Under the pieces are notes generated by a model. The model worked only from the letters and a program-made list of their open reading frames with translations. It searched no databases and had not been told where the DNA came from. DNA of 64,000 nucleotides from Halostella limicola. Lineage in GTDB: Archaea > Halobacteriota > Halobacteria > Halobacteriales > Natronoarchaeaceae. The position numbers and the translations under genes were made by a program. The DNA lies in NCBI RefSeq assembly GCF_003675875.1, contig NZ_RCDI01000001.1:1302001-1366000 (forward strand), in the 5' to 3' direction. Positions 1-64,000 of this stretch are shown one piece after another. Position 1 is the stretch's first letter. Each line of letters opens with the position of its first letter.

Positions 1-1
1 A

Positions 2-109
2 ACCGGAAGCCAGCGCGACGTAGCCGAGCGCCTGGACTGCGCGCCCTCGACGGCGGCGGAGCACCTGCAGAAAGCGGAGGCGGCGCTGGTGCGGGCGGCG
101 TTCGCTTAG
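2..109 (+). CDS. C-terminal end of a Bat-type HTH_10 transcriptional regulator (partial)
   Basis: An open frame enters from the left edge and gives 35 residues that end at a TAG. They read as the recognition half of a helix-turn-helix: a Q-R-D-V-A-E-R-L helix, a turn at D-C-A-P-S, then T-A-A-E-H-L-Q-K-A-E. This is the arrangement at the extreme C-terminus of haloarchaeal bacterio-opsin-activator (HTH_10) regulators, and the complete regulator at 32791-35937 ends with the same kind of helix pair. The N-terminal sensor part lies outside the window. The stop overlaps the stop of the convergent GTPase gene (TTAG). Confidence 0.72.
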   Translation, partial: TGSQRDVAERLDCAPSTAAEHLQKAEAALVRAAFA

Positions 110-1722
110 GGGTCGACGTCCGTCACCGTGCCGACGCCCTTCGAGCGCCCCTCGCGGAAGACGAACCGCTGGCCCTCCTCGACGAGGTACGGGCGGAACT
201 TGAACCGGACCGTGGCGTGGCCGCTGTCGCCGGGGAGCAACTGGCCGCCCTCGGGGTAGAACGCGGCGGCCTCGCTGACCGTCTCGAGGTGGACGACGGG
301 CTCGTAGCCGTCGCCGATGCGGGTCGGATGGTTGAGCACCATCACCTCGGCCTCGAACTCGCGGACGGGGTCGGGGTCGGCTTCGCGCGGGAGCAACACC
401 ATGCCGCGCTCGATGTCGGCCTCGCGGACGCCCTTCAGCGCGATGCCGACGATGCGGCCGGCCTTCGCCTTGTCCACGCGGTGGTAGTGCATCTCGATGG
501 AGCGGACCTCCACCTCGCGGAACGCGCCGTCCGGCATCGGGCCGAGCAGGAGTTCGTCGCCCGCCTCGACCTCGCCGGACATGATGGTCCCCGAGGCGAC
601 CGCGCCGACCCCGGTGACGGCGTACGTGCGGTCGATGTACATCCGGAAGTCGCCGTCCGTGCCGGCGGTCTTGGGGAGGCGCTCGAACAGTTCGTCCAAC
701 TGGTCGAGCCCCTCCTTCGTGACGGCGCTCGTGGCGAGGACGGGGACGACGGTGTCGCCGATCTCCTCGACGGCCGCGTCGACGCCGTGTCTGTTCACGC
801 GCAGCGGCACCCGGTCGACGTCGCGGAGCATCCGCTCGACCTCGCGCTCGACCTCGGCGAGGCGCTCGTCCGAGACGACGTCGGCCTTCGTGATGGCGAC
901 GATGGTCGGCAGCTCCGTCGCGAGTAAGACGCCGAGGTGCTCGCGGGTCGTCTTCGTCGGGCCGTCGTCGGCCGCGACGGTGAGCAGGCCGTAGTCGAGC
1001 TTCTGCCCGACGAGCCCGCGGATCGTCGTGCGGAGCCACGGCTCGTGGCCGACGGTGTCGACGAACGAGACGAGGCGCTCCGATTCCTCGACCACGCGCG
1101 CGCGGTCGGACTTCCGGTGCGGGTTGTCCATGCGGACCGGGCCGTCGCCGTCGAAGCCGTAGACGCCGTAGGAGAGGTCGGCGGAGAGCCCGCGCTCGAC
1201 CTCGTGGGGCTGGACGTCGAGGTAGCCGCGTGTGCCGCCCTCGCCGTCGTCGGCCTGGCCGGTGACGAGGCTGCCGACCAGGGTGCTCTTCCCGTGGTCG
1301 ACGTGGCCCGCGGTGCCGACGACGACGTGCTCGTCGTCCGTGTCGAGCATCGCGCCCTCGCGGACCGTGGCGACGCCGACGATGCCCTCGTCGGCCGCGC
1401 CGTCGACGGCGTCGACGCCCCACGTCTGGACGTCCTCGATGTGCGCGCCGGCCTCCTCGGCCAGGAGGCTTAGCACGTCCATCGACTCGGAGAAGTCGTC
1501 GGGCGCGACGCCGGCGAGGCCACCGTCGTCGGTGACGCCGACGACGTACGTCGCCTCGCCGTCGCCGGAGAGCACGCGGTGGCGAAGCTGGGCCGCGAGG
1601 CTCTCGCGGCGCCCCTCGGAGAGGTGCAGGTCCTTGGTGAGACGCTCCTTGAACTCCACGCTGCCGCCTTCCCGCTCGCCGCGGTCCAGGGCCCGCTCCA
1701 GAACGGCCCGGTCAGGGCTCAT
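106..1722 (-). CDS. GTPBP1/2-like translational GTPase
   Basis: This is a translation-factor-type GTPase of the archaeal GTPBP1 family, related to EF-1alpha/EF-Tu. The G1 motif GHVDHGKST is near residues 139-147, G3 is DTVGHE, and G4 is a TKAD-type motif. Beta-barrel domains II and III follow, with the typical phrase G-V-G-x-V-A-S-G-T. The first ~130 residues are a family-specific N-terminal domain. The ATG at 1722 was chosen because the 14 codons upstream have no coding character. In eukaryotes GTPBP1 proteins act on stalled elongation and mRNA decay. The archaeal role is not established, so function here is by family only. Confidence 0.85.
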   Translation of the reverse strand: MSPDRAVLERALDRGEREGGSVEFKERLTKDLHLSEGRRESLAAQLRHRVLSGDGEATYVVGVTDDGGLAGVAPDDFSESMDVLSLLAEEAGAHIEDVQTWGVDAVDGAADEGIVGVATVREGAMLDTDDEHVVVGTAGHVDHGKSTLVGSLVTGQADDGEGGTRGYLDVQPHEVERGLSADLSYGVYGFDGDGPVRMDNPHRKSDRARVVEESERLVSFVDTVGHEPWLRTTIRGLVGQKLDYGLLTVAADDGPTKTTREHLGVLLATELPTIVAITKADVVSDERLAEVEREVERMLRDVDRVPLRVNRHGVDAAVEEIGDTVVPVLATSAVTKEGLDQLDELFERLPKTAGTDGDFRMYIDRTYAVTGVGAVASGTIMSGEVEAGDELLLGPMPDGAFREVEVRSIEMHYHRVDKAKAGRIVGIALKGVREADIERGMVLLPREADPDPVREFEAEVMVLNHPTRIGDGYEPVVHLETVSEAAAFYPEGGQLLPGDSGHATVRFKFRPYLVEEGQRFVFREGRSKGVGTVTDVDP

Positions 1723-1811
1723 ACGCCCGGGTTGGGGGACGGTAGACAAAAACCTTCGCGTCACGTACTAACACACTGCATCCCGGTCCCGTCCCCGCGG
1801 CGTCGCCGCGG

Positions 1812-2375
1812 TCACCGGTTCTGTGCGGTCCGGGACTCGTCCGCGTCCGTCAGCCGATCGTAGGCGGCCGCGACGCGCTTGAACCGCTCCTCGTCGCCGC
1901 CCTCCGCGTCCGGGTGGGTCTCTTTCACCTTCTCGCGGTAGGCCCGGCGCACGCGCTCCTCGCTCGCGCCGGGGTCGACGCCGAGTATCTCGTAGGCCTC
2001 GCGCTCGCTCGGTCCCGAGTTCGGTTGCGGGGCGGCGCCGCCCCGCCGCCGACCGCGGCGGGCGCGCCGGCGGCTCTCGCGGGCCTCGTAGCGCTGGCGG
2101 GCCTCGCGGCGGCGGCGACTCTCCTCGGCCGCGCGCCGAGCGCCAGCGCCGAACCCCGCGTCCCGGGACCTGGCGTACTCGGGACCGGTCCGCCGTCGCG
2201 CCTGCTCGGCGAGTTTGCCGGTTCCCTGGTACCAGAACACGTACGCGAGGAAGGCGAAGGGCGCGGCGAGTATCAGGACGAAGGGGTTCCGCTGCACCAG
2301 CGTCAGGATACCGAGCACGGCGGCTAACCCGGCGAACACCGCCGACAGTCCGACGAGGAGCGTCGCCCGTGGCAC
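1812..2375 (-). CDS. Membrane-anchored J-domain (DnaJ-like) protein
   Basis: The protein has 187 residues. Two hydrophobic segments (about 5-27 and 31-50) are followed by an Arg/Ala-rich linker (70-112) and a C-terminal J domain (~122-180). The J domain has the diagnostic HPD tripeptide, in T-H-P-D-A, between helices II and III. A J domain at the C-terminus of a membrane protein suggests it recruits DnaK/Hsp70 to the cytoplasmic face of the membrane. It lacks the zinc-finger and CTD modules of true DnaJ. It sits upstream of the GTPase on the same strand with an 89-bp gap. Confidence 0.82.
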   Translation of the reverse strand: MPRATLLVGLSAVFAGLAAVLGILTLVQRNPFVLILAAPFAFLAYVFWYQGTGKLAEQARRRTGPEYARSRDAGFGAGARRAAEESRRRREARQRYEARESRRRARRGRRRGGAAPQPNSGPSEREAYEILGVDPGASEERVRRAYREKVKETHPDAEGGDEERFKRVAAAYDRLTDADESRTAQNR

Positions 2376-2525
2376 GTGTACACGTTCGGACCGGAATCAG
2401 GTAAGCGTCCCGCCACGTAGCAGAAATTAAACGCGATGACACGCTCGAACGGCCGGGGCCGTCTAGGGTGCGAATGGTTTCGGTTTCTACTATAGGTACA
2501 AGTGTTTCCCCGTGGTACGAGCGGT

Positions 2526-2690
2526 ATGAGCATCAGCGGGCTCTGCCAGATCTGCCAGTCGCGGGAGGCACAGGTGCAGTGTGACCGCTGCGGGAACATG
2601 GTCTGTCGCCAGCACTTCGAGGAGTCGGCGGCAGTCTGCGCCGACTGCGCGTCGGAAGTGGAGGAGACCGGCGGCGGGCGGACCTTCTAG
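2526..2690 (+). CDS. Small zinc-finger protein (54 aa)
   Basis: This short ORF has ordered cysteine pairs: C-x2-C near residue 7, C-x2-C near 18, then C-R-Q-H and a final C-x2-C. The order resembles a cross-brace finger of B-box or AN1 type. Several similar micro-proteins occur in this window. The ATG at 2526 gives a protein beginning M-S-I-S-G-L-C; an upstream start at 2502 is less likely. The TAG overlaps the stop of the convergent oxidase gene (CTAG, 2687-2690). Ligand spacing indicates Zn binding; partner and function are unknown. Confidence 0.7.
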   Translation: MSISGLCQICQSREAQVQCDRCGNMVCRQHFEESAAVCADCASEVEETGGGRTF

Positions 2691-3865
2691 CGACCGGGGC
2701 GCTCCTGCAGTACGGACCGGTCGATCTCGGTCACGTCGGTCGCGCCTGCGAGCGCGACCGTCAGGTCCAGATCGGCGAGGAAGTTCTCGACGACTGCCTT
2801 CACCCCCTCTTGCCCGCCGAGGGCGAGACCGTAGACGTAGGGGCGGCCGAGCAGCACCGCGTCGGCGCCCAGCGCCAGTGCGCGGACGGCGTCGCCGCCG
2901 CGGCGGATCCCGCTGTCGAACAGCACCGGAACGTTCTCGCCCACCCTGTCGACTACCTCCGGGAGGGCGTCCGCCGCGGCGACCGACCCGTCGACCTGCC
3001 GGCCGCCGTGGTTCGAGACGACGACCCCGTCCGCGCCGTGCTCCAGCGCGAGGGCGGCGTCGTCGGGGTGGAGGACGCCCTTCACGACCACCGGCAGGTC
3101 CGTCGACGCCGTGAGGTCTTCGAGGTCCGCCCACGTGTGGCTCGCGTCGGAGAACAGGTCGAGGAACTGCGTCACCGCGGCGTCGGGGTTCTCCTCGGGG
3201 TCCGCGTCGAGCATCTCCCAGAAGACGGGGTCTTCGAGGTAGTTCGCGATCCCCTCGCCCTCCATGAACGGGAGGTAGCCCAGGTCGACGTCGCGCTCGC
3301 GCCAGCCCAGAAGCGGCGTGTCGAGCGTCACGACCACCGCCTCGTAGCCCGCGGCCTCGGCCCGTTCGAGGAGGCTGGCGGTCAGGTCCTCGTCCGCGCT
3401 CCAGTACAGCTGGAACCAGCCGGGCGTCCCGCCGAGTTCGTCGGCGACGCGCTCCATCGGCTCGGAGGCGGCCGTGCTGTGCGCGAACGGGACGCCCGTC
3501 TCGCGGGCGGCCGCCGCCGTGGCGAGTTCGCCCTCGTCGTGGACGATCGACTGCACGCCGACGGGCGCGAGCATCACCGGCGCGGGGAACTCGGTGCCGA
3601 GGACCTCGGTCTCCAGCGACCGCTCGGTCAGGTCCCGCAGCATCCGCGGCCGGATCCGCCACCGCTCGATGGCGCGGCGGTTCTCCCGCTTGGTCTCCTC
3701 GCCGCCCGCGCCGCCGGCGACGTACGCGTACGCCTCGTCGGTCAGCTCCGCCTCCGCGGCCGCCTTCAGGTCTTCGTACGCGACCGGGTACTCCGGCGTC
3801 TCGCCCGCCGCGTGCCGTCTGGTGTACACCTCGACCTGCCGGTTGTAGCCGTAGTCCTCGGGCAT
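2687..3865 (-). CDS. FMN-dependent alpha-hydroxy-acid oxidase/dehydrogenase (lactate 2-monooxygenase-like)
   Basis: This is a 392-residue TIM-barrel flavoprotein of the lactate oxidase / lactate monooxygenase / glycolate oxidase family. Visible family features are the flavin-binding P-V-M-L-A-P-V-G segment, a conserved Lys in V-V-V-K-G-V, the catalytic S-N-H-G-G-R-Q motif near residue 285 (the His abstracts the substrate alpha-proton), and D-S-G-I-R-R-G before the phosphate-binding L-G-R-P. The long acidic insertion around residues 190-225 resembles lactate 2-monooxygenase more than compact lactate oxidases. The ATG at 3865 is preferred to the GTG seven codons upstream. Exact substrate (L-lactate or another 2-hydroxy acid) cannot be decided from sequence. 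Confidence 0.85.
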   Translation of the reverse strand: MPEDYGYNRQVEVYTRRHAAGETPEYPVAYEDLKAAAEAELTDEAYAYVAGGAGGEETKRENRRAIERWRIRPRMLRDLTERSLETEVLGTEFPAPVMLAPVGVQSIVHDEGELATAAAARETGVPFAHSTAASEPMERVADELGGTPGWFQLYWSADEDLTASLLERAEAAGYEAVVVTLDTPLLGWRERDVDLGYLPFMEGEGIANYLEDPVFWEMLDADPEENPDAAVTQFLDLFSDASHTWADLEDLTASTDLPVVVKGVLHPDDAALALEHGADGVVVSNHGGRQVDGSVAAADALPEVVDRVGENVPVLFDSGIRRGGDAVRALALGADAVLLGRPYVYGLALGGQEGVKAVVENFLADLDLTVALAGATDVTEIDRSVLQERPGR

Positions 3866-3946
3866 GGGAGTGGGGTTCGCTACCACGCGACAAAAACCTT
3901 CACCGCGTGGAGGGTTTGAAACAGGCGTTGCGCGGACCGCCGCCGC

Positions 3947-4810
3947 TCAGCGGTGCCGGTTCAGCCGCTTCTTCAGTCGCTTCGCCGCCTGCCCGGCAGC
4001 GCGGTCGAACCCCTCGCCCGCGTCTCGCGGGTTCCCCGCTCGACTGCCCGAGGCGTGTCGCGCCTCGCTCTCTTCTCCCGCGAAGATGATCCCCCGCGAG
4101 GAGTTGACGAGGCCGACCCCGTCGGCGAGGCCGTACTCGACGGCGGCCTCCGCGTCGCCGCCCTGCGCGCCGACGCCGGGGACGAGGAAGGGCAGGTCGG
4201 GCACCTGCTCGCGGACGCTCTCGAGTTCGTCGGTCGTCGTCGCGCCGACGACGAGGCCGACGTTGCCGTTCTCGTTCCAGAGGTCGGCGAGCGCGGCGAC
4301 GCGCTCGTAGACGGCCTCGCCCGAGGCGAGTTCGAGGTCCTGCAGGTCCCCGCCGCCCGAGTTCGAGGTGCGACAGAGGACGAAGACGCCGCGGTCGGCC
4401 TTCGAGAGGAACGGCTCCAGCGAGTCCCGGCCCATGTACGGGTTGGCCGTGATGGCGTCGGCCGTCGGCCCGTCGGCGTCCGGATTCAGTAGCTTCGCGT
4501 ACTGGCGCGCCGTGTTGCCGATGTCGGCGCGCTTGGCGTCGAGCAGGACCGGGACGTCCTTCCCGTGGGCGTACGCGATGGTCTCCTCCAGGGCGGCCCA
4601 GCCGTCGGGGTCCTCGTAGAACGCCGCGTTGGGCTTGAAGGCGGCGGCGTGCTCGTGCGTGGCGTCGATGATCCGGCGGTTGAACGCCCACCGCGGCAGG
4701 TCGCGGTCCCGCAGGTGGTCGGGGATGCGGTCCGGGTCCGGGTCGAGGCCGACGCTCACGACGCTGTCGACGGCGTCGATGCGGTCGGCCAGCCGGTCGA
4801 AAAAGCGCAT
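3947..4810 (-). CDS. pyrF: Orotidine 5'-phosphate decarboxylase, group 2
   Basis: OMP decarboxylase converts OMP to UMP in pyrimidine synthesis. Family signatures are V-S-V-G-L-D-P-D-P near the N-terminus, the A-F-K-P-N-A-A-F-Y segment, the catalytic L-D-A-K-R-A-D-I-G-N-T motif (residues ~95-105), and P-G-V-G-A-Q-G-G for phosphate binding. The ATG at 4810 starts M-R-F-F-D-R, as is usual for the group. The C-terminal region (residues ~245-265) holds a hydrophilic stretch rich in E, R, S and G. It coincides with DNA hairpins and looks like an in-frame insertion (see the repeat at 4027-4067). It lies 23 bp after the HTH gene on the same strand. Confidence 0.93.
   Translation of the reverse strand: MRFFDRLADRIDAVDSVVSVGLDPDPDRIPDHLRDRDLPRWAFNRRIIDATHEHAAAFKPNAAFYEDPDGWAALEETIAYAHGKDVPVLLDAKRADIGNTARQYAKLLNPDADGPTADAITANPYMGRDSLEPFLSKADRGVFVLCRTSNSGGGDLQDLELASGEAVYERVAALADLWNENGNVGLVVGATTTDELESVREQVPDLPFLVPGVGAQGGDAEAAVEYGLADGVGLVNSSRGIIFAGEESEARHASGSRAGNPRDAGEGFDRAAGQAAKRLKKRLNRHR
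4027..4067. repeat. Two small palindromes inside pyrF
   Basis: GCGGG-ttc-CCCGC lies at 4027-4039 and CGAGGCG-tgtcg-CGCCTCG at 4049-4067. The first has a TTC loop here, which is GAA on the pyrF coding strand. They encode residues ~248-262 of PyrF, a hydrophilic segment that appears additional to the enzyme fold. The pattern resembles the palindromes inside nrdJ and trpF and those at 8713-8939. Confidence 0.5.
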
Positions 4811-4833
4811 ATCGCCGCTTCCGCGGCGCCGCA

Positions 4834-5310
4834 CTACAAGGTTCCTATCTTCCGCTTCTCAAATCCCGGGACCGTCGCGTCGGGGTCTTCGAGCGCGTCC
4901 AGCCCGTCCCCCACCGTGTAGATCTCGTCCCCGTCGGCGCAGGGGAGGACCGTCCGGAGGTCGTCGTCGTACACGGCGAGACACATGATGGGGAGGTCGA
5001 CGACCTCCTTCGGCTCCGCGCCGGGCTCGATCCGCATGGTCCGCTTGGTGAACGCCGGTTCGAGGCTGTAGCCGTGCTCGTCGGCCCACTCCGTGAACTC
5101 CCGGTACTTCTCCCGCGCCGTAGCGGTCGCCTGATGGCTCCAGTCGTCCGTTTCGAGGTTCAGCCGCTTCCCCCAGATCTCCACGTCGAAGTCGGCGATG
5201 TGGCCGCTCTCGTCCAGTTCCTGCAGTCGCGCCACCACGGACTGCTGTCTGTTGTGCGTGCCGTACACCGGTTCGCGCATCAGTAGCTCGGCGCTCTCAG
5301 TTCCGTTCAT
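4834..5310 (-). CDS. Haloarchaeal HTH_63-like DNA-binding protein
   Basis: The protein has 158 residues. Residues ~18-45 (R-Q-Q-S-V-V-A-R-L-Q-E-L, then G-H-I-A-D-F-D-V-E-I-W-G) follow the pattern of the haloarchaeal HTH_63 family: a short helical region ending in a beta strand with a W-G motif. A helical F-x-E-W-A-D-E segment and a C-terminal region ending in P-C-A-D-G complete the usual layout. It probably acts as a transcription regulator, but no target is evident. It is immediately upstream of pyrF on the same strand and may be co-transcribed. The 269 bp upstream is an AT-rich divergent promoter region shared with the HAD gene. Confidence 0.6.
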   Translation of the reverse strand: MNGTESAELLMREPVYGTHNRQQSVVARLQELDESGHIADFDVEIWGKRLNLETDDWSHQATATAREKYREFTEWADEHGYSLEPAFTKRTMRIEPGAEPKEVVDLPIMCLAVYDDDLRTVLPCADGDEIYTVGDGLDALEDPDATVPGFEKRKIGTL

Positions 5311-5579
5311 GGATCCCCCGTTCCCTACTGGGGATTACAGCGAAGTAGTACTTAGTTTTTTCCGGGCGTATTGATTATGCGGGTGAAATTACTATCATCA
5401 GAACAGTATTCTACGGAAGCCCTCCTCGCAACCGTTTCGTGCCCTCGCGAGCGGGTTATCCCGTGTTAATCGCTCGATTCTTCTCAGTCTGTGAGAACTA
5501 CCGGAGAGCTCATATACCGGTAATAATAGCCGCTTCGGGAGGGTACACTGAAACCGCCGGCGACCGTACGGACCGACAC

Positions 5580-6242
5580 ATGGGACTCACGGCCGTCGTT
5601 TTCGATCTCGACTACACGCTGGCGGTGCCCGACCGGGACCGCCAGACGCTGCTGAACGAGGCGACGGCGTCGGTCGGCGCAGTCGACATCGATCGCGAGG
5701 CGTACCTCGGCGCGCACAGGGAGAACCTGACGGGCGAGACCCGCGAACCGATCTTCGCGGACCTTCTCGCAGAGCGCGAGGCGGACGCCGACCCGACTGA
5801 ACTCGCCGGCGCGTACCGGCGCGCGATCGCCGACGCGATCCGGCCGATCGACGGCGCGGCCGATCTCGTTCGGGAGCTACGGAAGCGATACCGCGTGGGG
5901 CTGCTGACCAACGGGCCGGTCCGCGCCCAGCGGGACAAGCTCCGCACCCTGGGGTGGGAGGACCTGTTCGACGCCGTGGTCGTCACCGGCGACCTCGACG
6001 CGGGCAAGCCCGACGGCCGCGCCTTTGAGGCAGCCCTCGACGCGCTCGACGTCGAGGCTGACGAGGCGGTGTACGTCGGCGACGAGGTGGAGGCCGACGT
6101 CCGCGGAGCCGACGCGGCCGGCCTGCGGGTCGTGCAGGTTGTCTCCCCGGATGGGCCCGACCCGGACCCGACCGCGGACGCCCACGTCGACCGCGCCGAA
6201 CTCGTCACCTGCCTGCCGCTCGTGATCGCGGATCTGGACTAG
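5580..6242 (+). CDS. HAD-superfamily hydrolase
   Basis: This 220-residue haloacid dehalogenase-type phosphohydrolase has all four HAD motifs. Motif I is D-L-D-Y-T-L-A (residues ~9-15), motif II is L-L-T-N-G-P, motif III is the Lys in G-K-P-D-G-R-A-F, and motif IV is V-G-D-E-V-E-A-D-V. The helical cap between motifs I and II places it in subfamily I. Similar proteins are phosphoglycolate or 5'-nucleotidase-like phosphatases, but the substrate is not determinable. The ATG at 5580 was chosen because the 47 upstream codons lack G/C third-position bias and precede motif I. Confidence 0.85.
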   Translation: MGLTAVVFDLDYTLAVPDRDRQTLLNEATASVGAVDIDREAYLGAHRENLTGETREPIFADLLAEREADADPTELAGAYRRAIADAIRPIDGAADLVRELRKRYRVGLLTNGPVRAQRDKLRTLGWEDLFDAVVVTGDLDAGKPDGRAFEAALDALDVEADEAVYVGDEVEADVRGADAAGLRVVQVVSPDGPDPDPTADAHVDRAELVTCLPLVIADLD

Positions 6243-6673
6243 TCGAGGGCCTCGACGACGGCTTCGACCACGTCTACGGCGCGTTTCACCTCGGCCCCGC
6301 TCTCGACGAACACCAGCGTCTTCGGCGGATCGACCGCTTTCGGCCGCACGCGCAGGTCGCGCTCGCCGGCCGCCGCCGCGGCCGCGTCCTGCTCCTCGCG
6401 GAACTCGATCCGCGCGCGGTCCTCGTGGACGTACACCTCCGCGAGCAGTTCGCCCCGCGTCTCGTCGGGCGCGTGGCGGGTGCGGGCGTCCTCCCAGGTG
6501 CCCTCGATCGCCCGCTCGACGTCGTACGCGCGCTCGCCGTCTGGCGTCCCCTCGACCGACCGGTCCGGGTTGACGACGGCCAGCCGGTCGAGGACGCCGT
6601 CGACGCGGCCGTCCACCTCCGAGGCGAGCAGTTCGGCGATACGGCGGCCGTCAGCGACGCTGTCTTCGACCAT
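6239..6673 (-). CDS. Conserved haloarchaeal protein of unknown function
   Basis: This 144-residue acidic protein has strongly biased codon use typical of a real gene. The N-terminal half is helical (I-A-E-L-L-A-S-E-V-D-G-R-V-D-G-V-L) and the C-terminal half is mixed alpha/beta, ending in V-D-V-V-E-A-V-V-E-A-L-D. No signal peptide, membrane segment or metal motif is visible, and I do not recognise the family. ATG 6673 is preferred to the in-frame start at 6700. Its stop overlaps that of the convergent HAD gene within CTAG (6239-6242). Confidence 0.6.
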   Translation of the reverse strand: MVEDSVADGRRIAELLASEVDGRVDGVLDRLAVVNPDRSVEGTPDGERAYDVERAIEGTWEDARTRHAPDETRGELLAEVYVHEDRARIEFREEQDAAAAAAGERDLRVRPKAVDPPKTLVFVESGAEVKRAVDVVEAVVEALD

Positions 6674-6762
6674 GGTCGTCTCTCGACGGTCGCGCCACAT
6701 CAGTCGATCGGATACCGGCGGACCGCGACCGCGGTGCCGACGGTTTCGCCGCCGCTCCGGGC

Positions 6763-6770
6763 TTTATTAT
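6763..6770 (+). promoter_or_regulatory. TATA element of the acetamidase gene
   Basis: TTTATTAT lies 26-33 bp before the ATG at 6796, in otherwise GC-rich sequence. This is the spacing expected for a leaderless haloarchaeal transcript. Confidence 0.55.
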
Positions 6771-6795
6771 CCCTCTCCCCGAACATCGGCGCGGG

Positions 6796-7707
6796 ATGAC
6801 GCGCACGGCAGTTTCGCACGAGGACGGCGTCGTCTACGAGTTCGCGCCCGACCTCGACGCCGTGTACGAGGCCACGCCGGGGGAACGGCTGACCGTCGAG
6901 ACGAGGGACAGCCTCGAAGGCGCAGTCCAGACTGAGGACGACGTGGTCGAGGCGGTGCCCGACGAGGTCAACGCGGCGACCGGACCGATCGCCGTCGACG
7001 GGGCCGAACCGGGCGACGTGCTCCGGGTCGAGATCGGGGACGTCCGCGTCGCCGAGGACCGCGGCCGGGTGATCACCATCGAGGGCTTCGGCCTCCTGCA
7101 CGACCGCGAGGAGATCGAGACGCCGCGGACCCGCATCACCCCGGTCGAGGACGGCGCGGTGACGTTCGACGGGATCGAGGTGCCGATCGAGCCGGTGATC
7201 GGCACCATCGGCGTCGCGCCGGCCGCGGAGTCGTACTCGACGCTCGTCCCGCACGACCACGGCGGGAACCTCGACACCACGGCGATCACGGACGGCAACG
7301 TCGCGTACTTCCCGGTGTTTCAGGATGGCGGCATGCTCGCCATGGGCGACTGCAAGGCCGCGATGGCTGACGGCGAGATGTGCGGGACGGGCGCCGAGAT
7401 CGCCACCGAGATCGACGTGACCGTCGACGTGATAGACGACCCGGCGGCGTCGATCGACCGGCCGGTCGTCGAGACGCCGGAGGTGTGGACGGTGCTCGCC
7501 AGCGCCGAGACGCTGGAGGAAGCCTGCGAGACGGCCAACCTGGACGCGATGGCGCTTCTCGAAGCCGAACACGGGTTCGATCCCACCGACGCGCACCTCT
7601 TCTCCAGTCTCGTCGGCGGGCTGGAGATCAGCCAAGTGGTCGACCCGCTCGTGACCGTCCGCAACGCGATCCCGAAGGAGTACCTCGACGACCCGTTCGA
7701 CCGTTAA
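6796..7707 (+). CDS. Acetamidase/formamidase family protein
   Basis: This 303-residue member of the FmdA/AmdA family hydrolyses short aliphatic amides to ammonia and carboxylate. Family landmarks are the early beta region with G-A-V-Q-T-E-D, the central P-H-D-H-G-G-N-L-D-T segment carrying conserved metal-binding and active-site residues, F-P-V-F-Q-D-G-G-M-L-A-M-G-D (residues ~175-188), and E-M-C-G-T-G-A-E-I. No transporter or regulator is adjacent. Amide specificity cannot be told from the sequence. The stop TAA overlaps the convergent DUF2240 stop (TTAA, 7704-7707). Confidence 0.88.
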   Translation: MTRTAVSHEDGVVYEFAPDLDAVYEATPGERLTVETRDSLEGAVQTEDDVVEAVPDEVNAATGPIAVDGAEPGDVLRVEIGDVRVAEDRGRVITIEGFGLLHDREEIETPRTRITPVEDGAVTFDGIEVPIEPVIGTIGVAPAAESYSTLVPHDHGGNLDTTAITDGNVAYFPVFQDGGMLAMGDCKAAMADGEMCGTGAEIATEIDVTVDVIDDPAASIDRPVVETPEVWTVLASAETLEEACETANLDAMALLEAEHGFDPTDAHLFSSLVGGLEISQVVDPLVTVRNAIPKEYLDDPFDR

Positions 7708-8150
7708 TCGCCAAGCCCCTCTCGCGCGGACTCCGCCGCCCCGTCCACGTCGAGGCCGCGGCGGCGGGCGTACACGACAGCCGCCGCCTCGACCGTCACG
7801 CCCAGTTCGCCCTGGAGGCGGTTGATGTCCGCGACGGCCTCCTGTTTCTCCGCGCCGTCGGCGACGACCCGGTCGAGCACTCGCTCGAACGTCGAGCGCT
7901 CCCGGAGGATGGACTCGTCGGGGACGAACTCCTCGGGGACGTCCACGCCGTCGGCGTCGAACGTCGCGACGATGTCCCCGTCGTCCCGTTCGAGCAGCCC
8001 CTGTCCCGTCGCTACGTCGATCAGTCGCTTCGCCTGGTCGGGGGAGAACCAGTCACGGTCCAGCGACAGCGCGACCACGAACTCGTTCTCGCCGATCCGG
8101 TCCGTTCCCCGCTGGCGGAAGGGCGCGGCGACTGCCGTCCGAAGGCTCAT
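7704..8150 (-). CDS. DUF2240 family protein
   Basis: This 148-residue archaeal protein matches the DUF2240 pattern: an N-terminal F-x-x-x-G-T-D-R-I segment, then a winged-helix-like portion (F-S-P-D-Q-A-K-R-L-I-D-V-A, then G-L-L-E-R-D-D-G), and a helical tail with I-N-R-L-Q-G-E-L and V-V-Y-A-R-R-R-G. The ATG at 8150 removes a long unsupported N-terminal extension. A nucleic-acid-binding role is plausible from the winged-helix look, but none has been shown to my knowledge. It is divergent from rps8e. Confidence 0.75.
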   Translation of the reverse strand: MSLRTAVAAPFRQRGTDRIGENEFVVALSLDRDWFSPDQAKRLIDVATGQGLLERDDGDIVATFDADGVDVPEEFVPDESILRERSTFERVLDRVVADGAEKQEAVADINRLQGELGVTVEAAAVVYARRRGLDVDGAAESAREGLGD

Positions 8151-8243
8151 CGCTATCAGCACCCGCCACGGCCGGGGTAAAACTACCGGTTCGCCGACGG
8201 GGAAGTCGTGCGATTCAAGTAGCTGCTGAGTCTCGTATCGGGT

Positions 8244-8621
8244 ATGACAGACCAGGGACGCTCCACTCGCAAGCGTACGGGCGGCCGACTCCGACCCAAC
8301 TCCGACCGCAAGAAGCACCAGCTCGGTCGCCACCCGACCGAGACCCAGGTCGGCGAACCGAACCTGAAGACGACCAAGGCCCGCGGCAACACGACCAAGA
8401 CCCGCGCGCTCGCGACGAACGTCGCGCAGGTCGCCGCCGACGGCGAGACCGTCGAGGCCGAGATCGAGGACGTCGTCGAGAACCCGAGCAACCCGAACTA
8501 CGTGCGCCGGAACATCGTCACGAAGGGCGCCATCATCGAGACCTCCGAGGGGCGCGCCCGCGTCACCTCCCGCCCCGGCCAGACCGGACAGGTCAACGCC
8601 GTCCTCGTCGACGACGAGTAA
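8244..8621 (+). CDS. rps8e: 30S ribosomal protein S8e
   Basis: This is the small-subunit ribosomal protein S8e (125 aa). The lysine/arginine-rich N-terminus (S-T-R-K-R-T-G-G-R) and the R-K-K-H-Q-L-G-R-H-P-T-E-T segment are hallmark motifs. N-P-S-N-P-N-Y-V-R-R-N-I-V-T-K-G-A-I-I-E-T closes the conserved core. Length matches archaeal S8e, which lacks the long eukaryotic insertion. It is monocistronic here and is followed by a 325-bp palindrome-rich spacer. Confidence 0.97.
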   Translation: MTDQGRSTRKRTGGRLRPNSDRKKHQLGRHPTETQVGEPNLKTTKARGNTTKTRALATNVAQVAADGETVEAEIEDVVENPSNPNYVRRNIVTKGAIIETSEGRARVTSRPGQTGQVNAVLVDDE

Positions 8622-8712
8622 TCGCGCTTTCTCCTTTCGGTCACAGCGGTTTCGAGCGGTAGCTGTCGGTCACGGGTCGGTTACTGAGTGTGTTCCCCCG
8701 ACCACCCGGCCG

Positions 8713-8939
8713 CGCTGGCGTACGCGAGCGAAGCGAGCGTCGCCAGCGGACGGGGAAGGGCAGGCACTCAAAGCGTGCGCCGGCGACCGCCGGCGTCTTC
8801 ACGAGCGAAGCGAGTGAAGGCTCGTGAGGCCGAAGGCCTCACGGCGACTCGCGCAGACTAGCGGACCTTAGCGAGAATCGCGAAGCGATTCTGGCGGCGG
8901 ACATTGAAAGGGCGACGAAATCGCTGCCAAGCGATTTCG
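8713..8939. repeat. Tandem cluster of short-loop palindromes
   Basis: The spacer 8622-8946 has no credible gene but at least five hairpins. They are CGCTGGCG/CGCCAGCG at 8713-8748; CTTCAC/GTGAAG at 8797-8819; CGTGAGGCC-gaa-GGCCTCACG at 8823-8843; AGAATCGC-gaa-GCGATTCT at 8874-8892; and CGAAATCGC-tgccaa-GCGATTTCG at 8916-8939. GCGAAGC occurs at 8728-8734, 8805-8811 and 8880-8886. The array lies after the stop of rps8e (+) and the stop of the AbrB-PhoU gene (-), so it could provide termination or mRNA-end structure for both, or be a mobile REP-like array. Confidence 0.8.
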
Positions 8940-8946
8940 AGGGCTT

Positions 8947-9942
8947 TCAGGGACGTGGCGCGGCTTTCTGAAGCGCGGTCTCCGCGATGTTGCCGCCGTA
9001 GTCGGCGCTCCGGGACAGCGAGTCGACGACGAGGCCGAGCAGTTGCGCCTCCGCGGGGTTGAGGTCGCGCAGGAGTTCCCGGAGGTCGCCGGTGTGCTCG
9101 TCGATGGCGAGGATCGACTCGCGGGCCTCGTTCGCGAGTTCGGTCGCCCCGTCGGGATCGTCCATGAACAGCGCGTCCATCGCCTTGTCGATCACGGCCG
9201 AGGAGTCGTCGTGGGCGGACCGGAGGGCGTCGGCCACGTCGTCCGGGACCTCGTCCAGGTCGAGGCTGAGGTGGGCGATCTTCGCGGCGTGGTCGGCGAT
9301 CCGCTCCAGCTGCCGGGCGCTCGAGTGGTAGTCGAAACACACCTCGCGGGGGAGTCCGAGCTCCTTGGCGGCGCGGGGCGAGCGAAGCGTCGCACGGAAG
9401 ATCCGCGAGACGACGAACCAGAGCCGGTCCACGTCGTCGTCGCGCTCGATCACGTCGCGCGCGAGGTCGTCGTCGTTCTGGACCAGCGCCGCGACGGCGT
9501 CCTCGAGCATCGACCGCGAGATGAGCCGCATGCGCGTCACGGCGTTCTCGATCGACAGCTCCGAGGAGTCGAGCAGGTCCTGCAGGACGACACGCTCGCT
9601 CGTCTCCTCGAGCACCTCGACGCCGACGAGGCCCTGCACTGCCTCGCGGATGGCGCGGCGCTGGTCCGTCGAGATGCGCCCGGCCTCGAGCGCGATGATG
9701 TCGAACCCGCTGACGTACATCGTCATCACCGCGCGGGTCAGCTGTTCGCCCTTCAGGTCGGCGACGTCGAGCGTGCCCTCGGTGCGCTCGCTGTCGCTTC
9801 GGGGGGTCAACAGCAGGGAGTCGTCCTCGGGGTAGAACTCGACCTCGCTCCCGGCGCTGACGCCGTTGTCGGTCGCCCACGACTTCGGGAGAGAAACGGT
9901 GTACGTCGATCCGCCGGTGACCTGGACCTTGCGGGTCTCCAT
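8947..9942 (-). CDS. AbrB-domain/PhoU phosphate regulator
   Basis: This 331-residue protein has an N-terminal AbrB/SpoVT swapped-hairpin DNA-binding domain (residues ~1-47, K-V-Q-V-T-G-G-S-T-Y-T-V-S-L-P-K-S-W). A long helical PhoU-like region follows (~95-331), with a metal-binding E/D-rich repeat such as E-R-I-A-D-H-A-A-K-I. The AbrB-PhoU architecture is archaeal and suggests a direct transcription regulator of phosphate genes. It is transcribed divergently from pstS, and the two promoters share a GAGTATATA motif. ATG 9942 is used because upstream codons are AT-rich promoter DNA. Sensing of phosphate or PstB state is inferred. Confidence 0.85.
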   Translation of the reverse strand: METRKVQVTGGSTYTVSLPKSWATDNGVSAGSEVEFYPEDDSLLLTPRSDSERTEGTLDVADLKGEQLTRAVMTMYVSGFDIIALEAGRISTDQRRAIREAVQGLVGVEVLEETSERVVLQDLLDSSELSIENAVTRMRLISRSMLEDAVAALVQNDDDLARDVIERDDDVDRLWFVVSRIFRATLRSPRAAKELGLPREVCFDYHSSARQLERIADHAAKIAHLSLDLDEVPDDVADALRSAHDDSSAVIDKAMDALFMDDPDGATELANEARESILAIDEHTGDLRELLRDLNPAEAQLLGLVVDSLSRSADYGGNIAETALQKAAPRP

Positions 9943-9975
9943 ATGGTCAGTTCCGACTGTTGGAAAATAAATCCA

Positions 9976-9992
9976 CCTATATCTATATACTC
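9976..9992 (-). promoter_or_regulatory. Promoter of the AbrB-PhoU gene with a GAGTATATA element
   Basis: On the minus strand this reads GAGTATATAGATATAGG, about 35-50 bp before the start codon at 9942. It combines a TATA box with a 5' GAG that is repeated in the pstS promoter. It may be TATA/BRE only or may include a phosphate-response site. Confidence 0.55.
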
Positions 9993-10167
9993 TGCCGGAG
10001 GTCGGAGCGGATCGACAGGGATTGCGCGCGACAACTGACCGGATAACGGTTCTCTCCCTCAACAGTCTATCCTCGCTATCGCTCTGTTGCAGGCTCCAGG
10101 GCAGATTTTCCGGCTATCGCTCCGCTGTGATCGGAGTCCGATCGAGATCGTATCGCCGTCAAAATCT

Positions 10168-10189
10168 GAGTATATACATCTATATAGCT
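10168..10189 (+). promoter_or_regulatory. Promoter of pstS with a GAGTATATA element
   Basis: GAGTATATA at 10168-10176 is followed by CATCTATATAGCT, about 45-65 bp upstream of the pstS ATG. It repeats the element in the divergent promoter. Two further 12-bp repeats (GCTATCGCTCYG) lie at 10075-10086 and 10113-10124 and may be activator sites. Confidence 0.55.
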
Positions 10190-10233
10190 ATCATAGCAGG
10201 CTACTTATTACGTCTGGCCCCTCGTTTCGATCG

Positions 10234-11205
10234 ATGTCAGACACTACTGGGGAGTCGTCGAGCATATCGCGACGGAAGTTTATGGCCGCTTCTGGCGCAG
10301 CGACCGCTACCGCTCTCGCTGGCTGTGGCGGTGGCGGCGGAGGCGACGGCCTTTCCGGGTCGCTCACGATTTCCGGGTCGAGTACGGTTCACCCCGTGTC
10401 AGCGGCGATGGCCGAGGAGTTCCAGCGTGAGCACTCGGGCGTCGACATCTCGCTGAACAAGACCGGCACGGGCGGCGGTTTCAGCAAGCAGTTCTGTCCG
10501 GGCGACAGCGTCATCAACGGTGCTTCGCGGCCGATTACGGAGGACGAACAACAGACGTGTTCCGAGAACGGCGTGGAGCCGCTGGAGTTTCAGATCGCCA
10601 AGGACGCGGTGACCGTCGTCGTGAACCCGCAGGCCGACTGGGTCGATTGCATCACGGTCGACGAGCTCAACCAGATCTGGCAACCCGACGGCGCACAGCG
10701 GTGGAGCGACGTGCGCGACGACTGGCCCGACGAGGAGATTCAGCTGTACGGTGCCGCCTCCACTTCCGGGACGTTCGACTGGTTCAGCGAGTACGTCAAC
10801 GGCGAGTCCGGGCGTCACCGGAGCGACTACGAGGCTACCGAAAACGACAATCGCATCGTTCAGGGGGTCGAGGGCGACGAGTACGCGATGGGTTACTTCG
10901 GCTTCTCCTACTACGCCGAGAACCAGGACCGCGTCAAGGCACTGCAGATCGACGACGGCTCCGGCTGCGCAGAGCCGAGCCTGGAGAACGCCAAGGACGG
11001 CACCTACCCGATGGCTCGGCCGCTGTTCATCTACGCCGCCAAGAACGCACTCGAACGGGAGCCCGTCAGCGAGTTCCTACGGTTCTACCTCGAACAGTCG
11101 TCCAGCGAGCTGGTGAGCGACATCGGCTACGTGCCGTCCAGCGAGGAACAGCGGGACGAGAGCCTCGACAAGCTAGAGTCGAACATCGAGGACGTCTCCT
11201 CGTAG
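10234..11205 (+). CDS. pstS: Phosphate ABC transporter, substrate-binding lipoprotein
   Basis: This is the periplasm-equivalent phosphate receptor of the Pst system (323 aa). It has a Tat signal (S-R-R-K-F-M at residues 12-17) and a lipobox L-A-G-C with the anchoring Cys31, then a Gly-rich linker. The PBP fold begins G-S-L-T-I-S-G-S-S-T-V-H-P, the phosphate-binding loop of PstS. D-Y-E-A-T-E-N-D-N and A-M-G-Y-F-G-F-S-Y-Y-A-E are also family motifs. It is the first gene of the pstS-C-A-B-phoU operon. The start is fixed by the signal peptide. Confidence 0.95.
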   Translation: MSDTTGESSSISRRKFMAASGAATATALAGCGGGGGGDGLSGSLTISGSSTVHPVSAAMAEEFQREHSGVDISLNKTGTGGGFSKQFCPGDSVINGASRPITEDEQQTCSENGVEPLEFQIAKDAVTVVVNPQADWVDCITVDELNQIWQPDGAQRWSDVRDDWPDEEIQLYGAASTSGTFDWFSEYVNGESGRHRSDYEATENDNRIVQGVEGDEYAMGYFGFSYYAENQDRVKALQIDDGSGCAEPSLENAKDGTYPMARPLFIYAAKNALEREPVSEFLRFYLEQSSSELVSDIGYVPSSEEQRDESLDKLESNIEDVSS

Positions 11206-11251
11206 AGCGAGAAAGGATTATTTATCTGCCTACGACCAGAGGAACCCTTCA

Positions 11252-12190
11252 ATGAGTGGAGATCCAAGTAACGTCGATCTCACGGGCGGTGAGCAGGTCC
11301 GGACGGCCAAGGAGACGGCCGTCCGGGTCCTGTTTTTCGCCTGCGCGGCGCTGTCCGTCATCGTCACGTTCGGGATCGTCGCCACGTTGCTGTTCGACGC
11401 GCTCGAGTTCTTCGCGGACGTGTCTCCGGTGGCGTTCTACACCGGGACGAACTGGAGCCCGGAGATCAGACCGTACAGCTACGGCGTCCTCCCGCTGATC
11501 ACGGACACCCTGCTCGTGACGGTCCTCTCGGCGGCCGTTGCCCTCCCGATCGGCGTGGCGGCGGCGATATACCTGAGCGAGTACGCCACGACCCGCGTTC
11601 GGTCGATAATCAAACCCGCCCTCGAGGTCTTGGCCGGTATCCCGACGGTGGTTTACGGCTACTTCGCGCTGGTGTACATCACGCCCGCGCTCGACGCGTT
11701 CCTGCCCCTGTCGACGTTTAACGCGCTGAGCGCCTCTATCGTCGTCGGGATCATGATCGTGCCGATGGTCTCCTCCATCAGCGAGGACGCGATGAGTTCC
11801 GTTCCCGATTCGCTTCGACAGGCCGGTTACGGCATGGGCGCGACTAAGTTCGAGGTGTCGACCGGCATCGTGGTCCCGGCGGCGATCTCGGGCATCTTCT
11901 CGTCGTTCATCCTCGCCATCTCGCGGGCGATCGGCGAGACCATGATCGTCACGGTCGCCGCTGGGATGACGCCCCGTCTGGTGACGCCCGGGAACGTCGA
12001 CACCGTGATGTTCGAATCGATCCAGACGATGACTGCGGCGATGATCCAGCTCGGCCTGAGCGACGTCCCCAGCGGATCGACGTCGTACCAGGCACTGTTC
12101 GCGATCGGACTGACGCTGTTCGCGATAACCTTCGTCATGAACCTGATAAGCAACTGGGTGGCCGCGCGCTACCGGGAGGAGTACCGATGA
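11252..12190 (+). CDS. pstC: Phosphate ABC transporter permease PstC
   Basis: This 312-residue inner permease has six predicted membrane segments, starting ~23-50. The EAA loop near residues 180-200 (D-S-L-R-Q-A-G-Y-G-M-G-A-T) contacts PstB. G-I-P-T-V-V-Y-G-Y is typical of PstC/PstA. It heterodimerises with PstA. The stop codon overlaps the start of a 12-codon ORF (ATGA at 12187-12190), which in turn overlaps pstA. Confidence 0.95.
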   Translation: MSGDPSNVDLTGGEQVRTAKETAVRVLFFACAALSVIVTFGIVATLLFDALEFFADVSPVAFYTGTNWSPEIRPYSYGVLPLITDTLLVTVLSAAVALPIGVAAAIYLSEYATTRVRSIIKPALEVLAGIPTVVYGYFALVYITPALDAFLPLSTFNALSASIVVGIMIVPMVSSISEDAMSSVPDSLRQAGYGMGATKFEVSTGIVVPAAISGIFSSFILAISRAIGETMIVTVAAGMTPRLVTPGNVDTVMFESIQTMTAAMIQLGLSDVPSGSTSYQALFAIGLTLFAITFVMNLISNWVAARYREEYR

Positions 12191-12225
12191 TCGAACGACG
12201 CGGTCGAACGGAGGTGACCGCCTGA
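12187..12225 (+). CDS. 12-codon bridging ORF between pstC and pstA
   Basis: ATG at 12187 overlaps the pstC stop (ATGA). The ORF encodes M-I-E-R-R-G-R-T-E-V-T-A and its TGA (12223-12225) shares its last base with the pstA ATG (TGATG). All three reading frames differ. GGAGGTGA, complementary to the 16S rRNA 3' end, lies inside it at 12211-12218 and ends 6 bp before the pstA start, so the interval may work mainly as a ribosome-binding and coupling spacer. Whether the peptide is made is unknown. Confidence 0.3.
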   Translation: MIERRGRTEVTA

Positions 12226-13136
12226 TGGCGACGGGTACCGACGACCGCGACTGGTTCGGCACCGGGACGACGACGGGCGAAGTGAAGGGTAAAGCGTTCG
12301 AGTACGCCTGTCTCGGGGCGACCCTGTTCGGCATCCTCATGGTGATGGCGCTGCTGGCGTATGTGGTGTCCGACGCCCTCGCCCTCTTCGAACCGGAGGC
12401 ACCCTGGATCGACCTCGACTTCCTCACTAGCGCTCACTCGCGCTTCCCCGAACGGGCGGGAATCTACCCCGCGTTGATCGGGTCGATCATGATGCTCGTC
12501 GTGATCGCCCTGTCGGCGTTCCCCGTCGGGGTCGGTGCGGCGATCTACCTTGAGGAGTACGCCCCGGACAACAGGTTCACCAAGCTCATCGAGGTGAACA
12601 TCGGGAATCTCGCCGGCGTTCCGTCCGTCGTATACGGGCTACTCGGGCTCGCAGTGTTCGTACGGTATATCGGGATGGGGAGCGGGACGGTCGTGGTCGG
12701 CGGGTTCACCGTCGGGTTGCTCATCCTCCCGATCGTCATCATCTCGGCGCAGGAGGCGATCCGCGGCGTGCCGGACTCCATGCGTCAGGCGTCCTACGGG
12801 ATGGGTGCGACGCGTTGGCAGACCGTCAGGCGCGTCGTTCTCCCGGAGGCGCTCCCCGGCATTCTCACCGGCACGATCCTGGCGCTCGGCAGGGCGATCG
12901 GTGAGACCGCGCCTCTCATCATGGTCGGCGTCGCGACGACTGTGTTCAGTCCGCCGAACGGGTTCTTCGACAAGTTTAGCGCCATGCCGATGCAGATCTA
13001 CTCGTGGGTCGAGTACCCGTCCGAGGCGTTCCAGTACGGCGTGATGGCGGCCGGCGTCGTCACCCTGCTGGTAGTACTCCTCGCGATGAACGCGAGCGCG
13101 ATACTCATTCGGAACAAATATCAGCGGCGGCAATAA
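12225..13136 (+). CDS. pstA: Phosphate ABC transporter permease PstA
   Basis: This 303-residue permease has six predicted membrane helices. Shared motifs with PstC are [11 protein letters not shown] and the EAA loop [14 protein letters not shown], followed by [13 protein letters not shown]. It pairs with PstC to form the phosphate channel. The start is preceded by a GGAGGTGA ribosome-binding sequence, unlike the leaderless genes of the window, as expected for an internal operon gene. Confidence 0.95.
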
Positions 13137-13138
13137 CC

Positions 13139-14014
13139 ATGTCACGAGAAGAAATGACCAGTGCCGACCCCGACCCAGATACGGACGACGAGTCTCTCAT
13201 CGCACCGAGTCCCGGGTCCGAGGCGGCCGGTCACGACGAGGCGACGGGCGTACAGCACGAGACACGAACGGTCATCGAGGCGCGCGATCTCGACGTCTTC
13301 TACGGCGACGAGCAGGCGCTCCAGAGCATCGACATCGGGATCCCGGCGAAGAAAGTCACCGCGATCATCGGCCCGTCGGGCTGTGGTAAATCGACGTTCC
13401 TGCGGTGTATCAACCGGATGAACGACCTCGTCGACGCGGCTCGGATCGAGGGCGACCTGCTTTTCGAGGGCAAGAACGTCTACGACGACGACGTCGATCC
13501 GGTCGTCCTGCGGCGTCGAATCGGGATGGTGTTTCAGGCCCCGAACCCGTTCCCGAAGAGCATCTACGACAACGTCGCCTACGGCCTCCGCATCCAGGAC
13601 GACACGGAGAACCTCGACGAGCGCGTCGAGCGCGCGCTCAAGCGGGCGGCGCTGTGGGACGAGGTGAAAGACCGCCTCGACGAGTCGGCGCTCGACCTCT
13701 CGGGCGGGCAGCAGCAGCGGCTCTGTATCGCCCGCGCCATCGCTCCCGACCCGGAGGTCCTGCTGATGGACGAGCCCGCGTCGGCGCTCGACCCCGTCGC
13801 CACCTCGCAGATCGAGGACCTCATCGAGGAGCTCGCCGAGGACTACACGGTCGTCATCGTCACCCACAACATGCAGCAGGCGGCCCGCATCTCCGACAAG
13901 ACGGCCGTCTTCCTCACCGGCGGCGAGCTCGTCGAGTTCGACGACACGAACAAGATCTTCGAGAACCCGGAGCACGAGCGCGTCGAAGATTACATCACCG
14001 GGAAGTTCGGATAG
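13139..14014 (+). CDS. pstB: Phosphate ABC transporter ATPase PstB
   Basis: This 291-residue ATPase energises phosphate import. The Walker A motif G-P-S-G-C-G-K-S-T is followed by [11 protein letters not shown], diagnostic of PstB. Later motifs are Q-loop V-F-Q-A-P-N-P-F-P, signature L-S-G-G-Q-Q-Q-R, Walker B V-L-L-M-D-E-P, D-loop S-A-L-D-P and H-loop V-T-H-N-M. The ~45-residue acidic N-terminal extension is longer than in bacterial PstB. Starts at 13139 and M6 are both possible. The gene lies 2 bp after pstA. Confidence 0.95.
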
Positions 14015-14019
14015 ATCGT

Positions 14020-14697
14020 ATGGCGCGACAGAACTACCAGGACAAGCTGACGGAGCTCGAGGAGGACGTGCTCTACATGAGCGAGGTCGTCCTCGAGCGC
14101 CTCCGGATGGCGCTTGACTCCCTGGAACGGAAAGACGAGGACATGGCGTGGGAGGTCATCGACGGCGACGACGAGATAAACCGGATGTACCTCGGCCTCG
14201 AACAGGACTGCATCGACCTCCTCGCGCTCCAGCAGCCCGTCGCCAGCGACCTGCGGTTCATCGCGGCGACGTTCAAGATCATCACTGACCTCGAGCGCGT
14301 CGGCGACCTCGCGACCAACATCGGCGAGTACACCCTGCAGGCCAATCAGGACGTGTTCCCCGAGGTCGACGTACAGGAGATCGGCACCGTCACCCTCGAC
14401 ATGATCGAGGAGGCGATGGACGCCTACGCCCGCGAGGACACCGAGCAGTGCCGCGAGATCGCCGCGAGCGACGACGACCTCGACGCGCTCTGTGAACGCG
14501 CGAGCGAGACCGTCGTCCGCGACCTGATCGAGCGGGAACTGGAGACGACCGACGAGGAGGACGTCGAGGAACTGCTCCAGGACGTCTCGCGGCTCCTGCT
14601 CACGATCCGCGACCTCGAACGCGTCGGCGACCACGCCGTCAACATCTGCGCGCGGACGCTGTACATGGTCGAGAACGACGACGAACTGATCTACTGA
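14020..14697 (+). CDS. phoU: Phosphate signalling complex protein PhoU
   Basis: This 225-residue PhoU has two three-helix-bundle repeats. Each carries the metal-binding D-L-E-R-V-G-D motif: T-D-L-E-R-V-G-D-L-A-T-N-I in repeat 1 and R-D-L-E-R-V-G-D-H-A-V-N-I in repeat 2. In other organisms PhoU couples Pst activity to gene regulation and limits uptake. It is last in the operon, 5 bp after pstB. Together with the AbrB-PhoU protein on the other side of the locus, two PhoU-type modules frame the pst genes. Confidence 0.95.
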   Translation: MARQNYQDKLTELEEDVLYMSEVVLERLRMALDSLERKDEDMAWEVIDGDDEINRMYLGLEQDCIDLLALQQPVASDLRFIAATFKIITDLERVGDLATNIGEYTLQANQDVFPEVDVQEIGTVTLDMIEEAMDAYAREDTEQCREIAASDDDLDALCERASETVVRDLIERELETTDEEDVEELLQDVSRLLLTIRDLERVGDHAVNICARTLYMVENDDELIY

Positions 14698-14722
14698 GCC
14701 GCTCGCTTCTCCGCGATCTCTC

Positions 14723-15286
14723 TCACGTCTCGTCTACCGCGCTCACCGCGTCCTCGTCGAATTGCCAGGTCGTCTCGGACCGCCAGGTCGGCGCGTCGAC
14801 CCCGGGCAGCGTCCGCAGGCGAGGCCTGACCATCGCCCACCACGCGTCGGGGTCGTCGTAGCTGGCCGTCTGCGCCGGGTACACCTCCTCGCGGAACGCG
14901 GGCTCCTCGACCGTCCCTTCCTCGGCCAAGAAGTCGAACGCGGCGCGGACGGCGTCGCGTCGCCAGTCCCGCATCATGCCGCTGGTCCCCGGCACGTCGA
15001 GCGCGTCGATAGCGTCGTCGACGGAGCGTTCTGTCGGCTCCGGTTCGTCACCGAACGCGGACGTCGGACGGTACCAGACGGACGGGCCCTCGCCGGGACG
15101 CTTCCGGCGGACGCGCCACTCGTCAGCGAGTTCGACCAGTTTCGCCGCCGCTGTCTGCTCGGTCACGCCGGCGCGCTCGGCGATCGCCGCGGTCGGCAGC
15201 GGCGCGGCCCCCTCGAACACGTCGAGGATCCGGTCGTCGTCCAGCCCCTCGGCGTACGCCCACTGACGCTCCTCGTCTCCGCTCAT
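14723..15286 (-). CDS. Winged-helix DNA-binding protein, haloarchaeal
   Basis: The protein has 187 residues. An N-terminal winged-helix segment (residues ~17-70) has the pattern I-L-D-V-F, P-T-A-A-I-A-E-R-A-G-V-T-E-Q-T-A-A-A-K-L-V-E-L. The wing contains R-R-K-R-P-G-E-G-P-S-V-W-Y-R. The C-terminal half is Trp-rich (D-A-W-W-A-M-V-R-P-R-L) with no recognised domain. A role as local transcription regulator is likely from the HTH, but no target is evident. It converges with phoU across a 25-bp gap. Confidence 0.65.
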   Translation of the reverse strand: MSGDEERQWAYAEGLDDDRILDVFEGAAPLPTAAIAERAGVTEQTAAAKLVELADEWRVRRKRPGEGPSVWYRPTSAFGDEPEPTERSVDDAIDALDVPGTSGMMRDWRRDAVRAAFDFLAEEGTVEEPAFREEVYPAQTASYDDPDAWWAMVRPRLRTLPGVDAPTWRSETTWQFDEDAVSAVDET

Positions 15287-15408
15287 CGCGTCCGGATAGT
15301 GGCTCCCGGGGTTTGGTTCTTTAGGTGCGACGGACCGCCGGCGAACCCGGTCGACTGCCTAAATGATTTGGCTCGACGCTTTTTCCCCTGTCTCTCGAAG
15401 CGAGTCAC

Positions 15409-15762
15409 ATGGTCAAGAGCAACACGCGGTCCCCGCAGGACTCCTCCGCCGATTCCGCACGCGCGCCGAGCGACGACGTCTTCTCCGTACTCGCGGACCG
15501 GCGGCGGCGGCAGATACTCAGATATCTGCACGAGGCCGATCCCCCGGAGGGGCTCGAGTCCATCGCCGACGCAGTGGGCGACCGAGCCGGCGCTCCCCCG
15601 CGGCGGGAGTTGCGCATCGCGCTCCACCACAAGCACCTCCCGAAACTCGACGCGACCGGCCTGATCGAGTACGACGCCGGCGACAACCGCGTGGTCGACG
15701 CGGAGGGCGTCGAGTCGGTGTCGTCGTACCTCGACACCGCCGAGGAACTCGGCGAGTTCTGA
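15409..15762 (+). CDS. DUF7344 winged-helix regulator
   Basis: This 117-residue protein follows the DUF7344 layout: D-V-F-S-V-L-A-D-R-R-R-R-Q-I-L-R-Y-L, a variable middle, then the recognition segment L-H-H-K-H-L-P-K-L-D-A-T-G-L-I-E-Y-D and a wing. It resembles the protein at 36506-36877 (R-R-R-R-Y-A-L-A-Y-L and L-Y-H-N-H-I-P-K-L). The family is common in Halobacteria as stand-alone regulators. The TGA abuts the convergent kptA stop with no gap (TGATCA, 15760-15765). Confidence 0.8.
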   Translation: MVKSNTRSPQDSSADSARAPSDDVFSVLADRRRRQILRYLHEADPPEGLESIADAVGDRAGAPPRRELRIALHHKHLPKLDATGLIEYDAGDNRVVDAEGVESVSSYLDTAEELGEF

Positions 15763-16395
15763 TCACCCGTCGGTCGCCGTCAGGTACTCGGCGGGAACGC
15801 AGTCGGTCGTGTACGTGTCCCGCCCCCGCTTCGTGACACGCCGCCCGTCGGCCAGCATCGCCGCCGCGTCGACCCGCAGGACGACCGGATCCGGGGCGTG
15901 GCGCTCGCCGACCGACCGTGCGCCCGCCGTCGACGCGGAGAGGTGCACCTTCTGCCACCTCATCGGTTTGAGACCCTCGGCGAGGATGCTCTCGACGTTC
16001 TCCGGGGCGGTACCGTGGTAGAGTTCGTCCGGGACCGGCGCGTCCGTCGGCTCCAGCGAGACGTCGACCGAGTGCCCGTAGGCCGCCCTGACGCGGTCCC
16101 CGTCGCGCTCGAAGCGGCCCTTCGGGTCCGTCGCGACGACGCCCGCGACCGACTTCTCGTCCGCCCAGTCGTACTTCCCGGTCACCGCGTCGACCAGATC
16201 CGCGTACGGGGTCCACCCGGCGTCGTCGAGGGACAGTCCGGCGTCCGACGGGAAGTGCCGCAGCGCGCCGGAGAGGAACTTCGAGAGCCGAGTGCGGCGG
16301 CGGTCCGAGAGCACTCGGCGCCCGCCGTCGCCGCAGACCGGGCACTCGCCGCCGGCGAAGAAGCCGTGCGCCTCGCAGTCGCGAACTCCGGACAT
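15763..16395 (-). CDS. kptA: RNA 2'-phosphotransferase (Tpt1/KptA) with N-terminal zinc knuckle
   Basis: KptA transfers a 2'-phosphate from RNA to NAD+, releasing nicotinamide and ADP-ribose 1'',2''-cyclic phosphate. Family motifs are L-S-K-F-L-S-G-A-L-R-H (catalytic Arg and His), the L-Y-H-G-T segment, the L-K-P-M-R-W-Q-K-V-H-L-S-A-S NAD-binding region, and a final V-L-R-V-D-A. The first ~30 residues carry C-x(13)-C-P-V-C-G, an added zinc knuckle. Archaeal tRNA splicing uses a different ligase and leaves no obvious 2'-phosphate, so the natural substrate is uncertain. ATG 16395 gives 210 residues. Confidence 0.9.
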   Translation of the reverse strand: MSGVRDCEAHGFFAGGECPVCGDGGRRVLSDRRRTRLSKFLSGALRHFPSDAGLSLDDAGWTPYADLVDAVTGKYDWADEKSVAGVVATDPKGRFERDGDRVRAAYGHSVDVSLEPTDAPVPDELYHGTAPENVESILAEGLKPMRWQKVHLSASTAGARSVGERHAPDPVVLRVDAAAMLADGRRVTKRGRDTYTTDCVPAEYLTATDG

Positions 16396-16525
16396 GGGCG
16401 GCGGTAGTCGGCCGCGGGACAAAAGCGAAGCGAGACCCGGACAACGCGACGCCGAGGGGGCCGTCGCGACGCATTCCGAGCGACTGACAGTGGAGATTAA
16501 CTTGCTCAACGTCGCATTCACGTGC

Positions 16526-16735
16526 ATGGAGCTCGGACGACCGACGCGTGACGCCGAGGCCGAACAGGAGTGTCCCGAGTGCGGGAACGAGAACGCCTCC
16601 CGGCGGGGCGAGGAGCGGGAGACGTTCGAGAACGGACAGACCGTCGTCAAGCGCGAGCACTACACCTGCGCGGAGTGCAACGCCAGCTGGTGGGTCGACG
16701 TGTGGCCGGACGACCGCGTCTACGTTACCGGGTGA
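16526..16735 (+). CDS. Small zinc-ribbon protein (69 aa)
   Basis: Two cysteine knuckles, C-P-E-C-G near residue 14 and C-A-E-C-N near 49, sit on a beta-rich scaffold ending W-W-V-D-V-W-P. This is a classic rubredoxin-like zinc ribbon. The preceding F-E-N-G-Q-T-V-V-K-R-E-H-Y is typical of transcription-associated ribbons. ATG 16526 begins M-E-L-G-R-P-T. Promoter-like AT (GAGATTAACTTG) lies ~25-35 bp upstream, supporting a leaderless mRNA. Function unknown. Confidence 0.7.
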   Translation: MELGRPTRDAEAEQECPECGNENASRRGEERETFENGQTVVKREHYTCAECNASWWVDVWPDDRVYVTG

Positions 16736-16839
16736 GTGGACCGCGACGACTCCTCGCCGGCGCTACCCGCATCGGCGGCGACCGCATGCGTCGGCCCGCT
16801 GCCGGCCCGAGCGTCGCGTAACGGTGGCCGCCGGGGCAG

Positions 16840-17337
16840 TCACCGGGACGCGTTCTCGACGAGCGTCCGGCCGTCCGTTTCGGCTTCGCCATCGCCGTCG
16901 TCCCGCTCGTCCGCCGGCGACCCGGACGCCGGGACCGGTCGGTCGTCACTGTCGGTCGCTTCCGACGCCGTCCCCGTCGGGCTCGTACCGTCGGGTCCAG
17001 TCTCCGTCGCGGGCGAGTCAGCGTCTCGCCGCTCCGTCTTCGCCGTCGGTGCTTCGTCGCTTCTGCGTTCCGCCCGTCGCGAGTAGCGCTCCCGGAGCAC
17101 CGCCACAGTCTCGTCGCGTACCGTCCCGGGCGAGAACCAGTAGAGACAGAGCCCTGCGGAGACCGGGAACAGGGCCGCGGCCCCGACCAGCGCGATCTCG
17201 GTCATCGCCGCCGGGTCCGCGGTCGCCCCGACGTGCGAGCCGACGATCCAGACCGCGGCGACGACTCCGTACGCCACGCAGAGGTACAGCGCCGTCAGCG
17301 TCGCCGCGCCGAGCACCGCGAGTAACACGTTAAACAT
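16840..17337 (-). CDS. Two-helix membrane protein with disordered acidic tail
   Basis: The protein has 165 residues. Hydrophobic segments at ~3-32 and ~45-72 form two membrane spans. A short basic region (V-L-R-E-R-Y-S-R-R-A-E-R-R) follows, then a ~70-residue tail almost entirely of S, T, D, E, P, G and A. The tail is expected to be disordered. No catalytic motif is seen, and I do not recognise the family. ATG 17337 is preferred because it directly precedes the hydrophobic segment. Confidence 0.65.
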   Translation of the reverse strand: MFNVLLAVLGAATLTALYLCVAYGVVAAVWIVGSHVGATADPAAMTEIALVGAAALFPVSAGLCLYWFSPGTVRDETVAVLRERYSRRAERRSDEAPTAKTERRDADSPATETGPDGTSPTGTASEATDSDDRPVPASGSPADERDDGDGEAETDGRTLVENASR

Positions 17338-17649
17338 GCACACCCCGGCAACGCCACGCCGGATAAATCAATCGGATAGTTTAGATAACTGTCCGGAGGG
17401 CAAAAACCCTCGACCGGGCGCCCCGACGGGGCCGTCGACGCTCGCTCCCTGCGCGGTCGGTGTCGCCCGGCGGGCCCTCGTTGTGGTACTGCCGCGCACA
17501 CGCTAGTCCTCTCGTCGGTCTCCACAGTCCCGCCGGAGCGACGCCGGGGAGCCGCCTACGCTACCGGGGAGCGGGAAGTGAAAAGAACGCCAGACGGCTG
17601 TCTGACGCGACCCCCGTTACTTACCACGGGTATCGTTGAATGGCGGGAC
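17338..17649. other. Intergenic region without a recognisable gene
   Basis: This 312-bp gap lies between a minus-strand membrane protein and a plus-strand lipoprotein. The left part (17360-17395) is AT-rich and is probably the promoter of the membrane protein. The ORFs that cross it lack third-position G/C bias. No RNA structure stands out. Confidence 0.5.
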
Positions 17650-18327
17650 GTGAAACGCCGAACGTATCTCGGGGTCGTGGCGCTGGCGCTCGCCGGCTGC
17701 TCCAGCGACGGCGACAACGCCGGACCGGGCGACGCGACGACGGGAACAGACGGGAACGCGGGATCGACGACGAGCGAGGGCGGGTCGGACCCGATCCTGT
17801 TCGACGGGAGCGGGGAGACCACGACCGACACCTTCGAACTGGAGGGCGGCATCGCCGCCTTCGACATGGAACACGCCGGCGACGGCGGGTTTCAGGTCGA
17901 ACTCGTCGACCAGTCGAGCGGCAACACGGTCGAGTTCGTCGCGAACGAGATGGGCCAGTGGCGGGGCCGGATCCCGTACGGCGTCGACCAGGGGACGTAC
18001 GCGCTGGCGGTCACCGCCGTCGGCGACTGGAGCGTCGAGATCAGCCAGCCCCGGCAGTCGGGCAGCGACGCCGACCAACCGCCGCTGTCCTTCTCCGGGG
18101 AGTCGCCCGACTACGAGGGCCCCGTCGAGTTCTCCGGGGAGACGACGTTCGCCGGGAGCTACGCCAGCAACGGCGTGTTCAACGTCGCGGTGCTGGACCC
18201 GGATGGCAACAGCACGAGCGTGTTCAGCGAGATGCGGTCGTTCGAGGGCGAGGAGTCGGTCGAGATCGACGGGACCGGCTGGATCCGCGTCGTCACGAAC
18301 GGGGAGTGGGAAGTGGAAGTGGAGTGA
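17650..18327 (+). CDS. Secreted lipoprotein with beta-sandwich repeats
   Basis: A GTG start at 17650 gives V-K-R-R-T-Y-L-G-V-V-A-L-A-L-A-G-C, a short signal with lipobox L-A-G-C (Cys ~17). A Gly/Thr/Ser-rich linker follows, then two similar beta-rich units. Each contains a hydrophobic V-E-L-V-D / V-A-V-L-D-P strand and ends W-S-V-E-I or W-E-V-E-V. The longer ATG start at 17578 would bury the signal peptide. The shape suggests a cell-surface ligand-binding or structural lipoprotein; no family is recognised with certainty. Confidence 0.7.
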   Translation: MKRRTYLGVVALALAGCSSDGDNAGPGDATTGTDGNAGSTTSEGGSDPILFDGSGETTTDTFELEGGIAAFDMEHAGDGGFQVELVDQSSGNTVEFVANEMGQWRGRIPYGVDQGTYALAVTAVGDWSVEISQPRQSGSDADQPPLSFSGESPDYEGPVEFSGETTFAGSYASNGVFNVAVLDPDGNSTSVFSEMRSFEGEESVEIDGTGWIRVVTNGEWEVEVE

Positions 18328-18390
18328 GCGATTCCGCCTCACGTAGCCGCGACGCCGCCGCTCAGACGTGATTCGCGGCAGTTCGAAAAG

Positions 18391-18541
18391 TGCCCGGGGA
18401 GGGCTCCGAACCCTCGATCTCCGCATGTCCCAGGTTCGAGGCTCGGCGGGCCTCAGGGACACGGAGAGCTTCCAAGGCGATACCGCACCGAATCTCAGAA
18501 CCCTATGAGTGCGGCGCTATGTCCAGCTAAGCCACCCGGGC
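18391..18541 (-). tRNA. Elongator tRNA-Met (CAT) with a 77-nt intron
   Basis: The acceptor stem pairs GCCCGGG (18541-18535) with CCCGGGC, discriminator A at 18391. The T arm is GAGGG-TTCGGAG-CCCTC. The anticodon CAT lies at 18507-18505. The anticodon stem CCGCA/TGCGG is interrupted after A37 by an intron at 18503-18427. The junction folds as a canonical archaeal bulge-helix-bulge: exon CTCA pairs with intron TGGG, bulges TA|G and AC|A flank it, and GGTTC/GAACC continues the intron helix. Exons of 38 and 36 nt give a 74-nt tRNA. An intron in elongator tRNA-Met is known in Haloferax volcanii. Confidence 0.95.
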
Positions 18542-18568
18542 TCACTCTCCGGTAGTCGGCTGATAGTC

Positions 18569-18574
18569 TTTAAA
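18569..18574 (-). promoter_or_regulatory. TATA element of tRNA-Met
   Basis: TTTAAA lies about 30 bp upstream of the tRNA 5' end on the minus strand, in a short AT-rich island. This is the usual archaeal TATA position. Confidence 0.5.
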
Positions 18575-18647
18575 CTTCTCATATCGACCGACGGGAGCCG
18601 GGGATACGGCCCTCGGATTTAAGACACGTCCGGCGCTCAGTGTGAGC

Positions 18648-19670
18648 ATGGACGTTCCCGGTATCGTGGAGTCTTCCCTCGGCGACGAGAACGTCGCCGC
18701 CCGGGTCTCGATAGGCGGCGAGGACGAGCTGTTCGTCACCCCGACGCGGACGCTTATCTACCGAGCGGACGGGCTCCTCAGCGACGAAACGGTCGAAGAG
18801 TACCCCCACGACGCGGAGCGACTCACCGTCTCCGAAGGGCGGCGAAAGACGAAGATCACGCTCGACTACGCGATTGATGGGGAACGCGAGTTCACCCTCC
18901 CCTCGAAGCAGGCGGACACGGCGCTGCACCCGGTGCTTGCCGGCGTGTTGAACGCCAGCGGCGTCACCGAGCCCGGCGAGTCGGTGAACCAGACCTACCG
19001 GTTCAGCGAGCTCACCATCGTGATCACGAGCGACCGGCTGGTCAAGCACGTCGGCGAGGCGGTGTGGGACGAGGAGTACGAGGAGTACCGCTTCGCGGAC
19101 GTGACCGGACTCGACTTCGAGGAGGGCAGCGTCGCGACGCAGATCGTCCTCGAAGTGAACGGGCGACCTCAGCGGATCAAGGCGCCGAACGAGCAGATCG
19201 GCGAACTCCGCCAGCGGCTCACGCAGGCGCTGTGCTCGTACTACGACGTCGCCAGCGAGGCAGAACTGGCGGACGCCCTCAGAGGCGACGAGCCGGAGGA
19301 GGACGCCGAGGAGGACGCCGAGATGGGCTTCGGCGAGGGCGTGGACCCGCTCGACGCCGACCCGCCGTCGACCGAGGAGGCGGAGGCCGCGGCGGACGAC
19401 AGCGACGCCGCCGCGGACGACCCCGAAGACGCGGCGGAGGGGGCCCGCGTCGGCACCGTCGAGTCGGGCGGCGAAGAGGGGGACGACTCCGAAGACGGGT
19501 TCGACGAGGCGGGCTTCGAACCGGCCACGTCGAGCGACGCGGGCGCGTCCGACGACGTCGCCGACGAACTGGCCGAGCTCCGCGAGGTCGTCGAGGAGCA
19601 GAACGAACTCCTGGAGCAGCAGCGCCAGACCATCGAGCAGCTGATCGACGAACTCAGCCGCGGTCGCTGA
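18648..19670 (+). CDS. DUF7115-type haloarchaeal protein with PH-like repeats and a coiled-coil tail
   Basis: The protein has 340 residues. The N-terminal ~200 residues contain two similar beta-rich modules, one around D-E-L-F-V-T-P-T-R-T-L-I-Y and one around L-T-I-V-I-T-S-D-R-L-V-K. This bPH-like layout matches the haloarchaeal DUF7115 family. Then come ~100 residues of D/E/A/S-rich linker and a terminal coiled coil (E-L-R-E-V-V-E-E-Q-N-E-L-L-E-Q-Q-R). A GTG two codons upstream is an alternative start. A membrane-proximal or scaffold role is conceivable, but no function is known. Confidence 0.7.
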   Translation: MDVPGIVESSLGDENVAARVSIGGEDELFVTPTRTLIYRADGLLSDETVEEYPHDAERLTVSEGRRKTKITLDYAIDGEREFTLPSKQADTALHPVLAGVLNASGVTEPGESVNQTYRFSELTIVITSDRLVKHVGEAVWDEEYEEYRFADVTGLDFEEGSVATQIVLEVNGRPQRIKAPNEQIGELRQRLTQALCSYYDVASEAELADALRGDEPEEDAEEDAEMGFGEGVDPLDADPPSTEEAEAAADDSDAAADDPEDAAEGARVGTVESGGEEGDDSEDGFDEAGFEPATSSDAGASDDVADELAELREVVEEQNELLEQQRQTIEQLIDELSRGR

Positions 19671-19682
19671 CCGCGGGTCGTC

Positions 19683-20036
19683 TCACTCTCTCCCGGTCAC
19701 CTTCCGGATGCAGGAGCTGCCGAACGGGCCGACCTCGCCGGACTCGAACTTGATGAAGTGACCCGTCGAGAGGCCCGCGCCGCAGCGCTCGCAGGTGAAC
19801 TCGCCCTCCTTCTGGACGACCTGGCTCTCGAACCGGACGAACGCGCCCCCGGAGGGGCGGATGATGCCGTCCTCGCGCTCGACGACGCCCCGCTTCTCGG
19901 CCTCGTCGAGGATCGTCCTGGTGAGCGTCGGGTTCGTCGTGATCGTCTCGATGCGGTCGACCGCGTCGGCGACCGACAGCTCCTCGTGCTCCAGGTTCCG
20001 CAGGAGTTCGACGCCGAGCTCGACCGTCTCGTCCAT
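19683..20036 (-). CDS. DUF5830 family protein
   Basis: The protein has 117 residues. A helical N-terminus (V-E-L-G-V-E-L-L-R-N-L-E-H-E-E-L) is followed by a winged-helix-like section with P-T-L-T-R-T-I-L-D-E-A-E-K-R-G-V-V. A C-terminal ribbon carries C-E-R-C-G and a later single Cys (S-S-C-I-R-K). This matches the haloarchaeal DUF5830 pattern. HTH plus zinc-ribbon features suggest nucleic-acid binding. ATG 20036 is chosen over an upstream in-frame start that lacks coding bias. Confidence 0.75.
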   Translation of the reverse strand: MDETVELGVELLRNLEHEELSVADAVDRIETITTNPTLTRTILDEAEKRGVVEREDGIIRPSGGAFVRFESQVVQKEGEFTCERCGAGLSTGHFIKFESGEVGPFGSSCIRKVTGRE

Positions 20037-20131
20037 CGCCCGACAGTCGCTCGCCGACCGGATTAAACGTTGCGCGGCGGCGCGCCCGGCGACCACAAAG
20101 GTTTCAAGGCGCACCCGACGACCTGCGTTCG

Positions 20132-20785
20132 ATGCAGATCGACCGCCGAACTGCCGCCGGCGGCGCCGCGCTCGGCGCCGTCGCCGCTGCGAGCCTCCTC
20201 GCATCGCCGGAGGCCGCCCTGTCCGCCGCGGCGTCGGCGGCCGCGGACCCGCTCCTGTTCGGCGTCGCCCTCCTCGCGATCTATCTCGTCCGGCCGTTCC
20301 TCGCGTGGCCGACGACCGCGGTCGCCATCCTCGCTGGCTACGGCTACGGCGTCGCCGCCGGCGTCCCCGTCGCGCTCACCGGCGCGGTGGTGACCTCCAT
20401 GCCGCCGTTTCTCGGCGTGCGCTGGCTCGCGGGGGACGGCCGCTTCTGGGGCCACCTCGGCGACGCCGGCGACCGCTTCTTCGGGTCGACCGGCCACGTC
20501 CGCGGCGTCACGGCGGCCCGCCTGCTGCCGATCCCGGCGGACGCCGTCACCTGCACGGCGGCCGCGAGCGGCGTCTCGCTGCCGGCGTTCGCGCTCGGCA
20601 CGGTGCTCGGCGAACTCCCGTGGACTATCGCCGCCGTCGTCGTCGGGAGTTCCGCGGAGCGCGTCGCCGCGGAGGGGCTTGGCGAGGTCGGCCTCCCGCT
20701 GGTGATCGCCTGCGTCGCCGCGGCGGCGCTGCTGCTCGCCGGTCCCGCCTATCAGTACTTCGGCAGCTCGACCGCGGCCGCGTGA
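20132..20785 (+). CDS. TVP38/TMEM64-family membrane protein
   Basis: This 217-residue integral membrane protein has about five to six hydrophobic segments. The family core is visible as a central loop F-L-G-V-R-W-L-A-G, an amphipathic segment, then R-L-L-P-I-P-A-D-A-V-T and G-V-S-L-P-A-F-A-L-G-T-V-L-G-E-L-P-W. This is the VTT/SNARE-associated (DedA-like) domain. Relatives are lipid scramblases or transport-associated proteins; the substrate here is unknown. The N-terminal helix resembles an uncleaved signal anchor. Confidence 0.8.
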   Translation: MQIDRRTAAGGAALGAVAAASLLASPEAALSAAASAAADPLLFGVALLAIYLVRPFLAWPTTAVAILAGYGYGVAAGVPVALTGAVVTSMPPFLGVRWLAGDGRFWGHLGDAGDRFFGSTGHVRGVTAARLLPIPADAVTCTAAASGVSLPAFALGTVLGELPWTIAAVVVGSSAERVAAEGLGEVGLPLVIACVAAAALLLAGPAYQYFGSSTAAA

Positions 20786-20786
20786 T

Positions 20787-20972
20787 TCACTCGGCGAGGT
20801 CGATCCGACAGCACGCACCGGTTGTCAGGCCCGCCTCCTCGATGTGCGCCGACAGGCAGGCGTAGTTGCAGAACCGCCCGGCCTCCTCTCGATCGCCGTC
20901 GACCTCCTCCTCGACGAACACCGGATCGTGGTCGGACACGTCACTTCCGCAGTAGGTACAGGCGTCACTCAT
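20787..20972 (-). CDS. Small TRASH-like zinc-binding protein (61 aa)
   Basis: The cysteine pattern is C-T-Y-C-G near the start, then F-C-N-Y-A-C-L-S-A-H-I, then a C-C-R-I tail. C-x2-C followed by C-x3-C is the layout of TRASH/MYM-type metal-sensing or metal-transfer domains. ATG 20972 places the first knuckle at residue ~5. The gene ends 1 bp from the convergent TVP38 gene. Metal (Zn or Cu) is not determinable. Confidence 0.65.
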   Translation of the reverse strand: MSDACTYCGSDVSDHDPVFVEEEVDGDREEAGRFCNYACLSAHIEEAGLTTGACCRIDLAE

Positions 20973-21059
20973 AGCGGGTGGTGGCGGGGCGGACGTACCA
21001 ACCTTGCGTGCTCGTGTCCCGGCCGCGCGGTACCGCACGAGTACCCCGTATCGAACGCC

Positions 21060-21227
21060 TCAGACCCAGAAATTGTCGCTGCAGTCCATCACCACGCCGT
21101 GTTGCGGGCAGACGTACTTGCAGTGCCGGCGATACATCGGCGCCTCGCACATCGGGCACGGCCGACCGCCGTCGCCACCGGCGCTGTCCTTGCCCCCGTC
21201 GCCCGTAGCCGCGTCGTCCTCGTCCAT
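21060..21227 (-). CDS. Small zinc-finger protein (55 aa)
   Basis: This gene was read directly from the sequence. ATG at 21227, TGA at 21060-21062. A ~20-residue acidic/Gly-rich N-terminus precedes C-P-M-C, then R-R-H-C-K-Y-V-C-P-Q-H-G and a terminal D-C-S-D-N-F-W. The cysteines and histidines form a compact single-zinc fold, and similar R-H-C-K-Y-V-C-P-x-H-G proteins are widespread in Halobacteria. Codon third positions are strongly G/C. It lies on the same strand as the small zinc gene downstream. Function unknown. Confidence 0.7.
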   Translation of the reverse strand: MDEDDAATGDGGKDSAGGDGGRPCPMCEAPMYRRHCKYVCPQHGVVMDCSDNFWV

Positions 21228-21361
21228 CACGTTCGGGTTCGGAGCGCTCCCTGCTAAGCGTTCTGACCGACGGGCCCCGAGACCGGTCCGACGGGCGCTA
21301 CCGGCGGCTGTCGACGACGCAGAAAGAGAGAAAGACGAAACCGCGACCGAACCGCGTTACC

Positions 21362-24300
21362 TCAGCACTCGCTCCAGCCGCAGGATTCGCAGGTCTTGCA
21401 GCCTTCGGAGTAGTAGAGACTCATCGACCCGCAGTCCGGACACTCGGGGCTCTCGCCGGCGTCGATGATGTCCTGCTGGTCGGTGCTGCCCGCGTCCGCC
21501 TGCGGGCCGGCGTCGGTCTCCGCACTGGACTCGACCTGTGCGCCGCCGTCGGTCTCGGGTTCGGCGGTACCCTCGGTCTCGTCGATCTCCGTGAGGTTCT
21601 TCTGCTGCGGGTAGGCCTTCTCGATCTCGCCGTCGAGGTAGCGCCGCAGACCGGTGCCGATCGCGTCCGGGATGGACTGGATCTGCTCGCCCTTGTCCCA
21701 GGCGACCTTCGGGCTGCGGATGCCCTGCAGGTCGTCCGCGATCTCGTACGGGTCGACGCCCGAGCGCAGGGCGAAGCTGATGATCTTCGCGAGCGCCTCG
21801 GTGAAGGAGGCGGTGAAGCCGCCGGAGTTGCCGATGTTGGCGAACAGCTCGAACGGCTCGCCGTTCTCGTCCTCGTTGATGTTGACGTACAGCTTGCCGT
21901 AGCCCGTGTCGATGCGCTGGGTGACGCCGTGGAGCACATCGGGGCGCGGGCGCTCCTTGGCGTAGGCGTCGCCGGTGCCGTCCGCGCCGGAGAGGATCTC
22001 GTCGACCTCCTCGTCCAGCGCGGCGCGGACGTCCTCGTTGTCGAGGAACGCCTCGACGCCGCCGAAGACCTCGTTGATCTGCTCGACGAGCGCCTCCGCG
22101 GCCTCGCCCTCGTCGGCGAAGTCCTTGTTCTCGGCCCGCGTGGTCAGGACCTGCTTCGAGCGGGTGCCGTCGCGGTAGACCGTGACGCCCTTCCCGCCGT
22201 TCTCGTAGATGTAGCGGTACACCTCGTCCATCTCCTCGTGCGTGGCGTCGTTCGGGAAGTTGCACGTCTTCGAGATGGCGGAGTCGACGCCCTCCTGACA
22301 GGCGCACTGCACGGCGGCGTGGTCCTTGCCGGAGAGGTCGCCGGTGACGACGAACAGCTCGCCGATCGGGTCCGGGACAGTGTCTAGCCCCTCGACGCCG
22401 TCGAACTCGTTGTTCGCCATCTGCTCCTGGGCCTCCCGCTTGACGGCCTCGACGTCGAGGTCGTTCTCCTCCAGCACGCGGAGGAAGTAGTCGTCGAACT
22501 CGACGAGCATCTCGTCGCCCTGCACGTCGTCGGAGACGTTCTTGTAGTAGGCGACGTTGTAGATGGGCTCGCAGCCGCCGGTGGTGTTGCCGACCATCGA
22601 CGTGGTGCCGGTCGGGGCGATGGTCGTCGTGTTGTGGTTGCGGATTGGGTAGCCGTCCTCCCAGTCGTCCGCGTCGAGACCGGTCTGCTTCTCGAACCAC
22701 TCGCGGTACTCCGTGGGGTTCGCGTACTTCGATTTGTCCCACTCGTCGAAGGAGCCGCGCTCCTCCGCGAGCTCGTGGGAGGCCCGCTTCGAACCGTGGT
22801 TGATGTGGCGCATGACCTGCCGGGCGACCTCGTTGCCCTCCTCGCTGCCGTACTCGATGCCGAGCTGGATGTACAGCTGCGCGAGCCCCATCACGCCGAG
22901 GCCGATCTTGCGCATCTCCCGGACCTTCTGCTCGATCTTGTCGACCGGGAAGTCGGACATCGTGACGACGTTCTCGAGGAAGCGCGTCCCCTTCTCGATA
23001 CGGCGGTCGAGCTCTTCGACGTCGAGCGCCTCGTCGAGGAAGTCGTCGACGGACGCCTCCAGCGAGTCGTACTCGTCGGCGTGCTCGTCGTACCAGACGC
23101 GCCAGTCCGGCGCGTCGAGGTCCGCGAGCGTCGAGAGGTTGATGTGGCCGAGGTTACACGCCTCGTACTCCTCCAGCGGCTGCTCGCCGCAGGGGTTCGT
23201 CGCGAGGATGCGGTGGTCGGGGTGTTCCTCGACGTCGAAGGAGTGCTCCTTGTTGACGCGTTCGAGGTAGATGACGCCGGGCTCGCCGTTCTCGTGGGCG
23301 CCCTCGACGATGTCCTCCCAGACGACCTCCGCGGGGACGGACAGCTCCTCGCCGACCTCGACGTACTCGCCGAGGTCGAACATCTCGTACAGCTCCTTCG
23401 TCTCCTCGGTGGCGACGTGCGGTTCGCCGGTGCGGGGGTTCGTGAAGGTGAACTCCTCGCCGTTCTCCAGCGCCTCCATGAAGTCGTCGGTGACGCCCAC
23501 GGAGATGTTGAAGTTCGAGAGGTGGCCCTCGGCGGCGTTGCGGAGGTGCTTGGGGACCTTGCCGTCCTCGGTGATGAGGTCGCGGGCCTCCTCCAAGGCC
23601 TCCTTGAAGGAGTTGTGGGTGTAGTCGTCGGGGTCGTTGAGCCGGAGGGAGTGGGCCAGCGAGACGTCCTTGTTCTTGGCGTGGATGAACTGGATGACGT
23701 CCGGGTGAGAGATCCGCATCACGCCCATCTGGGCGCCGCGGCGGGCGCCGCCCTGTGCGATGGTCTCGCACATCTGGTCGTAGGTCCGCATGAAGGTGAT
23801 GGGGCCGGACGCGATGCCGCCGGTGGAACCGACGGCGTCGCCGTAGGGGCGCAGCCGCCAGAACGCGTAGCCCATGCCGCCGCCGGACTGGAACACCTGG
23901 GCGGCCTCCTTGGCGGTCTGGTGGATGTCGTCGATGTCGTCCTCGGGGGAGTCGACGAAGCAGGCGGAGAGCTGCTGGAGCTCGTCGCCCGCGTTCATCA
24001 GGGTGGGCGAGTTCGGCATGAAGTCCAGGTTCTCCATCATGTCCTGGAACTCCTCGGCGGTCTCCTCGACGTGCTCGCGGACCCCGTCGGGGAGTTCGGG
24101 GACGACCGTCTCGTAGGAGAACTTGTTGACGTTGTAGATCGAGAGGGTCGTCTCGGCGTCGTCATCAGAAGCGTCAGCTTCTGATTGGCTCGTGGGAGCT
24201 TCGCTCCCACGAACGTCGTCGACGGTGGTGCCCTTCCCGAACACTTCCTCGGCGAGCTCGTCGCGGCGGGGGTGGTCGGGCTTGAGCTGGTCGGGCGTCA

Positions 24301-24544
24301 CGGTGACCTCCTCGCCGCGCTTCTCGGCCTCGTAGACGGCCTCGGCGAGCGCGATGTTCTTGCCGACGCGCTCGAAGAGGTCCTCCTGCTCCTCGATGAG
24401 TTCGCCGTCGGCGTCCTTGCGGAGGTAGCGCGCGGGGAGGATGTTGTGGTAGGCGTTACCCGTCAGGCGCTCCTGCAGGGTGTCGCCCTCGGTGCGCTTG
24501 ATCGGGAGGGTGATCTCGTCGGCCGTGAGGTCCGCGTTACTCAT
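21362..24544 (-). CDS. nrdJ: Adenosylcobalamin-dependent (class II) ribonucleotide reductase
   Basis: This 1060-residue NrdJ makes deoxyribonucleotides from ribonucleotides with B12. The substrate region has S-A-C-F-V-D-S and S-G-G-G-M-G-Y. The catalytic loop N-P-C-G-E-Q-P-L carries the thiyl Cys, Asn and Glu set, and P-T-G-T-T-S lies in the C-terminal half. A zinc-binding C-terminal tail has C-P-D-C-G and C-x2-C-x2-C-G. Residues ~112-127 are a hydrophilic linker encoded by two palindromes (24165-24211). ATG 24544 is preferred to the GTG three codons upstream. It is monocistronic and preceded by a 512-bp gene-free region. Confidence 0.97.
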   Translation of the reverse strand: MSNADLTADEITLPIKRTEGDTLQERLTGNAYHNILPARYLRKDADGELIEEQEDLFERVGKNIALAEAVYEAEKRGEEVTVTPDQLKPDHPRRDELAEEVFGKGTTVDDVRGSEAPTSQSEADASDDDAETTLSIYNVNKFSYETVVPELPDGVREHVEETAEEFQDMMENLDFMPNSPTLMNAGDELQQLSACFVDSPEDDIDDIHQTAKEAAQVFQSGGGMGYAFWRLRPYGDAVGSTGGIASGPITFMRTYDQMCETIAQGGARRGAQMGVMRISHPDVIQFIHAKNKDVSLAHSLRLNDPDDYTHNSFKEALEEARDLITEDGKVPKHLRNAAEGHLSNFNISVGVTDDFMEALENGEEFTFTNPRTGEPHVATEETKELYEMFDLGEYVEVGEELSVPAEVVWEDIVEGAHENGEPGVIYLERVNKEHSFDVEEHPDHRILATNPCGEQPLEEYEACNLGHINLSTLADLDAPDWRVWYDEHADEYDSLEASVDDFLDEALDVEELDRRIEKGTRFLENVVTMSDFPVDKIEQKVREMRKIGLGVMGLAQLYIQLGIEYGSEEGNEVARQVMRHINHGSKRASHELAEERGSFDEWDKSKYANPTEYREWFEKQTGLDADDWEDGYPIRNHNTTTIAPTGTTSMVGNTTGGCEPIYNVAYYKNVSDDVQGDEMLVEFDDYFLRVLEENDLDVEAVKREAQEQMANNEFDGVEGLDTVPDPIGELFVVTGDLSGKDHAAVQCACQEGVDSAISKTCNFPNDATHEEMDEVYRYIYENGGKGVTVYRDGTRSKQVLTTRAENKDFADEGEAAEALVEQINEVFGGVEAFLDNEDVRAALDEEVDEILSGADGTGDAYAKERPRPDVLHGVTQRIDTGYGKLYVNINEDENGEPFELFANIGNSGGFTASFTEALAKIISFALRSGVDPYEIADDLQGIRSPKVAWDKGEQIQSIPDAIGTGLRRYLDGEIEKAYPQQKNLTEIDETEGTAEPETDGGAQVESSAETDAGPQADAGSTDQQDIIDAGESPECPDCGSMSLYYSEGCKTCESCGWSEC
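24165..24211. repeat. Two perfect palindromes in frame within nrdJ
   Basis: TCAGAAGC-gtca-GCTTCTGA lies at 24165-24184 and CGTGGGAGC-ttc-GCTCCCACG at 24191-24211. On the nrdJ coding strand the second has a GAA loop inside GCGAAGC, the same design as the spacer hairpins at 8823-8892. They encode a Ser/Ala/Glu-rich linker near residues 112-127, between conserved blocks, and keep the frame open. Confidence 0.8.
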
Positions 24545-25056
24545 GCGCGGCACCCCCTGTCGGCCGTCGGGCGGTTCGGTCGTCGGCGTGCGTCGTGTGG
24601 CAGTTCATTCGTAGCGAAGATTGGGTACTGAAGCCTGCTAATTAACAGTTTGGCTTTCAGTTTTTTCAACAGGTTTCGGTCGCAGATGTATCTGCGTGGT
24701 TGATCGCGGTCGGTGTTGCCGGTCTCCGCGTCCCGCGCGAAGTCGGCGTTCGGTACGCCCACTACTGTGTGCGGACGTATAATAAAGATGGCTAGTCATC
24801 GAAGTGGAAGTGAAACAACAGGATCGGCGCGCCGTCACGGAGTTCCGGCGGCTCGGGCCGGTGAGAGTGGTCGCGCTCGCGGCGTCGCGTCGCGGGTGAT
24901 CGAGTCGTCCCATCCGCGGTCACGTACGGGCCGGCGGGTGTTAATCACCGTGGCCCGTTCGACAGCTGACACGATCCGAACGGAACCGTCAGTCCGCGGC
25001 CGCGGGCGAGGTGATCGGACAGCAAACTTATGGTCAGTCAGTGAGGTGATCCGGAC
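24545..25056. other. Gene-free region upstream of nrdJ
   Basis: These 512 bp separate nrdJ (-) from a small membrane protein (+). The first half is AT-richer than average. Two TATA-like stretches could serve nrdJ: TTAATTAG near 24641 and TATTATACG near 24779 (minus strand). The latter would give a leader of ~200 nt. Open frames in the right half overlap the next gene and lack start-region support. No B12-box-like conserved pattern was found. Confidence 0.5.
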
Positions 25057-25257
25057 ATGTACGCGCAGTTACCGGCCGCCCTGCTCCAGCTCCCCGGCGT
25101 CGCGAACTCGCCGCTCGGCAAGCTCCTCGTCGCGATCGTCGCCCTCGCCGTCATCGTGCTCGTCGGGCGCATCGTCCTGAGCATTGCCTGGAAGCTGCTG
25201 CTGATCGCGGGCGTCGTCGTCGCCGCGCTCTACGCGGTCAGCCTGGTCCCGTTCTGA
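25057..25257 (+). CDS. Small hydrophobic membrane protein (66 aa)
   Basis: Most of the protein is hydrophobic. Two predicted membrane helices lie at ~22-42 and ~45-64, separated by a short W-K turn. The N-terminus (Y-A-Q-L-P-A-A-L-L-Q-L-P-G) is amphipathic. AACTTATGG, about 25-30 bp upstream, may be its TATA element. Codon bias supports coding. No family is recognised; it could be a subunit or regulator of a membrane complex. Confidence 0.6.
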   Translation: MYAQLPAALLQLPGVANSPLGKLLVAIVALAVIVLVGRIVLSIAWKLLLIAGVVVAALYAVSLVPF

Positions 25258-25319
25258 ACGCCGCGGCGGAAGGACGAGCCGCGGAGACCCACCGCCAGTG
25301 GGCGCTCGGCCGCGGGCGC

Positions 25320-25904
25320 TCACAGCCCGGTGAGGAAGTTCTCGATGACGTCGTGTCCCACGGCCGTGAGCACGCTCTCCGGGTGGAACAGCACGCCCTC
25401 GATGGGGTGCTCGCGGTGGCGGACCCCCATCGCGATCTCCGTCCCGTCGTGGTCGGTCACCGCCGTCACCTCGAAGCAGTTCGGCACGTCCGTGGCGATG
25501 AGCGAGTGGTAGCGTCCGGCGCGAAAGCCTTGGTCGAGCCCGGCGAAGACGCCCTCGCCGTCGTGCTCGATCGGGTACGCCTTCCCGTGGATCGGCTCCG
25601 GCGCGCGCCCGACCGCGCCGCCGTAGACGTGGACGGCCGCCTCGAACCCGAGGCAGACGCCCAGCGTCGGCACCTCGGGGCTGACCTCCCGGAGGACGTC
25701 GTTCGTGACGCCCACGTCGCGCTCGTTCGCCGGGTGGCCCGGCCCCGGACTGACGACGATCGCGTCCGGGTCGGCCGCGCGCACCGCGTCGAGGGAGGCG
25801 GTGTTTCGCAGCACCTCGGTGTCGGCGTGCTCGCTGACGTACTCGACGAGGTTGTACGTGAACGAGTCGAAGTTGTCGACGAAAAGTACCGTGGGGTCGC
25901 TCAT
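25320..25904 (-). CDS. trpG: Anthranilate synthase component II (glutamine amidotransferase)
   Basis: This 194-residue class I glutaminase supplies ammonia to TrpE for anthranilate synthesis from chorismate. Motifs are F-V-D-N-F-D-S-F-T-Y-N-L at the start, the oxyanion P-G-P-G-H-P, the nucleophile elbow G-V-C-L-G (Cys ~84) and the His-Glu pair F-H-P-E-S. It is the last gene of trpD-F-E-G; its ATG overlaps the trpE stop by 4 nt. The G-F-E variant after C-L-G replaces the common H-Q of bacterial TrpG. Confidence 0.95.
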   Translation of the reverse strand: MSDPTVLFVDNFDSFTYNLVEYVSEHADTEVLRNTASLDAVRAADPDAIVVSPGPGHPANERDVGVTNDVLREVSPEVPTLGVCLGFEAAVHVYGGAVGRAPEPIHGKAYPIEHDGEGVFAGLDQGFRAGRYHSLIATDVPNCFEVTAVTDHDGTEIAMGVRHREHPIEGVLFHPESVLTAVGHDVIENFLTGL

Positions 25905-27577
25905 CGCTCGCCCCCCAGTTCAGTCGCCGTCTCACCGCCGTCCGACGGGGTCTCCGCGTCGCCGGCTTCGCCGTCGGCCGCGACCGCCCCGTCGCCCGCC
26001 GCGATCCGGTCCAGCGCGACGAGGACGCCGTCCATCTTCTTCTCCGTCTCCTCGTACTCGGCGGTCGGGTCGCTGTCGGCGACGATCCCCGCGCCCGCCT
26101 GCACCGTGACGCGGTCGGCGCTCCCGTCGCCGTCGGGCAGCGCCGCGTCGCGCTCGACGGTCGCCGTCCGGATGACGATGGCCGAGTCCATGTCGCCGTT
26201 CCACGAGTAGTAGCCGACGCCGCCGCCGTAGAGGCCGCGGGGCTCGCGTTCGAGGTAGTCGATGATCTCCATGGCGCGGATCTTTGGCGCGCCAGAGAGC
26301 GTCCCGGCGGGGAACGCCGCCCGCGTCGCGTCGAAGGCATCACAGTCCGCGGCGAGCGTCCCCGTAACGGTGCTCTCGATGTGCTGGACGTGGCTGTACT
26401 TCAGCACGTTCATGAACTCGTCGACGCGGACGCTCCCGGACTCACTGACCCGCCGCACGTCGTTGCGCGCGAGGTCGACGAGCATCGTGTGCTCGGCGCG
26501 TTCCTTCTCGTCAGCGAGCATCTCGCCCGCGAGGCGGCGGTCCTCAACGGGGCTCGCACCGCGGTCGCAGGTGCCCGCGATGGGGTTCGCCATCACCTCC
26601 TCACCGCGGACGGAGACGAGCGTCTCGGGGCTCGCGCCGACGACGTGCAGGTCGTCGTAGCCGAGCAGGTACATGTACGGCGACGGGTTCACCTCCCGGA
26701 GCGCCTCGTACAGTCCCAGCGGGTCGACATCGCCGTACAGCTCCCGCTTGCGAGAGATGACGCCCTGGTAGATGTCGCCGTCGAGGACGTGCTCTTTCGC
26801 CTTCCGGACGCTCTCCTCGTACTCCTCCTGCGGGCCGGCGGTCTCGGCGACCTTGCGGAAACCGCCGGGGTCAGGGCCGTCCGCCGCTGCGAGGAGCGCC
26901 TCGACGCGTTCGACCTCGGCGACGAGGTCGTCGTAGACGGCGCCGGCGTCGTCCTCCGGGCGGAGCACCGGCGTGCAGACGAGTTCGAGCGTCCCCGCCA
27001 CGTCGTCGAAGACGAGCGTCCGGGTGTTCAGCACGAACTGCGCGTCCGGGAACCTGGAGGGCGGGCGCTCCAGCCCCACCTCGTCGAGCCACATGTCGTA
27101 GACGGCGTCGTAGCCGAGGAAGCCGACGAGGCCGCCCTCCAGGTGCTGGCGGTCGTGCTCCGGGAAGCCGCGCAGTTCCGCGTCGGGCAGCACCGCCCGG
27201 AGCTCGTCGACGGTGTCGCCGCCGTTCGTCGCGATCAGGTCGCCGTAGCGCTCCTCGGTCAGCACGTCGACGGTCGTCTCGTCGGGGCCGACCGTCGCGA
27301 CGGCGACCGGGTCGTACCCGACGAACGAGTAGCGCGCGTGCCGGTCCGGGTTGGCCGAAGTCGGCCGGAACGCGCCGTCCGGGTCGCTGGAGGCGGTCTT
27401 CTCCGCGCTTTCGAGCAGGAAGGAGTAGTCCGACGCGTCGGCGTCGGTCGTCCGGCCCGTCAGCGCGGCGTAGGCGGCGAGCGGCGACACGTCGACGTCG
27501 AGGGCCGCGGCCGCGCGGATCACGACCGGCCCGTCGGCGTCCGCGCGCTCGACGAACGTCTCGCGGTCGACGTTCAC
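25901..27577 (-). CDS. trpE: Anthranilate synthase component I
   Basis: This 558-residue chorismate-binding enzyme converts chorismate to anthranilate with ammonia from TrpG. L-L-E-S near residue 55 is the tryptophan feedback-binding motif. The active site is seen as P-I-A-G-T, E-K-E-R-A-E-H-x-M-L-V-D-L-A-R-N-D, G-T-L-S-G-A-P-K and G-G-G-V-G-Y. The C-terminal ~40 residues are an acidic, Gly/Ala-rich tail. A GTG start overlaps trpF by 4 nt. Feedback inhibition by tryptophan is expected. Confidence 0.96.
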   Translation of the reverse strand: MNVDRETFVERADADGPVVIRAAAALDVDVSPLAAYAALTGRTTDADASDYSFLLESAEKTASSDPDGAFRPTSANPDRHARYSFVGYDPVAVATVGPDETTVDVLTEERYGDLIATNGGDTVDELRAVLPDAELRGFPEHDRQHLEGGLVGFLGYDAVYDMWLDEVGLERPPSRFPDAQFVLNTRTLVFDDVAGTLELVCTPVLRPEDDAGAVYDDLVAEVERVEALLAAADGPDPGGFRKVAETAGPQEEYEESVRKAKEHVLDGDIYQGVISRKRELYGDVDPLGLYEALREVNPSPYMYLLGYDDLHVVGASPETLVSVRGEEVMANPIAGTCDRGASPVEDRRLAGEMLADEKERAEHTMLVDLARNDVRRVSESGSVRVDEFMNVLKYSHVQHIESTVTGTLAADCDAFDATRAAFPAGTLSGAPKIRAMEIIDYLEREPRGLYGGGVGYYSWNGDMDSAIVIRTATVERDAALPDGDGSADRVTVQAGAGIVADSDPTAEYEETEKKMDGVLVALDRIAAGDGAVAADGEAGDAETPSDGGETATELGGER

Positions 27578-28293
27578 GCCTCGACCCCCTCGCGGTCCGC
27601 GTCCCCCGCGATCGTCGCGTTCCGGACGAACGCGCGGACGGCCTCGTGGTCCTTCACGCCGCCCTCCGCTTCGACGCCGTCGGTTCGCTCCGCTCCCCGA
27701 CGAGCATCGCGCTCGCTCGGCGAGCGCTCAACCCCGCTCGCAACGTCGACCGCGAACGGGTCGACCGTGCGGACGGCCTCGGTCACGTTGTCGGGCGTGA
27801 GGCCGCCGGCGAGGATCAAGGGCGCTTCCAGATCGGCCGTCGCCTCGCGGGTGCGCTCCCAGTCGTGGGTCTCGCCGGTGCCGCCGCCGCCCGCCGCGTC
27901 GACGGAGTCGACCAGCAGGGCGTCCGCGACGCCGTCGTACTCGGCGGCGCGCTCCGGTTCCGCGGCGTCGACAGACTTGATCACGTCGGCGTCGACGGCC
28001 GCGCGGAGGTCGCCAACCGCGGCGGGGGAGAGGTCGCCGTGCTCCTGCACCGCGTCGGGGCCGACGCGCTCGACGAGGTCCGCGCCGGCCGCGGCGCTCT
28101 CCGGCATCGTCACCAGCACGCTCGTCACGAACGGCGGGACCGCGGCGGCCAGTTCGGCCGCGCGCTCGGGCGACACCTCGCGGGGCGTGTCGACCGGCAC
28201 GTCGCAGATGAACCCGACGGCGTCCGCGCCGGCGTCGACGGCCGCGCGGAGGTCCGCCTCGCGGGTGATCCCGCAGATCTTCGCCCGCGTCAT
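27574..28293 (-). CDS. trpF: Phosphoribosylanthranilate isomerase with an inserted segment
   Basis: TrpF isomerises phosphoribosylanthranilate to CdRP. Visible motifs are the catalytic Cys in K-I-C-G-I-T (residues 5-10), the TIM-barrel strand L-I-L-A-G-G-L-T-P-D-N-V and the phosphate-binding D-V-A-S-G-V-E. After that last motif about 19 extra residues rich in S, R, E and D interrupt the usual join to G-G-V-K-D-H-E. They coincide with DNA palindromes at 27678-27727 and are followed by a second G-V-E. A ~15-residue tail extends the C-terminus. Overlaps trpD and trpE by 4 nt each. Confidence 0.93.
   Translation of the reverse strand: MTRAKICGITREADLRAAVDAGADAVGFICDVPVDTPREVSPERAAELAAAVPPFVTSVLVTMPESAAAGADLVERVGPDAVQEHGDLSPAAVGDLRAAVDADVIKSVDAAEPERAAEYDGVADALLVDSVDAAGGGGTGETHDWERTREATADLEAPLILAGGLTPDNVTEAVRTVDPFAVDVASGVERSPSERDARRGAERTDGVEAEGGVKDHEAVRAFVRNATIAGDADREGVEA
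27678..27727. repeat. Palindromes inside trpF
   Basis: GCGCTCGC-tcg-GCGAGCGC is a perfect 8-bp stem at 27709-27727. CGTCGG/CCGACG at 27678-27683 and 27697-27702 forms a second hairpin. They encode residues ~189-206, a segment absent from the normal TrpF fold. The open frame is preserved. Confidence 0.6.
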
Positions 28294-29294
28294 CTCGCCA
28301 CGGCCGACTGGAGGTCGGCGAGCTTCCTCGCGGCCTCGCCGGAGTCGATCGCCTCGCGGGCGGCGTCGACGCCCGCTTCCAGGCTCTCGGCCTCGCCCGC
28401 GACGTAGATGGCCGCGCCGGCGTTCGCGAGGATGATGTCGCGCTTCGCGCCCGTCACGTCGCCCTCGACGATCCCCTTCATGTCCTCGGCGTTCTCGGCG
28501 GGGGTACCGCCCGCGACCGCCTCGACGTCGTACTGTTCGAGGCCGAGGTCCGCCGGCGTCAGAGTGTACTCCTCGACCTCGTCGCCGAATACCTCGGCGA
28601 CCGTCGTCTCGCCGTGGATCCCGATCTCGTCCATGCCGGAGCCGTGGACGACCAGCGCGCGCTCGACGTCCATCCGCGCCAGTGCGCGGGCGAGCACCGG
28701 CACGAGGTCCGGGTCGTACACGCCGACGATCTGCGCGTCAGCGCCGGCCGGGTTCGTCAGCGGCCCGAGCACGTTGAAGATCGTCCGCATCCCGAGCTCC
28801 TTCCGCGGGCCGATGACGGCCTTCATCGCGGGGTGGAACACGGTCGCGAGCATGAAGCCGATGCCGTCGTCCTCGATGGCCTCCTCGACGGCCGGCGGTT
28901 CGGCCTCGACGTTCACGCCGACCTCTTCGAGCACGTCCGCGCTCCCGGAGGACGAGGACACGGAGTAGTTACCGTGCTTGGCGACCGGCACGCCCGCGCC
29001 GCTGGCGACGATGGCGCTCGTCGTCGACACGTTGATCGTGTCGTAGTCGTCGCCGCCCGTGCCGCAGGTGTCGACCAGCGGCGTCCGGTCCGGATCGATC
29101 GTCCGCGCCGCGTTGCGCATCCCTTCGGCGAAGCCCGCGATCTCCGTCTCCGTCTCGCCCTTGGCCCGCAGCGCCGCCAGGAGCGCGCCGATCTGCGCTT
29201 CCGTCGCTTCCTCGAAGACGGCCGTCGCCGCCTCGCGCGCTTCCGACTGGGTCAGGTCCGCGCCGTCACTGACGCGTTCGATGTGTTCCTGCAT
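28290..29294 (-). CDS. trpD: Anthranilate phosphoribosyltransferase
   Basis: This 334-residue enzyme joins anthranilate and PRPP. The PRPP/Mg motif D-T-C-G-T-G-G-D-D-Y-D-T-I-N-V-S-T is near residues 78-95. K-H-G-N-Y-S-V-S-S-S-S-G-S-A-D follows, along with the H-P-A-M-K anthranilate-channel region and R-T-I-F-N-V-L-G-P-L-T-N-P. It is the first gene of a trpD-F-E-G operon. trpC, trpB and trpA are not in this window. Expression is probably controlled at the TGTACA pair 34-49 bp upstream. Confidence 0.96.
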   Translation of the reverse strand: MQEHIERVSDGADLTQSEAREAATAVFEEATEAQIGALLAALRAKGETETEIAGFAEGMRNAARTIDPDRTPLVDTCGTGGDDYDTINVSTTSAIVASGAGVPVAKHGNYSVSSSSGSADVLEEVGVNVEAEPPAVEEAIEDDGIGFMLATVFHPAMKAVIGPRKELGMRTIFNVLGPLTNPAGADAQIVGVYDPDLVPVLARALARMDVERALVVHGSGMDEIGIHGETTVAEVFGDEVEEYTLTPADLGLEQYDVEAVAGGTPAENAEDMKGIVEGDVTGAKRDIILANAGAAIYVAGEAESLEAGVDAAREAIDSGEAARKLADLQSAVAR

Positions 29295-29327
29295 GATGGG
29301 GCACCGATGGATTACTTCGTGTTGTAG

Positions 29328-29343
29328 TGTACAAATCTGTACA
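29328..29343. promoter_or_regulatory. Candidate trp operator: paired TGTACA boxes
   Basis: TGTACA at 29328-29333 and again at 29338-29343 are 10 bp apart, one helical turn. Together they form a near-perfect 16-bp palindrome, 34-49 bp before the trpD ATG. A TATA-like CTTAAG (29348-29353) lies just upstream in the direction of transcription. TGTACA is the TRP-box consensus bound by TrpY in Methanothermobacter. A repressor here would block the promoter. Confidence 0.6.
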
Positions 29344-29455
29344 TCAACTTAAGGCTGTCGCCGGCGCGGTCGTCGCCGATTCCCATACGGCGTCGGAATT
29401 CGAAACCTTCAATTATATCCCCCGGCTACCGGTTAGTGCAGGCAAGCACCAGACG

Positions 29456-29530
29456 GGGTTTGTGGTCTAGTCTGGTTATGACACCTCCTTGACATGGAGG
29501 AGGCCGGCAGTTCAAATCTGCCCAAACCCA
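29456..29530 (+). tRNA. tRNA-Val (GAC)
   Basis: The acceptor stem pairs GGGTTTG (29456-29462) with CAAACCC (29523-29529), discriminator A. The D arm contains GGTCTAGTCTGGTTATGAC. The anticodon stem CCTCC/GGAGG encloses TTGACAT, anticodon GAC at 29491-29493. The T arm is GGCAG-TTCAAAT-CTGCC. There is no intron and no encoded CCA. AATTATATCC about 35-45 bp upstream is a probable TATA element. Confidence 0.97.
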
Positions 29531-29661
29531 CTACATTCTTCCGACGCTGCTCTGCCAGCGCCAGGTGTATTCGAGACGTCGAACGATGAATCAGGGAGCG
29601 TAGCGTAACGACGGGGTTCGATCTGCCCAATAGGTTCCTCCGTCAGACCTGCGTTCTACCC

Positions 29662-29796
29662 TCACTCCCGCCGGTCGTCGAGATGCCGACCCCGAGCGTG
29701 GCCGCGGAACACGTCGAACGCCCATCTGCCGGCGTAGACGAGCCTTCGCCGCCACCGGTGCAGGCCCTCCGGTTCCCCCTGATTCGGATCGGTCAT
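29662..29796 (-). CDS. Possible 44-residue basic protein
   Basis: ATG 29796 to TGA 29662-29664. The product starts M-T-D-P-N-Q-G-E-P-E-G and continues with a basic, aromatic helix (L-H-R-W-R-R-R-L-V-Y-A-G-R-W-A-F-D-V-F-R-G-H). ATAATTAAT lies about 27 bp upstream of the ATG, in line with a leaderless promoter. Codon bias is moderate. It could be a real small protein, but conservation was not checked. Confidence 0.4.
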   Translation of the reverse strand: MTDPNQGEPEGLHRWRRRLVYAGRWAFDVFRGHARGRHLDDRRE

Positions 29797-29900
29797 ACTG
29801 GTCCGTTCGCTCCGACGACTCATTAATTATCCCCGTAGTCGGAGTCGTACCCGATATACCGTCACAAGCCCTATCACCACAGGCGCAGAACGTACCCGTA

Positions 29901-30314
29901 ATGCCTTTCGACCCGAACGAGCCGGAGATCGACGCGGACGAGGTGTGCGACCGCGTGGACGCGGCCATCGAGGAGAACGAGGTCGTCCTGTTCATGAAGG
30001 GGACGGAGCTGATGCCCCAGTGCGGTTACTCCGAGCGCGCGCTCGGGCTGATCGACAAGTACCGCGACGACTACGAGGTCGTCGACACGCTCCAGAACCT
30101 CGAGGCGTTCCGCGAGGCGCTGGAGGCCCACAGCGGCTGGGAGACCACGCCCCAGACCTTCGTCGAGGGCGAGTTCGTCGGCGGGAGCGACATCCTCGCG
30201 GAGCTCGACGAGCGCGGCGAGCTCGCGGAGACGCTGAACGTCGACCCGGACGAGGTGGAGACCGACGCCGACGCGTCGGACGCCGACGACGCCGGCGTCG
30301 ACGCGCCGTTCTGA
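29901..30314 (+). CDS. Monothiol glutaredoxin (Grx4/GrxD type)
   Basis: This 137-residue glutaredoxin has the monothiol active site C-G-Y-S (Cys41), preceded by the family segment V-V-L-F-M-K-G-T. T-T-P-Q-T-F and G-G-S-D-I-L supply the glutathione-binding cis-Pro and G-G motifs. Monothiol Grx proteins carry or deliver [2Fe-2S] clusters. Haloarchaea use gamma-glutamylcysteine rather than glutathione, so the thiol partner may differ. A ~25-residue acidic C-terminal tail is an addition. Confidence 0.9.
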   Translation: MPFDPNEPEIDADEVCDRVDAAIEENEVVLFMKGTELMPQCGYSERALGLIDKYRDDYEVVDTLQNLEAFREALEAHSGWETTPQTFVEGEFVGGSDILAELDERGELAETLNVDPDEVETDADASDADDAGVDAPF

Positions 30315-30358
30315 CGGTCCGGCCGGCGCTTTTCCGGTTGCGCGGCGTAGTGTGAGCC

Positions 30359-31276
30359 ATGAGCGACATCTGGCACAGCGTGCGCGACGAGTGCGAGCGG
30401 CTCGACCCGGAAGCGCAACTGGTGACGCCCGTCTCGGAGCGGCCGTTCGGGATCGAGACGACGTTCGACGACCGCGTCGTCGTCCGGTTTCACGACGGCG
30501 GCGAGGAGCGCCGGCTCAACCGGCGGCAGTTCGAGGTGCTCGCGGACCGCCTCGACGACGGACCGATTCCGCTGGAGGACCTGCCGGCCGGCGTCGAACC
30601 GTACGCCGCCGTCCTGAGTCTCGCCCCCGCGGTCGTCTCGGACGGCGAGACCCTCTCGCGGACGCCCGACGAGGGCGACGACGGGGAGAGTCCGCACCTC
30701 GTGCCGCCGGAGGAGGCGCGGACGCCACCGGAGCGCGTCCACGACGACGCCGTGTTGCTCGCGGACCTGCTGGAACGGCTGGACGCCGAGGACCCGGCGT
30801 CGCTGGACACCGAGGCGCTGACCGATCTGTACGTCGTGCTGTCGGACGTCCAGCGCGGCGCGGACCGCGTCAGGAGTTCGGTCGGCGAGCCACTGCTCGA
30901 CCGCCTGGGCCCGGACCAGGAGCTACGCGGTCGGTTCGGGACGGTCCGGCGGACGACGCGCGAGCGGAGCCGGCCGAAGGACGACGAGACGGTGCTCGAC
31001 GCGCTCGACGAGCACGACATCCCGCACGAGTGGGTGATGGGCGTCGACCCCGACAAGCTGGACGTCGTGGTGGCGGTCACGGACCTGACCGAGGACGAGG
31101 TGTACGACACCGACGAGCAGGTGTACGTCCAGAAGACGGGCGTCGACGAGAGCGAGAAGTTCTCGCGGCTCCGCGGACTGGTCGACCGCATCGACGAACT
31201 CGACGAGGGTGCGGAGCTACGGGACGACCTCGCCGACCTCGAAGAGCGACTCGACGAGGCTCTCTCGGCGGGGTAG
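30359..31276 (+). CDS. Conserved haloarchaeal protein of unknown function
   Basis: This 305-residue, highly acidic, soluble protein starts 44 bp after the glutaredoxin. The N-terminal ~80 residues form a compact alpha/beta unit (T-P-V-S-E-R-P-F-G-I-E-T-T, then L-N-R-R-Q-F-E-V-L). A central helical, acidic region and a C-terminal unit ending in a predicted coiled coil (L-R-G-L-V-D-R-I-D-E-L) follow. No cysteine motifs, nucleotide-binding loops or membrane segments are seen. I do not recognise the family. Confidence 0.7.
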   Translation: MSDIWHSVRDECERLDPEAQLVTPVSERPFGIETTFDDRVVVRFHDGGEERRLNRRQFEVLADRLDDGPIPLEDLPAGVEPYAAVLSLAPAVVSDGETLSRTPDEGDDGESPHLVPPEEARTPPERVHDDAVLLADLLERLDAEDPASLDTEALTDLYVVLSDVQRGADRVRSSVGEPLLDRLGPDQELRGRFGTVRRTTRERSRPKDDETVLDALDEHDIPHEWVMGVDPDKLDVVVAVTDLTEDEVYDTDEQVYVQKTGVDESEKFSRLRGLVDRIDELDEGAELRDDLADLEERLDEALSAG

Positions 31277-31338
31277 CCGGGCTGTCGCGGGCGTCGAGCG
31301 GCAGACCCGTTGACGGGGGGAGCGATCGACTACCGCAG

Positions 31339-31596
31339 TTACCCGTCGCCCTCGGACTGGTACGGCTCGCCCACCGCGTGCCGGGGCAGGAGGTTCATCA
31401 CCTCGGTCTCCAGGTCGTCCATCGACTCGAACGTCTCGTCGCCGGACCCTGCGACGAGGTCGCCGAGGTTCTCCTCGCCGTCCGCGAGGACCAGCGTCAC
31501 GTCGTCGCACTCCTCGGCGACGGCCTCCCGCGACGCCGGGTAGTCGAGTTCGTTCAGGACGGCTTCCAGCTCGTTGAGTTTGACGTTTCTTCCCAT
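31339..31596 (-). CDS. DUF5789 family protein
   Basis: This 85-residue acidic protein fits DUF5789: L-N-E-L-E-A-V-L-N-E-L-D-Y-P at the start, then V-T-L-V-L-A-D-G-E-E-N-L-G-D-L-V and a C-terminal M-N-L-L-P-R-H-A-V-G-E-P-Y. The family is small and restricted to Halobacteria, often in several copies per genome. Function unknown. It converges with the gene at 30359-31276. Confidence 0.75.
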   Translation of the reverse strand: MGRNVKLNELEAVLNELDYPASREAVAEECDDVTLVLADGEENLGDLVAGSGDETFESMDDLETEVMNLLPRHAVGEPYQSEGDG

Positions 31597-31688
31597 GTCT
31601 TACGACTACGGGTGCAACGGGCATAGAGGTAGGGCACGGCCCGCGGTCGAACACGCTCCCGAGACAGACGGCGGCCGTCGGCCGGCGG

Positions 31689-32594
31689 TCACTCCGTCAC
31701 GGAGAGGCGCACGTCGCCGGTGTCGGTGGTGACCCGGAGCGCGTGCGTGCCGTCGCCGAGGTCCGCGACGAACGTGGTCTCGGTCTCCGTGTCGGGGTCG
31801 TCGAACCCGTCGGCCGTGATATCGCCCGTGTTCGTCGACACGGTGACGGCCGCGTCGAGTTCTCGCGAGAGCGCCAGCGAGACGTCCCCGGTGTCCGTCT
31901 CGACCTCGGCGTCCCCGGACAGCGACGGTATCTCCGCGTCGACGTCGCCCGTGTCGGTCCGCACTCTGTCGACGGCGGTCGACTGACGGACAGTGACGTC
32001 CCCGGTGTCGGCCCGGGTCGACACCGTCCCGTCGACCCCGTCTATCTCCTGATCGCCGGTGTCGGTTTCGGCGGTCAGGTCGCCGCGGACGTCGGCCGCG
32101 TCGACGTCCCCGGTGTTCGTCTCGACGGTCGTCGGTCCGTCGACGCCGCGGATCCGCAGGTCGCCGGTGTTCGCCGTCGCCCGCGTGACCGGAAGCCCCT
32201 CGGGAACGACGACTTCGACGTCCATCGTCGGCCCCGGCCCCAGCCGGATCCAGTTGTCGTCGTCCGACCGCGTCGCGGACACGTCGACGGTCCCCCCGCT
32301 GCGCTCGACGGCGAGTTCGAGCTGGTCGAGACCGTCCTCGCCGCCGGCCCGCTTGACCGCCTCGACCCGGACGTCCGACCGGTCCTCGCCGCGAACGGTC
32401 GCGTCGCTCACCTCAGTCGCGAGGGTCAGGCCGTCTGCTCCCGCCGGGTCGACCGTCTCCGTGACGGTCTCTTCCGCGTTCCTGTCGGTCGCGATCGCGA
32501 TACAGCCCGAGAGCCCGCCGAGGAGGGCGGCGCTGGCCGCGGCGAGAAGCGTCCGCCGCGCCACGGAAGCGTCGGTCGCTGTGGAGTCGGTCAT
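31689..32594 (-). CDS. DUF4097-type beta-helical lipoprotein with TGD repeats
   Basis: This 301-residue exported protein has a hydrophobic signal (R-R-T-L-L-A-A-A-S-A-A-L-L-G-G-L) and lipobox L-S-G-C. From about residue 140 onward T-G-D-V/I/L/Q appears eight times at roughly 18-25-residue spacing. This is the rung pattern of DUF4097 adhesin-like beta-solenoids. The protein is expected on the cell surface. Bacterial relatives sit near envelope-stress systems. It is divergent from the large PAS/Bat regulator, which may control it. Confidence 0.82.
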   Translation of the reverse strand: MTDSTATDASVARRTLLAAASAALLGGLSGCIAIATDRNAEETVTETVDPAGADGLTLATEVSDATVRGEDRSDVRVEAVKRAGGEDGLDQLELAVERSGGTVDVSATRSDDDNWIRLGPGPTMDVEVVVPEGLPVTRATANTGDLRIRGVDGPTTVETNTGDVDAADVRGDLTAETDTGDQEIDGVDGTVSTRADTGDVTVRQSTAVDRVRTDTGDVDAEIPSLSGDAEVETDTGDVSLALSRELDAAVTVSTNTGDITADGFDDPDTETETTFVADLGDGTHALRVTTDTGDVRLSVTE

Positions 32595-32790
32595 CGTAAT
32601 CCCAACCTCTCGACGGCGGGTAATAAAGCGCCCCCGACCGTTACAGCCGCTACAACCCTGCAAAAGCTATATATACGGCGTCCGAGCCGCCGACCTTTCT
32701 TTCGGTTTTTTCAAAGGTCAGGCTCGCCGTCACTGAACTTCTTAACGCCGTAGCACTAACCCTCGGAGAACCGCTCCCCCATTTCAAACC

Positions 32791-35700
32791 ATGAGTGATA
32801 CCCCCCGTGTTCTTTACGTGAGTCTGGGGCCCGGAGACGACGCTGCCGACGCTCTCGCCGACGAACTCCCCGACGCCACCATCGAGACAGCCGCGGACGG
32901 TGCGGCCGTCGAGGCACGCGTCGCCGAGGGAGACGTCGACTGCGTCGTCAGCGCGCACGATCCCCCCGACGTGGACGCGATGGCGGTGCTCGACCGGCTC
33001 CGCGAGGCGCTGCCGACGCTCCCGTTCGTGCTGTTCGCGGACGATCCCCCCGGGTCGACGGTGCGCGAACTGTACGACCGGCGGGCGACGACGCTCGTTC
33101 GACGCGACGGCGACAGCGGCTACGCCGCCCTCGGCGCGGAGGTGTCGAAACACGTCGCGCCGTCCGTCCCCGAGAACCTCCCCCGAAACGCCGAGCACGT
33201 GTACCGGGCGCTCGAATCGTCGGACCAGGGGATCGGTCTGCTCGACGCCGACGGCGAGTTCGTCTACGTCAACGAGGCGTACGCGGATATCTACGGCTAC
33301 GACCGCGAGGAGATGGTCGGAGAACACTGGTCGATGCTGTACAGGGAGGAAGACGTCGAGCGAGTCGAGGAGGAGATCCTGCCGCAGGTGGACGAGGCAG
33401 GGAGGTGGCGCGGGGAGACGGTCGGCGTCCGGAGCGACGACGAGGAGTTCGTCGAGGACCACACCCTCGCCCACACGACCGACGGCGGCCTCGTCTGTAT
33501 GGTCCGGGACGTCACTGACCGGAAGCACCTGCAGTCGGAACTCGATGAGGCGCTCGGCCGGATAACGGACGCGTTCTACTCCCTGGACCGGGGATGGCAG
33601 TTCACCTACCTGAACGACAGGGCGGAGGCGCTGCTCGACCGCGACGCCGACGAGGTCATCGGGGAGACGGTGTGGGACGAGTTCCCCGATATCCGCGACA
33701 CCGAGATCGGGGAGAAGTACCGGGAAGCGATGGAGTGTCAGGAGCCGGTGCGGTTCGAGTCGTTCTACGAACCGCTCGACGCCTGGTTCCGGATCCACGC
33801 CTACCCCTCCGAAACCGGCCTGTCGGTGTACTTCGAGGACGTCACCGAGGCCGTTCGGACGCGGCGGGAACTCGAGATGGAAAAAGAGCGGTTCCGGCGC
33901 ATGGTCGAGGACGTCCAGGACTACGCGATCTTCATGCTCGACCCCGAGGGCAACGTGCGGAGCTGGAACGCCGGGGCGGAGCAGATCAAGGGGTACGAGG
34001 AGGAGGAGATCGTCGGTGAGCACTTCTCGACGTTTTACACCGAGGAAGCCGTGGACGACGGCGTTCCCGAGCACAATCTCGCCGAGGCGGCGAGGGAGGG
34101 CCGGACCACTCACGAGGGGTGGCGCGTCCGGAAGGACGGAACCCGGTTCTGGGGGTTCGTCACGATCACGGCACTGTACGACGACGGCGACCTTCAGGGG
34201 TTCACGAAGGTGACGCGGGACATGACGGAGCGAAAGCGCCGCGAGGAGCAGTTGACCGAGCTCAACGACCTCTCCCGGGACCTGCTCGAAGCGGAGACGG
34301 CCGACGAGATAAGCGACCTCGCGGTGACGGCCGCCCGGTCGATACTCGACTGTCCCGTGATCAGCGTCGCGCTGTACGACGCCGACGCCGGAGACCTGAA
34401 ACCGGTCGCGCAGACGCCCGAAGCGGCTGACGCGACCGAAGGTGGGATAGTGATCGACAACGGCCGCCGGATCGAGTGGAAGGCGTTCGTCGAGAGTGAG
34501 ACGAAGCGGTGGGGCGAGCCGGACGATGCGGCGTTCGAGGGGTCCCCGTCGAACGGCTGCGTCGTGCCGCTGGGTCGCCACGGCGTGCTCGCGGTGGGAT
34601 CGACCGCGGCGGACGGCCTCGGCGAGTCGACCGTCGACGTGGCGGAGGTCCTCGCGTCGACGGTGACTGCCGCGCTCGACCGCACGGAGCGCGAGCGCGA
34701 GGTGCGGGAACACGAGCAGTCCCTCGAAGAGAAAAACGAGGCCCTCGAACGGCTCAACCGCATCAACGAGGTCATCCGCAGCATCGACCGGGCGCTCGTC
34801 GGCGCGACGACGCGGGCCGAGATCGAGGAGGCGGTCTGCGCGGAACTCGCCGACGCGAGCCCGTACTGTTTCGCCTGGATCGGCGCCACCTCGGGGGCGA
34901 CGAACGAGGTGCGGCCGCGCCAGTGGGCCGGCGCGGACCAGGGGTACCTCGACGGGGTCGACCACGTGGCGGCGGGCCCGGACGCCGAACAGTCACCGGC
35001 AGTGCGTGCGATGCGAACGCGGGAGACGCAGGCGGAGCCAAGCCTGCTCACCGATCCGCCGTTCGAGCCCTGGCGACAGGAGGCGCTCTCCCGCGAGTTC
35101 CGCTCCGCGATCAGCATCCCGCTTGAGTACGCCGGGTCGCTGTACGGCGTCCTGAGCGTGTGCGCGGACGACACGGGCGTCTTCGACGAGATGGAGCAAG
35201 CGGTGCTGACCGAACTCGGGGATACGATCGCTCACGCCATCAACGCCGTCGAGAGCAAGAAGGCGCTGGTCAGCGACTCCGTCGTCGAACTGGAGTTCCG
35301 GCTCCGCGACCCGGATCTGGTGCTCGCGCGGGCCGTCTCCGAGGGCGGCGGCCGCTTCGAGTTCGAGGGGGTCGTCCCCGACGAGGGGCACGGACGGTTG
35401 TTTTTCACCGTCTCCGGTATGGACCCCGAGGCGGTGGCCGAGCACGTCGACCCAACACCGGAGATCGATGACCTCAGGCTCGTCGCCGAGCGCGGGGACC
35501 GTTACCTCTACGAGATGGCGCTCACGGACCGGAGCCTCGTGCGAACCCTGATCGACCACGGGGCCGTCCCGAGAGAGATCACGGCGGACGGCGACGAGGT
35601 CCGCCTCGTGGTCGACCTCTCGGAGGACGCGGACGTTCGCGGGTTCGCCGAGATGATGCAGTCCCGGTATCAGGACGTCGAGCTCGTCGGTCGTCGAGAG

Positions 35701-35937
35701 CGTGAACGCCCGGTCCAGACGCGGGACAGTTTCCTCGCCGAGGTGAGCGACCGGCTCACGGCCCGGCAGGAAGAAGTGCTCAGAACGGCGTACCTGAGCG
35801 GCTTCTTCGAGACGCCGCGGGACCGGACCGGCGGCGAGATCGCGGAGTCGCTCGGCGTCTCCCAGCCGACGTTCAACAACCACCTCCGCGCCGCCCAGCG
35901 GAAGCTCTTTACCCTGCTGTTCGAAGGGGAGGCCTAG
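32791..35937 (+). CDS. PAS/GAF sensor with C-terminal Bat-type HTH_10 regulator
   Basis: This is a 1048-residue one-component transcription regulator. Domains in order: a receiver-like N-terminus (~5-115), three PAS domains (~135-250, ~255-370, ~375-500, each ending in a PAC-like V-T-D/T-E-R segment), two GAF domains (~510-640 and ~670-830), a bacterio-opsin-activator domain (~835-975) and HTH_10 (~985-1037, with E-I-A-E-S-L-G-V-S-Q-P-T-F-N-N-H-L). No histidine-kinase H-box or ATP-binding lid is present. Signal input may be redox or light, as for Bat, but the ligand is unknown. It faces a divergent DUF4097 lipoprotein gene. Confidence 0.9.
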   Translation: MSDTPRVLYVSLGPGDDAADALADELPDATIETAADGAAVEARVAEGDVDCVVSAHDPPDVDAMAVLDRLREALPTLPFVLFADDPPGSTVRELYDRRATTLVRRDGDSGYAALGAEVSKHVAPSVPENLPRNAEHVYRALESSDQGIGLLDADGEFVYVNEAYADIYGYDREEMVGEHWSMLYREEDVERVEEEILPQVDEAGRWRGETVGVRSDDEEFVEDHTLAHTTDGGLVCMVRDVTDRKHLQSELDEALGRITDAFYSLDRGWQFTYLNDRAEALLDRDADEVIGETVWDEFPDIRDTEIGEKYREAMECQEPVRFESFYEPLDAWFRIHAYPSETGLSVYFEDVTEAVRTRRELEMEKERFRRMVEDVQDYAIFMLDPEGNVRSWNAGAEQIKGYEEEEIVGEHFSTFYTEEAVDDGVPEHNLAEAAREGRTTHEGWRVRKDGTRFWGFVTITALYDDGDLQGFTKVTRDMTERKRREEQLTELNDLSRDLLEAETADEISDLAVTAARSILDCPVISVALYDADAGDLKPVAQTPEAADATEGGIVIDNGRRIEWKAFVESETKRWGEPDDAAFEGSPSNGCVVPLGRHGVLAVGSTAADGLGESTVDVAEVLASTVTAALDRTEREREVREHEQSLEEKNEALERLNRINEVIRSIDRALVGATTRAEIEEAVCAELADASPYCFAWIGATSGATNEVRPRQWAGADQGYLDGVDHVAAGPDAEQSPAVRAMRTRETQAEPSLLTDPPFEPWRQEALSREFRSAISIPLEYAGSLYGVLSVCADDTGVFDEMEQAVLTELGDTIAHAINAVESKKALVSDSVVELEFRLRDPDLVLARAVSEGGGRFEFEGVVPDEGHGRLFFTVSGMDPEAVAEHVDPTPEIDDLRLVAERGDRYLYEMALTDRSLVRTLIDHGAVPREITADGDEVRLVVDLSEDADVRGFAEMMQSRYQDVELVGRRERERPVQTRDSFLAEVSDRLTARQEEVLRTAYLSGFFETPRDRTGGEIAESLGVSQPTFNNHLRAAQRKLFTLLFEGEA

Positions 35938-36013
35938 ATTCATAGCCATCCCTGTCCGCGATGGGTACGAGGCTAGCTATACTCCCTATCGGCGCGGGGG
36001 GCCAAGGAAAGGT

Positions 36014-36283
36014 ATGGAACGAGACACCGGGAGCCCCGTTCGGAAGACGTCGGACGCGCCGAGCACGGCCGTGGTCATGGCGGTCGCGGAGGCGCGGGGC
36101 GTCGACCCCATCGACCTCGACTGTCGCCTCGCCGACGTCGTCGATCCCGACGCGCTCGATAGACTGTTCAGCGACGACCGCCTGCGCGCGTCGACTACCC
36201 CCGAGCTCGCGTTCACGTTGGGGCACTGCTCGGTCACCGTCCACGAGGACGGGTCGGCGTCCGCGACGGAGACCCGAACGTGA
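36014..36283 (+). CDS. HalOD1 output-domain protein
   Basis: This 89-residue protein is essentially one HalOD1 domain, with V-V-M-A-V-A-E-A-R-G-V-D-P, then L-A-D-V-V-D-P-D-A-L-D-R-L-F, and a final beta pair C-S-V-T-V-H-E-D-G. HalOD1 is a haloarchaeal signalling output domain, found alone or fused to sensors. It lies directly downstream of the large PAS/Bat regulator and upstream of a tiny zinc-ribbon gene, so the three may form a signalling group. Confidence 0.85.
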   Translation: MERDTGSPVRKTSDAPSTAVVMAVAEARGVDPIDLDCRLADVVDPDALDRLFSDDRLRASTTPELAFTLGHCSVTVHEDGSASATETRT

Positions 36284-36299
36284 GACGGAGGCGTTCAGC

Positions 36300-36452
36300 G
36301 TGATACCTGACAGTTCGGCGGACGCCTGCGCGAACTGCGGGGCAGAGATAGACGGCAGCGAGTGGCACCCGGTCAGGGCGACGCACGGCGAGGACGGCGA
36401 GTTCCGCCTCTACGCGTTCTGCTCGGAGGAGTGCCTCGAAGAGTGGGAGTAA
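36300..36452 (+). CDS. Small zinc-ribbon protein (50 aa), DUF7576-like
   Basis: A GTG start at 36300 gives a protein with C-A-N-C-G near residue 10 and F-C-S-E-E-C-L-E-E-W at the end, a four-cysteine treble-clef-like site. The central W-H-P-V-R is typical of haloarchaeal DUF7576 proteins. It begins 16 bp after the HalOD1 stop and may be co-transcribed. An upstream open frame exists but lacks coding bias. Confidence 0.65.
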   Translation: MIPDSSADACANCGAEIDGSEWHPVRATHGEDGEFRLYAFCSEECLEEWE

Positions 36453-36505
36453 TGCCTCGCCGCCCCCTTCCCCTTGCGGTCGCGTTCGCGCCGCTACGTC
36501 AGAGA

Positions 36506-36877
36506 TTACGTGGTGTAGTGTTTCTTCGGCCCGTCTTCGAGCCCCATCTGTAACTCCGCCTCGACCTGGTTCACCTTGTCCGTGGGTTCGAGGACCTGCC
36601 CGCCGTTTCGCTCCCCGCGTTCGAGGAGGCCGGCGGCGCTGAGTTTCGGGATGTGGTTGTGATACAGCGTCATCTTGATGCGCTCGACCGTCCGGTCGTC
36701 GACCTCGCTGACCGAGACGTTCCCCTCCCAGGCGGCGATGTGTCTCGCCAGTTCCTCCATCGATACCGGCTGGTTCCGCCTGCTCAGATACGCGAGCGCG
36801 TATCTGCGGCGGCGATCGGAGAGCAACTCGAACGTCAGCTCCGGCGTGAGTTCCACGTCGCTGCCCCGTTCACCCAT
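36506..36877 (-). CDS. DUF7344 winged-helix regulator
   Basis: This 123-residue protein has the DUF7344 pattern: E-L-L-S-D-R-R-R-R-Y-A-L-A-Y-L, a middle S-M-E-E-L-A-R-H-I-A-A-W-E, then the recognition segment M-T-L-Y-H-N-H-I-P-K-L-S-A-A-G-L-L and a wing. It is a paralogue-like partner of the gene at 15409-15762. ATG 36877 is preferred over a GTG four codons upstream. Target genes unknown. Confidence 0.82.
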   Translation of the reverse strand: MGERGSDVELTPELTFELLSDRRRRYALAYLSRRNQPVSMEELARHIAAWEGNVSVSEVDDRTVERIKMTLYHNHIPKLSAAGLLERGERNGGQVLEPTDKVNQVEAELQMGLEDGPKKHYTT

Positions 36878-37011
36878 CGCCGGACTCACCCCGTCCCCCC
36901 GACGCCCGGCAGCTGAAGTGTAGAGCCATACGGCTCCCTACGTGCCTGCGTCTTAAATCTTTCTCGTACGTCCGACCGCTGTCACGTGGTCGTTGTGACG
37001 GGAATCATCCG

Positions 37012-37347
37012 TCAGTTTTCGGCGAAGTCCGACCCGTGGATGGTCTCGTGCATCCCGATTATCAGCGCCGGTACGACGACCATGAAGACGTGTTCCTCGA
37101 TCGGGATCCCGAGGAAGTCGACGCCTGTCCGGAGTTCGATGGCGAAGACCCCGACGTGGAGAGTGTACCAGTCCCAGACGTACGCGATGGGGTACAGCGC
37201 CGCGATCGTTTTGCCGGCGCGGCGGAGGGCGTTCGCGCGCACCAGCAGCGCGAGCGCGACGCTCCCGAAGACGACCTCCGTCACGAGGTACGTGTACGGC
37301 CCGAAGACGCCGATGTCGGGGACCACGGTCGTCGGTAGGGCCGCCAC
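37012..37347 (-). CDS. Single lycopene-cyclase-domain membrane protein
   Basis: This 111-residue protein has three predicted membrane helices. The signature D-F-L-G-I-P-I-E-E-H-V-F near residues 77-88 is the conserved acidic E-E motif of the heterodimeric-type lycopene cyclase (CrtYc/CrtYd) domain. True haloarchaeal lycopene cyclase (CrtY) contains two such domains in ~230 residues, so this half-length protein may pair with another subunit or have a different role. Carotenoid relevance is inferred from the domain only. Confidence 0.7.
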   Translation of the reverse strand: MAALPTTVVPDIGVFGPYTYLVTEVVFGSVALALLVRANALRRAGKTIAALYPIAYVWDWYTLHVGVFAIELRTGVDFLGIPIEEHVFMVVVPALIIGMHETIHGSDFAEN

Positions 37348-37428
37348 CCCCTAAACCTCGGTGTGCCACCAAATCGCAAGGGACGAAGTTTGAAGGCCGT
37401 CGCCGGCGAAGATTACCGTGTGAGTACG

Positions 37429-38589
37429 ATGGATATTGCTGACATCGCGACCCGCGAGTACGTCGAAGTCGACGCCGATACCAGACTCGGGAAGGTTCGG
37501 TCGCTGTTCGAGGAGGAAAACCCCAAAGGGATCATCGTCACTCGCGAGGGCGAGTACGAAGGGGTCGTCGGCGAACGGCAGCTCCTCCAGTCCCACGTCG
37601 AGGACGACACGAAAGTCGCCGCCCTGGTGAAACCGAGCCGGAACGCGCCCGCGCCGAAGGTCGACCGGACCGAGGACATCCGGGAGACCGCCCGGGTGCT
37701 CGTCGAGGGCGGCACCAAGGTCGCACCCGTCTTCGAGGGCGGCGAGCTGTGGGGCATCATCACGGAGGACGCCATCCTGCAGGCCGTCCTCGAGAACCTC
37801 GACGCGCTCGACGTGGGGCAGATCTACACCGAGAACGTCATCACGATCACCGAGAACGACGGCGTCGGGAAGGCGATCAACCTCATGCGCGAGAACGCCA
37901 TCTCCCGGCTCCCGGTGGTCGACGACGACGGGATGCTCTCCGGGGTCGTCACCACCCACGACATCATCGACTTCGTCACCCGGAACGAACAGCGCATCAC
38001 GGGCAAGGGCGACCGCGCCGGCGACTTGGACCGGATGCTCGACATCCCCGCCTACGACGTGATGTCCAGCCCCGTCGCGACGACCTCCGTCGACGAGAGC
38101 GTCCGCGACGCCGTCGAGGAGATGCTCGACAACGACTACTCCGGGCTGGTGGTCACCCCCGAGAACGACGACCGCGTCGTGGGCGGCGTCCTCACCCGGA
38201 CCGACGTGCTCCGGGCGCTGACCTACACCGAGGAGGAGCACATGGACGTCCAGATCACCAACATCGAGCTCCTCGACACCATCTCCCGGCAGGACATCCG
38301 CGAGAGCATCGAGCAGGTGTCCGGCAAGTACAGCAAGATGCACGTGCGCCACGCCCACGTCCGCTTCCAGGAGCACCAGGAGAAGCTGCGGGGCACGCCG
38401 CTCATCCTCTGTCAGATCCGGATGCGGACGAACCGCGGCCAGATGATGGGCAGCGGCGAGGGGTACGGCTCGAAGCAGGCGTTCCACGTCGCGCTCGACA
38501 AGCTCGAACGGAACGTCCTCGAACAGAAGGGGATGCAGAGCGACGAGGAGTACCGCGGGCAGCTGCTCCGGAAGCTGGGCGAACTGTAG
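37429..38589 (+). CDS. Four-CBS-domain protein with C-terminal HPF-like domain
   Basis: The protein has 386 residues. Four CBS repeats span residues ~1-275, each ending in G-(V/I)-(V/I) followed by a T-x-x-D/E-type helix (for example G-I-I-T-E-D-A-I, G-V-V-T-T-H-D-I, G-V-L-T-R-T-D-V). Residues ~295-375 resemble the ribosome hibernation factor fold (V-R-H-A-H-V-R-F-Q-E-H, then A-F-H-V-A-L-D-K-L-E-R-N-V). CBS modules bind adenine nucleotides, so energy-dependent ribosome silencing is a reasonable hypothesis. The ATG at 37429 excludes an unsupported 22-codon extension. Confidence 0.8.
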   Translation: MDIADIATREYVEVDADTRLGKVRSLFEEENPKGIIVTREGEYEGVVGERQLLQSHVEDDTKVAALVKPSRNAPAPKVDRTEDIRETARVLVEGGTKVAPVFEGGELWGIITEDAILQAVLENLDALDVGQIYTENVITITENDGVGKAINLMRENAISRLPVVDDDGMLSGVVTTHDIIDFVTRNEQRITGKGDRAGDLDRMLDIPAYDVMSSPVATTSVDESVRDAVEEMLDNDYSGLVVTPENDDRVVGGVLTRTDVLRALTYTEEEHMDVQITNIELLDTISRQDIRESIEQVSGKYSKMHVRHAHVRFQEHQEKLRGTPLILCQIRMRTNRGQMMGSGEGYGSKQAFHVALDKLERNVLEQKGMQSDEEYRGQLLRKLGEL

Positions 38590-38669
38590 AGGCTCGGCGC
38601 CCGGACTCCTCCGTTATCGGATCGCTTTCTCGCTGCGAGGCATAGCTCGACCGCGAGCCGCTGTGAGGG

Positions 38670-39371
38670 CTACGGCTCGTCGGCCGCTTCGAGTCCGGTG
38701 TCGGTGATGCGGAACGTCGCAGTCTCGCCGGCGCCCTTCGACCGGTGTTTCTCCAGCGTCGCCCGGCGGTTCCCGCCCCGGAAGCGGTCGACGCGCAGGA
38801 CCGTCCCGGTCCAGTGCTCCAGTGTGTGGCCGCCGAGCGGGCGCGTGCGGTCGCTGTCGGGGTCGGTGAACACCTGGTTCGTCACGACGACGGCGAGGTC
38901 GTGGCGCCGGGCCAGCGACAGCAGGTGCGTCACCTGTCTGGCGACGTCCCGCAGCGCCTCGCCGGCGTCGCCCTCGCCGGTCCGCTCCAGTCGGTAGAAT
39001 CCTGTCGCGCTGTCGAGGACGATCAGGTCCGCCTCCTCGGCGAACTCGCCGGCGTCCCGCACCGCCTCGGCCTGTTCGTCGAAGTCGTACGCGGACTCGA
39101 CGACGATGTTCGACGTGACGTCCTCGACGGCCCCGCCGTCGGCGCGCGCCTGCGCGAGCTGTTCGAACCGGTCGAGCGACAGCCCCTCGGTGTCGATGAA
39201 CACCGCGAGGCCGCCGTCTGCGGCCGCCTCCACCGCGGCCGAGAGCGCGAGGTTCGTCTTGCCGGCCGCCGGCTGGCCGTACACCTGCGTGACGGTGCCG
39301 CGTTCGAACCCGCCGTCCAGCAGGTCGTCGACGGGCCCGCAGCCGGTCGGTATCGGCGAGTCGTGGTTCAC
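38670..39371 (-). CDS. radB: DNA repair and recombination protein RadB
   Basis: This 233-residue RecA-family recombination mediator has Walker A G-Q-P-A-A-G-K-T near residue 32, Walker B L-I-V-L-D-S-A, and the RadB-type start with I-P-T-G-C-G-P-V-D-D-L-L. It lacks the N-terminal helix-hairpin-helix domain of RadA. RadB assists RadA in homologous recombination. A GTG start at 39371 fits the family better than the TTG nine codons upstream. It is divergent from an RNase H-fold gene. Confidence 0.92.
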   Translation of the reverse strand: MNHDSPIPTGCGPVDDLLDGGFERGTVTQVYGQPAAGKTNLALSAAVEAAADGGLAVFIDTEGLSLDRFEQLAQARADGGAVEDVTSNIVVESAYDFDEQAEAVRDAGEFAEEADLIVLDSATGFYRLERTGEGDAGEALRDVARQVTHLLSLARRHDLAVVVTNQVFTDPDSDRTRPLGGHTLEHWTGTVLRVDRFRGGNRRATLEKHRSKGAGETATFRITDTGLEAADEP

Positions 39372-39453
39372 GCCGCGAGGTAGACGCGTTCCGGGCAAAA
39401 AGCCCCCGGTCCGCGGAAGGGTTTAACTCCGCCGCCGGCGAACGTCCGGGTTA

Positions 39454-40194
39454 GTGATAGTCGTCGCGACGTCCGACTTCGAACTGTACCACGGCGTGGT
39501 GAACGAGCTCCGCGACCGCGGCGTGACGTTCACGACGGTCGAACCCGAGGACCCGATACCGGAGGAGACGACGGTGCTCATCACCGAGGCCGGCGGGAAC
39601 GCCGCCGACGACTCGCTCCCCGAGGACGTGGTCGTCGTCCGTGCGGAGCCGGACAGCCCCCGGCGCGCCGTCGAGTCGGCGCTGGCCGCCGTCCGCGGCG
39701 AGGGCGGGCGCACCGTCGTCGGCGTCGACCCCGGAACCCGCCCCGGGATCGCCGTCATGGCCGGCGAGACCGTCATCGCCGCGTTCCACGTGCCGCTGGA
39801 CGACGCGGTCGACGTGATCCGCGAGGAGGTGGCCGACGCGCCCGATCCGGTCGTCCGGGTCGGCGACGGCGCGCGCCTGCAGGGAGCCACGATCGTCAAC
39901 GAACTGGACGAGGTGCGGGTCGAGCTCGTCGACGAGACCGGGACGACGCCGTACCTCGGCACCGGCGCGCGCGGGATGGGCGACGTGCTGGCGGCGGTCA
40001 ACATCGCCCGCATCGAGGGCGACGTTGTCGACGAGCGCGAGATCGAGCCGACCGAGGGCGAGCTGAAGGTGATCAAGGACCGCTCGCGCGAGCAGTCGGG
40101 CGAGAACCGCGCCATCGACGAGGACCTCGCCCGGCGCGTCGCCAGCGGCGAGTTGACGATCGACGAGGCGCTGGACGAGCACCGGAGCGGGTGA
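39454..40194 (+). CDS. Archaeal RuvC-like/RNase H-fold protein
   Basis: The protein has 246 residues (GTG start). Residues ~88-105 read V-V-G-V-D-P-G-T-R-P-G-I-A-V-M, which matches the first strand and catalytic Asp of RuvC-type RNase H folds. A later acidic D-E-T-G-T and G-M-G-D-V-L-A-A-V-N-I-A-R end the fold. The N-terminal ~80 residues form a separate alpha/beta unit. A possible nuclease role in recombination is suggested by its divergent pairing with radB across 82 bp. Activity has not been shown to my knowledge. Confidence 0.7.
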   Translation: MIVVATSDFELYHGVVNELRDRGVTFTTVEPEDPIPEETTVLITEAGGNAADDSLPEDVVVVRAEPDSPRRAVESALAAVRGEGGRTVVGVDPGTRPGIAVMAGETVIAAFHVPLDDAVDVIREEVADAPDPVVRVGDGARLQGATIVNELDEVRVELVDETGTTPYLGTGARGMGDVLAAVNIARIEGDVVDEREIEPTEGELKVIKDRSREQSGENRAIDEDLARRVASGELTIDEALDEHRSG

Positions 40195-40454
40195 TCAACC
40201 GACGGGGTCCACGACGACGGGTGCCAGCGTCCCGGGGACGGTTCTCCATCCCGCCTTCCGATGGCGTATTTCCCCCTCCGCGGGCGTCTCCCCACCGTCG
40301 TCGCGATAAAGCTACGGACCGCTTTGTTGGAAGTACTTAGCGGGTTGTTTTCGGCTTTCACCGGGAAATATCCCGACACCGGCCCGTAACATTCCATTTT
40401 CTTCTCGTGGAATTTATCTGCCTGCTCGTGGCCATAGCGTTCGGAGGTCATACG

Positions 40455-41273
40455 GTGTTCTTTCAAGACGACGAACTGCAATTCGAGGTAGAGGTCGAGG
40501 AACCGGACCCGCACTTCGCGAAACTGCTCCAGCAGGCCATCGGCGGCGTCGAGGGGGAGATGCGCGTCGCGATGCAGTACATGTTCCAGGCGTGGGCGCT
40601 GCCGGAGGAGCACAGCGACTACCGCCACATGCTGATGGAGACGGCCGCGGAGGAGCTAGGTCACATCGAGATGCTGGCGACGGCGGTGACGAAGAACCTG
40701 CGCGGCGCGCCCCAGGAACTCCGCGAGGAGGCGAAGGAGGACGCCGCCGTCGCCGCGGCGATGACGGGGCAGAACCCGCGCCAGTTCCTGTCCTCGGGGC
40801 TGTCCGCGATGCCCGTCGACAGCAACGGCGTCCCGTTTAGCGGTAGCTGGGTCGTCGCGTCGGGCAACCTCGCGGCCGACATGTACGCCAACGTGATGGC
40901 CGAGTCGACGGGCCGCCTGCTGGCCACCCGGCTGTACGAGTACACGAACGACGAGGGGATGAAGGACATGCTCGCGTACCTCATCGCCCGCGACACGATG
41001 CACCAGAACCAGTGGCTGGAGGTACTGAACACGTTCGACGACCACCTGCCGATCCCGGCGAGCTTCCCGCAGGAGAAGGAGAACCAGGAGTTCAACTACT
41101 CCTTCATGTCGACGGCGCGGGACCCGCACGAGGACCCCGAGAAGCCGTGGACGCAGGGCGAGGCGCCCGACGGGACCGGCCAGTTCTCGTTCCTCGCCGA
41201 ACAGCCCGGCGGCGGCCCGCCGGGCGTCGGCCGGGCTGACCCGACGACGAACAACGAACCGGAGCCCGAGTAA
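40455..41273 (+). CDS. Manganese catalase
   Basis: This 272-residue di-manganese catalase decomposes hydrogen peroxide. The four-helix bundle ligands are visible: E-G-E-M-R-V-A-M-Q-Y (first Glu), E-E-L-G-H-I-E-M (Glu and His), an A-E-S-T-G-R-L-L-A segment and R-D-T-M-H-Q-N-Q (His ligand). The GTG at 40455 begins V-F-F-Q-D-D-E-L-Q, the usual N-terminus; an upstream GTG at 40407 would add 16 hydrophobic residues not normal for the family. The C-terminal ~45 residues are Pro/Gly-rich. Confidence 0.93.
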   Translation: MFFQDDELQFEVEVEEPDPHFAKLLQQAIGGVEGEMRVAMQYMFQAWALPEEHSDYRHMLMETAAEELGHIEMLATAVTKNLRGAPQELREEAKEDAAVAAAMTGQNPRQFLSSGLSAMPVDSNGVPFSGSWVVASGNLAADMYANVMAESTGRLLATRLYEYTNDEGMKDMLAYLIARDTMHQNQWLEVLNTFDDHLPIPASFPQEKENQEFNYSFMSTARDPHEDPEKPWTQGEAPDGTGQFSFLAEQPGGGPPGVGRADPTTNNEPEPE

Positions 41274-41306
41274 CGACGTCCCCCCGGCCGCTCGACCGAC
41301 CCGCCG

Positions 41307-42728
41307 CTATTCTTTCACGGCGCTCTCCGCCCGCCGCAGCACCTCGCGGACCGGGAGCTCCGTCTCGCCGGCTACCGCGAGGGCGTCGTCGTACTCCGCG
41401 CTCACGTCGTACACCTCGCCCTCGTCGTTGCTGGCGACTTTCACGGCGACCTCGTACTCGCGCCCGTCCACCGAGAGCGTCGCCGTCTCGAAGGCGCGCT
41501 CGGCGATCCAGCGGTGGGTCGCGCCGCCCTCGCGGACCCCGAGGGTCCCCGTCTCCTCGGCGAGGCGGCGCGCGACGGCCTCGGCGTCCTCGGGCTTCGC
41601 GATCACCTTCACGAGGTGGCCCGGCCGGGACTTCTTCATCGTCGTCGGGACGATCGTCACGTCCCGCGCGCCTGCCTCGGAGAGCGTCTCCTGCAGGCTC
41701 CCGAGCACCTCGGGGGCCACGTCGTCGACGTTCGTCTCAAGCACGGCCACGTCGTCGCGGACGAGCCGGCCGCCGTCGGCGGTCTCGGCGCTCGCCGCGT
41801 CGCCGCTCTCGTGCTCTTCGCCGACCATCGCCCGCAGGACGTTCGGGCGGTCGTCGAGGTCGTAGCCGCCCGCGCCGTACCCCGACGCAGTCACGTCGAG
41901 GGCCGGGAGCTCCGCCCCGCCCTCCGCGAAGTGCGCGAGGATCGCCGCGCCGGTCGGCGTGAGCAGTTCCCGTTCGACGGGGCCGCCGCGCACCGCCCAG
42001 TCGGCGCGCTCGACGATCTCGACGACCGCCGGCGCGGGCACCGGGTAGACCCCGTGACTCATCTCGACGGTCCCGCCGCCGGTCCGCACGGGCGTCGTGA
42101 CGACCCGGTCGACGCCGAGGTCGTCGAGCAGCAGCGCCGCGCCGACCACGTCCGCGATCGCGTCGTCCGCGCCCACCTCGTGGAAGTGCGTCTCCGAGAG
42201 GTCGGTGCCGTGGACCGCCGCCTCCGCCTCGCCGAGGACCTCGAAGACGGCGGTCGCGTCCGCGACGACGTCCTCGGGCAGACCCATCCCCTCGACTATC
42301 TCGACGACCTCCGGGTACGTCCGGAGGGGGCCTCGCCCCTCGGCGATCGGGGCGTGGTCGTGCGAGTGGTCATCGTGGGTGTGGCCGTGCGAATGAGCAG
42401 CGTCGTGGGTGTGGTCGTGATCGTGGTCGTGGCTGTGCGAGTGCTCGTGACCGCCGTCGCCGCGGTCGGCCGACCCGTCGTCGCCGCGATCCGAATCGTG
42501 GGAGTGATGGTCGCCCGTTGCCTGATCGGAGTCGTCCGCGCCGGACGCCAGCACCCGAACGTTCGTCGCCGCGATACCGCTCTTCGTCGCCTCGTCGACG
42601 GCGTATTCGACGCCGAGGGCGTCCTCGACGGGAGCGAGGACGGCGGGGTCGGCCCCGGCGGCGACGAGCGCGCCGAGCACCATGTCGCCGCTCGCACCCG
42701 TCCGTCCGTCGAACGCGAGTGTTCGCAT
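41307..42728 (-). CDS. larC: Nickel-pincer cofactor biosynthesis protein LarC
   Basis: LarC is the CTP-dependent nickel insertase that completes the nickel-pincer nucleotide cofactor of lactate racemase and related enzymes. The N-terminus M-R-T-L-A-F-D-G-R-T-G-A-S-G-D-M is diagnostic. H-F-H-E-V-G-A-D-D-A-I-A-D and P-T-G-A-A-I-L follow, with E-T-N-V-D-D and the C-terminal K-K-S-R-P-G-H region. Residues 74-126 contain 18 histidines, a nickel-binding stretch. It is one continuous ORF, unlike the frameshifted larC of Lactobacillus. No larA, larB or larE is in the window. Confidence 0.93.
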   Translation of the reverse strand: MRTLAFDGRTGASGDMVLGALVAAGADPAVLAPVEDALGVEYAVDEATKSGIAATNVRVLASGADDSDQATGDHHSHDSDRGDDGSADRGDGGHEHSHSHDHDHDHTHDAAHSHGHTHDDHSHDHAPIAEGRGPLRTYPEVVEIVEGMGLPEDVVADATAVFEVLGEAEAAVHGTDLSETHFHEVGADDAIADVVGAALLLDDLGVDRVVTTPVRTGGGTVEMSHGVYPVPAPAVVEIVERADWAVRGGPVERELLTPTGAAILAHFAEGGAELPALDVTASGYGAGGYDLDDRPNVLRAMVGEEHESGDAASAETADGGRLVRDDVAVLETNVDDVAPEVLGSLQETLSEAGARDVTIVPTTMKKSRPGHLVKVIAKPEDAEAVARRLAEETGTLGVREGGATHRWIAERAFETATLSVDGREYEVAVKVASNDEGEVYDVSAEYDDALAVAGETELPVREVLRRAESAVKE

Positions 42729-42919
42729 GTTCCCAACTCGGCAGCGGCGCGGGGTTAAGGTTCGGGTCCGCGGGCGTTACGCCTATGTGCCTGCCGCGCT
42801 GACCAACGAATGGTAACACGTGACACTAGACGCGAGCGCGATCGGGGGATGACCCCCCATAACAAAAGACATATCGGCACCGGCGTTCGACTTCCAACCA
42901 TCCCAGCTAGTGTGAAATC

Positions 42920-45145
42920 ATGAATGAAGTCCAACTTGAGGTCGCAAAGGCGTACCCGAACGATTCGGGGCGCGGTATCGCACGCCTCGACCCGGACACG
43001 CTCCTCCATCTGAAGTTGAGCCCGGGTGACATCATCGAGATAGAGGGGGCAGACACCACCGCCGCGAAGGTGTGGCGCGCCGACCGGCAGGACTGGAACA
43101 CCGACACCGTCCGAATCGACGGGTTCACGCGTCAGAACGCCGACGTCGGTATCGGCGAGCGCGTCACCATCCGGAAGGCGGAGGCGACGAAGGCCGACTC
43201 GCTGGTGCTCGCGCCGCCCGAGGAGGCGAGCGTCCAGTTCGGCAGCGACGCCGCCGGCATGGTGAAACGGCAGATCCTGAAGCGCCCGGTCGTCGAGCGC
43301 GACATCGTGCCCGTCATGTCGAGCACGAACCACCCGTTCATGCGCTCGCCGGGGCAGGCGATCCCGCTTATCGCCGTCGAGACCGAGCCCGAGGGCGTCG
43401 TCCTCATCACCGAGGACACGGACGTCGAGCTCCGCGAGGAGCCCATCTCGGGCTTCGAGAAGACCGGCGGCGGGATCACCTACGAGGACATCGGGGGACT
43501 ACAGTCGGAGATCCAGCGGGTCCGGGAGATGGTCGAGCTCCCGATGAAACACCCGCAGATCTTCAAGAAACTGGGGATCGAGCCGCCGCAAGGCGTGCTC
43601 CTGCACGGCCCGCCCGGCACGGGGAAGACCCTGCTCGCCAAGGCCGTGGCCAACGAGACCTCTGCGAGTTTCTTCTCCATCGCCGGCCCCGAGATCATCT
43701 CCAAGTACTACGGGGAGTCCGAACAGCAGCTCCGGGAGATCTTCGAGGACGCGACCGAGGAGGCGCCCTCCATCATCTTCATCGACGAGCTCGACTCCAT
43801 CGCGCCCAAGCGCGAGGACGTGACCGGCGAGGTGGAACGACGCGTCGTCGCGCAGCTGCTGACGATGATGGACGGCCTCGAATCCCGGGGTCAGGTCATC
43901 GTCATCGCCGCGACGAACCGGGTCGACTCCGTCGACCCCGCGCTCCGCCGTCCCGGCCGCTTCGACCGCGAGATCGAGATCGGCGTCCCCGACGAGATGG
44001 GCCGCGAGGAGATCCTCCAGATCCACACCCGCGGCATGCCGCTGTCGGACGACGTCAACCTCGGCCACCTCGCCGACGAGACCCACGGCTTCGTCGGCGC
44101 GGACATCGAGTCACTGACGAAGGAGGCCGCGATGAAGGCGCTGCGGCGGTACCTCCCCGAGATCGACTTGGACGAGGAGGACATCCCGCCGAGCCTCATC
44201 GACCGGATGATCGTCAAACGCCAGGACTTCCGCGGGGCGCTCAACGAGGTCGAACCGTCGGCGATGCGGGAGGTGCTCGTCGAGCTCCCGAAGATCTCGT
44301 GGGACGACGTCGGGGGCCTCGAAACCGCGAAAGAGCAGGTCCAGGAGAGCGTCGAGTGGCCGCTCTCCTCGCCCGAGAAGTTCGACCGCCTCGGCATCGA
44401 CCCGCCGAGCGGCGTCCTGCTGTACGGCCCGCCCGGCACCGGGAAGACGCTGATGGCGAAAGCCGTCGCCAACGAGACCAACGCCAACTTCATCAGCGTC
44501 CGCGGCCCGCAGCTGCTGTCGAAGTGGGTCGGCGAGTCCGAGAAGGCGATCCGCCAGACCTTCCGGAAGGCCCGGCAGGTGTCGCCGACGGTGATCTTCT
44601 TCGACGAGCTCGACAGCCTCGCCCCCAGCCGCGGCGGCGACATGGGCAGCAACGTCAGCGAGCGCGTCGTCAACCAGCTCCTGACCGAACTCGACGGGCT
44701 GGAGGACATGGAGGACGTCATGGTCATCGGCGCGACCAACCGGCCGGACATGATCGACCCCGCGCTGATCCGTTCCGGGCGGTTCGACCGCATGGTGATG
44801 ATCGGCCAGCCCGACACCGAGGGCCGCGAGCGGATCCTGGACATCCACACCCAGGACACGCCGCTCGCCGCCGACGTGTCGCTCCGGGAGATCGCCGAGA
44901 TCACCGACGGCTACGTCGGGAGCGACCTGGAGAGTATCGCCCGCGAGGCCGCCATCGAGGCGCTCCGCGAGGACGACGAGGCCGAGGACGTCGAGATGCG
45001 CCACTTCCGCAAGGCAATCGAGAACGTCCGGCCGACGATCACCGAGGACATCCTCGACTACTACGAGCGCATGGAAGACGAGTTCAAGGGCGGCACCGCG
45101 AAGCCGGACCGCGACCGCACGGGCGGCCGCATCGGCTTCCAGTAG
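42920..45145 (+). CDS. Cdc48/p97-type AAA ATPase
   Basis: This 741-residue protein unfoldase has an N-terminal double-psi barrel substrate domain (~1-185), then two AAA modules. Walker A G-P-P-G-T-G-K-T occurs near residues 230 and 504, Walker [10 protein letters not shown] and V-I-F-F-D-E-L-D-S. Sensor I (A-A-T-N-R, G-A-T-N-R), Arg fingers (R-R-P-G-R-F-D-R) and pore-loop K-Y-Y-G-E-S / K-W-V-G-E-S are present. It delivers substrates to the proteasome. Haloarchaea have several paralogues, so I give no number. Divergent from larC across 191 bp. Confidence 0.97.
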
Positions 45146-45238
45146 CCCCCGCCGCGACTCCGTTCTCCCGCCGTTTTCGTCCGCGCCGAGGACAACCGTT
45201 TTAACCTCCTGACACATACGCGGACCGTAACTACCGCC

Positions 45239-46804
45239 GTGAACGGACCACCACCCGACGATCCGGAGGAGGACGTGCTCGCGGGCGGGGAGGACGCCTA
45301 CAGCGCGCTCCGCGACCCGACCGTGCTCCTCCTGTTCGCCATCGTCCTCGCGACGCTCGTCGCCATGGTGGCCGGGTTCGGCGGTACGGGGGCGCTCGCG
45401 GGCAACGAGAGCAACGAGCCGACGTTCCCCATCCTCGACCTCGGCGACGAGGGCCCGTCGACCGACGTGGTCGAGCTCCGCGTCGCCGTCAATCAGTCGT
45501 CCGTCCGGCCCGGCGACGCGGTCGCGATGACCGTCACGCGGGTCGACGGCACCCCGGTACCGAACGCGTCCGTCCGCGTCGGCGGGCGGACCCACGTCAC
45601 CGACGAGAACGGGACGGTCGTCGTCAGGTTCGACGGCGGCGAGCACGTCGTCTCGGCGACCGCCTCGGCGAACGGCACCCAGTTCGTCGACGCGCGTCGA
45701 ACCGTCGTCGTCGAGCGGTACGTGACGGATCTGACCCTGCGGGCGAACGCGACGAACGTCACGGCCGGCGACGCGGTCCGCTTCGCCGTGACCGACGGCG
45801 AGGAGGGCGTCCCCGCCACGGTGTCGGTCGCCGGGAGTCGCCACGCCACGAACGAGAGCGGCGTCGCCGTCGTCACCCTCGACCGGGCGGGCGAGTTCAC
45901 CGCCGCCGCACACAAGGCGGACACCCCGTCGCGGCGGTTCAACGGCAGCAGCGTCACGGTGTCGGTGACGCGCCGGACCGCGACGCTCTCGGTCGCCGTC
46001 GAATCGTCCGACCCGGTCGCGCACGAACCCGTCCCCGTGCGCGTCACGCGGGACGATACCGGCGGCCCGGCCGACGCGACCGTCACCGTCGACGGCGAGC
46101 AGTACCGGACCGACGAGGACGGTCGGGTCAACGTGACCGCGGACGCGGTCGGCGACCTCCCGCTAACGGCCACTGCGGCCGACACGCCGGCAGTCACGTT
46201 CCGGCCCGCGGAGCGCACGCTGTCGGTCTCGCGTCGGCCGGTCTCGCTTTCGCTGTCGGCGAACCGCACCACGGTGCCGGAAGGCGAGGCGGTTCAGTTC
46301 GTCCTGACGCGGACGGACACGGGAGCGAGCGTCGACGGGACGGTGACCGTGAACGGCACCGAGTACCGGACCGACGCGAACGGGACGGTCGCCGCGACGT
46401 TCACGGAGCCCGGCCGCGTCATCGTCCGCGGAGCCCGCGAGGACTCGGCGACGGAGACGTTCGGCACAGCGAGCGAGATCGTCACGGTCCGCGGCCCGGC
46501 GTACTCGCTCTCGTCGTTCGAGGCCCCGACGGCGGCCGAGGCCGGCGAGAACGTCACCGCGACCGTCACGGTCACCAACGACGGGAACGAACCCGGCGAC
46601 GGGACCGTCGAGTACCGCTTCGACGGGACCGTCCTCGACGAGCGACGCGTCGCGCTGGACCCGGACGAGTCGACGACGGTGACGTTCGAGGCGGCCATCC
46701 CGGCGGACGCGGAGCCCGGCGACTACCGGCAGGCGACAGTCACCGCGGACGGTACTCTCGACGAACCGATAACAGTTACCAACGGGAACGAGACGTCGGC
46801 GTGA
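45239..46804 (+). CDS. Membrane-anchored surface protein with repeated Ig-like domains
   Basis: The protein has 521 residues (GTG start). A short cytoplasmic segment and one membrane anchor (~27-52) are followed by an exported region of at least five beta-sandwich repeats of ~75-90 residues. Each repeat carries a phrase such as V-P-N-A-S-V-R-V-G-G or G-T-V-T-V-N-G-T-E-Y, then a T-D-E/A-N/D-G-x-V motif. The last domain (~420-515) is CARDB-like (A-E-A-G-E-N-V-T-A-T-V-T-V-T-N-D-G). Many N-x-S/T sites suggest N-glycosylation. Probably surface structure or adhesion. Confidence 0.75.
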   Translation: MNGPPPDDPEEDVLAGGEDAYSALRDPTVLLLFAIVLATLVAMVAGFGGTGALAGNESNEPTFPILDLGDEGPSTDVVELRVAVNQSSVRPGDAVAMTVTRVDGTPVPNASVRVGGRTHVTDENGTVVVRFDGGEHVVSATASANGTQFVDARRTVVVERYVTDLTLRANATNVTAGDAVRFAVTDGEEGVPATVSVAGSRHATNESGVAVVTLDRAGEFTAAAHKADTPSRRFNGSSVTVSVTRRTATLSVAVESSDPVAHEPVPVRVTRDDTGGPADATVTVDGEQYRTDEDGRVNVTADAVGDLPLTATAADTPAVTFRPAERTLSVSRRPVSLSLSANRTTVPEGEAVQFVLTRTDTGASVDGTVTVNGTEYRTDANGTVAATFTEPGRVIVRGAREDSATETFGTASEIVTVRGPAYSLSSFEAPTAAEAGENVTATVTVTNDGNEPGDGTVEYRFDGTVLDERRVALDPDESTTVTFEAAIPADAEPGDYRQATVTADGTLDEPITVTNGNETSA

Positions 46805-46975
46805 CGCCGATCGCTAATTGCTAGCTCATGTGCGGTTCTGAACCGTCTACGGTCCTCTAGTCCGGTGATGAAACGTAGTAGGAACCTGGTAATTACCGTA
46901 AAAAGTAGTGAAATAAATTGAACACTCGCGCGGTTATATGTGGGTGTCTGACGTACGCGTGACTAGGCGCCCACA

Positions 46976-47230
46976 ATGTCAGGTCCCTCACCGCTGCACA
47001 ACGAGCAAGCCGCCACCGAGGCCGGGGAGAGCGACCGCCGGGTCGGCGTCGACGCCCTCGCGCCGCCGGTCCGGATGGTGAGCTTCTGGATGGCGGTCGC
47101 CCTCCCGTTCCTCCACGTCCCCCTCCTGTTCAGGGGGCTGACCGGCCCGACCGAGACGCTCACCTTCCTCGGCCTCCTCGCGCTGAACCTCGTGGCGCTG
47201 CTCGTCGGTCATCCGCACAACAGCGAGTAA
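46976..47230 (+). CDS. Small two-helix membrane protein (84 aa)
   Basis: A hydrophilic N-terminus (~30 residues, with A-T-E-A-G-E-S-D-R-R) precedes two membrane helices at ~34-52 and ~60-79, joined by R-G-L-T-G-P-T-E-T. No family recognised. The upstream 171-bp spacer is AT-rich, with TTATATG at 46934-46940 as a probable TATA element, ~36-42 bp before the ATG. Confidence 0.65.
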   Translation: MSGPSPLHNEQAATEAGESDRRVGVDALAPPVRMVSFWMAVALPFLHVPLLFRGLTGPTETLTFLGLLALNLVALLVGHPHNSE

Positions 47231-47298
47231 CGTCCGACAATCACCCCCACAGGGGTCCCGCCGGATCCTCACCGGCGGACGCACCCCGAGCGCGACAC

Positions 47299-48222
47299 TC
47301 ACTCCGCCGTCGAGCGCCGGAGCCAGTCGAACTCCTCCAGCAGCGCTCGGCGCTTGATGAGGACGAACCCGGCGAAGATGACGAGGAAGCCGACGACCGT
47401 CGGCGCGCCGATGACTTCGTCGAGGAATACCCACCCCGACACCGCAGCGAACACCGGCGCGACGTACGACACCAGGTTGATCTCGATCGGGCCGAGCCGC
47501 TCCAGCAGGTCGAAGTAGATCAGGAAACCCAGCGCGCTCGCCACGACGGAGAGGTACGCGAGCGCCGCGATCGCCTCCGGAGTCCACGCCACGTCCGCGA
47601 TCGACTCGTTCGGCAGTAGCGCGCTCACGCCGTGCATCAGGAGCGCGCCGCCGATCATCGACCACGCCTCCATCGTCTCTATCGGCATCTCGGCGTCGAT
47701 GCGCCGGGTGAGGACGCTCCCCAGCGCGAACGAGGCCGCCGCGGCGAACACGAGGAGCTTCGCTACCACGTCGTCGGCGAGCAGGTCCGACGGGTCCGGC
47801 TGCGCGAGGACGGCGACGCCGAGCAGCCCGAGAAAGAGGCCGGCGATGCCCGCCGCCGTCATCCGCTCGCTCGGCAGGAGCAGCCGCGCGAACCCGGTCG
47901 TCAGCACGGGCGAGAGCGAGACGATGACGGCCGCGGCGGCGCTCGTGGTGTTCAGTTCGCCGACGAAGAGGAACGCGTGGTAGGCGGCGATGAGCAGCGC
48001 CGACCCGACGGCGACGAGCGCCCACTGGCCGCGCCCCCGCGGGAACGGGTCGTCGACGACGTACGCGGCGTAGCCGAGCATCAACACGCCGGCGACGTCG
48101 TAGCGGACGGCGGCGAACAGGACGGGCGGGAAGTACTCCAGCCCGGCCTTGATCGCCATGAACGCCGTCCCCCACATCGCGGCGAGCAGGACGAACAGCG
48201 ACAGGTTCCGGTAGCGGCTCAC
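47299..48222 (-). CDS. EamA/DMT-family transporter
   Basis: This 307-residue membrane protein has ten predicted helices arranged as two EamA repeats. The first ends near residue 135 and the second starts near 150. Family phrases are A-A-M-W-G-T-A-F-M-A-I-K-A-G-L at the N-terminus, N-T-T-S-A-A-A-A-V-I-V-S-L-S-P-V-L-T in repeat 1, and the mirrored V-S-Y-V-A-P-V-F-A-A-V-S-G-W in repeat 2. It likely exports metabolites or amino acids; substrate unknown. GTG start at 48222. Confidence 0.88.
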   Translation of the reverse strand: MSRYRNLSLFVLLAAMWGTAFMAIKAGLEYFPPVLFAAVRYDVAGVLMLGYAAYVVDDPFPRGRGQWALVAVGSALLIAAYHAFLFVGELNTTSAAAAVIVSLSPVLTTGFARLLLPSERMTAAGIAGLFLGLLGVAVLAQPDPSDLLADDVVAKLLVFAAAASFALGSVLTRRIDAEMPIETMEAWSMIGGALLMHGVSALLPNESIADVAWTPEAIAALAYLSVVASALGFLIYFDLLERLGPIEINLVSYVAPVFAAVSGWVFLDEVIGAPTVVGFLVIFAGFVLIKRRALLEEFDWLRRSTAE

Positions 48223-48334
48223 AGTGCTCCATTCGCTCCCACCGGGCTCAATGTTTCGATTCGCAACACGATTGCCGGCGGCCGGCGGGCGAGTTCAGTC
48301 CGGCCGAAACGGCGCGGTGGTCGGCGGCCCCGCG

Positions 48335-49651
48335 TCAGTCGTCGCCGGATCGAGCCCGCTTTTCGCCGGAGCGCTCGACCAGTTCCTCCCGCGGTTCGCT
48401 CGGTTGGTCGTAGAGGTGGCAGGCCGTCGCGTGCGGGCGCTCCTGCAGCACCGGCACGACCCGCTCGCAGACGCTCTCGTAGTGTGAGCGCAGCAGTCCG
48501 GCGGCGTCCTCGCGGTTCCCCGCCGCGAGCAGTTCGAACGCCTCCCGAACCTGCTCGTCGTGCGGCGCGGGGAGCGAGCGGTCGAGTTCGCGGTCGCTGA
48601 CGGCCTCGGCGACCGCGCTCGGGTCCGCCGCCTCGCCGAGGTCCTCTCGGACGCTCTCGACCGGCACCTCGTCGGCCTGGATCCGTTCGCGGACGGTCAT
48701 GATCGCGCGGTAGTCCTCCTGCGCGATATCGAGGTCCGCCGGCGGGATGACCTCGGAACAGCGCGTCCGGAACCGACAGCCGCTCGGCGGATCCCGCGGC
48801 GAGGGGACGTCGCCCTTCAGCGTCTCGACGGTCCGGCCCTGTTCGTCGGTCGACGCCCGCGGGACGCTCTCCAGGAGCGCCCGCGTGTAGGGGTGTTCGG
48901 GGGCCTCGAATATCTCGTCGGTCGGCCCCACCTCGGCGACTCTACCGAGGTACATGACGGCGACGCGGTCGCAGATGTGCCGGACGACGGAGAGGTCGTG
49001 CGCGATGAACAGGTAGGTCAGGTCCAGTTCCTCCTGAAGCTCCTCGAGCAGGTTGAGGATCTGGGCCTGCACGGAGACGTCGAGCGCCGAGACCGGCTCG
49101 TCGAGCACGACGAACTCCGGCTCCAGCGCCAGCGCCCGCGCGATCCCGATCCGCTGGCGCTGCCCGCCGGAGAACTCGCTCGGGTAGCGGTCGCGCTGCC
49201 CGGCGGAGAGCCCGACGCGTTCGAGCAGCTCGCCCGCCCGTTCCGCGCGCTCCGCCTTCGTCCCGACGTCGTGGATCCGGAGCGGCTCCGTGACGATGTC
49301 GCCGGCGGTCATCCGCGGGTCGAGCGACGAGAACGGGTCCTGGAAGACGATCTGGGCGCGCTTGCGGAACTCCGTCAGCGCCTCGTCGTCCATCTCGAAC
49401 ACCGCCTCGCCGTCGAAGGTGACGCTCCCGCCGGTCGCCTCCCGCAGGCGCAGCAGCGTCTCGCCGGTCGTCGACTTGCCGCAGCCGGACTCGCCGACGA
49501 GGCCGAGCGTCTCCCCGCGCTCGATGTCGAAGGAGACGCCGTCGACGGCCTTGACGCTCACCGGGTCGTTGCCGAGCAGGCGGTCGACCAGCGTGTCCTG
49601 CTCGTAGTAGTACTTCTCCAGGCCGTCGACGGAGACGAGTCGCTCAGTCAT
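48335..49651 (-). CDS. Peptide ABC transporter ATPase (DppF/OppF-like) with a long insertion
   Basis: This is the second ATPase of a peptide importer (438 aa). Walker A is [10 protein letters not shown], signature F-S-G-G-Q-R-Q-R, Walker [14 protein letters not shown]-loop I-A-H-D-L. The C-terminal oligopeptide domain starts F-R-T-R-C, but its partner cysteine motif A-T-A-C-H-L-Y appears ~100 residues later. The intervening acidic helical segment makes the protein about 100 residues longer than typical OppF. It overlaps the upstream ATPase gene by 8 nt and is last in the operon. Confidence 0.92.
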
Positions 49652-50834
49652 CGGTTACCTCCGCGAAGTAGTCGTCGGCTAACGCTTCGCTCGGGTCGTA
49701 CGGCCGCTCGGCGAGCACGCACCGCGCGAGGTGGCCGTCCTCGCCGTCCGCGGGCAGCTCCGGCGGGTGGTCGAGACACGACTCCATCGCCTTCGGACAG
49801 CGGTCGGCGAAGTAGCACCGGTCGCCCATCTCCGAGGCGTACAGGTCGGGGACGTTGCCCTCGATCGGGTTCAGCCGCGGGGCGGGGTCGTCCAGGTCGG
49901 GGACGCTCCCGAGCAGCCCCTCCGTGTACGGGTGGACGGACCGGTCGAACACGTCCTTCAGGGTGCCGCGCTCGACGATCTCGCCGGCGTACATCACGCC
50001 GACGCGGTCGCACATCCGCGCGATGACGCCGAGGTTGTGGGTGATCATCAGCACGCTCATCCCGACCTCGTCCTGCAGGTCGCGCAGGAGGTCGAGGATC
50101 TGGGCCTGGATCGTCACGTCCAACGCCGTCGTCGGCTCGTCCGCGATGAGCACGTCGGGCTCGCCGGCCAGCGCCTGCGCGACCATCGCGCGCTGGAGCA
50201 TCCCGCCGGAGAACTGGTGGGGGTACTCGTCGGCGCGCTCCTCCGGGTCGGGGATGCCGACCTGGTCGAGCAGTTCGACCGCGCGCTCGCGGCTCTCGCC
50301 GGTGACGAAATCCCGGGAGTCGAAGATCGTCCCGACCAGCAGGTCGCCGAGGCCGAAGCCCTGGCTGCGCGACCGGGTCGAACGGGGGTCGGCCGACGCC
50401 CGGCGCTGGACCTCGACGGCCTCGGCGATCTGTTCACCGACCGTGAGCGAGGGGTTGAGGCTGCTCATCGGGTCCTGGAAGATCATGCTGAACGACGGCC
50501 CCCGGAGGGACCGACGCACCCGCGCGGGCAGCCGGCGGACGTCGACGTAGTCGCCGTCGACGGCCGCCGGGTGGTCGTCGGCGACGCTCGCCGCGAGGTC
50601 CGCGTTGCGGTACCAGATCTCGCCGCTGGTCACCTCGCCCGGCGACTCCACGAGGTCGACGACGGAGAGCGCGGTGACGCTCTTGCCGGAGCCGCTCTCC
50701 CCGACGACGCCGAACACCTCGCTCTCGCCGACGTCGAAGCTGACGGACTCGACGGCGTTGACCTGCCCCGACTCCGTGAAGAACCGCGTCGAGAGGTCGC
50801 GGACCTTGAGTATCGGCTCCGCCACGTCAGACAC
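49644..50834 (-). CDS. Peptide ABC transporter ATPase (DppD/OppD-like)
   Basis: This 396-residue ATPase has Walker A G-E-S-G-S-G-K-S near residue 41, signature F-S-G-G-M-L-Q-R, Walker [13 protein letters not shown] and H-loop I-T-H-N-L. The C-terminal cysteine region reads [11 protein letters not shown] and H-L-A-R-C-V-L. Residues ~135-180 carry an insertion between the Q-loop and signature. GTG start; overlaps both neighbours by 8 nt. Confidence 0.93.
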
Positions 50835-51936
50835 CTCCCTCCCCGCCGATGTCGGGGTCTAATGCGTCGCGCAGCCAGTCGCCGAGCAGGTTCAGGCCGA
50901 CGACGGTGAAGACGATGGCGAGGCCGGGCATCGCCGCGATCCACCACGACGTGGACTGGTACTGCCGCCCCAGCGCGATGTCGAAGCCCCAGGACAGCGA
51001 CGTGCCGGAGAACCCGAGGAACGAAAGCGCGCTCTCGAGCAGGATGATCGCCGCCACCTGGATCGTCCCGAGGACGATGATCGGGGTGATGGCGTTCGGC
51101 AGGACGTGCCTGCCGATGATGTAGCGGTCGCTCGCGCCCAGCGCGCGCGCCGCCTTGACGTACTCCTCCTGTCTGAGCGACAGCGCCTCGCCGCGGGCGA
51201 CCCGGGCGAACCACACCCAGTTCACCAGCGCGACGACGATGACGACCGTCCCCGGTATCACGACGTTCTCGGGCATCCCCGTCTCCCAGCCAACGAGCGG
51301 TCGTACCGCCTCGGAGAGCCCGGAACTGACGATCGGGTCGGGGATCCGCTTCGCGGCGGTGCCCCACACGCCGACGAGGGCGATGGCGAGGACGAGCGAC
51401 GGGAACGCGAGCATGATGTCGGCCCCGCGCATCAGGGCGTCGTCCACCCGCCCGCCGTAGTAGCCGGCCGTCAGGCCGACCGTGACGCCGACCACGGCCG
51501 CGAGCAGCGTTCCGAGGACGCCGACGAGCATCGACGTGCGAGCCCCGTAGATCACCCGCGAGAGGATGTCCCGGCCGTTCGCGTCGGTGCCGAGCGGGTG
51601 GGCGAGCGAGGCGTTCTCGTACACCGTCCGCTCCTCGGTCTTGGGCGTCCCGTTCTCGATGACGACGCTGCCGTTCTCCTTGACCGTCACCTCCTCTGTC
51701 TTCTCCGTGCTGAACCCGAGCGGCGGGTTCTGCGACTCGTCGAGGTTCTGTTGGGTCGGGTCGTGGGGCGCGAAAAGCGGCGCGAACGTCGCCATCACGA
51801 TCATGAACAGCACGACCGCGATGCCGACCTTCGCCAGCGCGGACTGGCGAAGTTCGCGCCTGAGGTTCCTGAGGGTTCGCGGCGAGACCACCCGTTCGAG
51901 CACGCTTCCGAGGAGTCGACGTATGCGGTCAATCAT
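50827..51936 (-). CDS. Peptide ABC transporter permease (DppC-like)
   Basis: This 369-residue permease has an N-terminal OppC domain with its membrane helix (~35-55) and then five further helices in the BPD_transp_1 domain. Landmarks are H-P-L-G-T-D-A-N-G-R-D-I-L-S-R-V-I-Y-G-A and the EAA loop Y-V-K-A-A-R-A-L-G-A-S. A periplasmic-side insertion of ~45 residues between helix 1 and the G-T-D-x-x-G-R-D motif is rich in E, T, N and V. It overlaps both neighbours by 8 nt. Confidence 0.94.
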   Translation of the reverse strand: MIDRIRRLLGSVLERVVSPRTLRNLRRELRQSALAKVGIAVVLFMIVMATFAPLFAPHDPTQQNLDESQNPPLGFSTEKTEEVTVKENGSVVIENGTPKTEERTVYENASLAHPLGTDANGRDILSRVIYGARTSMLVGVLGTLLAAVVGVTVGLTAGYYGGRVDDALMRGADIMLAFPSLVLAIALVGVWGTAAKRIPDPIVSSGLSEAVRPLVGWETGMPENVVIPGTVVIVVALVNWVWFARVARGEALSLRQEEYVKAARALGASDRYIIGRHVLPNAITPIIVLGTIQVAAIILLESALSFLGFSGTSLSWGFDIALGRQYQSTSWWIAAMPGLAIVFTVVGLNLLGDWLRDALDPDIGGEGGV

Positions 51937-52927
51937 AGGTCACCTGCGGGTTCACGTAGGCGTAGAGGGCGTCGACGAGGATGTTGAGGACCACGAAACC
52001 GACGCCGATGACGATGATGGAGCCCTGTACCACCGGCCAGTCCCGTGCCTGGATGCTGTTGATGATGAGCGTCCCCAGGCCGGGCCAGTTGAACACCGCC
52101 TCGGTGATGACGGCGCCGCCGATGAGCGTGCCGAGCTGGAGGCCGACGACGGTGATGATCGGGATCAGGGTGTTCCGGAGGGCGTGTTTGTACCGGACCA
52201 GCGTCTCCGGCAGACCCTTCGCCCGCGCGGCGCGGACGTACCCCTGTCCCAGCTCTTCGAGCATTCCGCTGCGGGTGAGCCGCGTGATGAGCGCGGTGAA
52301 GTACGTCCCGAGCGTGATGGCGGGGAGCGTGACGTGCCAGAGCCACGTCGAGAGATCGTTCCACGCCAGCCCGAACTGGAAGGCGACGAGGTGCGCGACC
52401 CCGTCGTCGATCCCGACGGGCCGTCGGCTCGTCGGGAAGAGGTTCAGCTGGACCGCAAAGACGATGATCAGCATGATGCCGAGCCAGAAGTTCGGCGTGC
52501 TGATCCCCGCCAGCGAGAACACCGTCGCGCCGTAGTCGGCGGGTTCGTGCCGCCGCGTCGCGCTGAGGACGCCGAGCGGGATGGCGATGACGACGGCGAC
52601 GATCGTCGCGGCCACCGCGAGTTCGAGCGTCGCCGGGAGCTTCCCGATGATACGCCCGCTCGCCTCCGTCTTCGTCACCAGCGACGTCCCCATGTCGCCG
52701 ACGAGCAGGCCGGCGATGTAGTCGAGGTACTGCACGTACAGCGGCTGGTCGAGGCCGAGTTCGGCGACCACCTGCTGGCGAGTACTCTCGCTAACGTCGG
52801 GGGGCAACAGCACGTTCGCGGGGTCGCCGGGCGAGATGAACCGCAGACCGAAGACCACCGTCACGACGCCCCAGATGACGAACAGCCCCTGCAGGGCGCG
52901 CTTCAGGAGGAACCGTGAGAGGGACAT
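51929..52927 (-). CDS. Peptide ABC transporter permease (DppB-like)
   Basis: This 332-residue permease has six predicted helices. Typical DppB features are the N-terminal helix, F-I-S-P-G-D-P-A, L-G-L-D-Q-P-L-Y-V-Q-Y and L-G-V-L-S-A-T-R-R. The EAA loop is Y-V-R-A-A-R-A-K-G-L, followed by R-N-T-L-I-P-I-I-T-V-V-G-L-Q. It forms the channel with the DppC-like protein. It lies 4 bp after the binding-protein gene and overlaps the next permease by 8 nt. Confidence 0.94.
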   Translation of the reverse strand: MSLSRFLLKRALQGLFVIWGVVTVVFGLRFISPGDPANVLLPPDVSESTRQQVVAELGLDQPLYVQYLDYIAGLLVGDMGTSLVTKTEASGRIIGKLPATLELAVAATIVAVVIAIPLGVLSATRRHEPADYGATVFSLAGISTPNFWLGIMLIIVFAVQLNLFPTSRRPVGIDDGVAHLVAFQFGLAWNDLSTWLWHVTLPAITLGTYFTALITRLTRSGMLEELGQGYVRAARAKGLPETLVRYKHALRNTLIPIITVVGLQLGTLIGGAVITEAVFNWPGLGTLIINSIQARDWPVVQGSIIVIGVGFVVLNILVDALYAYVNPQVTYD

Positions 52928-52931
52928 TCAG

Positions 52932-54506
52932 TCACTGCTGGGAGATCGCGTAGGCGTCAATGCGTTCGTCGCTGCGGGCGCTCCAGTCGATCCGCTCGCT
53001 GGCCCCGTAGACGCTGTACTGGCGGTTCAGGTAGATCCAGGGGGCGCGCTCGTGGAGCATGCCGTTGACCTCCTGTATCGTCTGCTCGCGCTCCTCGGCG
53101 GCCTGCGACCCCGCCTGTTCCATCATCTCGTCTATCTCCTCGTCGCTGTAGCTGGAGAGCGCGCCGTCGGTGGTGAGCAGGGCGGTGATGACGAGGCCGC
53201 CGTCGAACGTCGCTTCGCCCCAGCCGATCAGGTACCACGGCGGCTTGTCCTCGATGTTGCCGGTCAGCAGTTCGTCGACCAGCGCGCCGAAGTCGCGCTG
53301 GTTCACCGAGGCCGAGACGTTGCTCAGTTCGTCGATGTAGCCGGCGACGGCCTGCGCGATCTCCAGGTCCTTGAGGTAGCGTCCGACCGGGGTGTGAAGC
53401 TCGATCTCCGCGCCCGCGTGGCCGCTCTCCTCGACGAGCCGCTCGGCCTCCTCGGGGTCGTAGGGGTACGGTTCGACGTCCGGGTTGTGGCCGACGAACC
53501 CCTCGAGCGTCGGCTGACCGGTCTGCTCGCCGAAGCCGCCGAGCACGTTGCTGACGATGCTTTCGAGATCGATGGCGTAGTTCATCGCCTGCCGGAACTG
53601 CTGGCTGGAGAACGGCTCCACGTCGTAGCGCATCGCGTTGTAGATGATGCGGGTGCTCGGCGCGGCGGCGATCCGGGCCGCGTCCGAGTCCTCTACCCGG
53701 TTCACCTCCTGCGGCGGCACGTTGACGACGATGTCCGTCTCCTCGTTGAGGAGCTGGTTCACCCGGGTGCTGGCCTCCTCAGCTGCCGTGAACGTCAGCT
53801 GCGAGACCTCGGCGGGGTCTCGCCAGTAGTCCTCGTTGCGGCTCATGACGACCTCCTCGTCCTCGGTGTAGTCGTCGAGGACGAACGGGCCGGTGCCGTT
53901 CATCTGCTTGCCGATCTCGTCCTTCGAGCGGTCCTCGACCCACGACTGCTGCATCACGTCGCAGTACGTCGCGAACTCCTGGAAGACGACCGGGTTGAGG
54001 CCGTCGGACGTCACGACGACCGCGCGCTCGCCGTCGGCCGCCTCCGCGCCCGTGACGCCCGCGAGCTGGTCGCGCTGCGGGCTCGCGAAGCCGACGTCCT
54101 CCTGAACGATGCGGTTGATACTGTACGCGACGTCTTCCGGCGTGAGGTCGTCGCCGTTGTGGAACTGGACGTCCTCGCGGATGGAAAAGCGGACCTGGCC
54201 ATCCTCGACGCGCTCGTACTCCGTAGCGAGCTTCTCGATGACCTGACCGTCGGCGTTCCGACTCAACACGCCCTCGTAGGCGTGCAGCATCACCACGTCG
54301 GTCGGGGTCTCCCGGTGGTCGTGCGGGTCGAGGCCGGACGGCATCTGTCCCTGCGTGATCGACACCTCGAACTCGTCGGGCTGCTCTTCGCCCTCGCTGC
54401 CGTCGTCGCCGCCGAGACACCCGGCGACCGACGCCGTCGCGGCCGCGCCGCCCGCGGCCTTCAGGAAATCCCGCCGCCCGACCGATGATCTGGTATCACG
54501 TGACAT
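52932..54506 (-). CDS. Peptide ABC transporter substrate-binding lipoprotein
   Basis: This 524-residue SBP_bac_5 receptor is the first gene of the operon. It has a Tat signal (G-R-R-D-F-L-K) and lipobox V-A-G-C, then an acidic linker. Family features are L-D-P-H-D near residue 70, V-Q-F-H-N-G-D-D-L-T-P-E-D-V-A-Y-S-I and R-Q-A-M-N-Y-A-I-D. C-terminal helices end near R-Q-Y-S-V-Y. Ligand is probably di- or oligopeptide, though related receptors bind nickel or sugars. ATG 54506 gives a strong Tat start with a TATA element 27 bp upstream. Confidence 0.93.
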   Translation of the reverse strand: MSRDTRSSVGRRDFLKAAGGAAATASVAGCLGGDDGSEGEEQPDEFEVSITQGQMPSGLDPHDHRETPTDVVMLHAYEGVLSRNADGQVIEKLATEYERVEDGQVRFSIREDVQFHNGDDLTPEDVAYSINRIVQEDVGFASPQRDQLAGVTGAEAADGERAVVVTSDGLNPVVFQEFATYCDVMQQSWVEDRSKDEIGKQMNGTGPFVLDDYTEDEEVVMSRNEDYWRDPAEVSQLTFTAAEEASTRVNQLLNEETDIVVNVPPQEVNRVEDSDAARIAAAPSTRIIYNAMRYDVEPFSSQQFRQAMNYAIDLESIVSNVLGGFGEQTGQPTLEGFVGHNPDVEPYPYDPEEAERLVEESGHAGAEIELHTPVGRYLKDLEIAQAVAGYIDELSNVSASVNQRDFGALVDELLTGNIEDKPPWYLIGWGEATFDGGLVITALLTTDGALSSYSDEEIDEMMEQAGSQAAEEREQTIQEVNGMLHERAPWIYLNRQYSVYGASERIDWSARSDERIDAYAISQQ

Positions 54507-54527
54507 GGGAAACACATTGCGCCTCTG

Positions 54528-54538
54528 TTTTATATAAA
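54528..54538 (-). promoter_or_regulatory. TATA element of the peptide ABC operon
   Basis: On the minus strand TTTATATAAAA is centred ~27 bp before the ATG at 54506, one of the clearest TATA boxes in the window. The operon mRNA is probably leaderless. Confidence 0.7.
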
Positions 54539-54611
54539 TGATGGTGGATTCGCCGGACGCGGCCGCGGTGTCGACCGCTATTGTGAGAAACGGTAACAAT
54601 CCACCAGTGTC

Positions 54612-54617
54612 TTTAAG
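54612..54617 (+). promoter_or_regulatory. TATA element of the RNase H gene
   Basis: TTTAAG lies 24-29 bp before the ATG at 54641, the expected position for a leaderless mRNA. It faces the ABC operon promoter ~80 bp away. Confidence 0.5.
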
Positions 54618-54640
54618 TCCGTGAGCCTCGGAACTGGAGT

Positions 54641-55282
54641 ATGGCCGTTCATGGCCGGCCCGCGTTGCGGGATCTCTTCGACGAGTCACCGACGCCGCAC
54701 ATCGCCCATCCGCCCGAGACCCACCATCGGGACTTCTACGTCGCGACCGACGGCTCCTTCCGAGCCTCTGGTCCGGGCGGACTCGGCGTCGTCATCGAGA
54801 CTCGCGACGGGACGAAAGTGACGCGGCTCTCCGTTCCGGACAGCTCACCGGACAACAACGTCGCCGAGTACCGCGCGCTCCACCTCGGCCTCGACGTTCT
54901 GGCGGCCCGCGCGCCGCCGGACGCCCGCGTGGGCCTGCTGCTGGACCACGACGACCTCGCCGAGAACGTCAACGCCGCGGTGCTCGCCGCCCGCCACCCG
55001 AACAACGAGCCGCCGCGACCGTACACCGTCCCGGACGCGAGCACGAGCCACTGGCGCGGCATCCGTGCCCGGCTCTCGGGCTTCGACGAGGCGCGGGCCG
55101 CCCGCATCCGGAGCGAGCAGAACCCGGCGCATCCGCTCGCGAACTCGCCCGACCACTACGCGCACGTCAACCGCGACGCGGAGCGCTGCGTCCTGCCGGA
55201 GGCGCCACAGCCCGCCGCCGCGGACCAGCGGTTCCCGCCGCCGTCGCGGGCCGACCGTCACGCGAACGGCGCGTCCGACTGA
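54641..55282 (+). CDS. Ribonuclease HI-like protein
   Basis: This 213-residue RNase H family protein shows the catalytic acids: Y-V-A-T-D-G-S-F (Asp ~37), N-N-V-A-E-Y-R-A-L (Glu), L-L-D-H-D-D-L (Asp) and a late N-R-D-A-E (Asp). The N-terminal 30 residues carry H-I-A-H-P-P-E, and the protein lacks the basic protrusion of E. coli RNase HI. The layout fits characterised RNase HI from Halobacterium. It would remove RNA from RNA/DNA hybrids. Confidence 0.85.
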   Translation: MAVHGRPALRDLFDESPTPHIAHPPETHHRDFYVATDGSFRASGPGGLGVVIETRDGTKVTRLSVPDSSPDNNVAEYRALHLGLDVLAARAPPDARVGLLLDHDDLAENVNAAVLAARHPNNEPPRPYTVPDASTSHWRGIRARLSGFDEARAARIRSEQNPAHPLANSPDHYAHVNRDAERCVLPEAPQPAAADQRFPPPSRADRHANGASD

Positions 55283-55347
55283 ACGGCGCCGCTCCGCGGT
55301 CGCTTTTTCAGGACCACGCCGAGAGGGCTCCAGCGGCGCCGCGGTCG

Positions 55348-55812
55348 CTACCTCGACACCGGCGGGAAGTGCACCCGGTCGAACCAGAAGTCCTCGACCG
55401 CCTCGGCGAGGGCGACGAACTCGGCCGGGTCCGTCGGTTTCGACAGGTAGGCGTTCGCGTTGGCGTCGTAGCACTGGGCGATGTCCTCCCTGTCCTCGGA
55501 GCTCGTCAGCATCACCACGGGGAGGCGTCTGAGGTCGGGGTCGTCCCTGATCGCTTCGAGCACCCCGCACCCGTCCCTCCCGGGGAGGTTCAGGTCCACG
55601 AGCGCGAGGTCGGGGAGCGACGCCGACTCGCTCGCGCTTCGCCGCGCCAGGCGCTCGACGGCGTCGTCCCCGTCGTCGACCGCGCGGATCGTCGTCTCGG
55701 CGTCCGTCGCCGCGAACGCCTCGCGCGTGAGCCGGACGTCACCGGGGTTGTCTTCGACGAGGAGCACGTCGATCGGTTCGTCCGTCCGTCGGTGTCGGTT
55801 ATGATTAGGCAT
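55348..55812 (-). CDS. Single-domain response regulator (CheY/Rcp1-like)
   Basis: This 154-residue receiver domain begins V-L-L-V-E-D-N-P-G-D-V-R-L-T-R-E-A-F, the Rcp1 type. The phospho-acceptor Asp is in L-A-L-V-D-L-N-L-P-G, the T/S switch in V-V-M-L-T-S-S, and the conserved Lys in Y-L-S-K-P. There is no output domain. No histidine kinase is adjacent; it may take phosphate from a distant kinase. The 235-bp spacer upstream holds no gene I can support. Confidence 0.92.
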   Translation of the reverse strand: MPNHNRHRRTDEPIDVLLVEDNPGDVRLTREAFAATDAETTIRAVDDGDDAVERLARRSASESASLPDLALVDLNLPGRDGCGVLEAIRDDPDLRRLPVVMLTSSEDREDIAQCYDANANAYLSKPTDPAEFVALAEAVEDFWFDRVHFPPVSR

Positions 55813-56050
55813 GGGAGCGACACGAGCGTGGAGTCTGTGATGCGCCCGCGATCGCCAGCAGGCGGTCGACCGTCATGGGTGGGCTCCTCCGAAGCGAGAG
55901 ACGCACTGTGCAACTCTCTCGTGTTATTCGAGAGACGACGCCGCCGCTGATAAGGACTGCTTTCTCTCAGATCGTCACACAGTCCCGGAGAGCCCTCGGC
56001 TGCCGCGCCCGCGAAGCGCGACACTGGGACCGGAAACGGTCGAGCGCCGC

Positions 56051-56215
56051 TCAGTCGGGAGATACGAACTCGTCGTTCCCGCAGCTGCAGGTTCCGTCGG
56101 TCCCGACGGGCCGCAGTTCGCCGTTCTCGCTCTTCTGGACGGGATAGATCGTCCCGCACTCGGTGCACTTGCCGAACGTTTCGGGTAGCCCACCCACCCC
56201 GGGTTCGTCCCCCAT
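56051..56215 (-). CDS. Small zinc-ribbon protein (54 aa)
   Basis: From ATG 56215 the product has K-C-T-E-C-G-T-I-Y near residue 15 and C-S-C-G-N-D-E-F near the end, a compact zinc ribbon. A longer version starting at GTG 56275 would add a C-P-T-C-Y knuckle, but those extra codons lack the strong G/C third-position bias of the rest. The start is therefore uncertain. Function unknown. It lies 71 bp downstream of trmB-type gene on the same strand. Confidence 0.65.
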   Translation of the reverse strand: MGDEPGVGGLPETFGKCTECGTIYPVQKSENGELRPVGTDGTCSCGNDEFVSPD

Positions 56216-56286
56216 CTCTGATCCGTTCGACCGATAACACGTAGGACACCGAGAAACTTTCCGTCCGCCGACCACGTTCCGGCCCG

Positions 56287-57084
56287 TTACTGCCCGCTAT
56301 CGAAGACGTCCGGGTCGTCGATGCGCGCGCCCAGGAGGTGGTTGATCCCGACGACCAGCCCGTGGTCGTGGCCGCTCGCCCAGATCGCGGTCTCCTCCAG
56401 TTGGCCGGGGAGCGCGCTTTCGGTGACGGCGCTCAGTAACACTGACCGCCGGTCGACCATCAGCATCCGCCCCAACCACTTCTCCTCCGTCTTCGCGGGG
56501 TCCTTCGCCAGGTCCGTCACCGCCACGGTCGCCGCGGGGGCCTCGTCCGCGATGGCCGCCCTCGCGTCTTCCGACGAAACCTCCACCAGGACGGTCAGGT
56601 CGTGGTCGGCGGCGACGGAGAGGAGCTCGCAGAGTTTTCCGTCGATCATCCGGTCGTCGGCGACGAGCACGTAGATCTCGGACTCCGCGTCTTCGACCAG
56701 CGTCGCGATGCGGTTCGACACGTGGTCCTGGTCCGCGATGGCCCACGCGCCGGTGTCCTCTAGCTCCTCCGATTTGCGGAGGTCGCTCAGCGCTTCGTCG
56801 ACCGCGTCGAGCGTCGATTCGTAGTCGTCACGGAGGATCTCGATGGCGCTCTCCTTCGATATCGACCGGTACTCGCGGGGCTCGGACTGCTGTACGTCGA
56901 CCAGTCCCCGCCGGTGAAGGCGGTCGACGGCGTCGTACACCCGCGACCGTGGCACGTCGGAGAGCTCGCTGACCTCCTTCGCGGTCGCCTTGGGGACCCT
57001 CGACAGCGCGACGAAACAGCGAGCTTCGTACTCCGTGATCCCCAACTCCTCCAGTAGTTTCACCGCTTGTTCCTCCGTAGGCAT
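56287..57084 (-). CDS. TrmB-family transcriptional regulator
   Basis: This 265-residue regulator has a TrmB winged helix at ~1-75: L-L-E-E-L-G-I-T-E-Y-E-A-R-C-F-V-A-L, then A-K-E-V-S-E-L-S-D-V-P-R-S-R-V-Y-D-A-V-D-R-L and a wing with V-Q-Q-S-E-P-R-E-Y-R. A coiled linker (~85-110) leads to a ligand-binding domain, with a PLD-like V-Y/I-Y-V-L-V-A-D segment. TrmB proteins commonly control sugar metabolism, but ligand and targets here are unknown. Confidence 0.9.
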   Translation of the reverse strand: MPTEEQAVKLLEELGITEYEARCFVALSRVPKATAKEVSELSDVPRSRVYDAVDRLHRRGLVDVQQSEPREYRSISKESAIEILRDDYESTLDAVDEALSDLRKSEELEDTGAWAIADQDHVSNRIATLVEDAESEIYVLVADDRMIDGKLCELLSVAADHDLTVLVEVSSEDARAAIADEAPAATVAVTDLAKDPAKTEEKWLGRMLMVDRRSVLLSAVTESALPGQLEETAIWASGHDHGLVVGINHLLGARIDDPDVFDSGQ

Positions 57085-57266
57085 GAAGTACCCCGTCTAA
57101 CTGCCCCAGAGGGGTATGTTGACTGGCCGGGTTGCGACGGGGAATCACCCGCGTTGTTACCAGATAGGACGGGCGCTCGTCCCGTGTTTTCCCGATCGTA
57201 GTGAACGGCCGATGACCCCGGTAGCGCTCACGTTACCCTTTATTTGGGGTCTCGCGTAGGACGGGT

Positions 57267-57437
57267 ATGATCGAACTGGGCCGGTGCGTCGACTGCGGGC
57301 ACGTGCAACCGGGAACGAAGCGAGGCCGGAGCGTCGACCCCCTCGCCGAGGGCGGATGCGCGAAGTGCGAGAACTGCGTCTTCGAGGTGGCCGACGCCGA
57401 GGACGCGAGTATCCGTCCCCGCTTGGCGGTGCAGTAG
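57267..57437 (+). CDS. Small five-cysteine zinc-finger protein (56 aa)
   Basis: This gene was read directly from the sequence: ATG 57267, TAG 57435-57437. Cysteines occur as C-V-D-C-G (residues 7-10) and C-A-K-C-E-N-C (31-37). The beta-rich C-terminus ends R-P-R-L-A-V-Q. CTTTATTTGGGG, about 25-30 bp upstream, is a good TATA candidate. The spacing resembles other haloarchaeal zinc-finger micro-proteins. It is divergent from the TrmB gene and precedes the antiporter gene. Confidence 0.65.
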   Translation: MIELGRCVDCGHVQPGTKRGRSVDPLAEGGCAKCENCVFEVADAEDASIRPRLAVQ

Positions 57438-57498
57438 AGTGGGCAGCCAAAACACCGGAGGAACACGCCTTTTACCGGGTGCCGTCAAACGCTACCCG

Positions 57499-58503
57499 AT
57501 GAACGGTCTCCTCGTCGCGCTCGGACTGGCGGTCGTCGCGACCGGCGTCATCTGGAAGGGCAGCGAGTTCCTCGAACGGTCCGCCGAACGGCTCAGCAAG
57601 CACTACGGGCTCCCCGTCGCCGTCCACGGCGCCATCGTGGTCGCGGTCGGGTCGAGCTTCCCCGAACTCAGCTCCGTCGTCATCAGTACGCTCGTCCACG
57701 GCGAGTTCTCCCTCGGCGTCGGGGCCATCGTCGGGAGCGCCATCTTCAACCTCCTCGTCATCCCGGCGGCGTCCGCGCTCGCCAGCGAACAGCTGGAGAC
57801 GACCCGCGACGTCGTCCTCAAGGACGCGCAGTTCTACGTCATCAGCGTCCTCGTCCTGTTCATCATGTTCGCGCTCGGCGCGACGTACGTCCCCGGCGGG
57901 ACGAACCGGGCCGCGATCCTGACGCCGACGCTCGCGTTCATTCCCCTCGCCACGTACGGCGTCTACGTCTTCCTCCACCAGCAGGACGCCAGCGAGCACG
58001 TCGCCGAGGACGTGGACGTGAACCTCCTTCGGGAGTGGGGGACGCTCGCGGGGGCGCTCGTCCTCATCGCCGTCGGCGTCGAGGGCATCGTCCGCGCCGC
58101 CCTGACGTTCGGCGAGGCGTTCGGCACGCCGAGTTTCCTCTGGGGACTGACCGTCATCGCCGCCGCGACGAGCCTGCCAGACGCGTTCGTCAGCGTCCGC
58201 GCCGCCAAAACCGGCGAGAGCGTTACCAGCCTCACGAACGTCCTCGGGAGCAACACGTTCAACCTCCTCGTCGCCATTCCCATCGGCGTCCTCCTCTCGG
58301 GGACGGCGACGATCAACTTCCTCGCCGCCATCCCGACGATGGGCTTTCTCGCGTTCGCGACGCTCGTGTTCATCGTCTTCACCCGCACGAGCCTCGAACT
58401 CACCGACCCGGAAGCCTACGGCTTCCTCGGGCTGTACGGCGTCTTCCTGGTCTGGATGACGCTCGAATCGGTGGGCATCATCGAGACGGTACAGGGGATC
58501 TAA
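57499..58503 (+). CDS. Sodium/calcium exchanger-family antiporter
   Basis: This 334-residue CaCA-family membrane protein has ten predicted helices in two inverted repeats. The alpha-repeats carry the ion-binding motifs: G-S-S-F-P-E-L-S-S-V and G-S-A-I-F-N-L-L-V in repeat 1, A-T-S-L-P-D-A-F-V-S-V and L-G-S-N-T-F-N-L-L-V in repeat 2. It exchanges a cation, likely Ca2+ or K+, for Na+ or H+. The Asp in place of Glu in repeat 2 (L-P-D) deviates from the common L-P-E and may affect ion choice. ATG 57499. Confidence 0.9.
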   Translation: MNGLLVALGLAVVATGVIWKGSEFLERSAERLSKHYGLPVAVHGAIVVAVGSSFPELSSVVISTLVHGEFSLGVGAIVGSAIFNLLVIPAASALASEQLETTRDVVLKDAQFYVISVLVLFIMFALGATYVPGGTNRAAILTPTLAFIPLATYGVYVFLHQQDASEHVAEDVDVNLLREWGTLAGALVLIAVGVEGIVRAALTFGEAFGTPSFLWGLTVIAAATSLPDAFVSVRAAKTGESVTSLTNVLGSNTFNLLVAIPIGVLLSGTATINFLAAIPTMGFLAFATLVFIVFTRTSLELTDPEAYGFLGLYGVFLVWMTLESVGIIETVQGI

Positions 58504-58600
58504 ACGGCTGGGAAGGGACGTCGATCGGTCACGCTCACGACTCCGTCGCGCCCGCCCACGACAACCGCGAACCGGGGCCCATACCCGCTCCTTCCCGCCG

Positions 58601-58659
58601 CGAGCGGGTCACTCCTCAGTCGGAGTAGTTCGCGAGGTCACTACTCGTTCACCCGCTCG
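58601..58659. terminator. Nested palindrome between convergent genes (possible bidirectional terminator)
   Basis: An outer 9-bp stem, CGAGCGGGT (58601-58609) with ACCCGCTCG (58651-58659), encloses two mutually exclusive hairpins. They are ACTCC/GGAGT (58611-58626) and GAGTAGT/ACTACTC (58623-58646). It fills the spacer between the antiporter gene (+) and malic enzyme gene (-), so it may form the 3' end of either mRNA. No U-tract is obvious. Alternatively it is another member of the palindrome family. Confidence 0.45.
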
Positions 58660-58661
58660 AA

Positions 58662-60920
<2,259 letters not shown>

Positions 60921-60994
60921 AGGTGGAGAACGTCACCATCGGGCGTTATAAACTTTGACGAAACGACTGTTCGACGGACGTCGAAAGACGATCA

Positions 60995-61504
60995 TCACGC
61001 GGCGTCCCCGTCGGGCGGGTCGTCCTCCCCGTAGTCCTCGTACCGCCGCTCGGCGGCGGCCTCGCCCAGCGAGTTCCTGACGACGAGGGTCCCGCGCTCG
61101 CCGAGCGCGGACGTCTCGGCGCCGGACCCGAACCCCGCGAAGCGGTGGTAGACGGGCGGCGACTGTTCCAGCACCGTTCCGTCGCCGCTCCGACTGGACA
61201 CCACCAACAGCGCGCCCGGTTCGAGCGTGAGGTCGTCGACGGCGTACGTGCGGCGATCGTCGTACTCCACGACGTATCCCGAAACGTCGAGGGGTTCGTC
61301 ACCGGCGTTCTCGAGTTCGACGTACTCGTAGTCGAAGAACGTGCGTTCGACTTCCCGCGGGTAGACACCGCGGATCCACAGATCCCCGGACGTGGCGGTG
61401 GTCGCGTCGTCAGGAGCGTCGCCCCCGGACGAGGGGTCACGGCGATCGAGACAGCCGGCGGTCAGCCCCGTCGCGAGCGCACCGGCGAACGCGCGTCGGT
61501 TCAC
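60995..61504 (-). CDS. Lamin-tail-domain lipoprotein
   Basis: The protein has 169 residues (GTG start). Signal R-R-A-F-A-G-A-L-A-T-G-L-T-A-G-C ends in a lipobox with Cys18. After a linker, the lamin-tail (LTD) domain is visible at ~40-150: Y-E-Y-V-E-L-E-N-A-G-D-E-P-L-D-V-S-G-Y, then L-E-P-G-A-L-L-V-V and L-V-V-R-N-S. LTD proteins in haloarchaea are exported and often accompany nucleases, but no nuclease is adjacent here. Surface function unknown. Confidence 0.8.
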   Translation of the reverse strand: MNRRAFAGALATGLTAGCLDRRDPSSGGDAPDDATTATSGDLWIRGVYPREVERTFFDYEYVELENAGDEPLDVSGYVVEYDDRRTYAVDDLTLEPGALLVVSSRSGDGTVLEQSPPVYHRFAGFGSGAETSALGERGTLVVRNSLGEAAAERRYEDYGEDDPPDGDAA

Positions 61505-61616
61505 GGGAGGCGTTCGTCCCCTCCTTGCATATGCTTTCGGGCGGAGAAAAGCGGCGGGCGACCCGTCGTAACCGGCCGCACCGTCGCGGCGTACTGCATT
61601 GTGTACCGAACGCCGG

Positions 61617-62708
61617 TCAGTCGTCCGCGCTCGACCGGTCGAGGAACAGGTGGCGATCGATCTCGGCGTCGTGGTCGACGGCGTCGACCGTCTCGGTGGG
61701 CCACCGCCCGGACCGAGTGAGCACCTCGAACCCGTCGTCCGTGACGAGCACCGTGTCCTCGCTCTTCGCGCCCTGCACGGTCGGGTTCCAGGCGTAGCCC
61801 ATCGGCGTCGAGACCGTCCCGTCGTGGTCCGGCGTCGCGATCCACTCGCGTCCGGCGAACCCCGCGGCGCCGCCCTGGTGGTGGTGCTCCCACTCGCCCT
61901 CGTGGCCGACCGCGGCGTAGGCGTCCTGGACCGCCTCGAACACCGTCCCGGCGTCGTCGCCGTTCGCGGCCGCCTCCCGCGTCGCGGCCAGCGCCGTCGC
62001 CTCGACCCGCATCGCCGCCTCGTGGCGATCCGCCAGCCACTCCGGCGGGTCGAAGGCGACCGTCCGGGTGAGGCTGGCGTACAAGCCGCCGCTCTCCGCG
62101 GTGACCGACACCAGCGCGTAGTCGCCCAGTTCCTCCTTCTTCGGCGTGTAGTGGCGGTACCGCTGGGCGCGCTCCGCGCCGCCGACGAGGATCACCGGCG
62201 CTTCGATGTCGCGCGCCGACAGCGCGACCCGAAGGGCCGAGGCGACCTCGTGCTCGGTGTCGCCCGGTTCGATCTCCTTGCACACCGCCTCTACTGCGGC
62301 GGCCGCCTTCTGGCCGAGTCTGCGGTAGTTCTTCACGTCCTCGTCGGTGAGCGGGTGACGGAGCGGCGAGGCGTCGACCGTCTCGAAACCGGGCACGTCG
62401 AAGTCCGCGGCGGCCGGTTCCGGCGCGTGCGCCTTCACGCCGTCCGCGAGCGAGTCGGCGTACCAGTCCGTCTCGACGACGTCAACGCTGCCGTCGAGTT
62501 CCTCGTCGGCGAGGCGCTGTCCCTCGATGTTGTTCGTGACGACCGTGACGCCGTCGCCGTCGTACCCCGCCGCGGCGACGCCGACGTCGCCCGACCGGTC
62601 GACGACGTTGTCGCCCCCGGTGAGCCACGCGAAGCTGTTCGGCCGGGCGAACCAGACGGATTCGAGGTCGTTCTCCGCCAGATAGGCGTCGAGTCGGTCC
62701 TCTCGCAT
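61617..62708 (-). CDS. M24 (pita-bread) family protein lacking metal ligands
   Basis: The protein has 363 residues. An N-terminal creatinase-like domain (~1-120) precedes a pita-bread domain (~125-345). In active M24 aminopeptidases two Asp, one His and two Glu bind metals. Here the first Asp position reads V-T-A-E (~203) and the second reads A-S-L-T-R (Ser ~212), so both aspartates are missing. His is present in H-H-H-Q-G-G (~277), Glu in K-S-E-D (~317) and E-V-L (~328). It is probably a non-peptidase homologue or a metal-independent enzyme, like creatinase. Confidence 0.82.
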   Translation of the reverse strand: MREDRLDAYLAENDLESVWFARPNSFAWLTGGDNVVDRSGDVGVAAAGYDGDGVTVVTNNIEGQRLADEELDGSVDVVETDWYADSLADGVKAHAPEPAAADFDVPGFETVDASPLRHPLTDEDVKNYRRLGQKAAAAVEAVCKEIEPGDTEHEVASALRVALSARDIEAPVILVGGAERAQRYRHYTPKKEELGDYALVSVTAESGGLYASLTRTVAFDPPEWLADRHEAAMRVEATALAATREAAANGDDAGTVFEAVQDAYAAVGHEGEWEHHHQGGAAGFAGREWIATPDHDGTVSTPMGYAWNPTVQGAKSEDTVLVTDDGFEVLTRSGRWPTETVDAVDHDAEIDRHLFLDRSSADD

Positions 62709-62826
62709 GCTCGGAACCAGTCCGCACCCGCTCTTGAAGGCACCGGACGGGGCCGACCTCGGCGGTCGCCCGCCCCGCCGAAACCGGGCGACCTAAGTTT
62801 TCGAACGCCCGAGTTCCGAGGAGAGC

Positions 62827-63858
62827 ATGCCTTCCGCACTCCCCGACGGCGAGAAGCGGTTCCGGTGGCTCGCCGTCACCACGGCCGTCCTGACGTACCT
62901 GCTGATCCTGATCGGGATCTACACGGCGACCGCCGGGTTCGGCCTCACCTGCGAGGCACGGTGGCCGGTCTGTGACGGCGCCGTGTTCGGCCTGTTCCCC
63001 GCGAACTGGGGCAGCTTCGTCGAGTGGTTCCACCGCCTCGTGGCGATGATCTCCGGATTCGCCATCCTCGGCCTGGCGGTCTCGGCCTGGCGCGGCGGCC
63101 GGTCGCGGCGGGTGCGCTATGCGACGGCGGCGGCGACGCTCATCCTCCCCAGCCAGATCGTCCTCGGCGCGCTCACCGTCACGCGGTACGAACTGCTGAT
63201 CCTCGCGGCGCATTTCACCACCGCCTTGCTGATCTTCCTGCCGGTGACGGCGGTCGCGGTCTGGTCGCTCGACGGGAGCGACGCCGCGGACGCCGGTCGG
63301 TTGGCGGTCGTCGCCGCCGTCCCGCCGGTCGCCCTCGCGCTCGTCGTCGCCGCCGCGGCGGGGGCGCTCGACGGCGAGTCGGTCGCCCGCACTGCCGTCC
63401 CCCTCGCCGCGTTTGCGCTGGCGACCGGGCTCGCAGTCCACGCTCTCGCCGACGGGTCGAACCGCTCCCGCGCCCGAACCGCGCTCGGCGGGGCAATCCC
63501 CCTGCTCCTGCTCGCCGGCGTCCTCACTCCCGGCGTCGTCGTCGCCTCTCTCCCGGCGACGATCGCATACTACGCGGCGAGTCTCGCCGCACTGGCCGCG
63601 CTGGTCGCCGCGGCGCTCTGGTTCACCGAGAGCGACATCGCGGGACCGCTCCGTCGCGTCCGCGCCGTCGTCGCCGGCGCCGCCCTCGCGCTCGCCGTCC
63701 AGTTGCTGCTCAGTCGCGTCTGGCCGATCCCCGATACGGACGCGGTCGTGCTGGTGCTCGATCTGTTCGTCCTCGGCGCGGCCGCAGTCGCGTTCCGGTT
63801 GAACTCGCGGCTCGACCGCGCGGACCCGCCGGGCGGCCGCGCCGCAGGCGGCGACTGA
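62827..63858 (+). CDS. CtaA/COX15-family heme A synthase-like membrane protein
   Basis: The protein has 343 residues with about eight hydrophobic helices. The N-terminal half matches COX15/CtaA: helix 1, an extracellular C-E-A-R-W-P-V-C-D cysteine pair (~39-46), E-W-F-H-R-L-V-A (heme-ligand His ~67) and L-I-L-A-A-H-F-T-T (His ~127). The second half keeps the helices but has no clear matching His pair, so the second heme site may be absent. It would serve heme A supply for terminal oxidase. No oxidase genes are in the window. Confidence 0.85.
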   Translation: MPSALPDGEKRFRWLAVTTAVLTYLLILIGIYTATAGFGLTCEARWPVCDGAVFGLFPANWGSFVEWFHRLVAMISGFAILGLAVSAWRGGRSRRVRYATAAATLILPSQIVLGALTVTRYELLILAAHFTTALLIFLPVTAVAVWSLDGSDAADAGRLAVVAAVPPVALALVVAAAAGALDGESVARTAVPLAAFALATGLAVHALADGSNRSRARTALGGAIPLLLLAGVLTPGVVVASLPATIAYYAASLAALAALVAAALWFTESDIAGPLRRVRAVVAGAALALAVQLLLSRVWPIPDTDAVVLVLDLFVLGAAAVAFRLNSRLDRADPPGGRAAGGD

Positions 63859-63976
63859 GTCCGACGAATTGAATTTTCGCCGATCGACCGAGAATAATAC
63901 TCCACTTGCCCAGATCGAGGGGGCGTCCGTCCTGTGAGCGCCCCGGTCGGGGCGTCCGAGAGCGAGAGAAAGCTGA

Positions 63977-63985
63977 TTTTATATA
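63977..63985 (+). promoter_or_regulatory. Probable TATA element of a gene beyond the right edge
   Basis: TTTTATATA at 63977-63985, preceded by purine-rich GAGAAAGCTGA (BRE-like), is a strong haloarchaeal promoter. Nothing downstream of it is in the window, so it likely drives the next plus-strand gene. Confidence 0.5.
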
Positions 63986-64000
63986 CGCGTCGCGGCTTGA

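Follow-up and report, generated by a model that had tools for sequence, protein, structure and literature searches.

Phased TGTACA-type boxes as a candidate TrpY operator at both tryptophan operons of Halobacteria

Introduction

The hexamer TGTACA is the TRP-box consensus of TrpY, a repressor of Methanothermobacter thermautotrophicus, and to our knowledge TrpY has so far been studied in very few archaea. The trpY and trpE promoter regions of M. thermautotrophicus overlap and carry TRP boxes (PMC6737238). In Thermococcus kodakarensis, the homologue TkTrpY (TK1227) is 42% identical to MtTrpY and does not bind the T. kodakarensis trp promoter (PMC6737238), so membership of the TrpY family is no guarantee of function. 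Haloarchaeal TrpY homologues fall in branches apart from MtTrpY, and their functions have been stated to be unexamined (PMC6737238). Expression data are available from Halobacterium salinarum, where the seven ORFs of both trp operons are all induced without aromatic amino acids, and where the trp operon ORFs rise 1.5-5 fold in an aromatic-pathway mutant (PMC4162585).

Here, we analyse a pair of TGTACA boxes at the trpDFEG promoter of Halostella limicola, which an earlier note had read as a sign of either TrpY-like tryptophan control in Halobacteria or convergent use of the same box. We propose that the boxes are the trpDFEG operator, and that one TrpY-family repressor controls both trpDFEG and trpCBA in response to tryptophan, a reading to which we give a probability of roughly 0.77.

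Results

Within the 64-kb window (the whole stretch of DNA analysed), the sequence TGTACAAATCTGTACA at 29328-29343 consists of two TGTACA hexamers whose starts are 10 bp apart (TGTACA-N4-TGTACA), exactly as the earlier note had described them. Read on the trp strand, the order is CTTAAG-TTGA-TGTACA-GATT-TGTACA, followed after 33 bp by the trpD start codon; the boxes had thus been correctly placed before trpD, and the distance, previously given as 34 bp, needs a small correction. NCBIfam models bear out the gene order proposed for the operon, which runs on the minus strand as trpD (anthranilate phosphoribosyltransferase, 28290..29294, start codon 29294; TIGR01245), trpF (phosphoribosylanthranilate isomerase, 27574..28293; NCBIfam), trpE (anthranilate synthase component I, 25901..27577; TIGR01820) and trpG (anthranilate synthase component II, 25320..25904; NF041322). 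Elsewhere in the window, a tRNA-Val (gac) gene on the plus strand (29456-29531) lies a short distance upstream of the trpD promoter region, and 32791-35937 encodes a big PAS/GAF sensor protein of the bacterio-opsin-activator type, which contains BAT and HTH_10 domains.

The pair is embedded in a conserved promoter/operator block that we delimit, by conservation among relatives, at 29302..29360 on the minus strand. The TATA-like sequence that had been noticed just upstream of the boxes is CTTAAG (29348..29353), with its TTA invariant in 79 aligned promoters, and it is directly preceded by a conserved CGACAGC (29354..29360) that is BRE-like and may act as such. Box 1 (29338..29343), nearest the TATA box, is the first half of an ATGTAC-N6-GTnCAT inverted repeat and is kept by 80 relatives at their trpD promoters. 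Box 2 (29328..29333) follows 10 bp past box 1, and a third box position (29308..29313) lies 30 bp past box 1, where H. limicola has a degenerate AATCCA and the consensus of its relatives is CGTACA. Next to the start codon, a conserved GGTG (29302..29305) is possibly Shine-Dalgarno-like for trpD. From the TATA spacing we expect transcription of trpDFEG to start near 29322-29326; the TRP boxes sit directly downstream of the TATA element and across the expected start, where binding of TrpY would block the basal machinery.

Conservation of this block was assessed in 80 trpD loci from named haloarchaea, and a block of 60 bp upstream of the trpD start codon is present in 80/80. Its consensus on the trp strand is CGAYAcGCTTAAGTYGATGTACKnATTTGKnCATTrYAAgACrAMwACGTACATTGGTG; column counts come from 79 aligned promoters, with L067 and L095, whose TATA region is slightly different, omitted. 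The columns immediately upstream of the block carry about 0.2 bit of information each, and the conservation at trpD is therefore local. Both TGTACA hexamers are exact in only 6 of the 80 promoters, box 2 being degenerate (TGnnCA) in most species, and the general form is ATGTAC-N6-GnnCAT with another GTnCAT 20 bp on. The near-perfect palindrome pointed out earlier is real, and what is conserved extends further and is more loosely defined than a doubled TGTACA. Searching with a pattern that combines the TATA element with box 1 picks out 54 of 97 genomes, compared with about five when the reversed control pattern is used.

With nine copies of TGTACA in the window, the pair could in principle be a chance meeting of six-base palindromes in an AT-rich promoter. 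We reject this explanation, whose probability we regard as negligible: TGTACAAATCTGTACA is the only match with 0 or 1 mismatch in the whole 4.1-Mb genome, where base composition predicts about 0.03 exact copies, and the site is conserved in all 80 relatives.

The earlier note had suggested searching for similar boxes before trpCBA, and these are present. In the same genome the sequence of the trpC promoter is CCTTATGTACAAATCCGTCCGTTAATGTACGATGATG, and a box array like that at trpD was found in 30/30 trpC promoters, one per genome, where it extends to the start codon. Among hexamers with at least 5 matches to TGTACA, the spacing of pairs is a multiple of 10 bp in 196/210 cases at trpD and 51/51 at trpC (247/261 together, from related loci that are not independent samples), while the most such pairs seen in 200 base shuffles was 6 at trpD and 2 at trpC. 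Spacing in 10-bp multiples places the boxes on one face of the DNA. One genome, G021, gives trpB a promoter of its own, with an array between trpC and trpB (L201, G021:C39:47084-47103); none was seen before its trpC. In another locus (L096:3591 onwards), a gene close behind trpA resembles the first enzyme of the aromatic pathway (compare OE1472F in the H. salinarum trpCBA operon), and given this gene the trpC array might also govern entry into the pathway.

Because a short degenerate pattern proved too noisy in four genomes to define a regulon, we used a profile (R1) of 24 columns, built on the trpD and trpC sites and searched in 39 whole Halobacteria genomes at E <= 1. R1 gave 83 hits in 38/39 genomes, 80 of them at trp promoters, as assigned by tblastn for fetched loci and by coordinates relative to trpC/trpE matches for the others. 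Matches at trp genes are expected of a profile trained on trp sites, partly from the same 39 genomes, and the informative part of this result is the near-absence of other matches: three hits (in G002, G022 and G006) have no trp gene at the site. Only G018 gives no R1 hit, and even there CGTACA-N4-TGTACA is present at trpD.

These data bear on the idea that the block is mainly a core promoter with its 5' leader, or an activator or RNA-level element, in which TGTACA is not a repressor site. The block does contain a TATA element, a BRE-like stretch and a GGTG beside the start codon. The trpC array, however, is placed differently, overlapping the start codon, and yet keeps the 10-bp phasing; arrays precede trpD, trpC, trpE or trpB2, depending on family; and the site is almost confined to trp genes genome-wide, unlike a core promoter element. 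We consider this alternative very improbable, and a repressor operator remains our preferred reading of the block.

A suggested search for a TrpY-like HTH/ACT protein led to the candidate repressor P0001, a protein of 167 residues encoded outside the window (G000:C2:374858-375358) that scores 241.3 bits against NCBIfam TrpY_fam (NF053754; cut-off 180) and is the one TrpY that a TrpY_fam search finds in the genome. The Pfam ACT model at its normal threshold detects metabolic enzymes only, with P0001 below threshold at E 0.04. An AlphaFold2 model built from 45 sequences (pLDDT 93.3) shows an N-terminal winged helix and a C-terminal ACT domain, with helices at 13-25, 44-50 and 55-67 and a beta-alpha-beta-beta-alpha-beta ACT domain at 93-166. 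A Foldseek comparison with the PDB places the IlvN ACT domain first and retrieves Lrp/AsnC regulators across the whole length; no solved structure matching P0001 by sequence was found. TrpY_fam occurs in 292/292 Halobacteria (291 above cut-off), and the control genomes, those of H. volcanii and Methanosarcina acetivorans, give matches as well. The trpY gene lies about 0.95 Mb from trpDFEG, and no boxes were found in 19 haloarchaeal regions upstream of trpY, so autoregulation is not supported. Two genomes (G162 and G169) encode a TrpY-family protein although neither gives a TrpE match that passes the threshold; their TrpY may have another role, or the data may be incomplete.

All sampled Halobacteria have both TrpY and boxes, and no loss event within the class therefore tests the link between them. 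Outside Halobacteria we examined 60 genomes from the same phylum, for which the label 'methanogen' is deduced from genome size and trp gene order, taking the best three-box array with 10-bp spacing in the 5 kb upstream of trpE. By a position criterion chosen after the data were seen, an array immediately precedes the first trp gene (trpD, trpC, trpE or trpB2) in 43/47 genomes whose TrpY belongs to the haloarchaeal/methanogen clade, and in 0/13 genomes with a divergent TrpY clade (families f13 and f16) or no TrpY match (f18 and f24). The Fisher p value of 5e-10 overstates independence, as p values do for genomes related to one another; counted by family, arrays occur in 14/15 against 0/4, and by shuffle significance alone (p <= 0.05) in 33/47 against 1/13 genomes. 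The two TrpY clades are split by a long branch with full support. The way in which arrays and TrpY clade go together across the phylum speaks for inherited control by TrpY rather than for the convergence that the earlier note had held out as its alternative.

In f16, trpY is divergent to and adjoins trpC across a gap of about 130 to 210 bp (G085:C5:110672-110878; G103:C83:1912-2093; G112:C4:15116-15249), an arrangement that resembles trpY-trpE of M. thermautotrophicus. Genomes of the divergent TrpY clade lack TGTACA arrays and carry TTCCCA...TGGGAA or TGGGAA-like words close to where trpC starts (upstream of trpC in L309, L310, L311 and L313, and at the trpC start in G085, G094, G103 and G112 of f16), which are possibly a different operator.

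The same survey bears on whether the site, though a real trp operator, is bound by another protein of Lrp/AsnC type, such as LrpA2, and resembles TGTACA by convergence. Lrp-type proteins share the domain order of an HTH followed by a ligand-binding alpha/beta domain, and H. salinarum lrpA2, a proposed regulator of the pathway, rises 14.9-fold without aromatic amino acids (PMC4162585). Against an Lrp-type binder, arrays track the TrpY clade in 19 non-haloarchaeal families (TrpY being the family surveyed), and are absent where TrpY is missing (G087, G096 and G105) or divergent (f13 and f16). We judge such a binder unlikely, and favour TrpY.

Discussion

The most likely explanation of our results is that the site before both haloarchaeal trp operons, and before those of many related methanogens, is where TrpY represses when tryptophan is plentiful. 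The TrpY-like tryptophan control that the earlier note had suggested is supported, as a prediction, by the trpCBA boxes, the TrpY protein and the co-distribution of boxes and TrpY clade; we infer TrpY as the binder, its role as a repressor, and tryptophan as its ligand. In the mechanism we propose, a single TrpY with a winged helix and an ACT domain would bind TGTACA-like boxes set in 10-bp multiples along one helix face. Bound to boxes between the TATA element and the translation start, the protein would block either assembly or release of the transcription complex. Its ACT domain probably senses tryptophan, with more tryptophan giving stronger repression, and trpCBA would be controlled by the same TrpY through the same type of box. 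Tryptophan is put forward as co-repressor by analogy with the M. thermautotrophicus case (PMC6737238) and because of the predicted ACT domain.

The expression data from H. salinarum are consistent with tryptophan-linked repression of the trp genes. Counter-evidence comes from a passage in a 2026 paper (PMC13147458, citing Large et al. 2007), which describes the native trpCBA promoter of H. volcanii as not tightly regulated.

More tentatively, and at somewhat less than even odds, we suggest that TrpY already acted on helix-phased arrays of at least three boxes in the common ancestor of Halobacteria and the methanogens of this phylum, that this pairing was kept into aerobic, salt-loving life, and that the sister TrpY clade (f13 and f16) switched operator.

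In the open-licence literature we found no description of a class-wide, two-operon TrpY regulon with phased boxes in Halobacteria, and nothing on TGTACA in connection with archaea and tryptophan. The system is of a known kind; what appears to be new is its class-wide, two-operon presence in Halobacteria, with phased boxes common to other lineages. How haloarchaeal trp genes are switched is not settled, and our analysis names a protein, defines two operators and makes single-base predictions for genetically tractable species such as Haloferax volcanii, in which trp genes and markers based on them are used every day. In addition, it presents an old archaeal pair of regulator and operator whose joint evolution can be traced across about 20 families.

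Among described regulators, Lrp/AsnC proteins (for example LrpA2 of H. salinarum) resemble the candidate in joining an HTH to a ligand-binding alpha/beta domain and in their amino-acid-linked regulation; unlike them, the candidate is placed by sequence in TrpY_fam, and full-length structural similarity is marginal (TM about 0.3). A point of resemblance in Tar (TK0271) of T. kodakarensis is that it acts on the trp operon by way of a palindrome with half-sites of six bases (TGGACA-N8-TGTCCA). Tar, however, is an activator whose site lies upstream of BRE/TATA with N8 spacing, whereas here the spacing is N4 and the boxes lie downstream of the TATA element; Tar homologues are reported mainly in Thermococcales. 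TkTrpY belongs to the same protein family as the candidate. There is also a likeness to the TrpY/TRP-box system at trpEGCFBAD of M. thermautotrophicus, which shares TGTACA-type boxes at a trp promoter and one HTH and ACT protein of the TrpY family (NF053754), and by analogy with which repression in the presence of tryptophan would be expected here. Unlike M. thermautotrophicus TrpY, which also controls its own gene, the haloarchaeal protein is encoded away from the trp genes, with no boxes of its own; and in place of the single trpEGCFBAD operon, the boxes in Halobacteria cover two separate operons.
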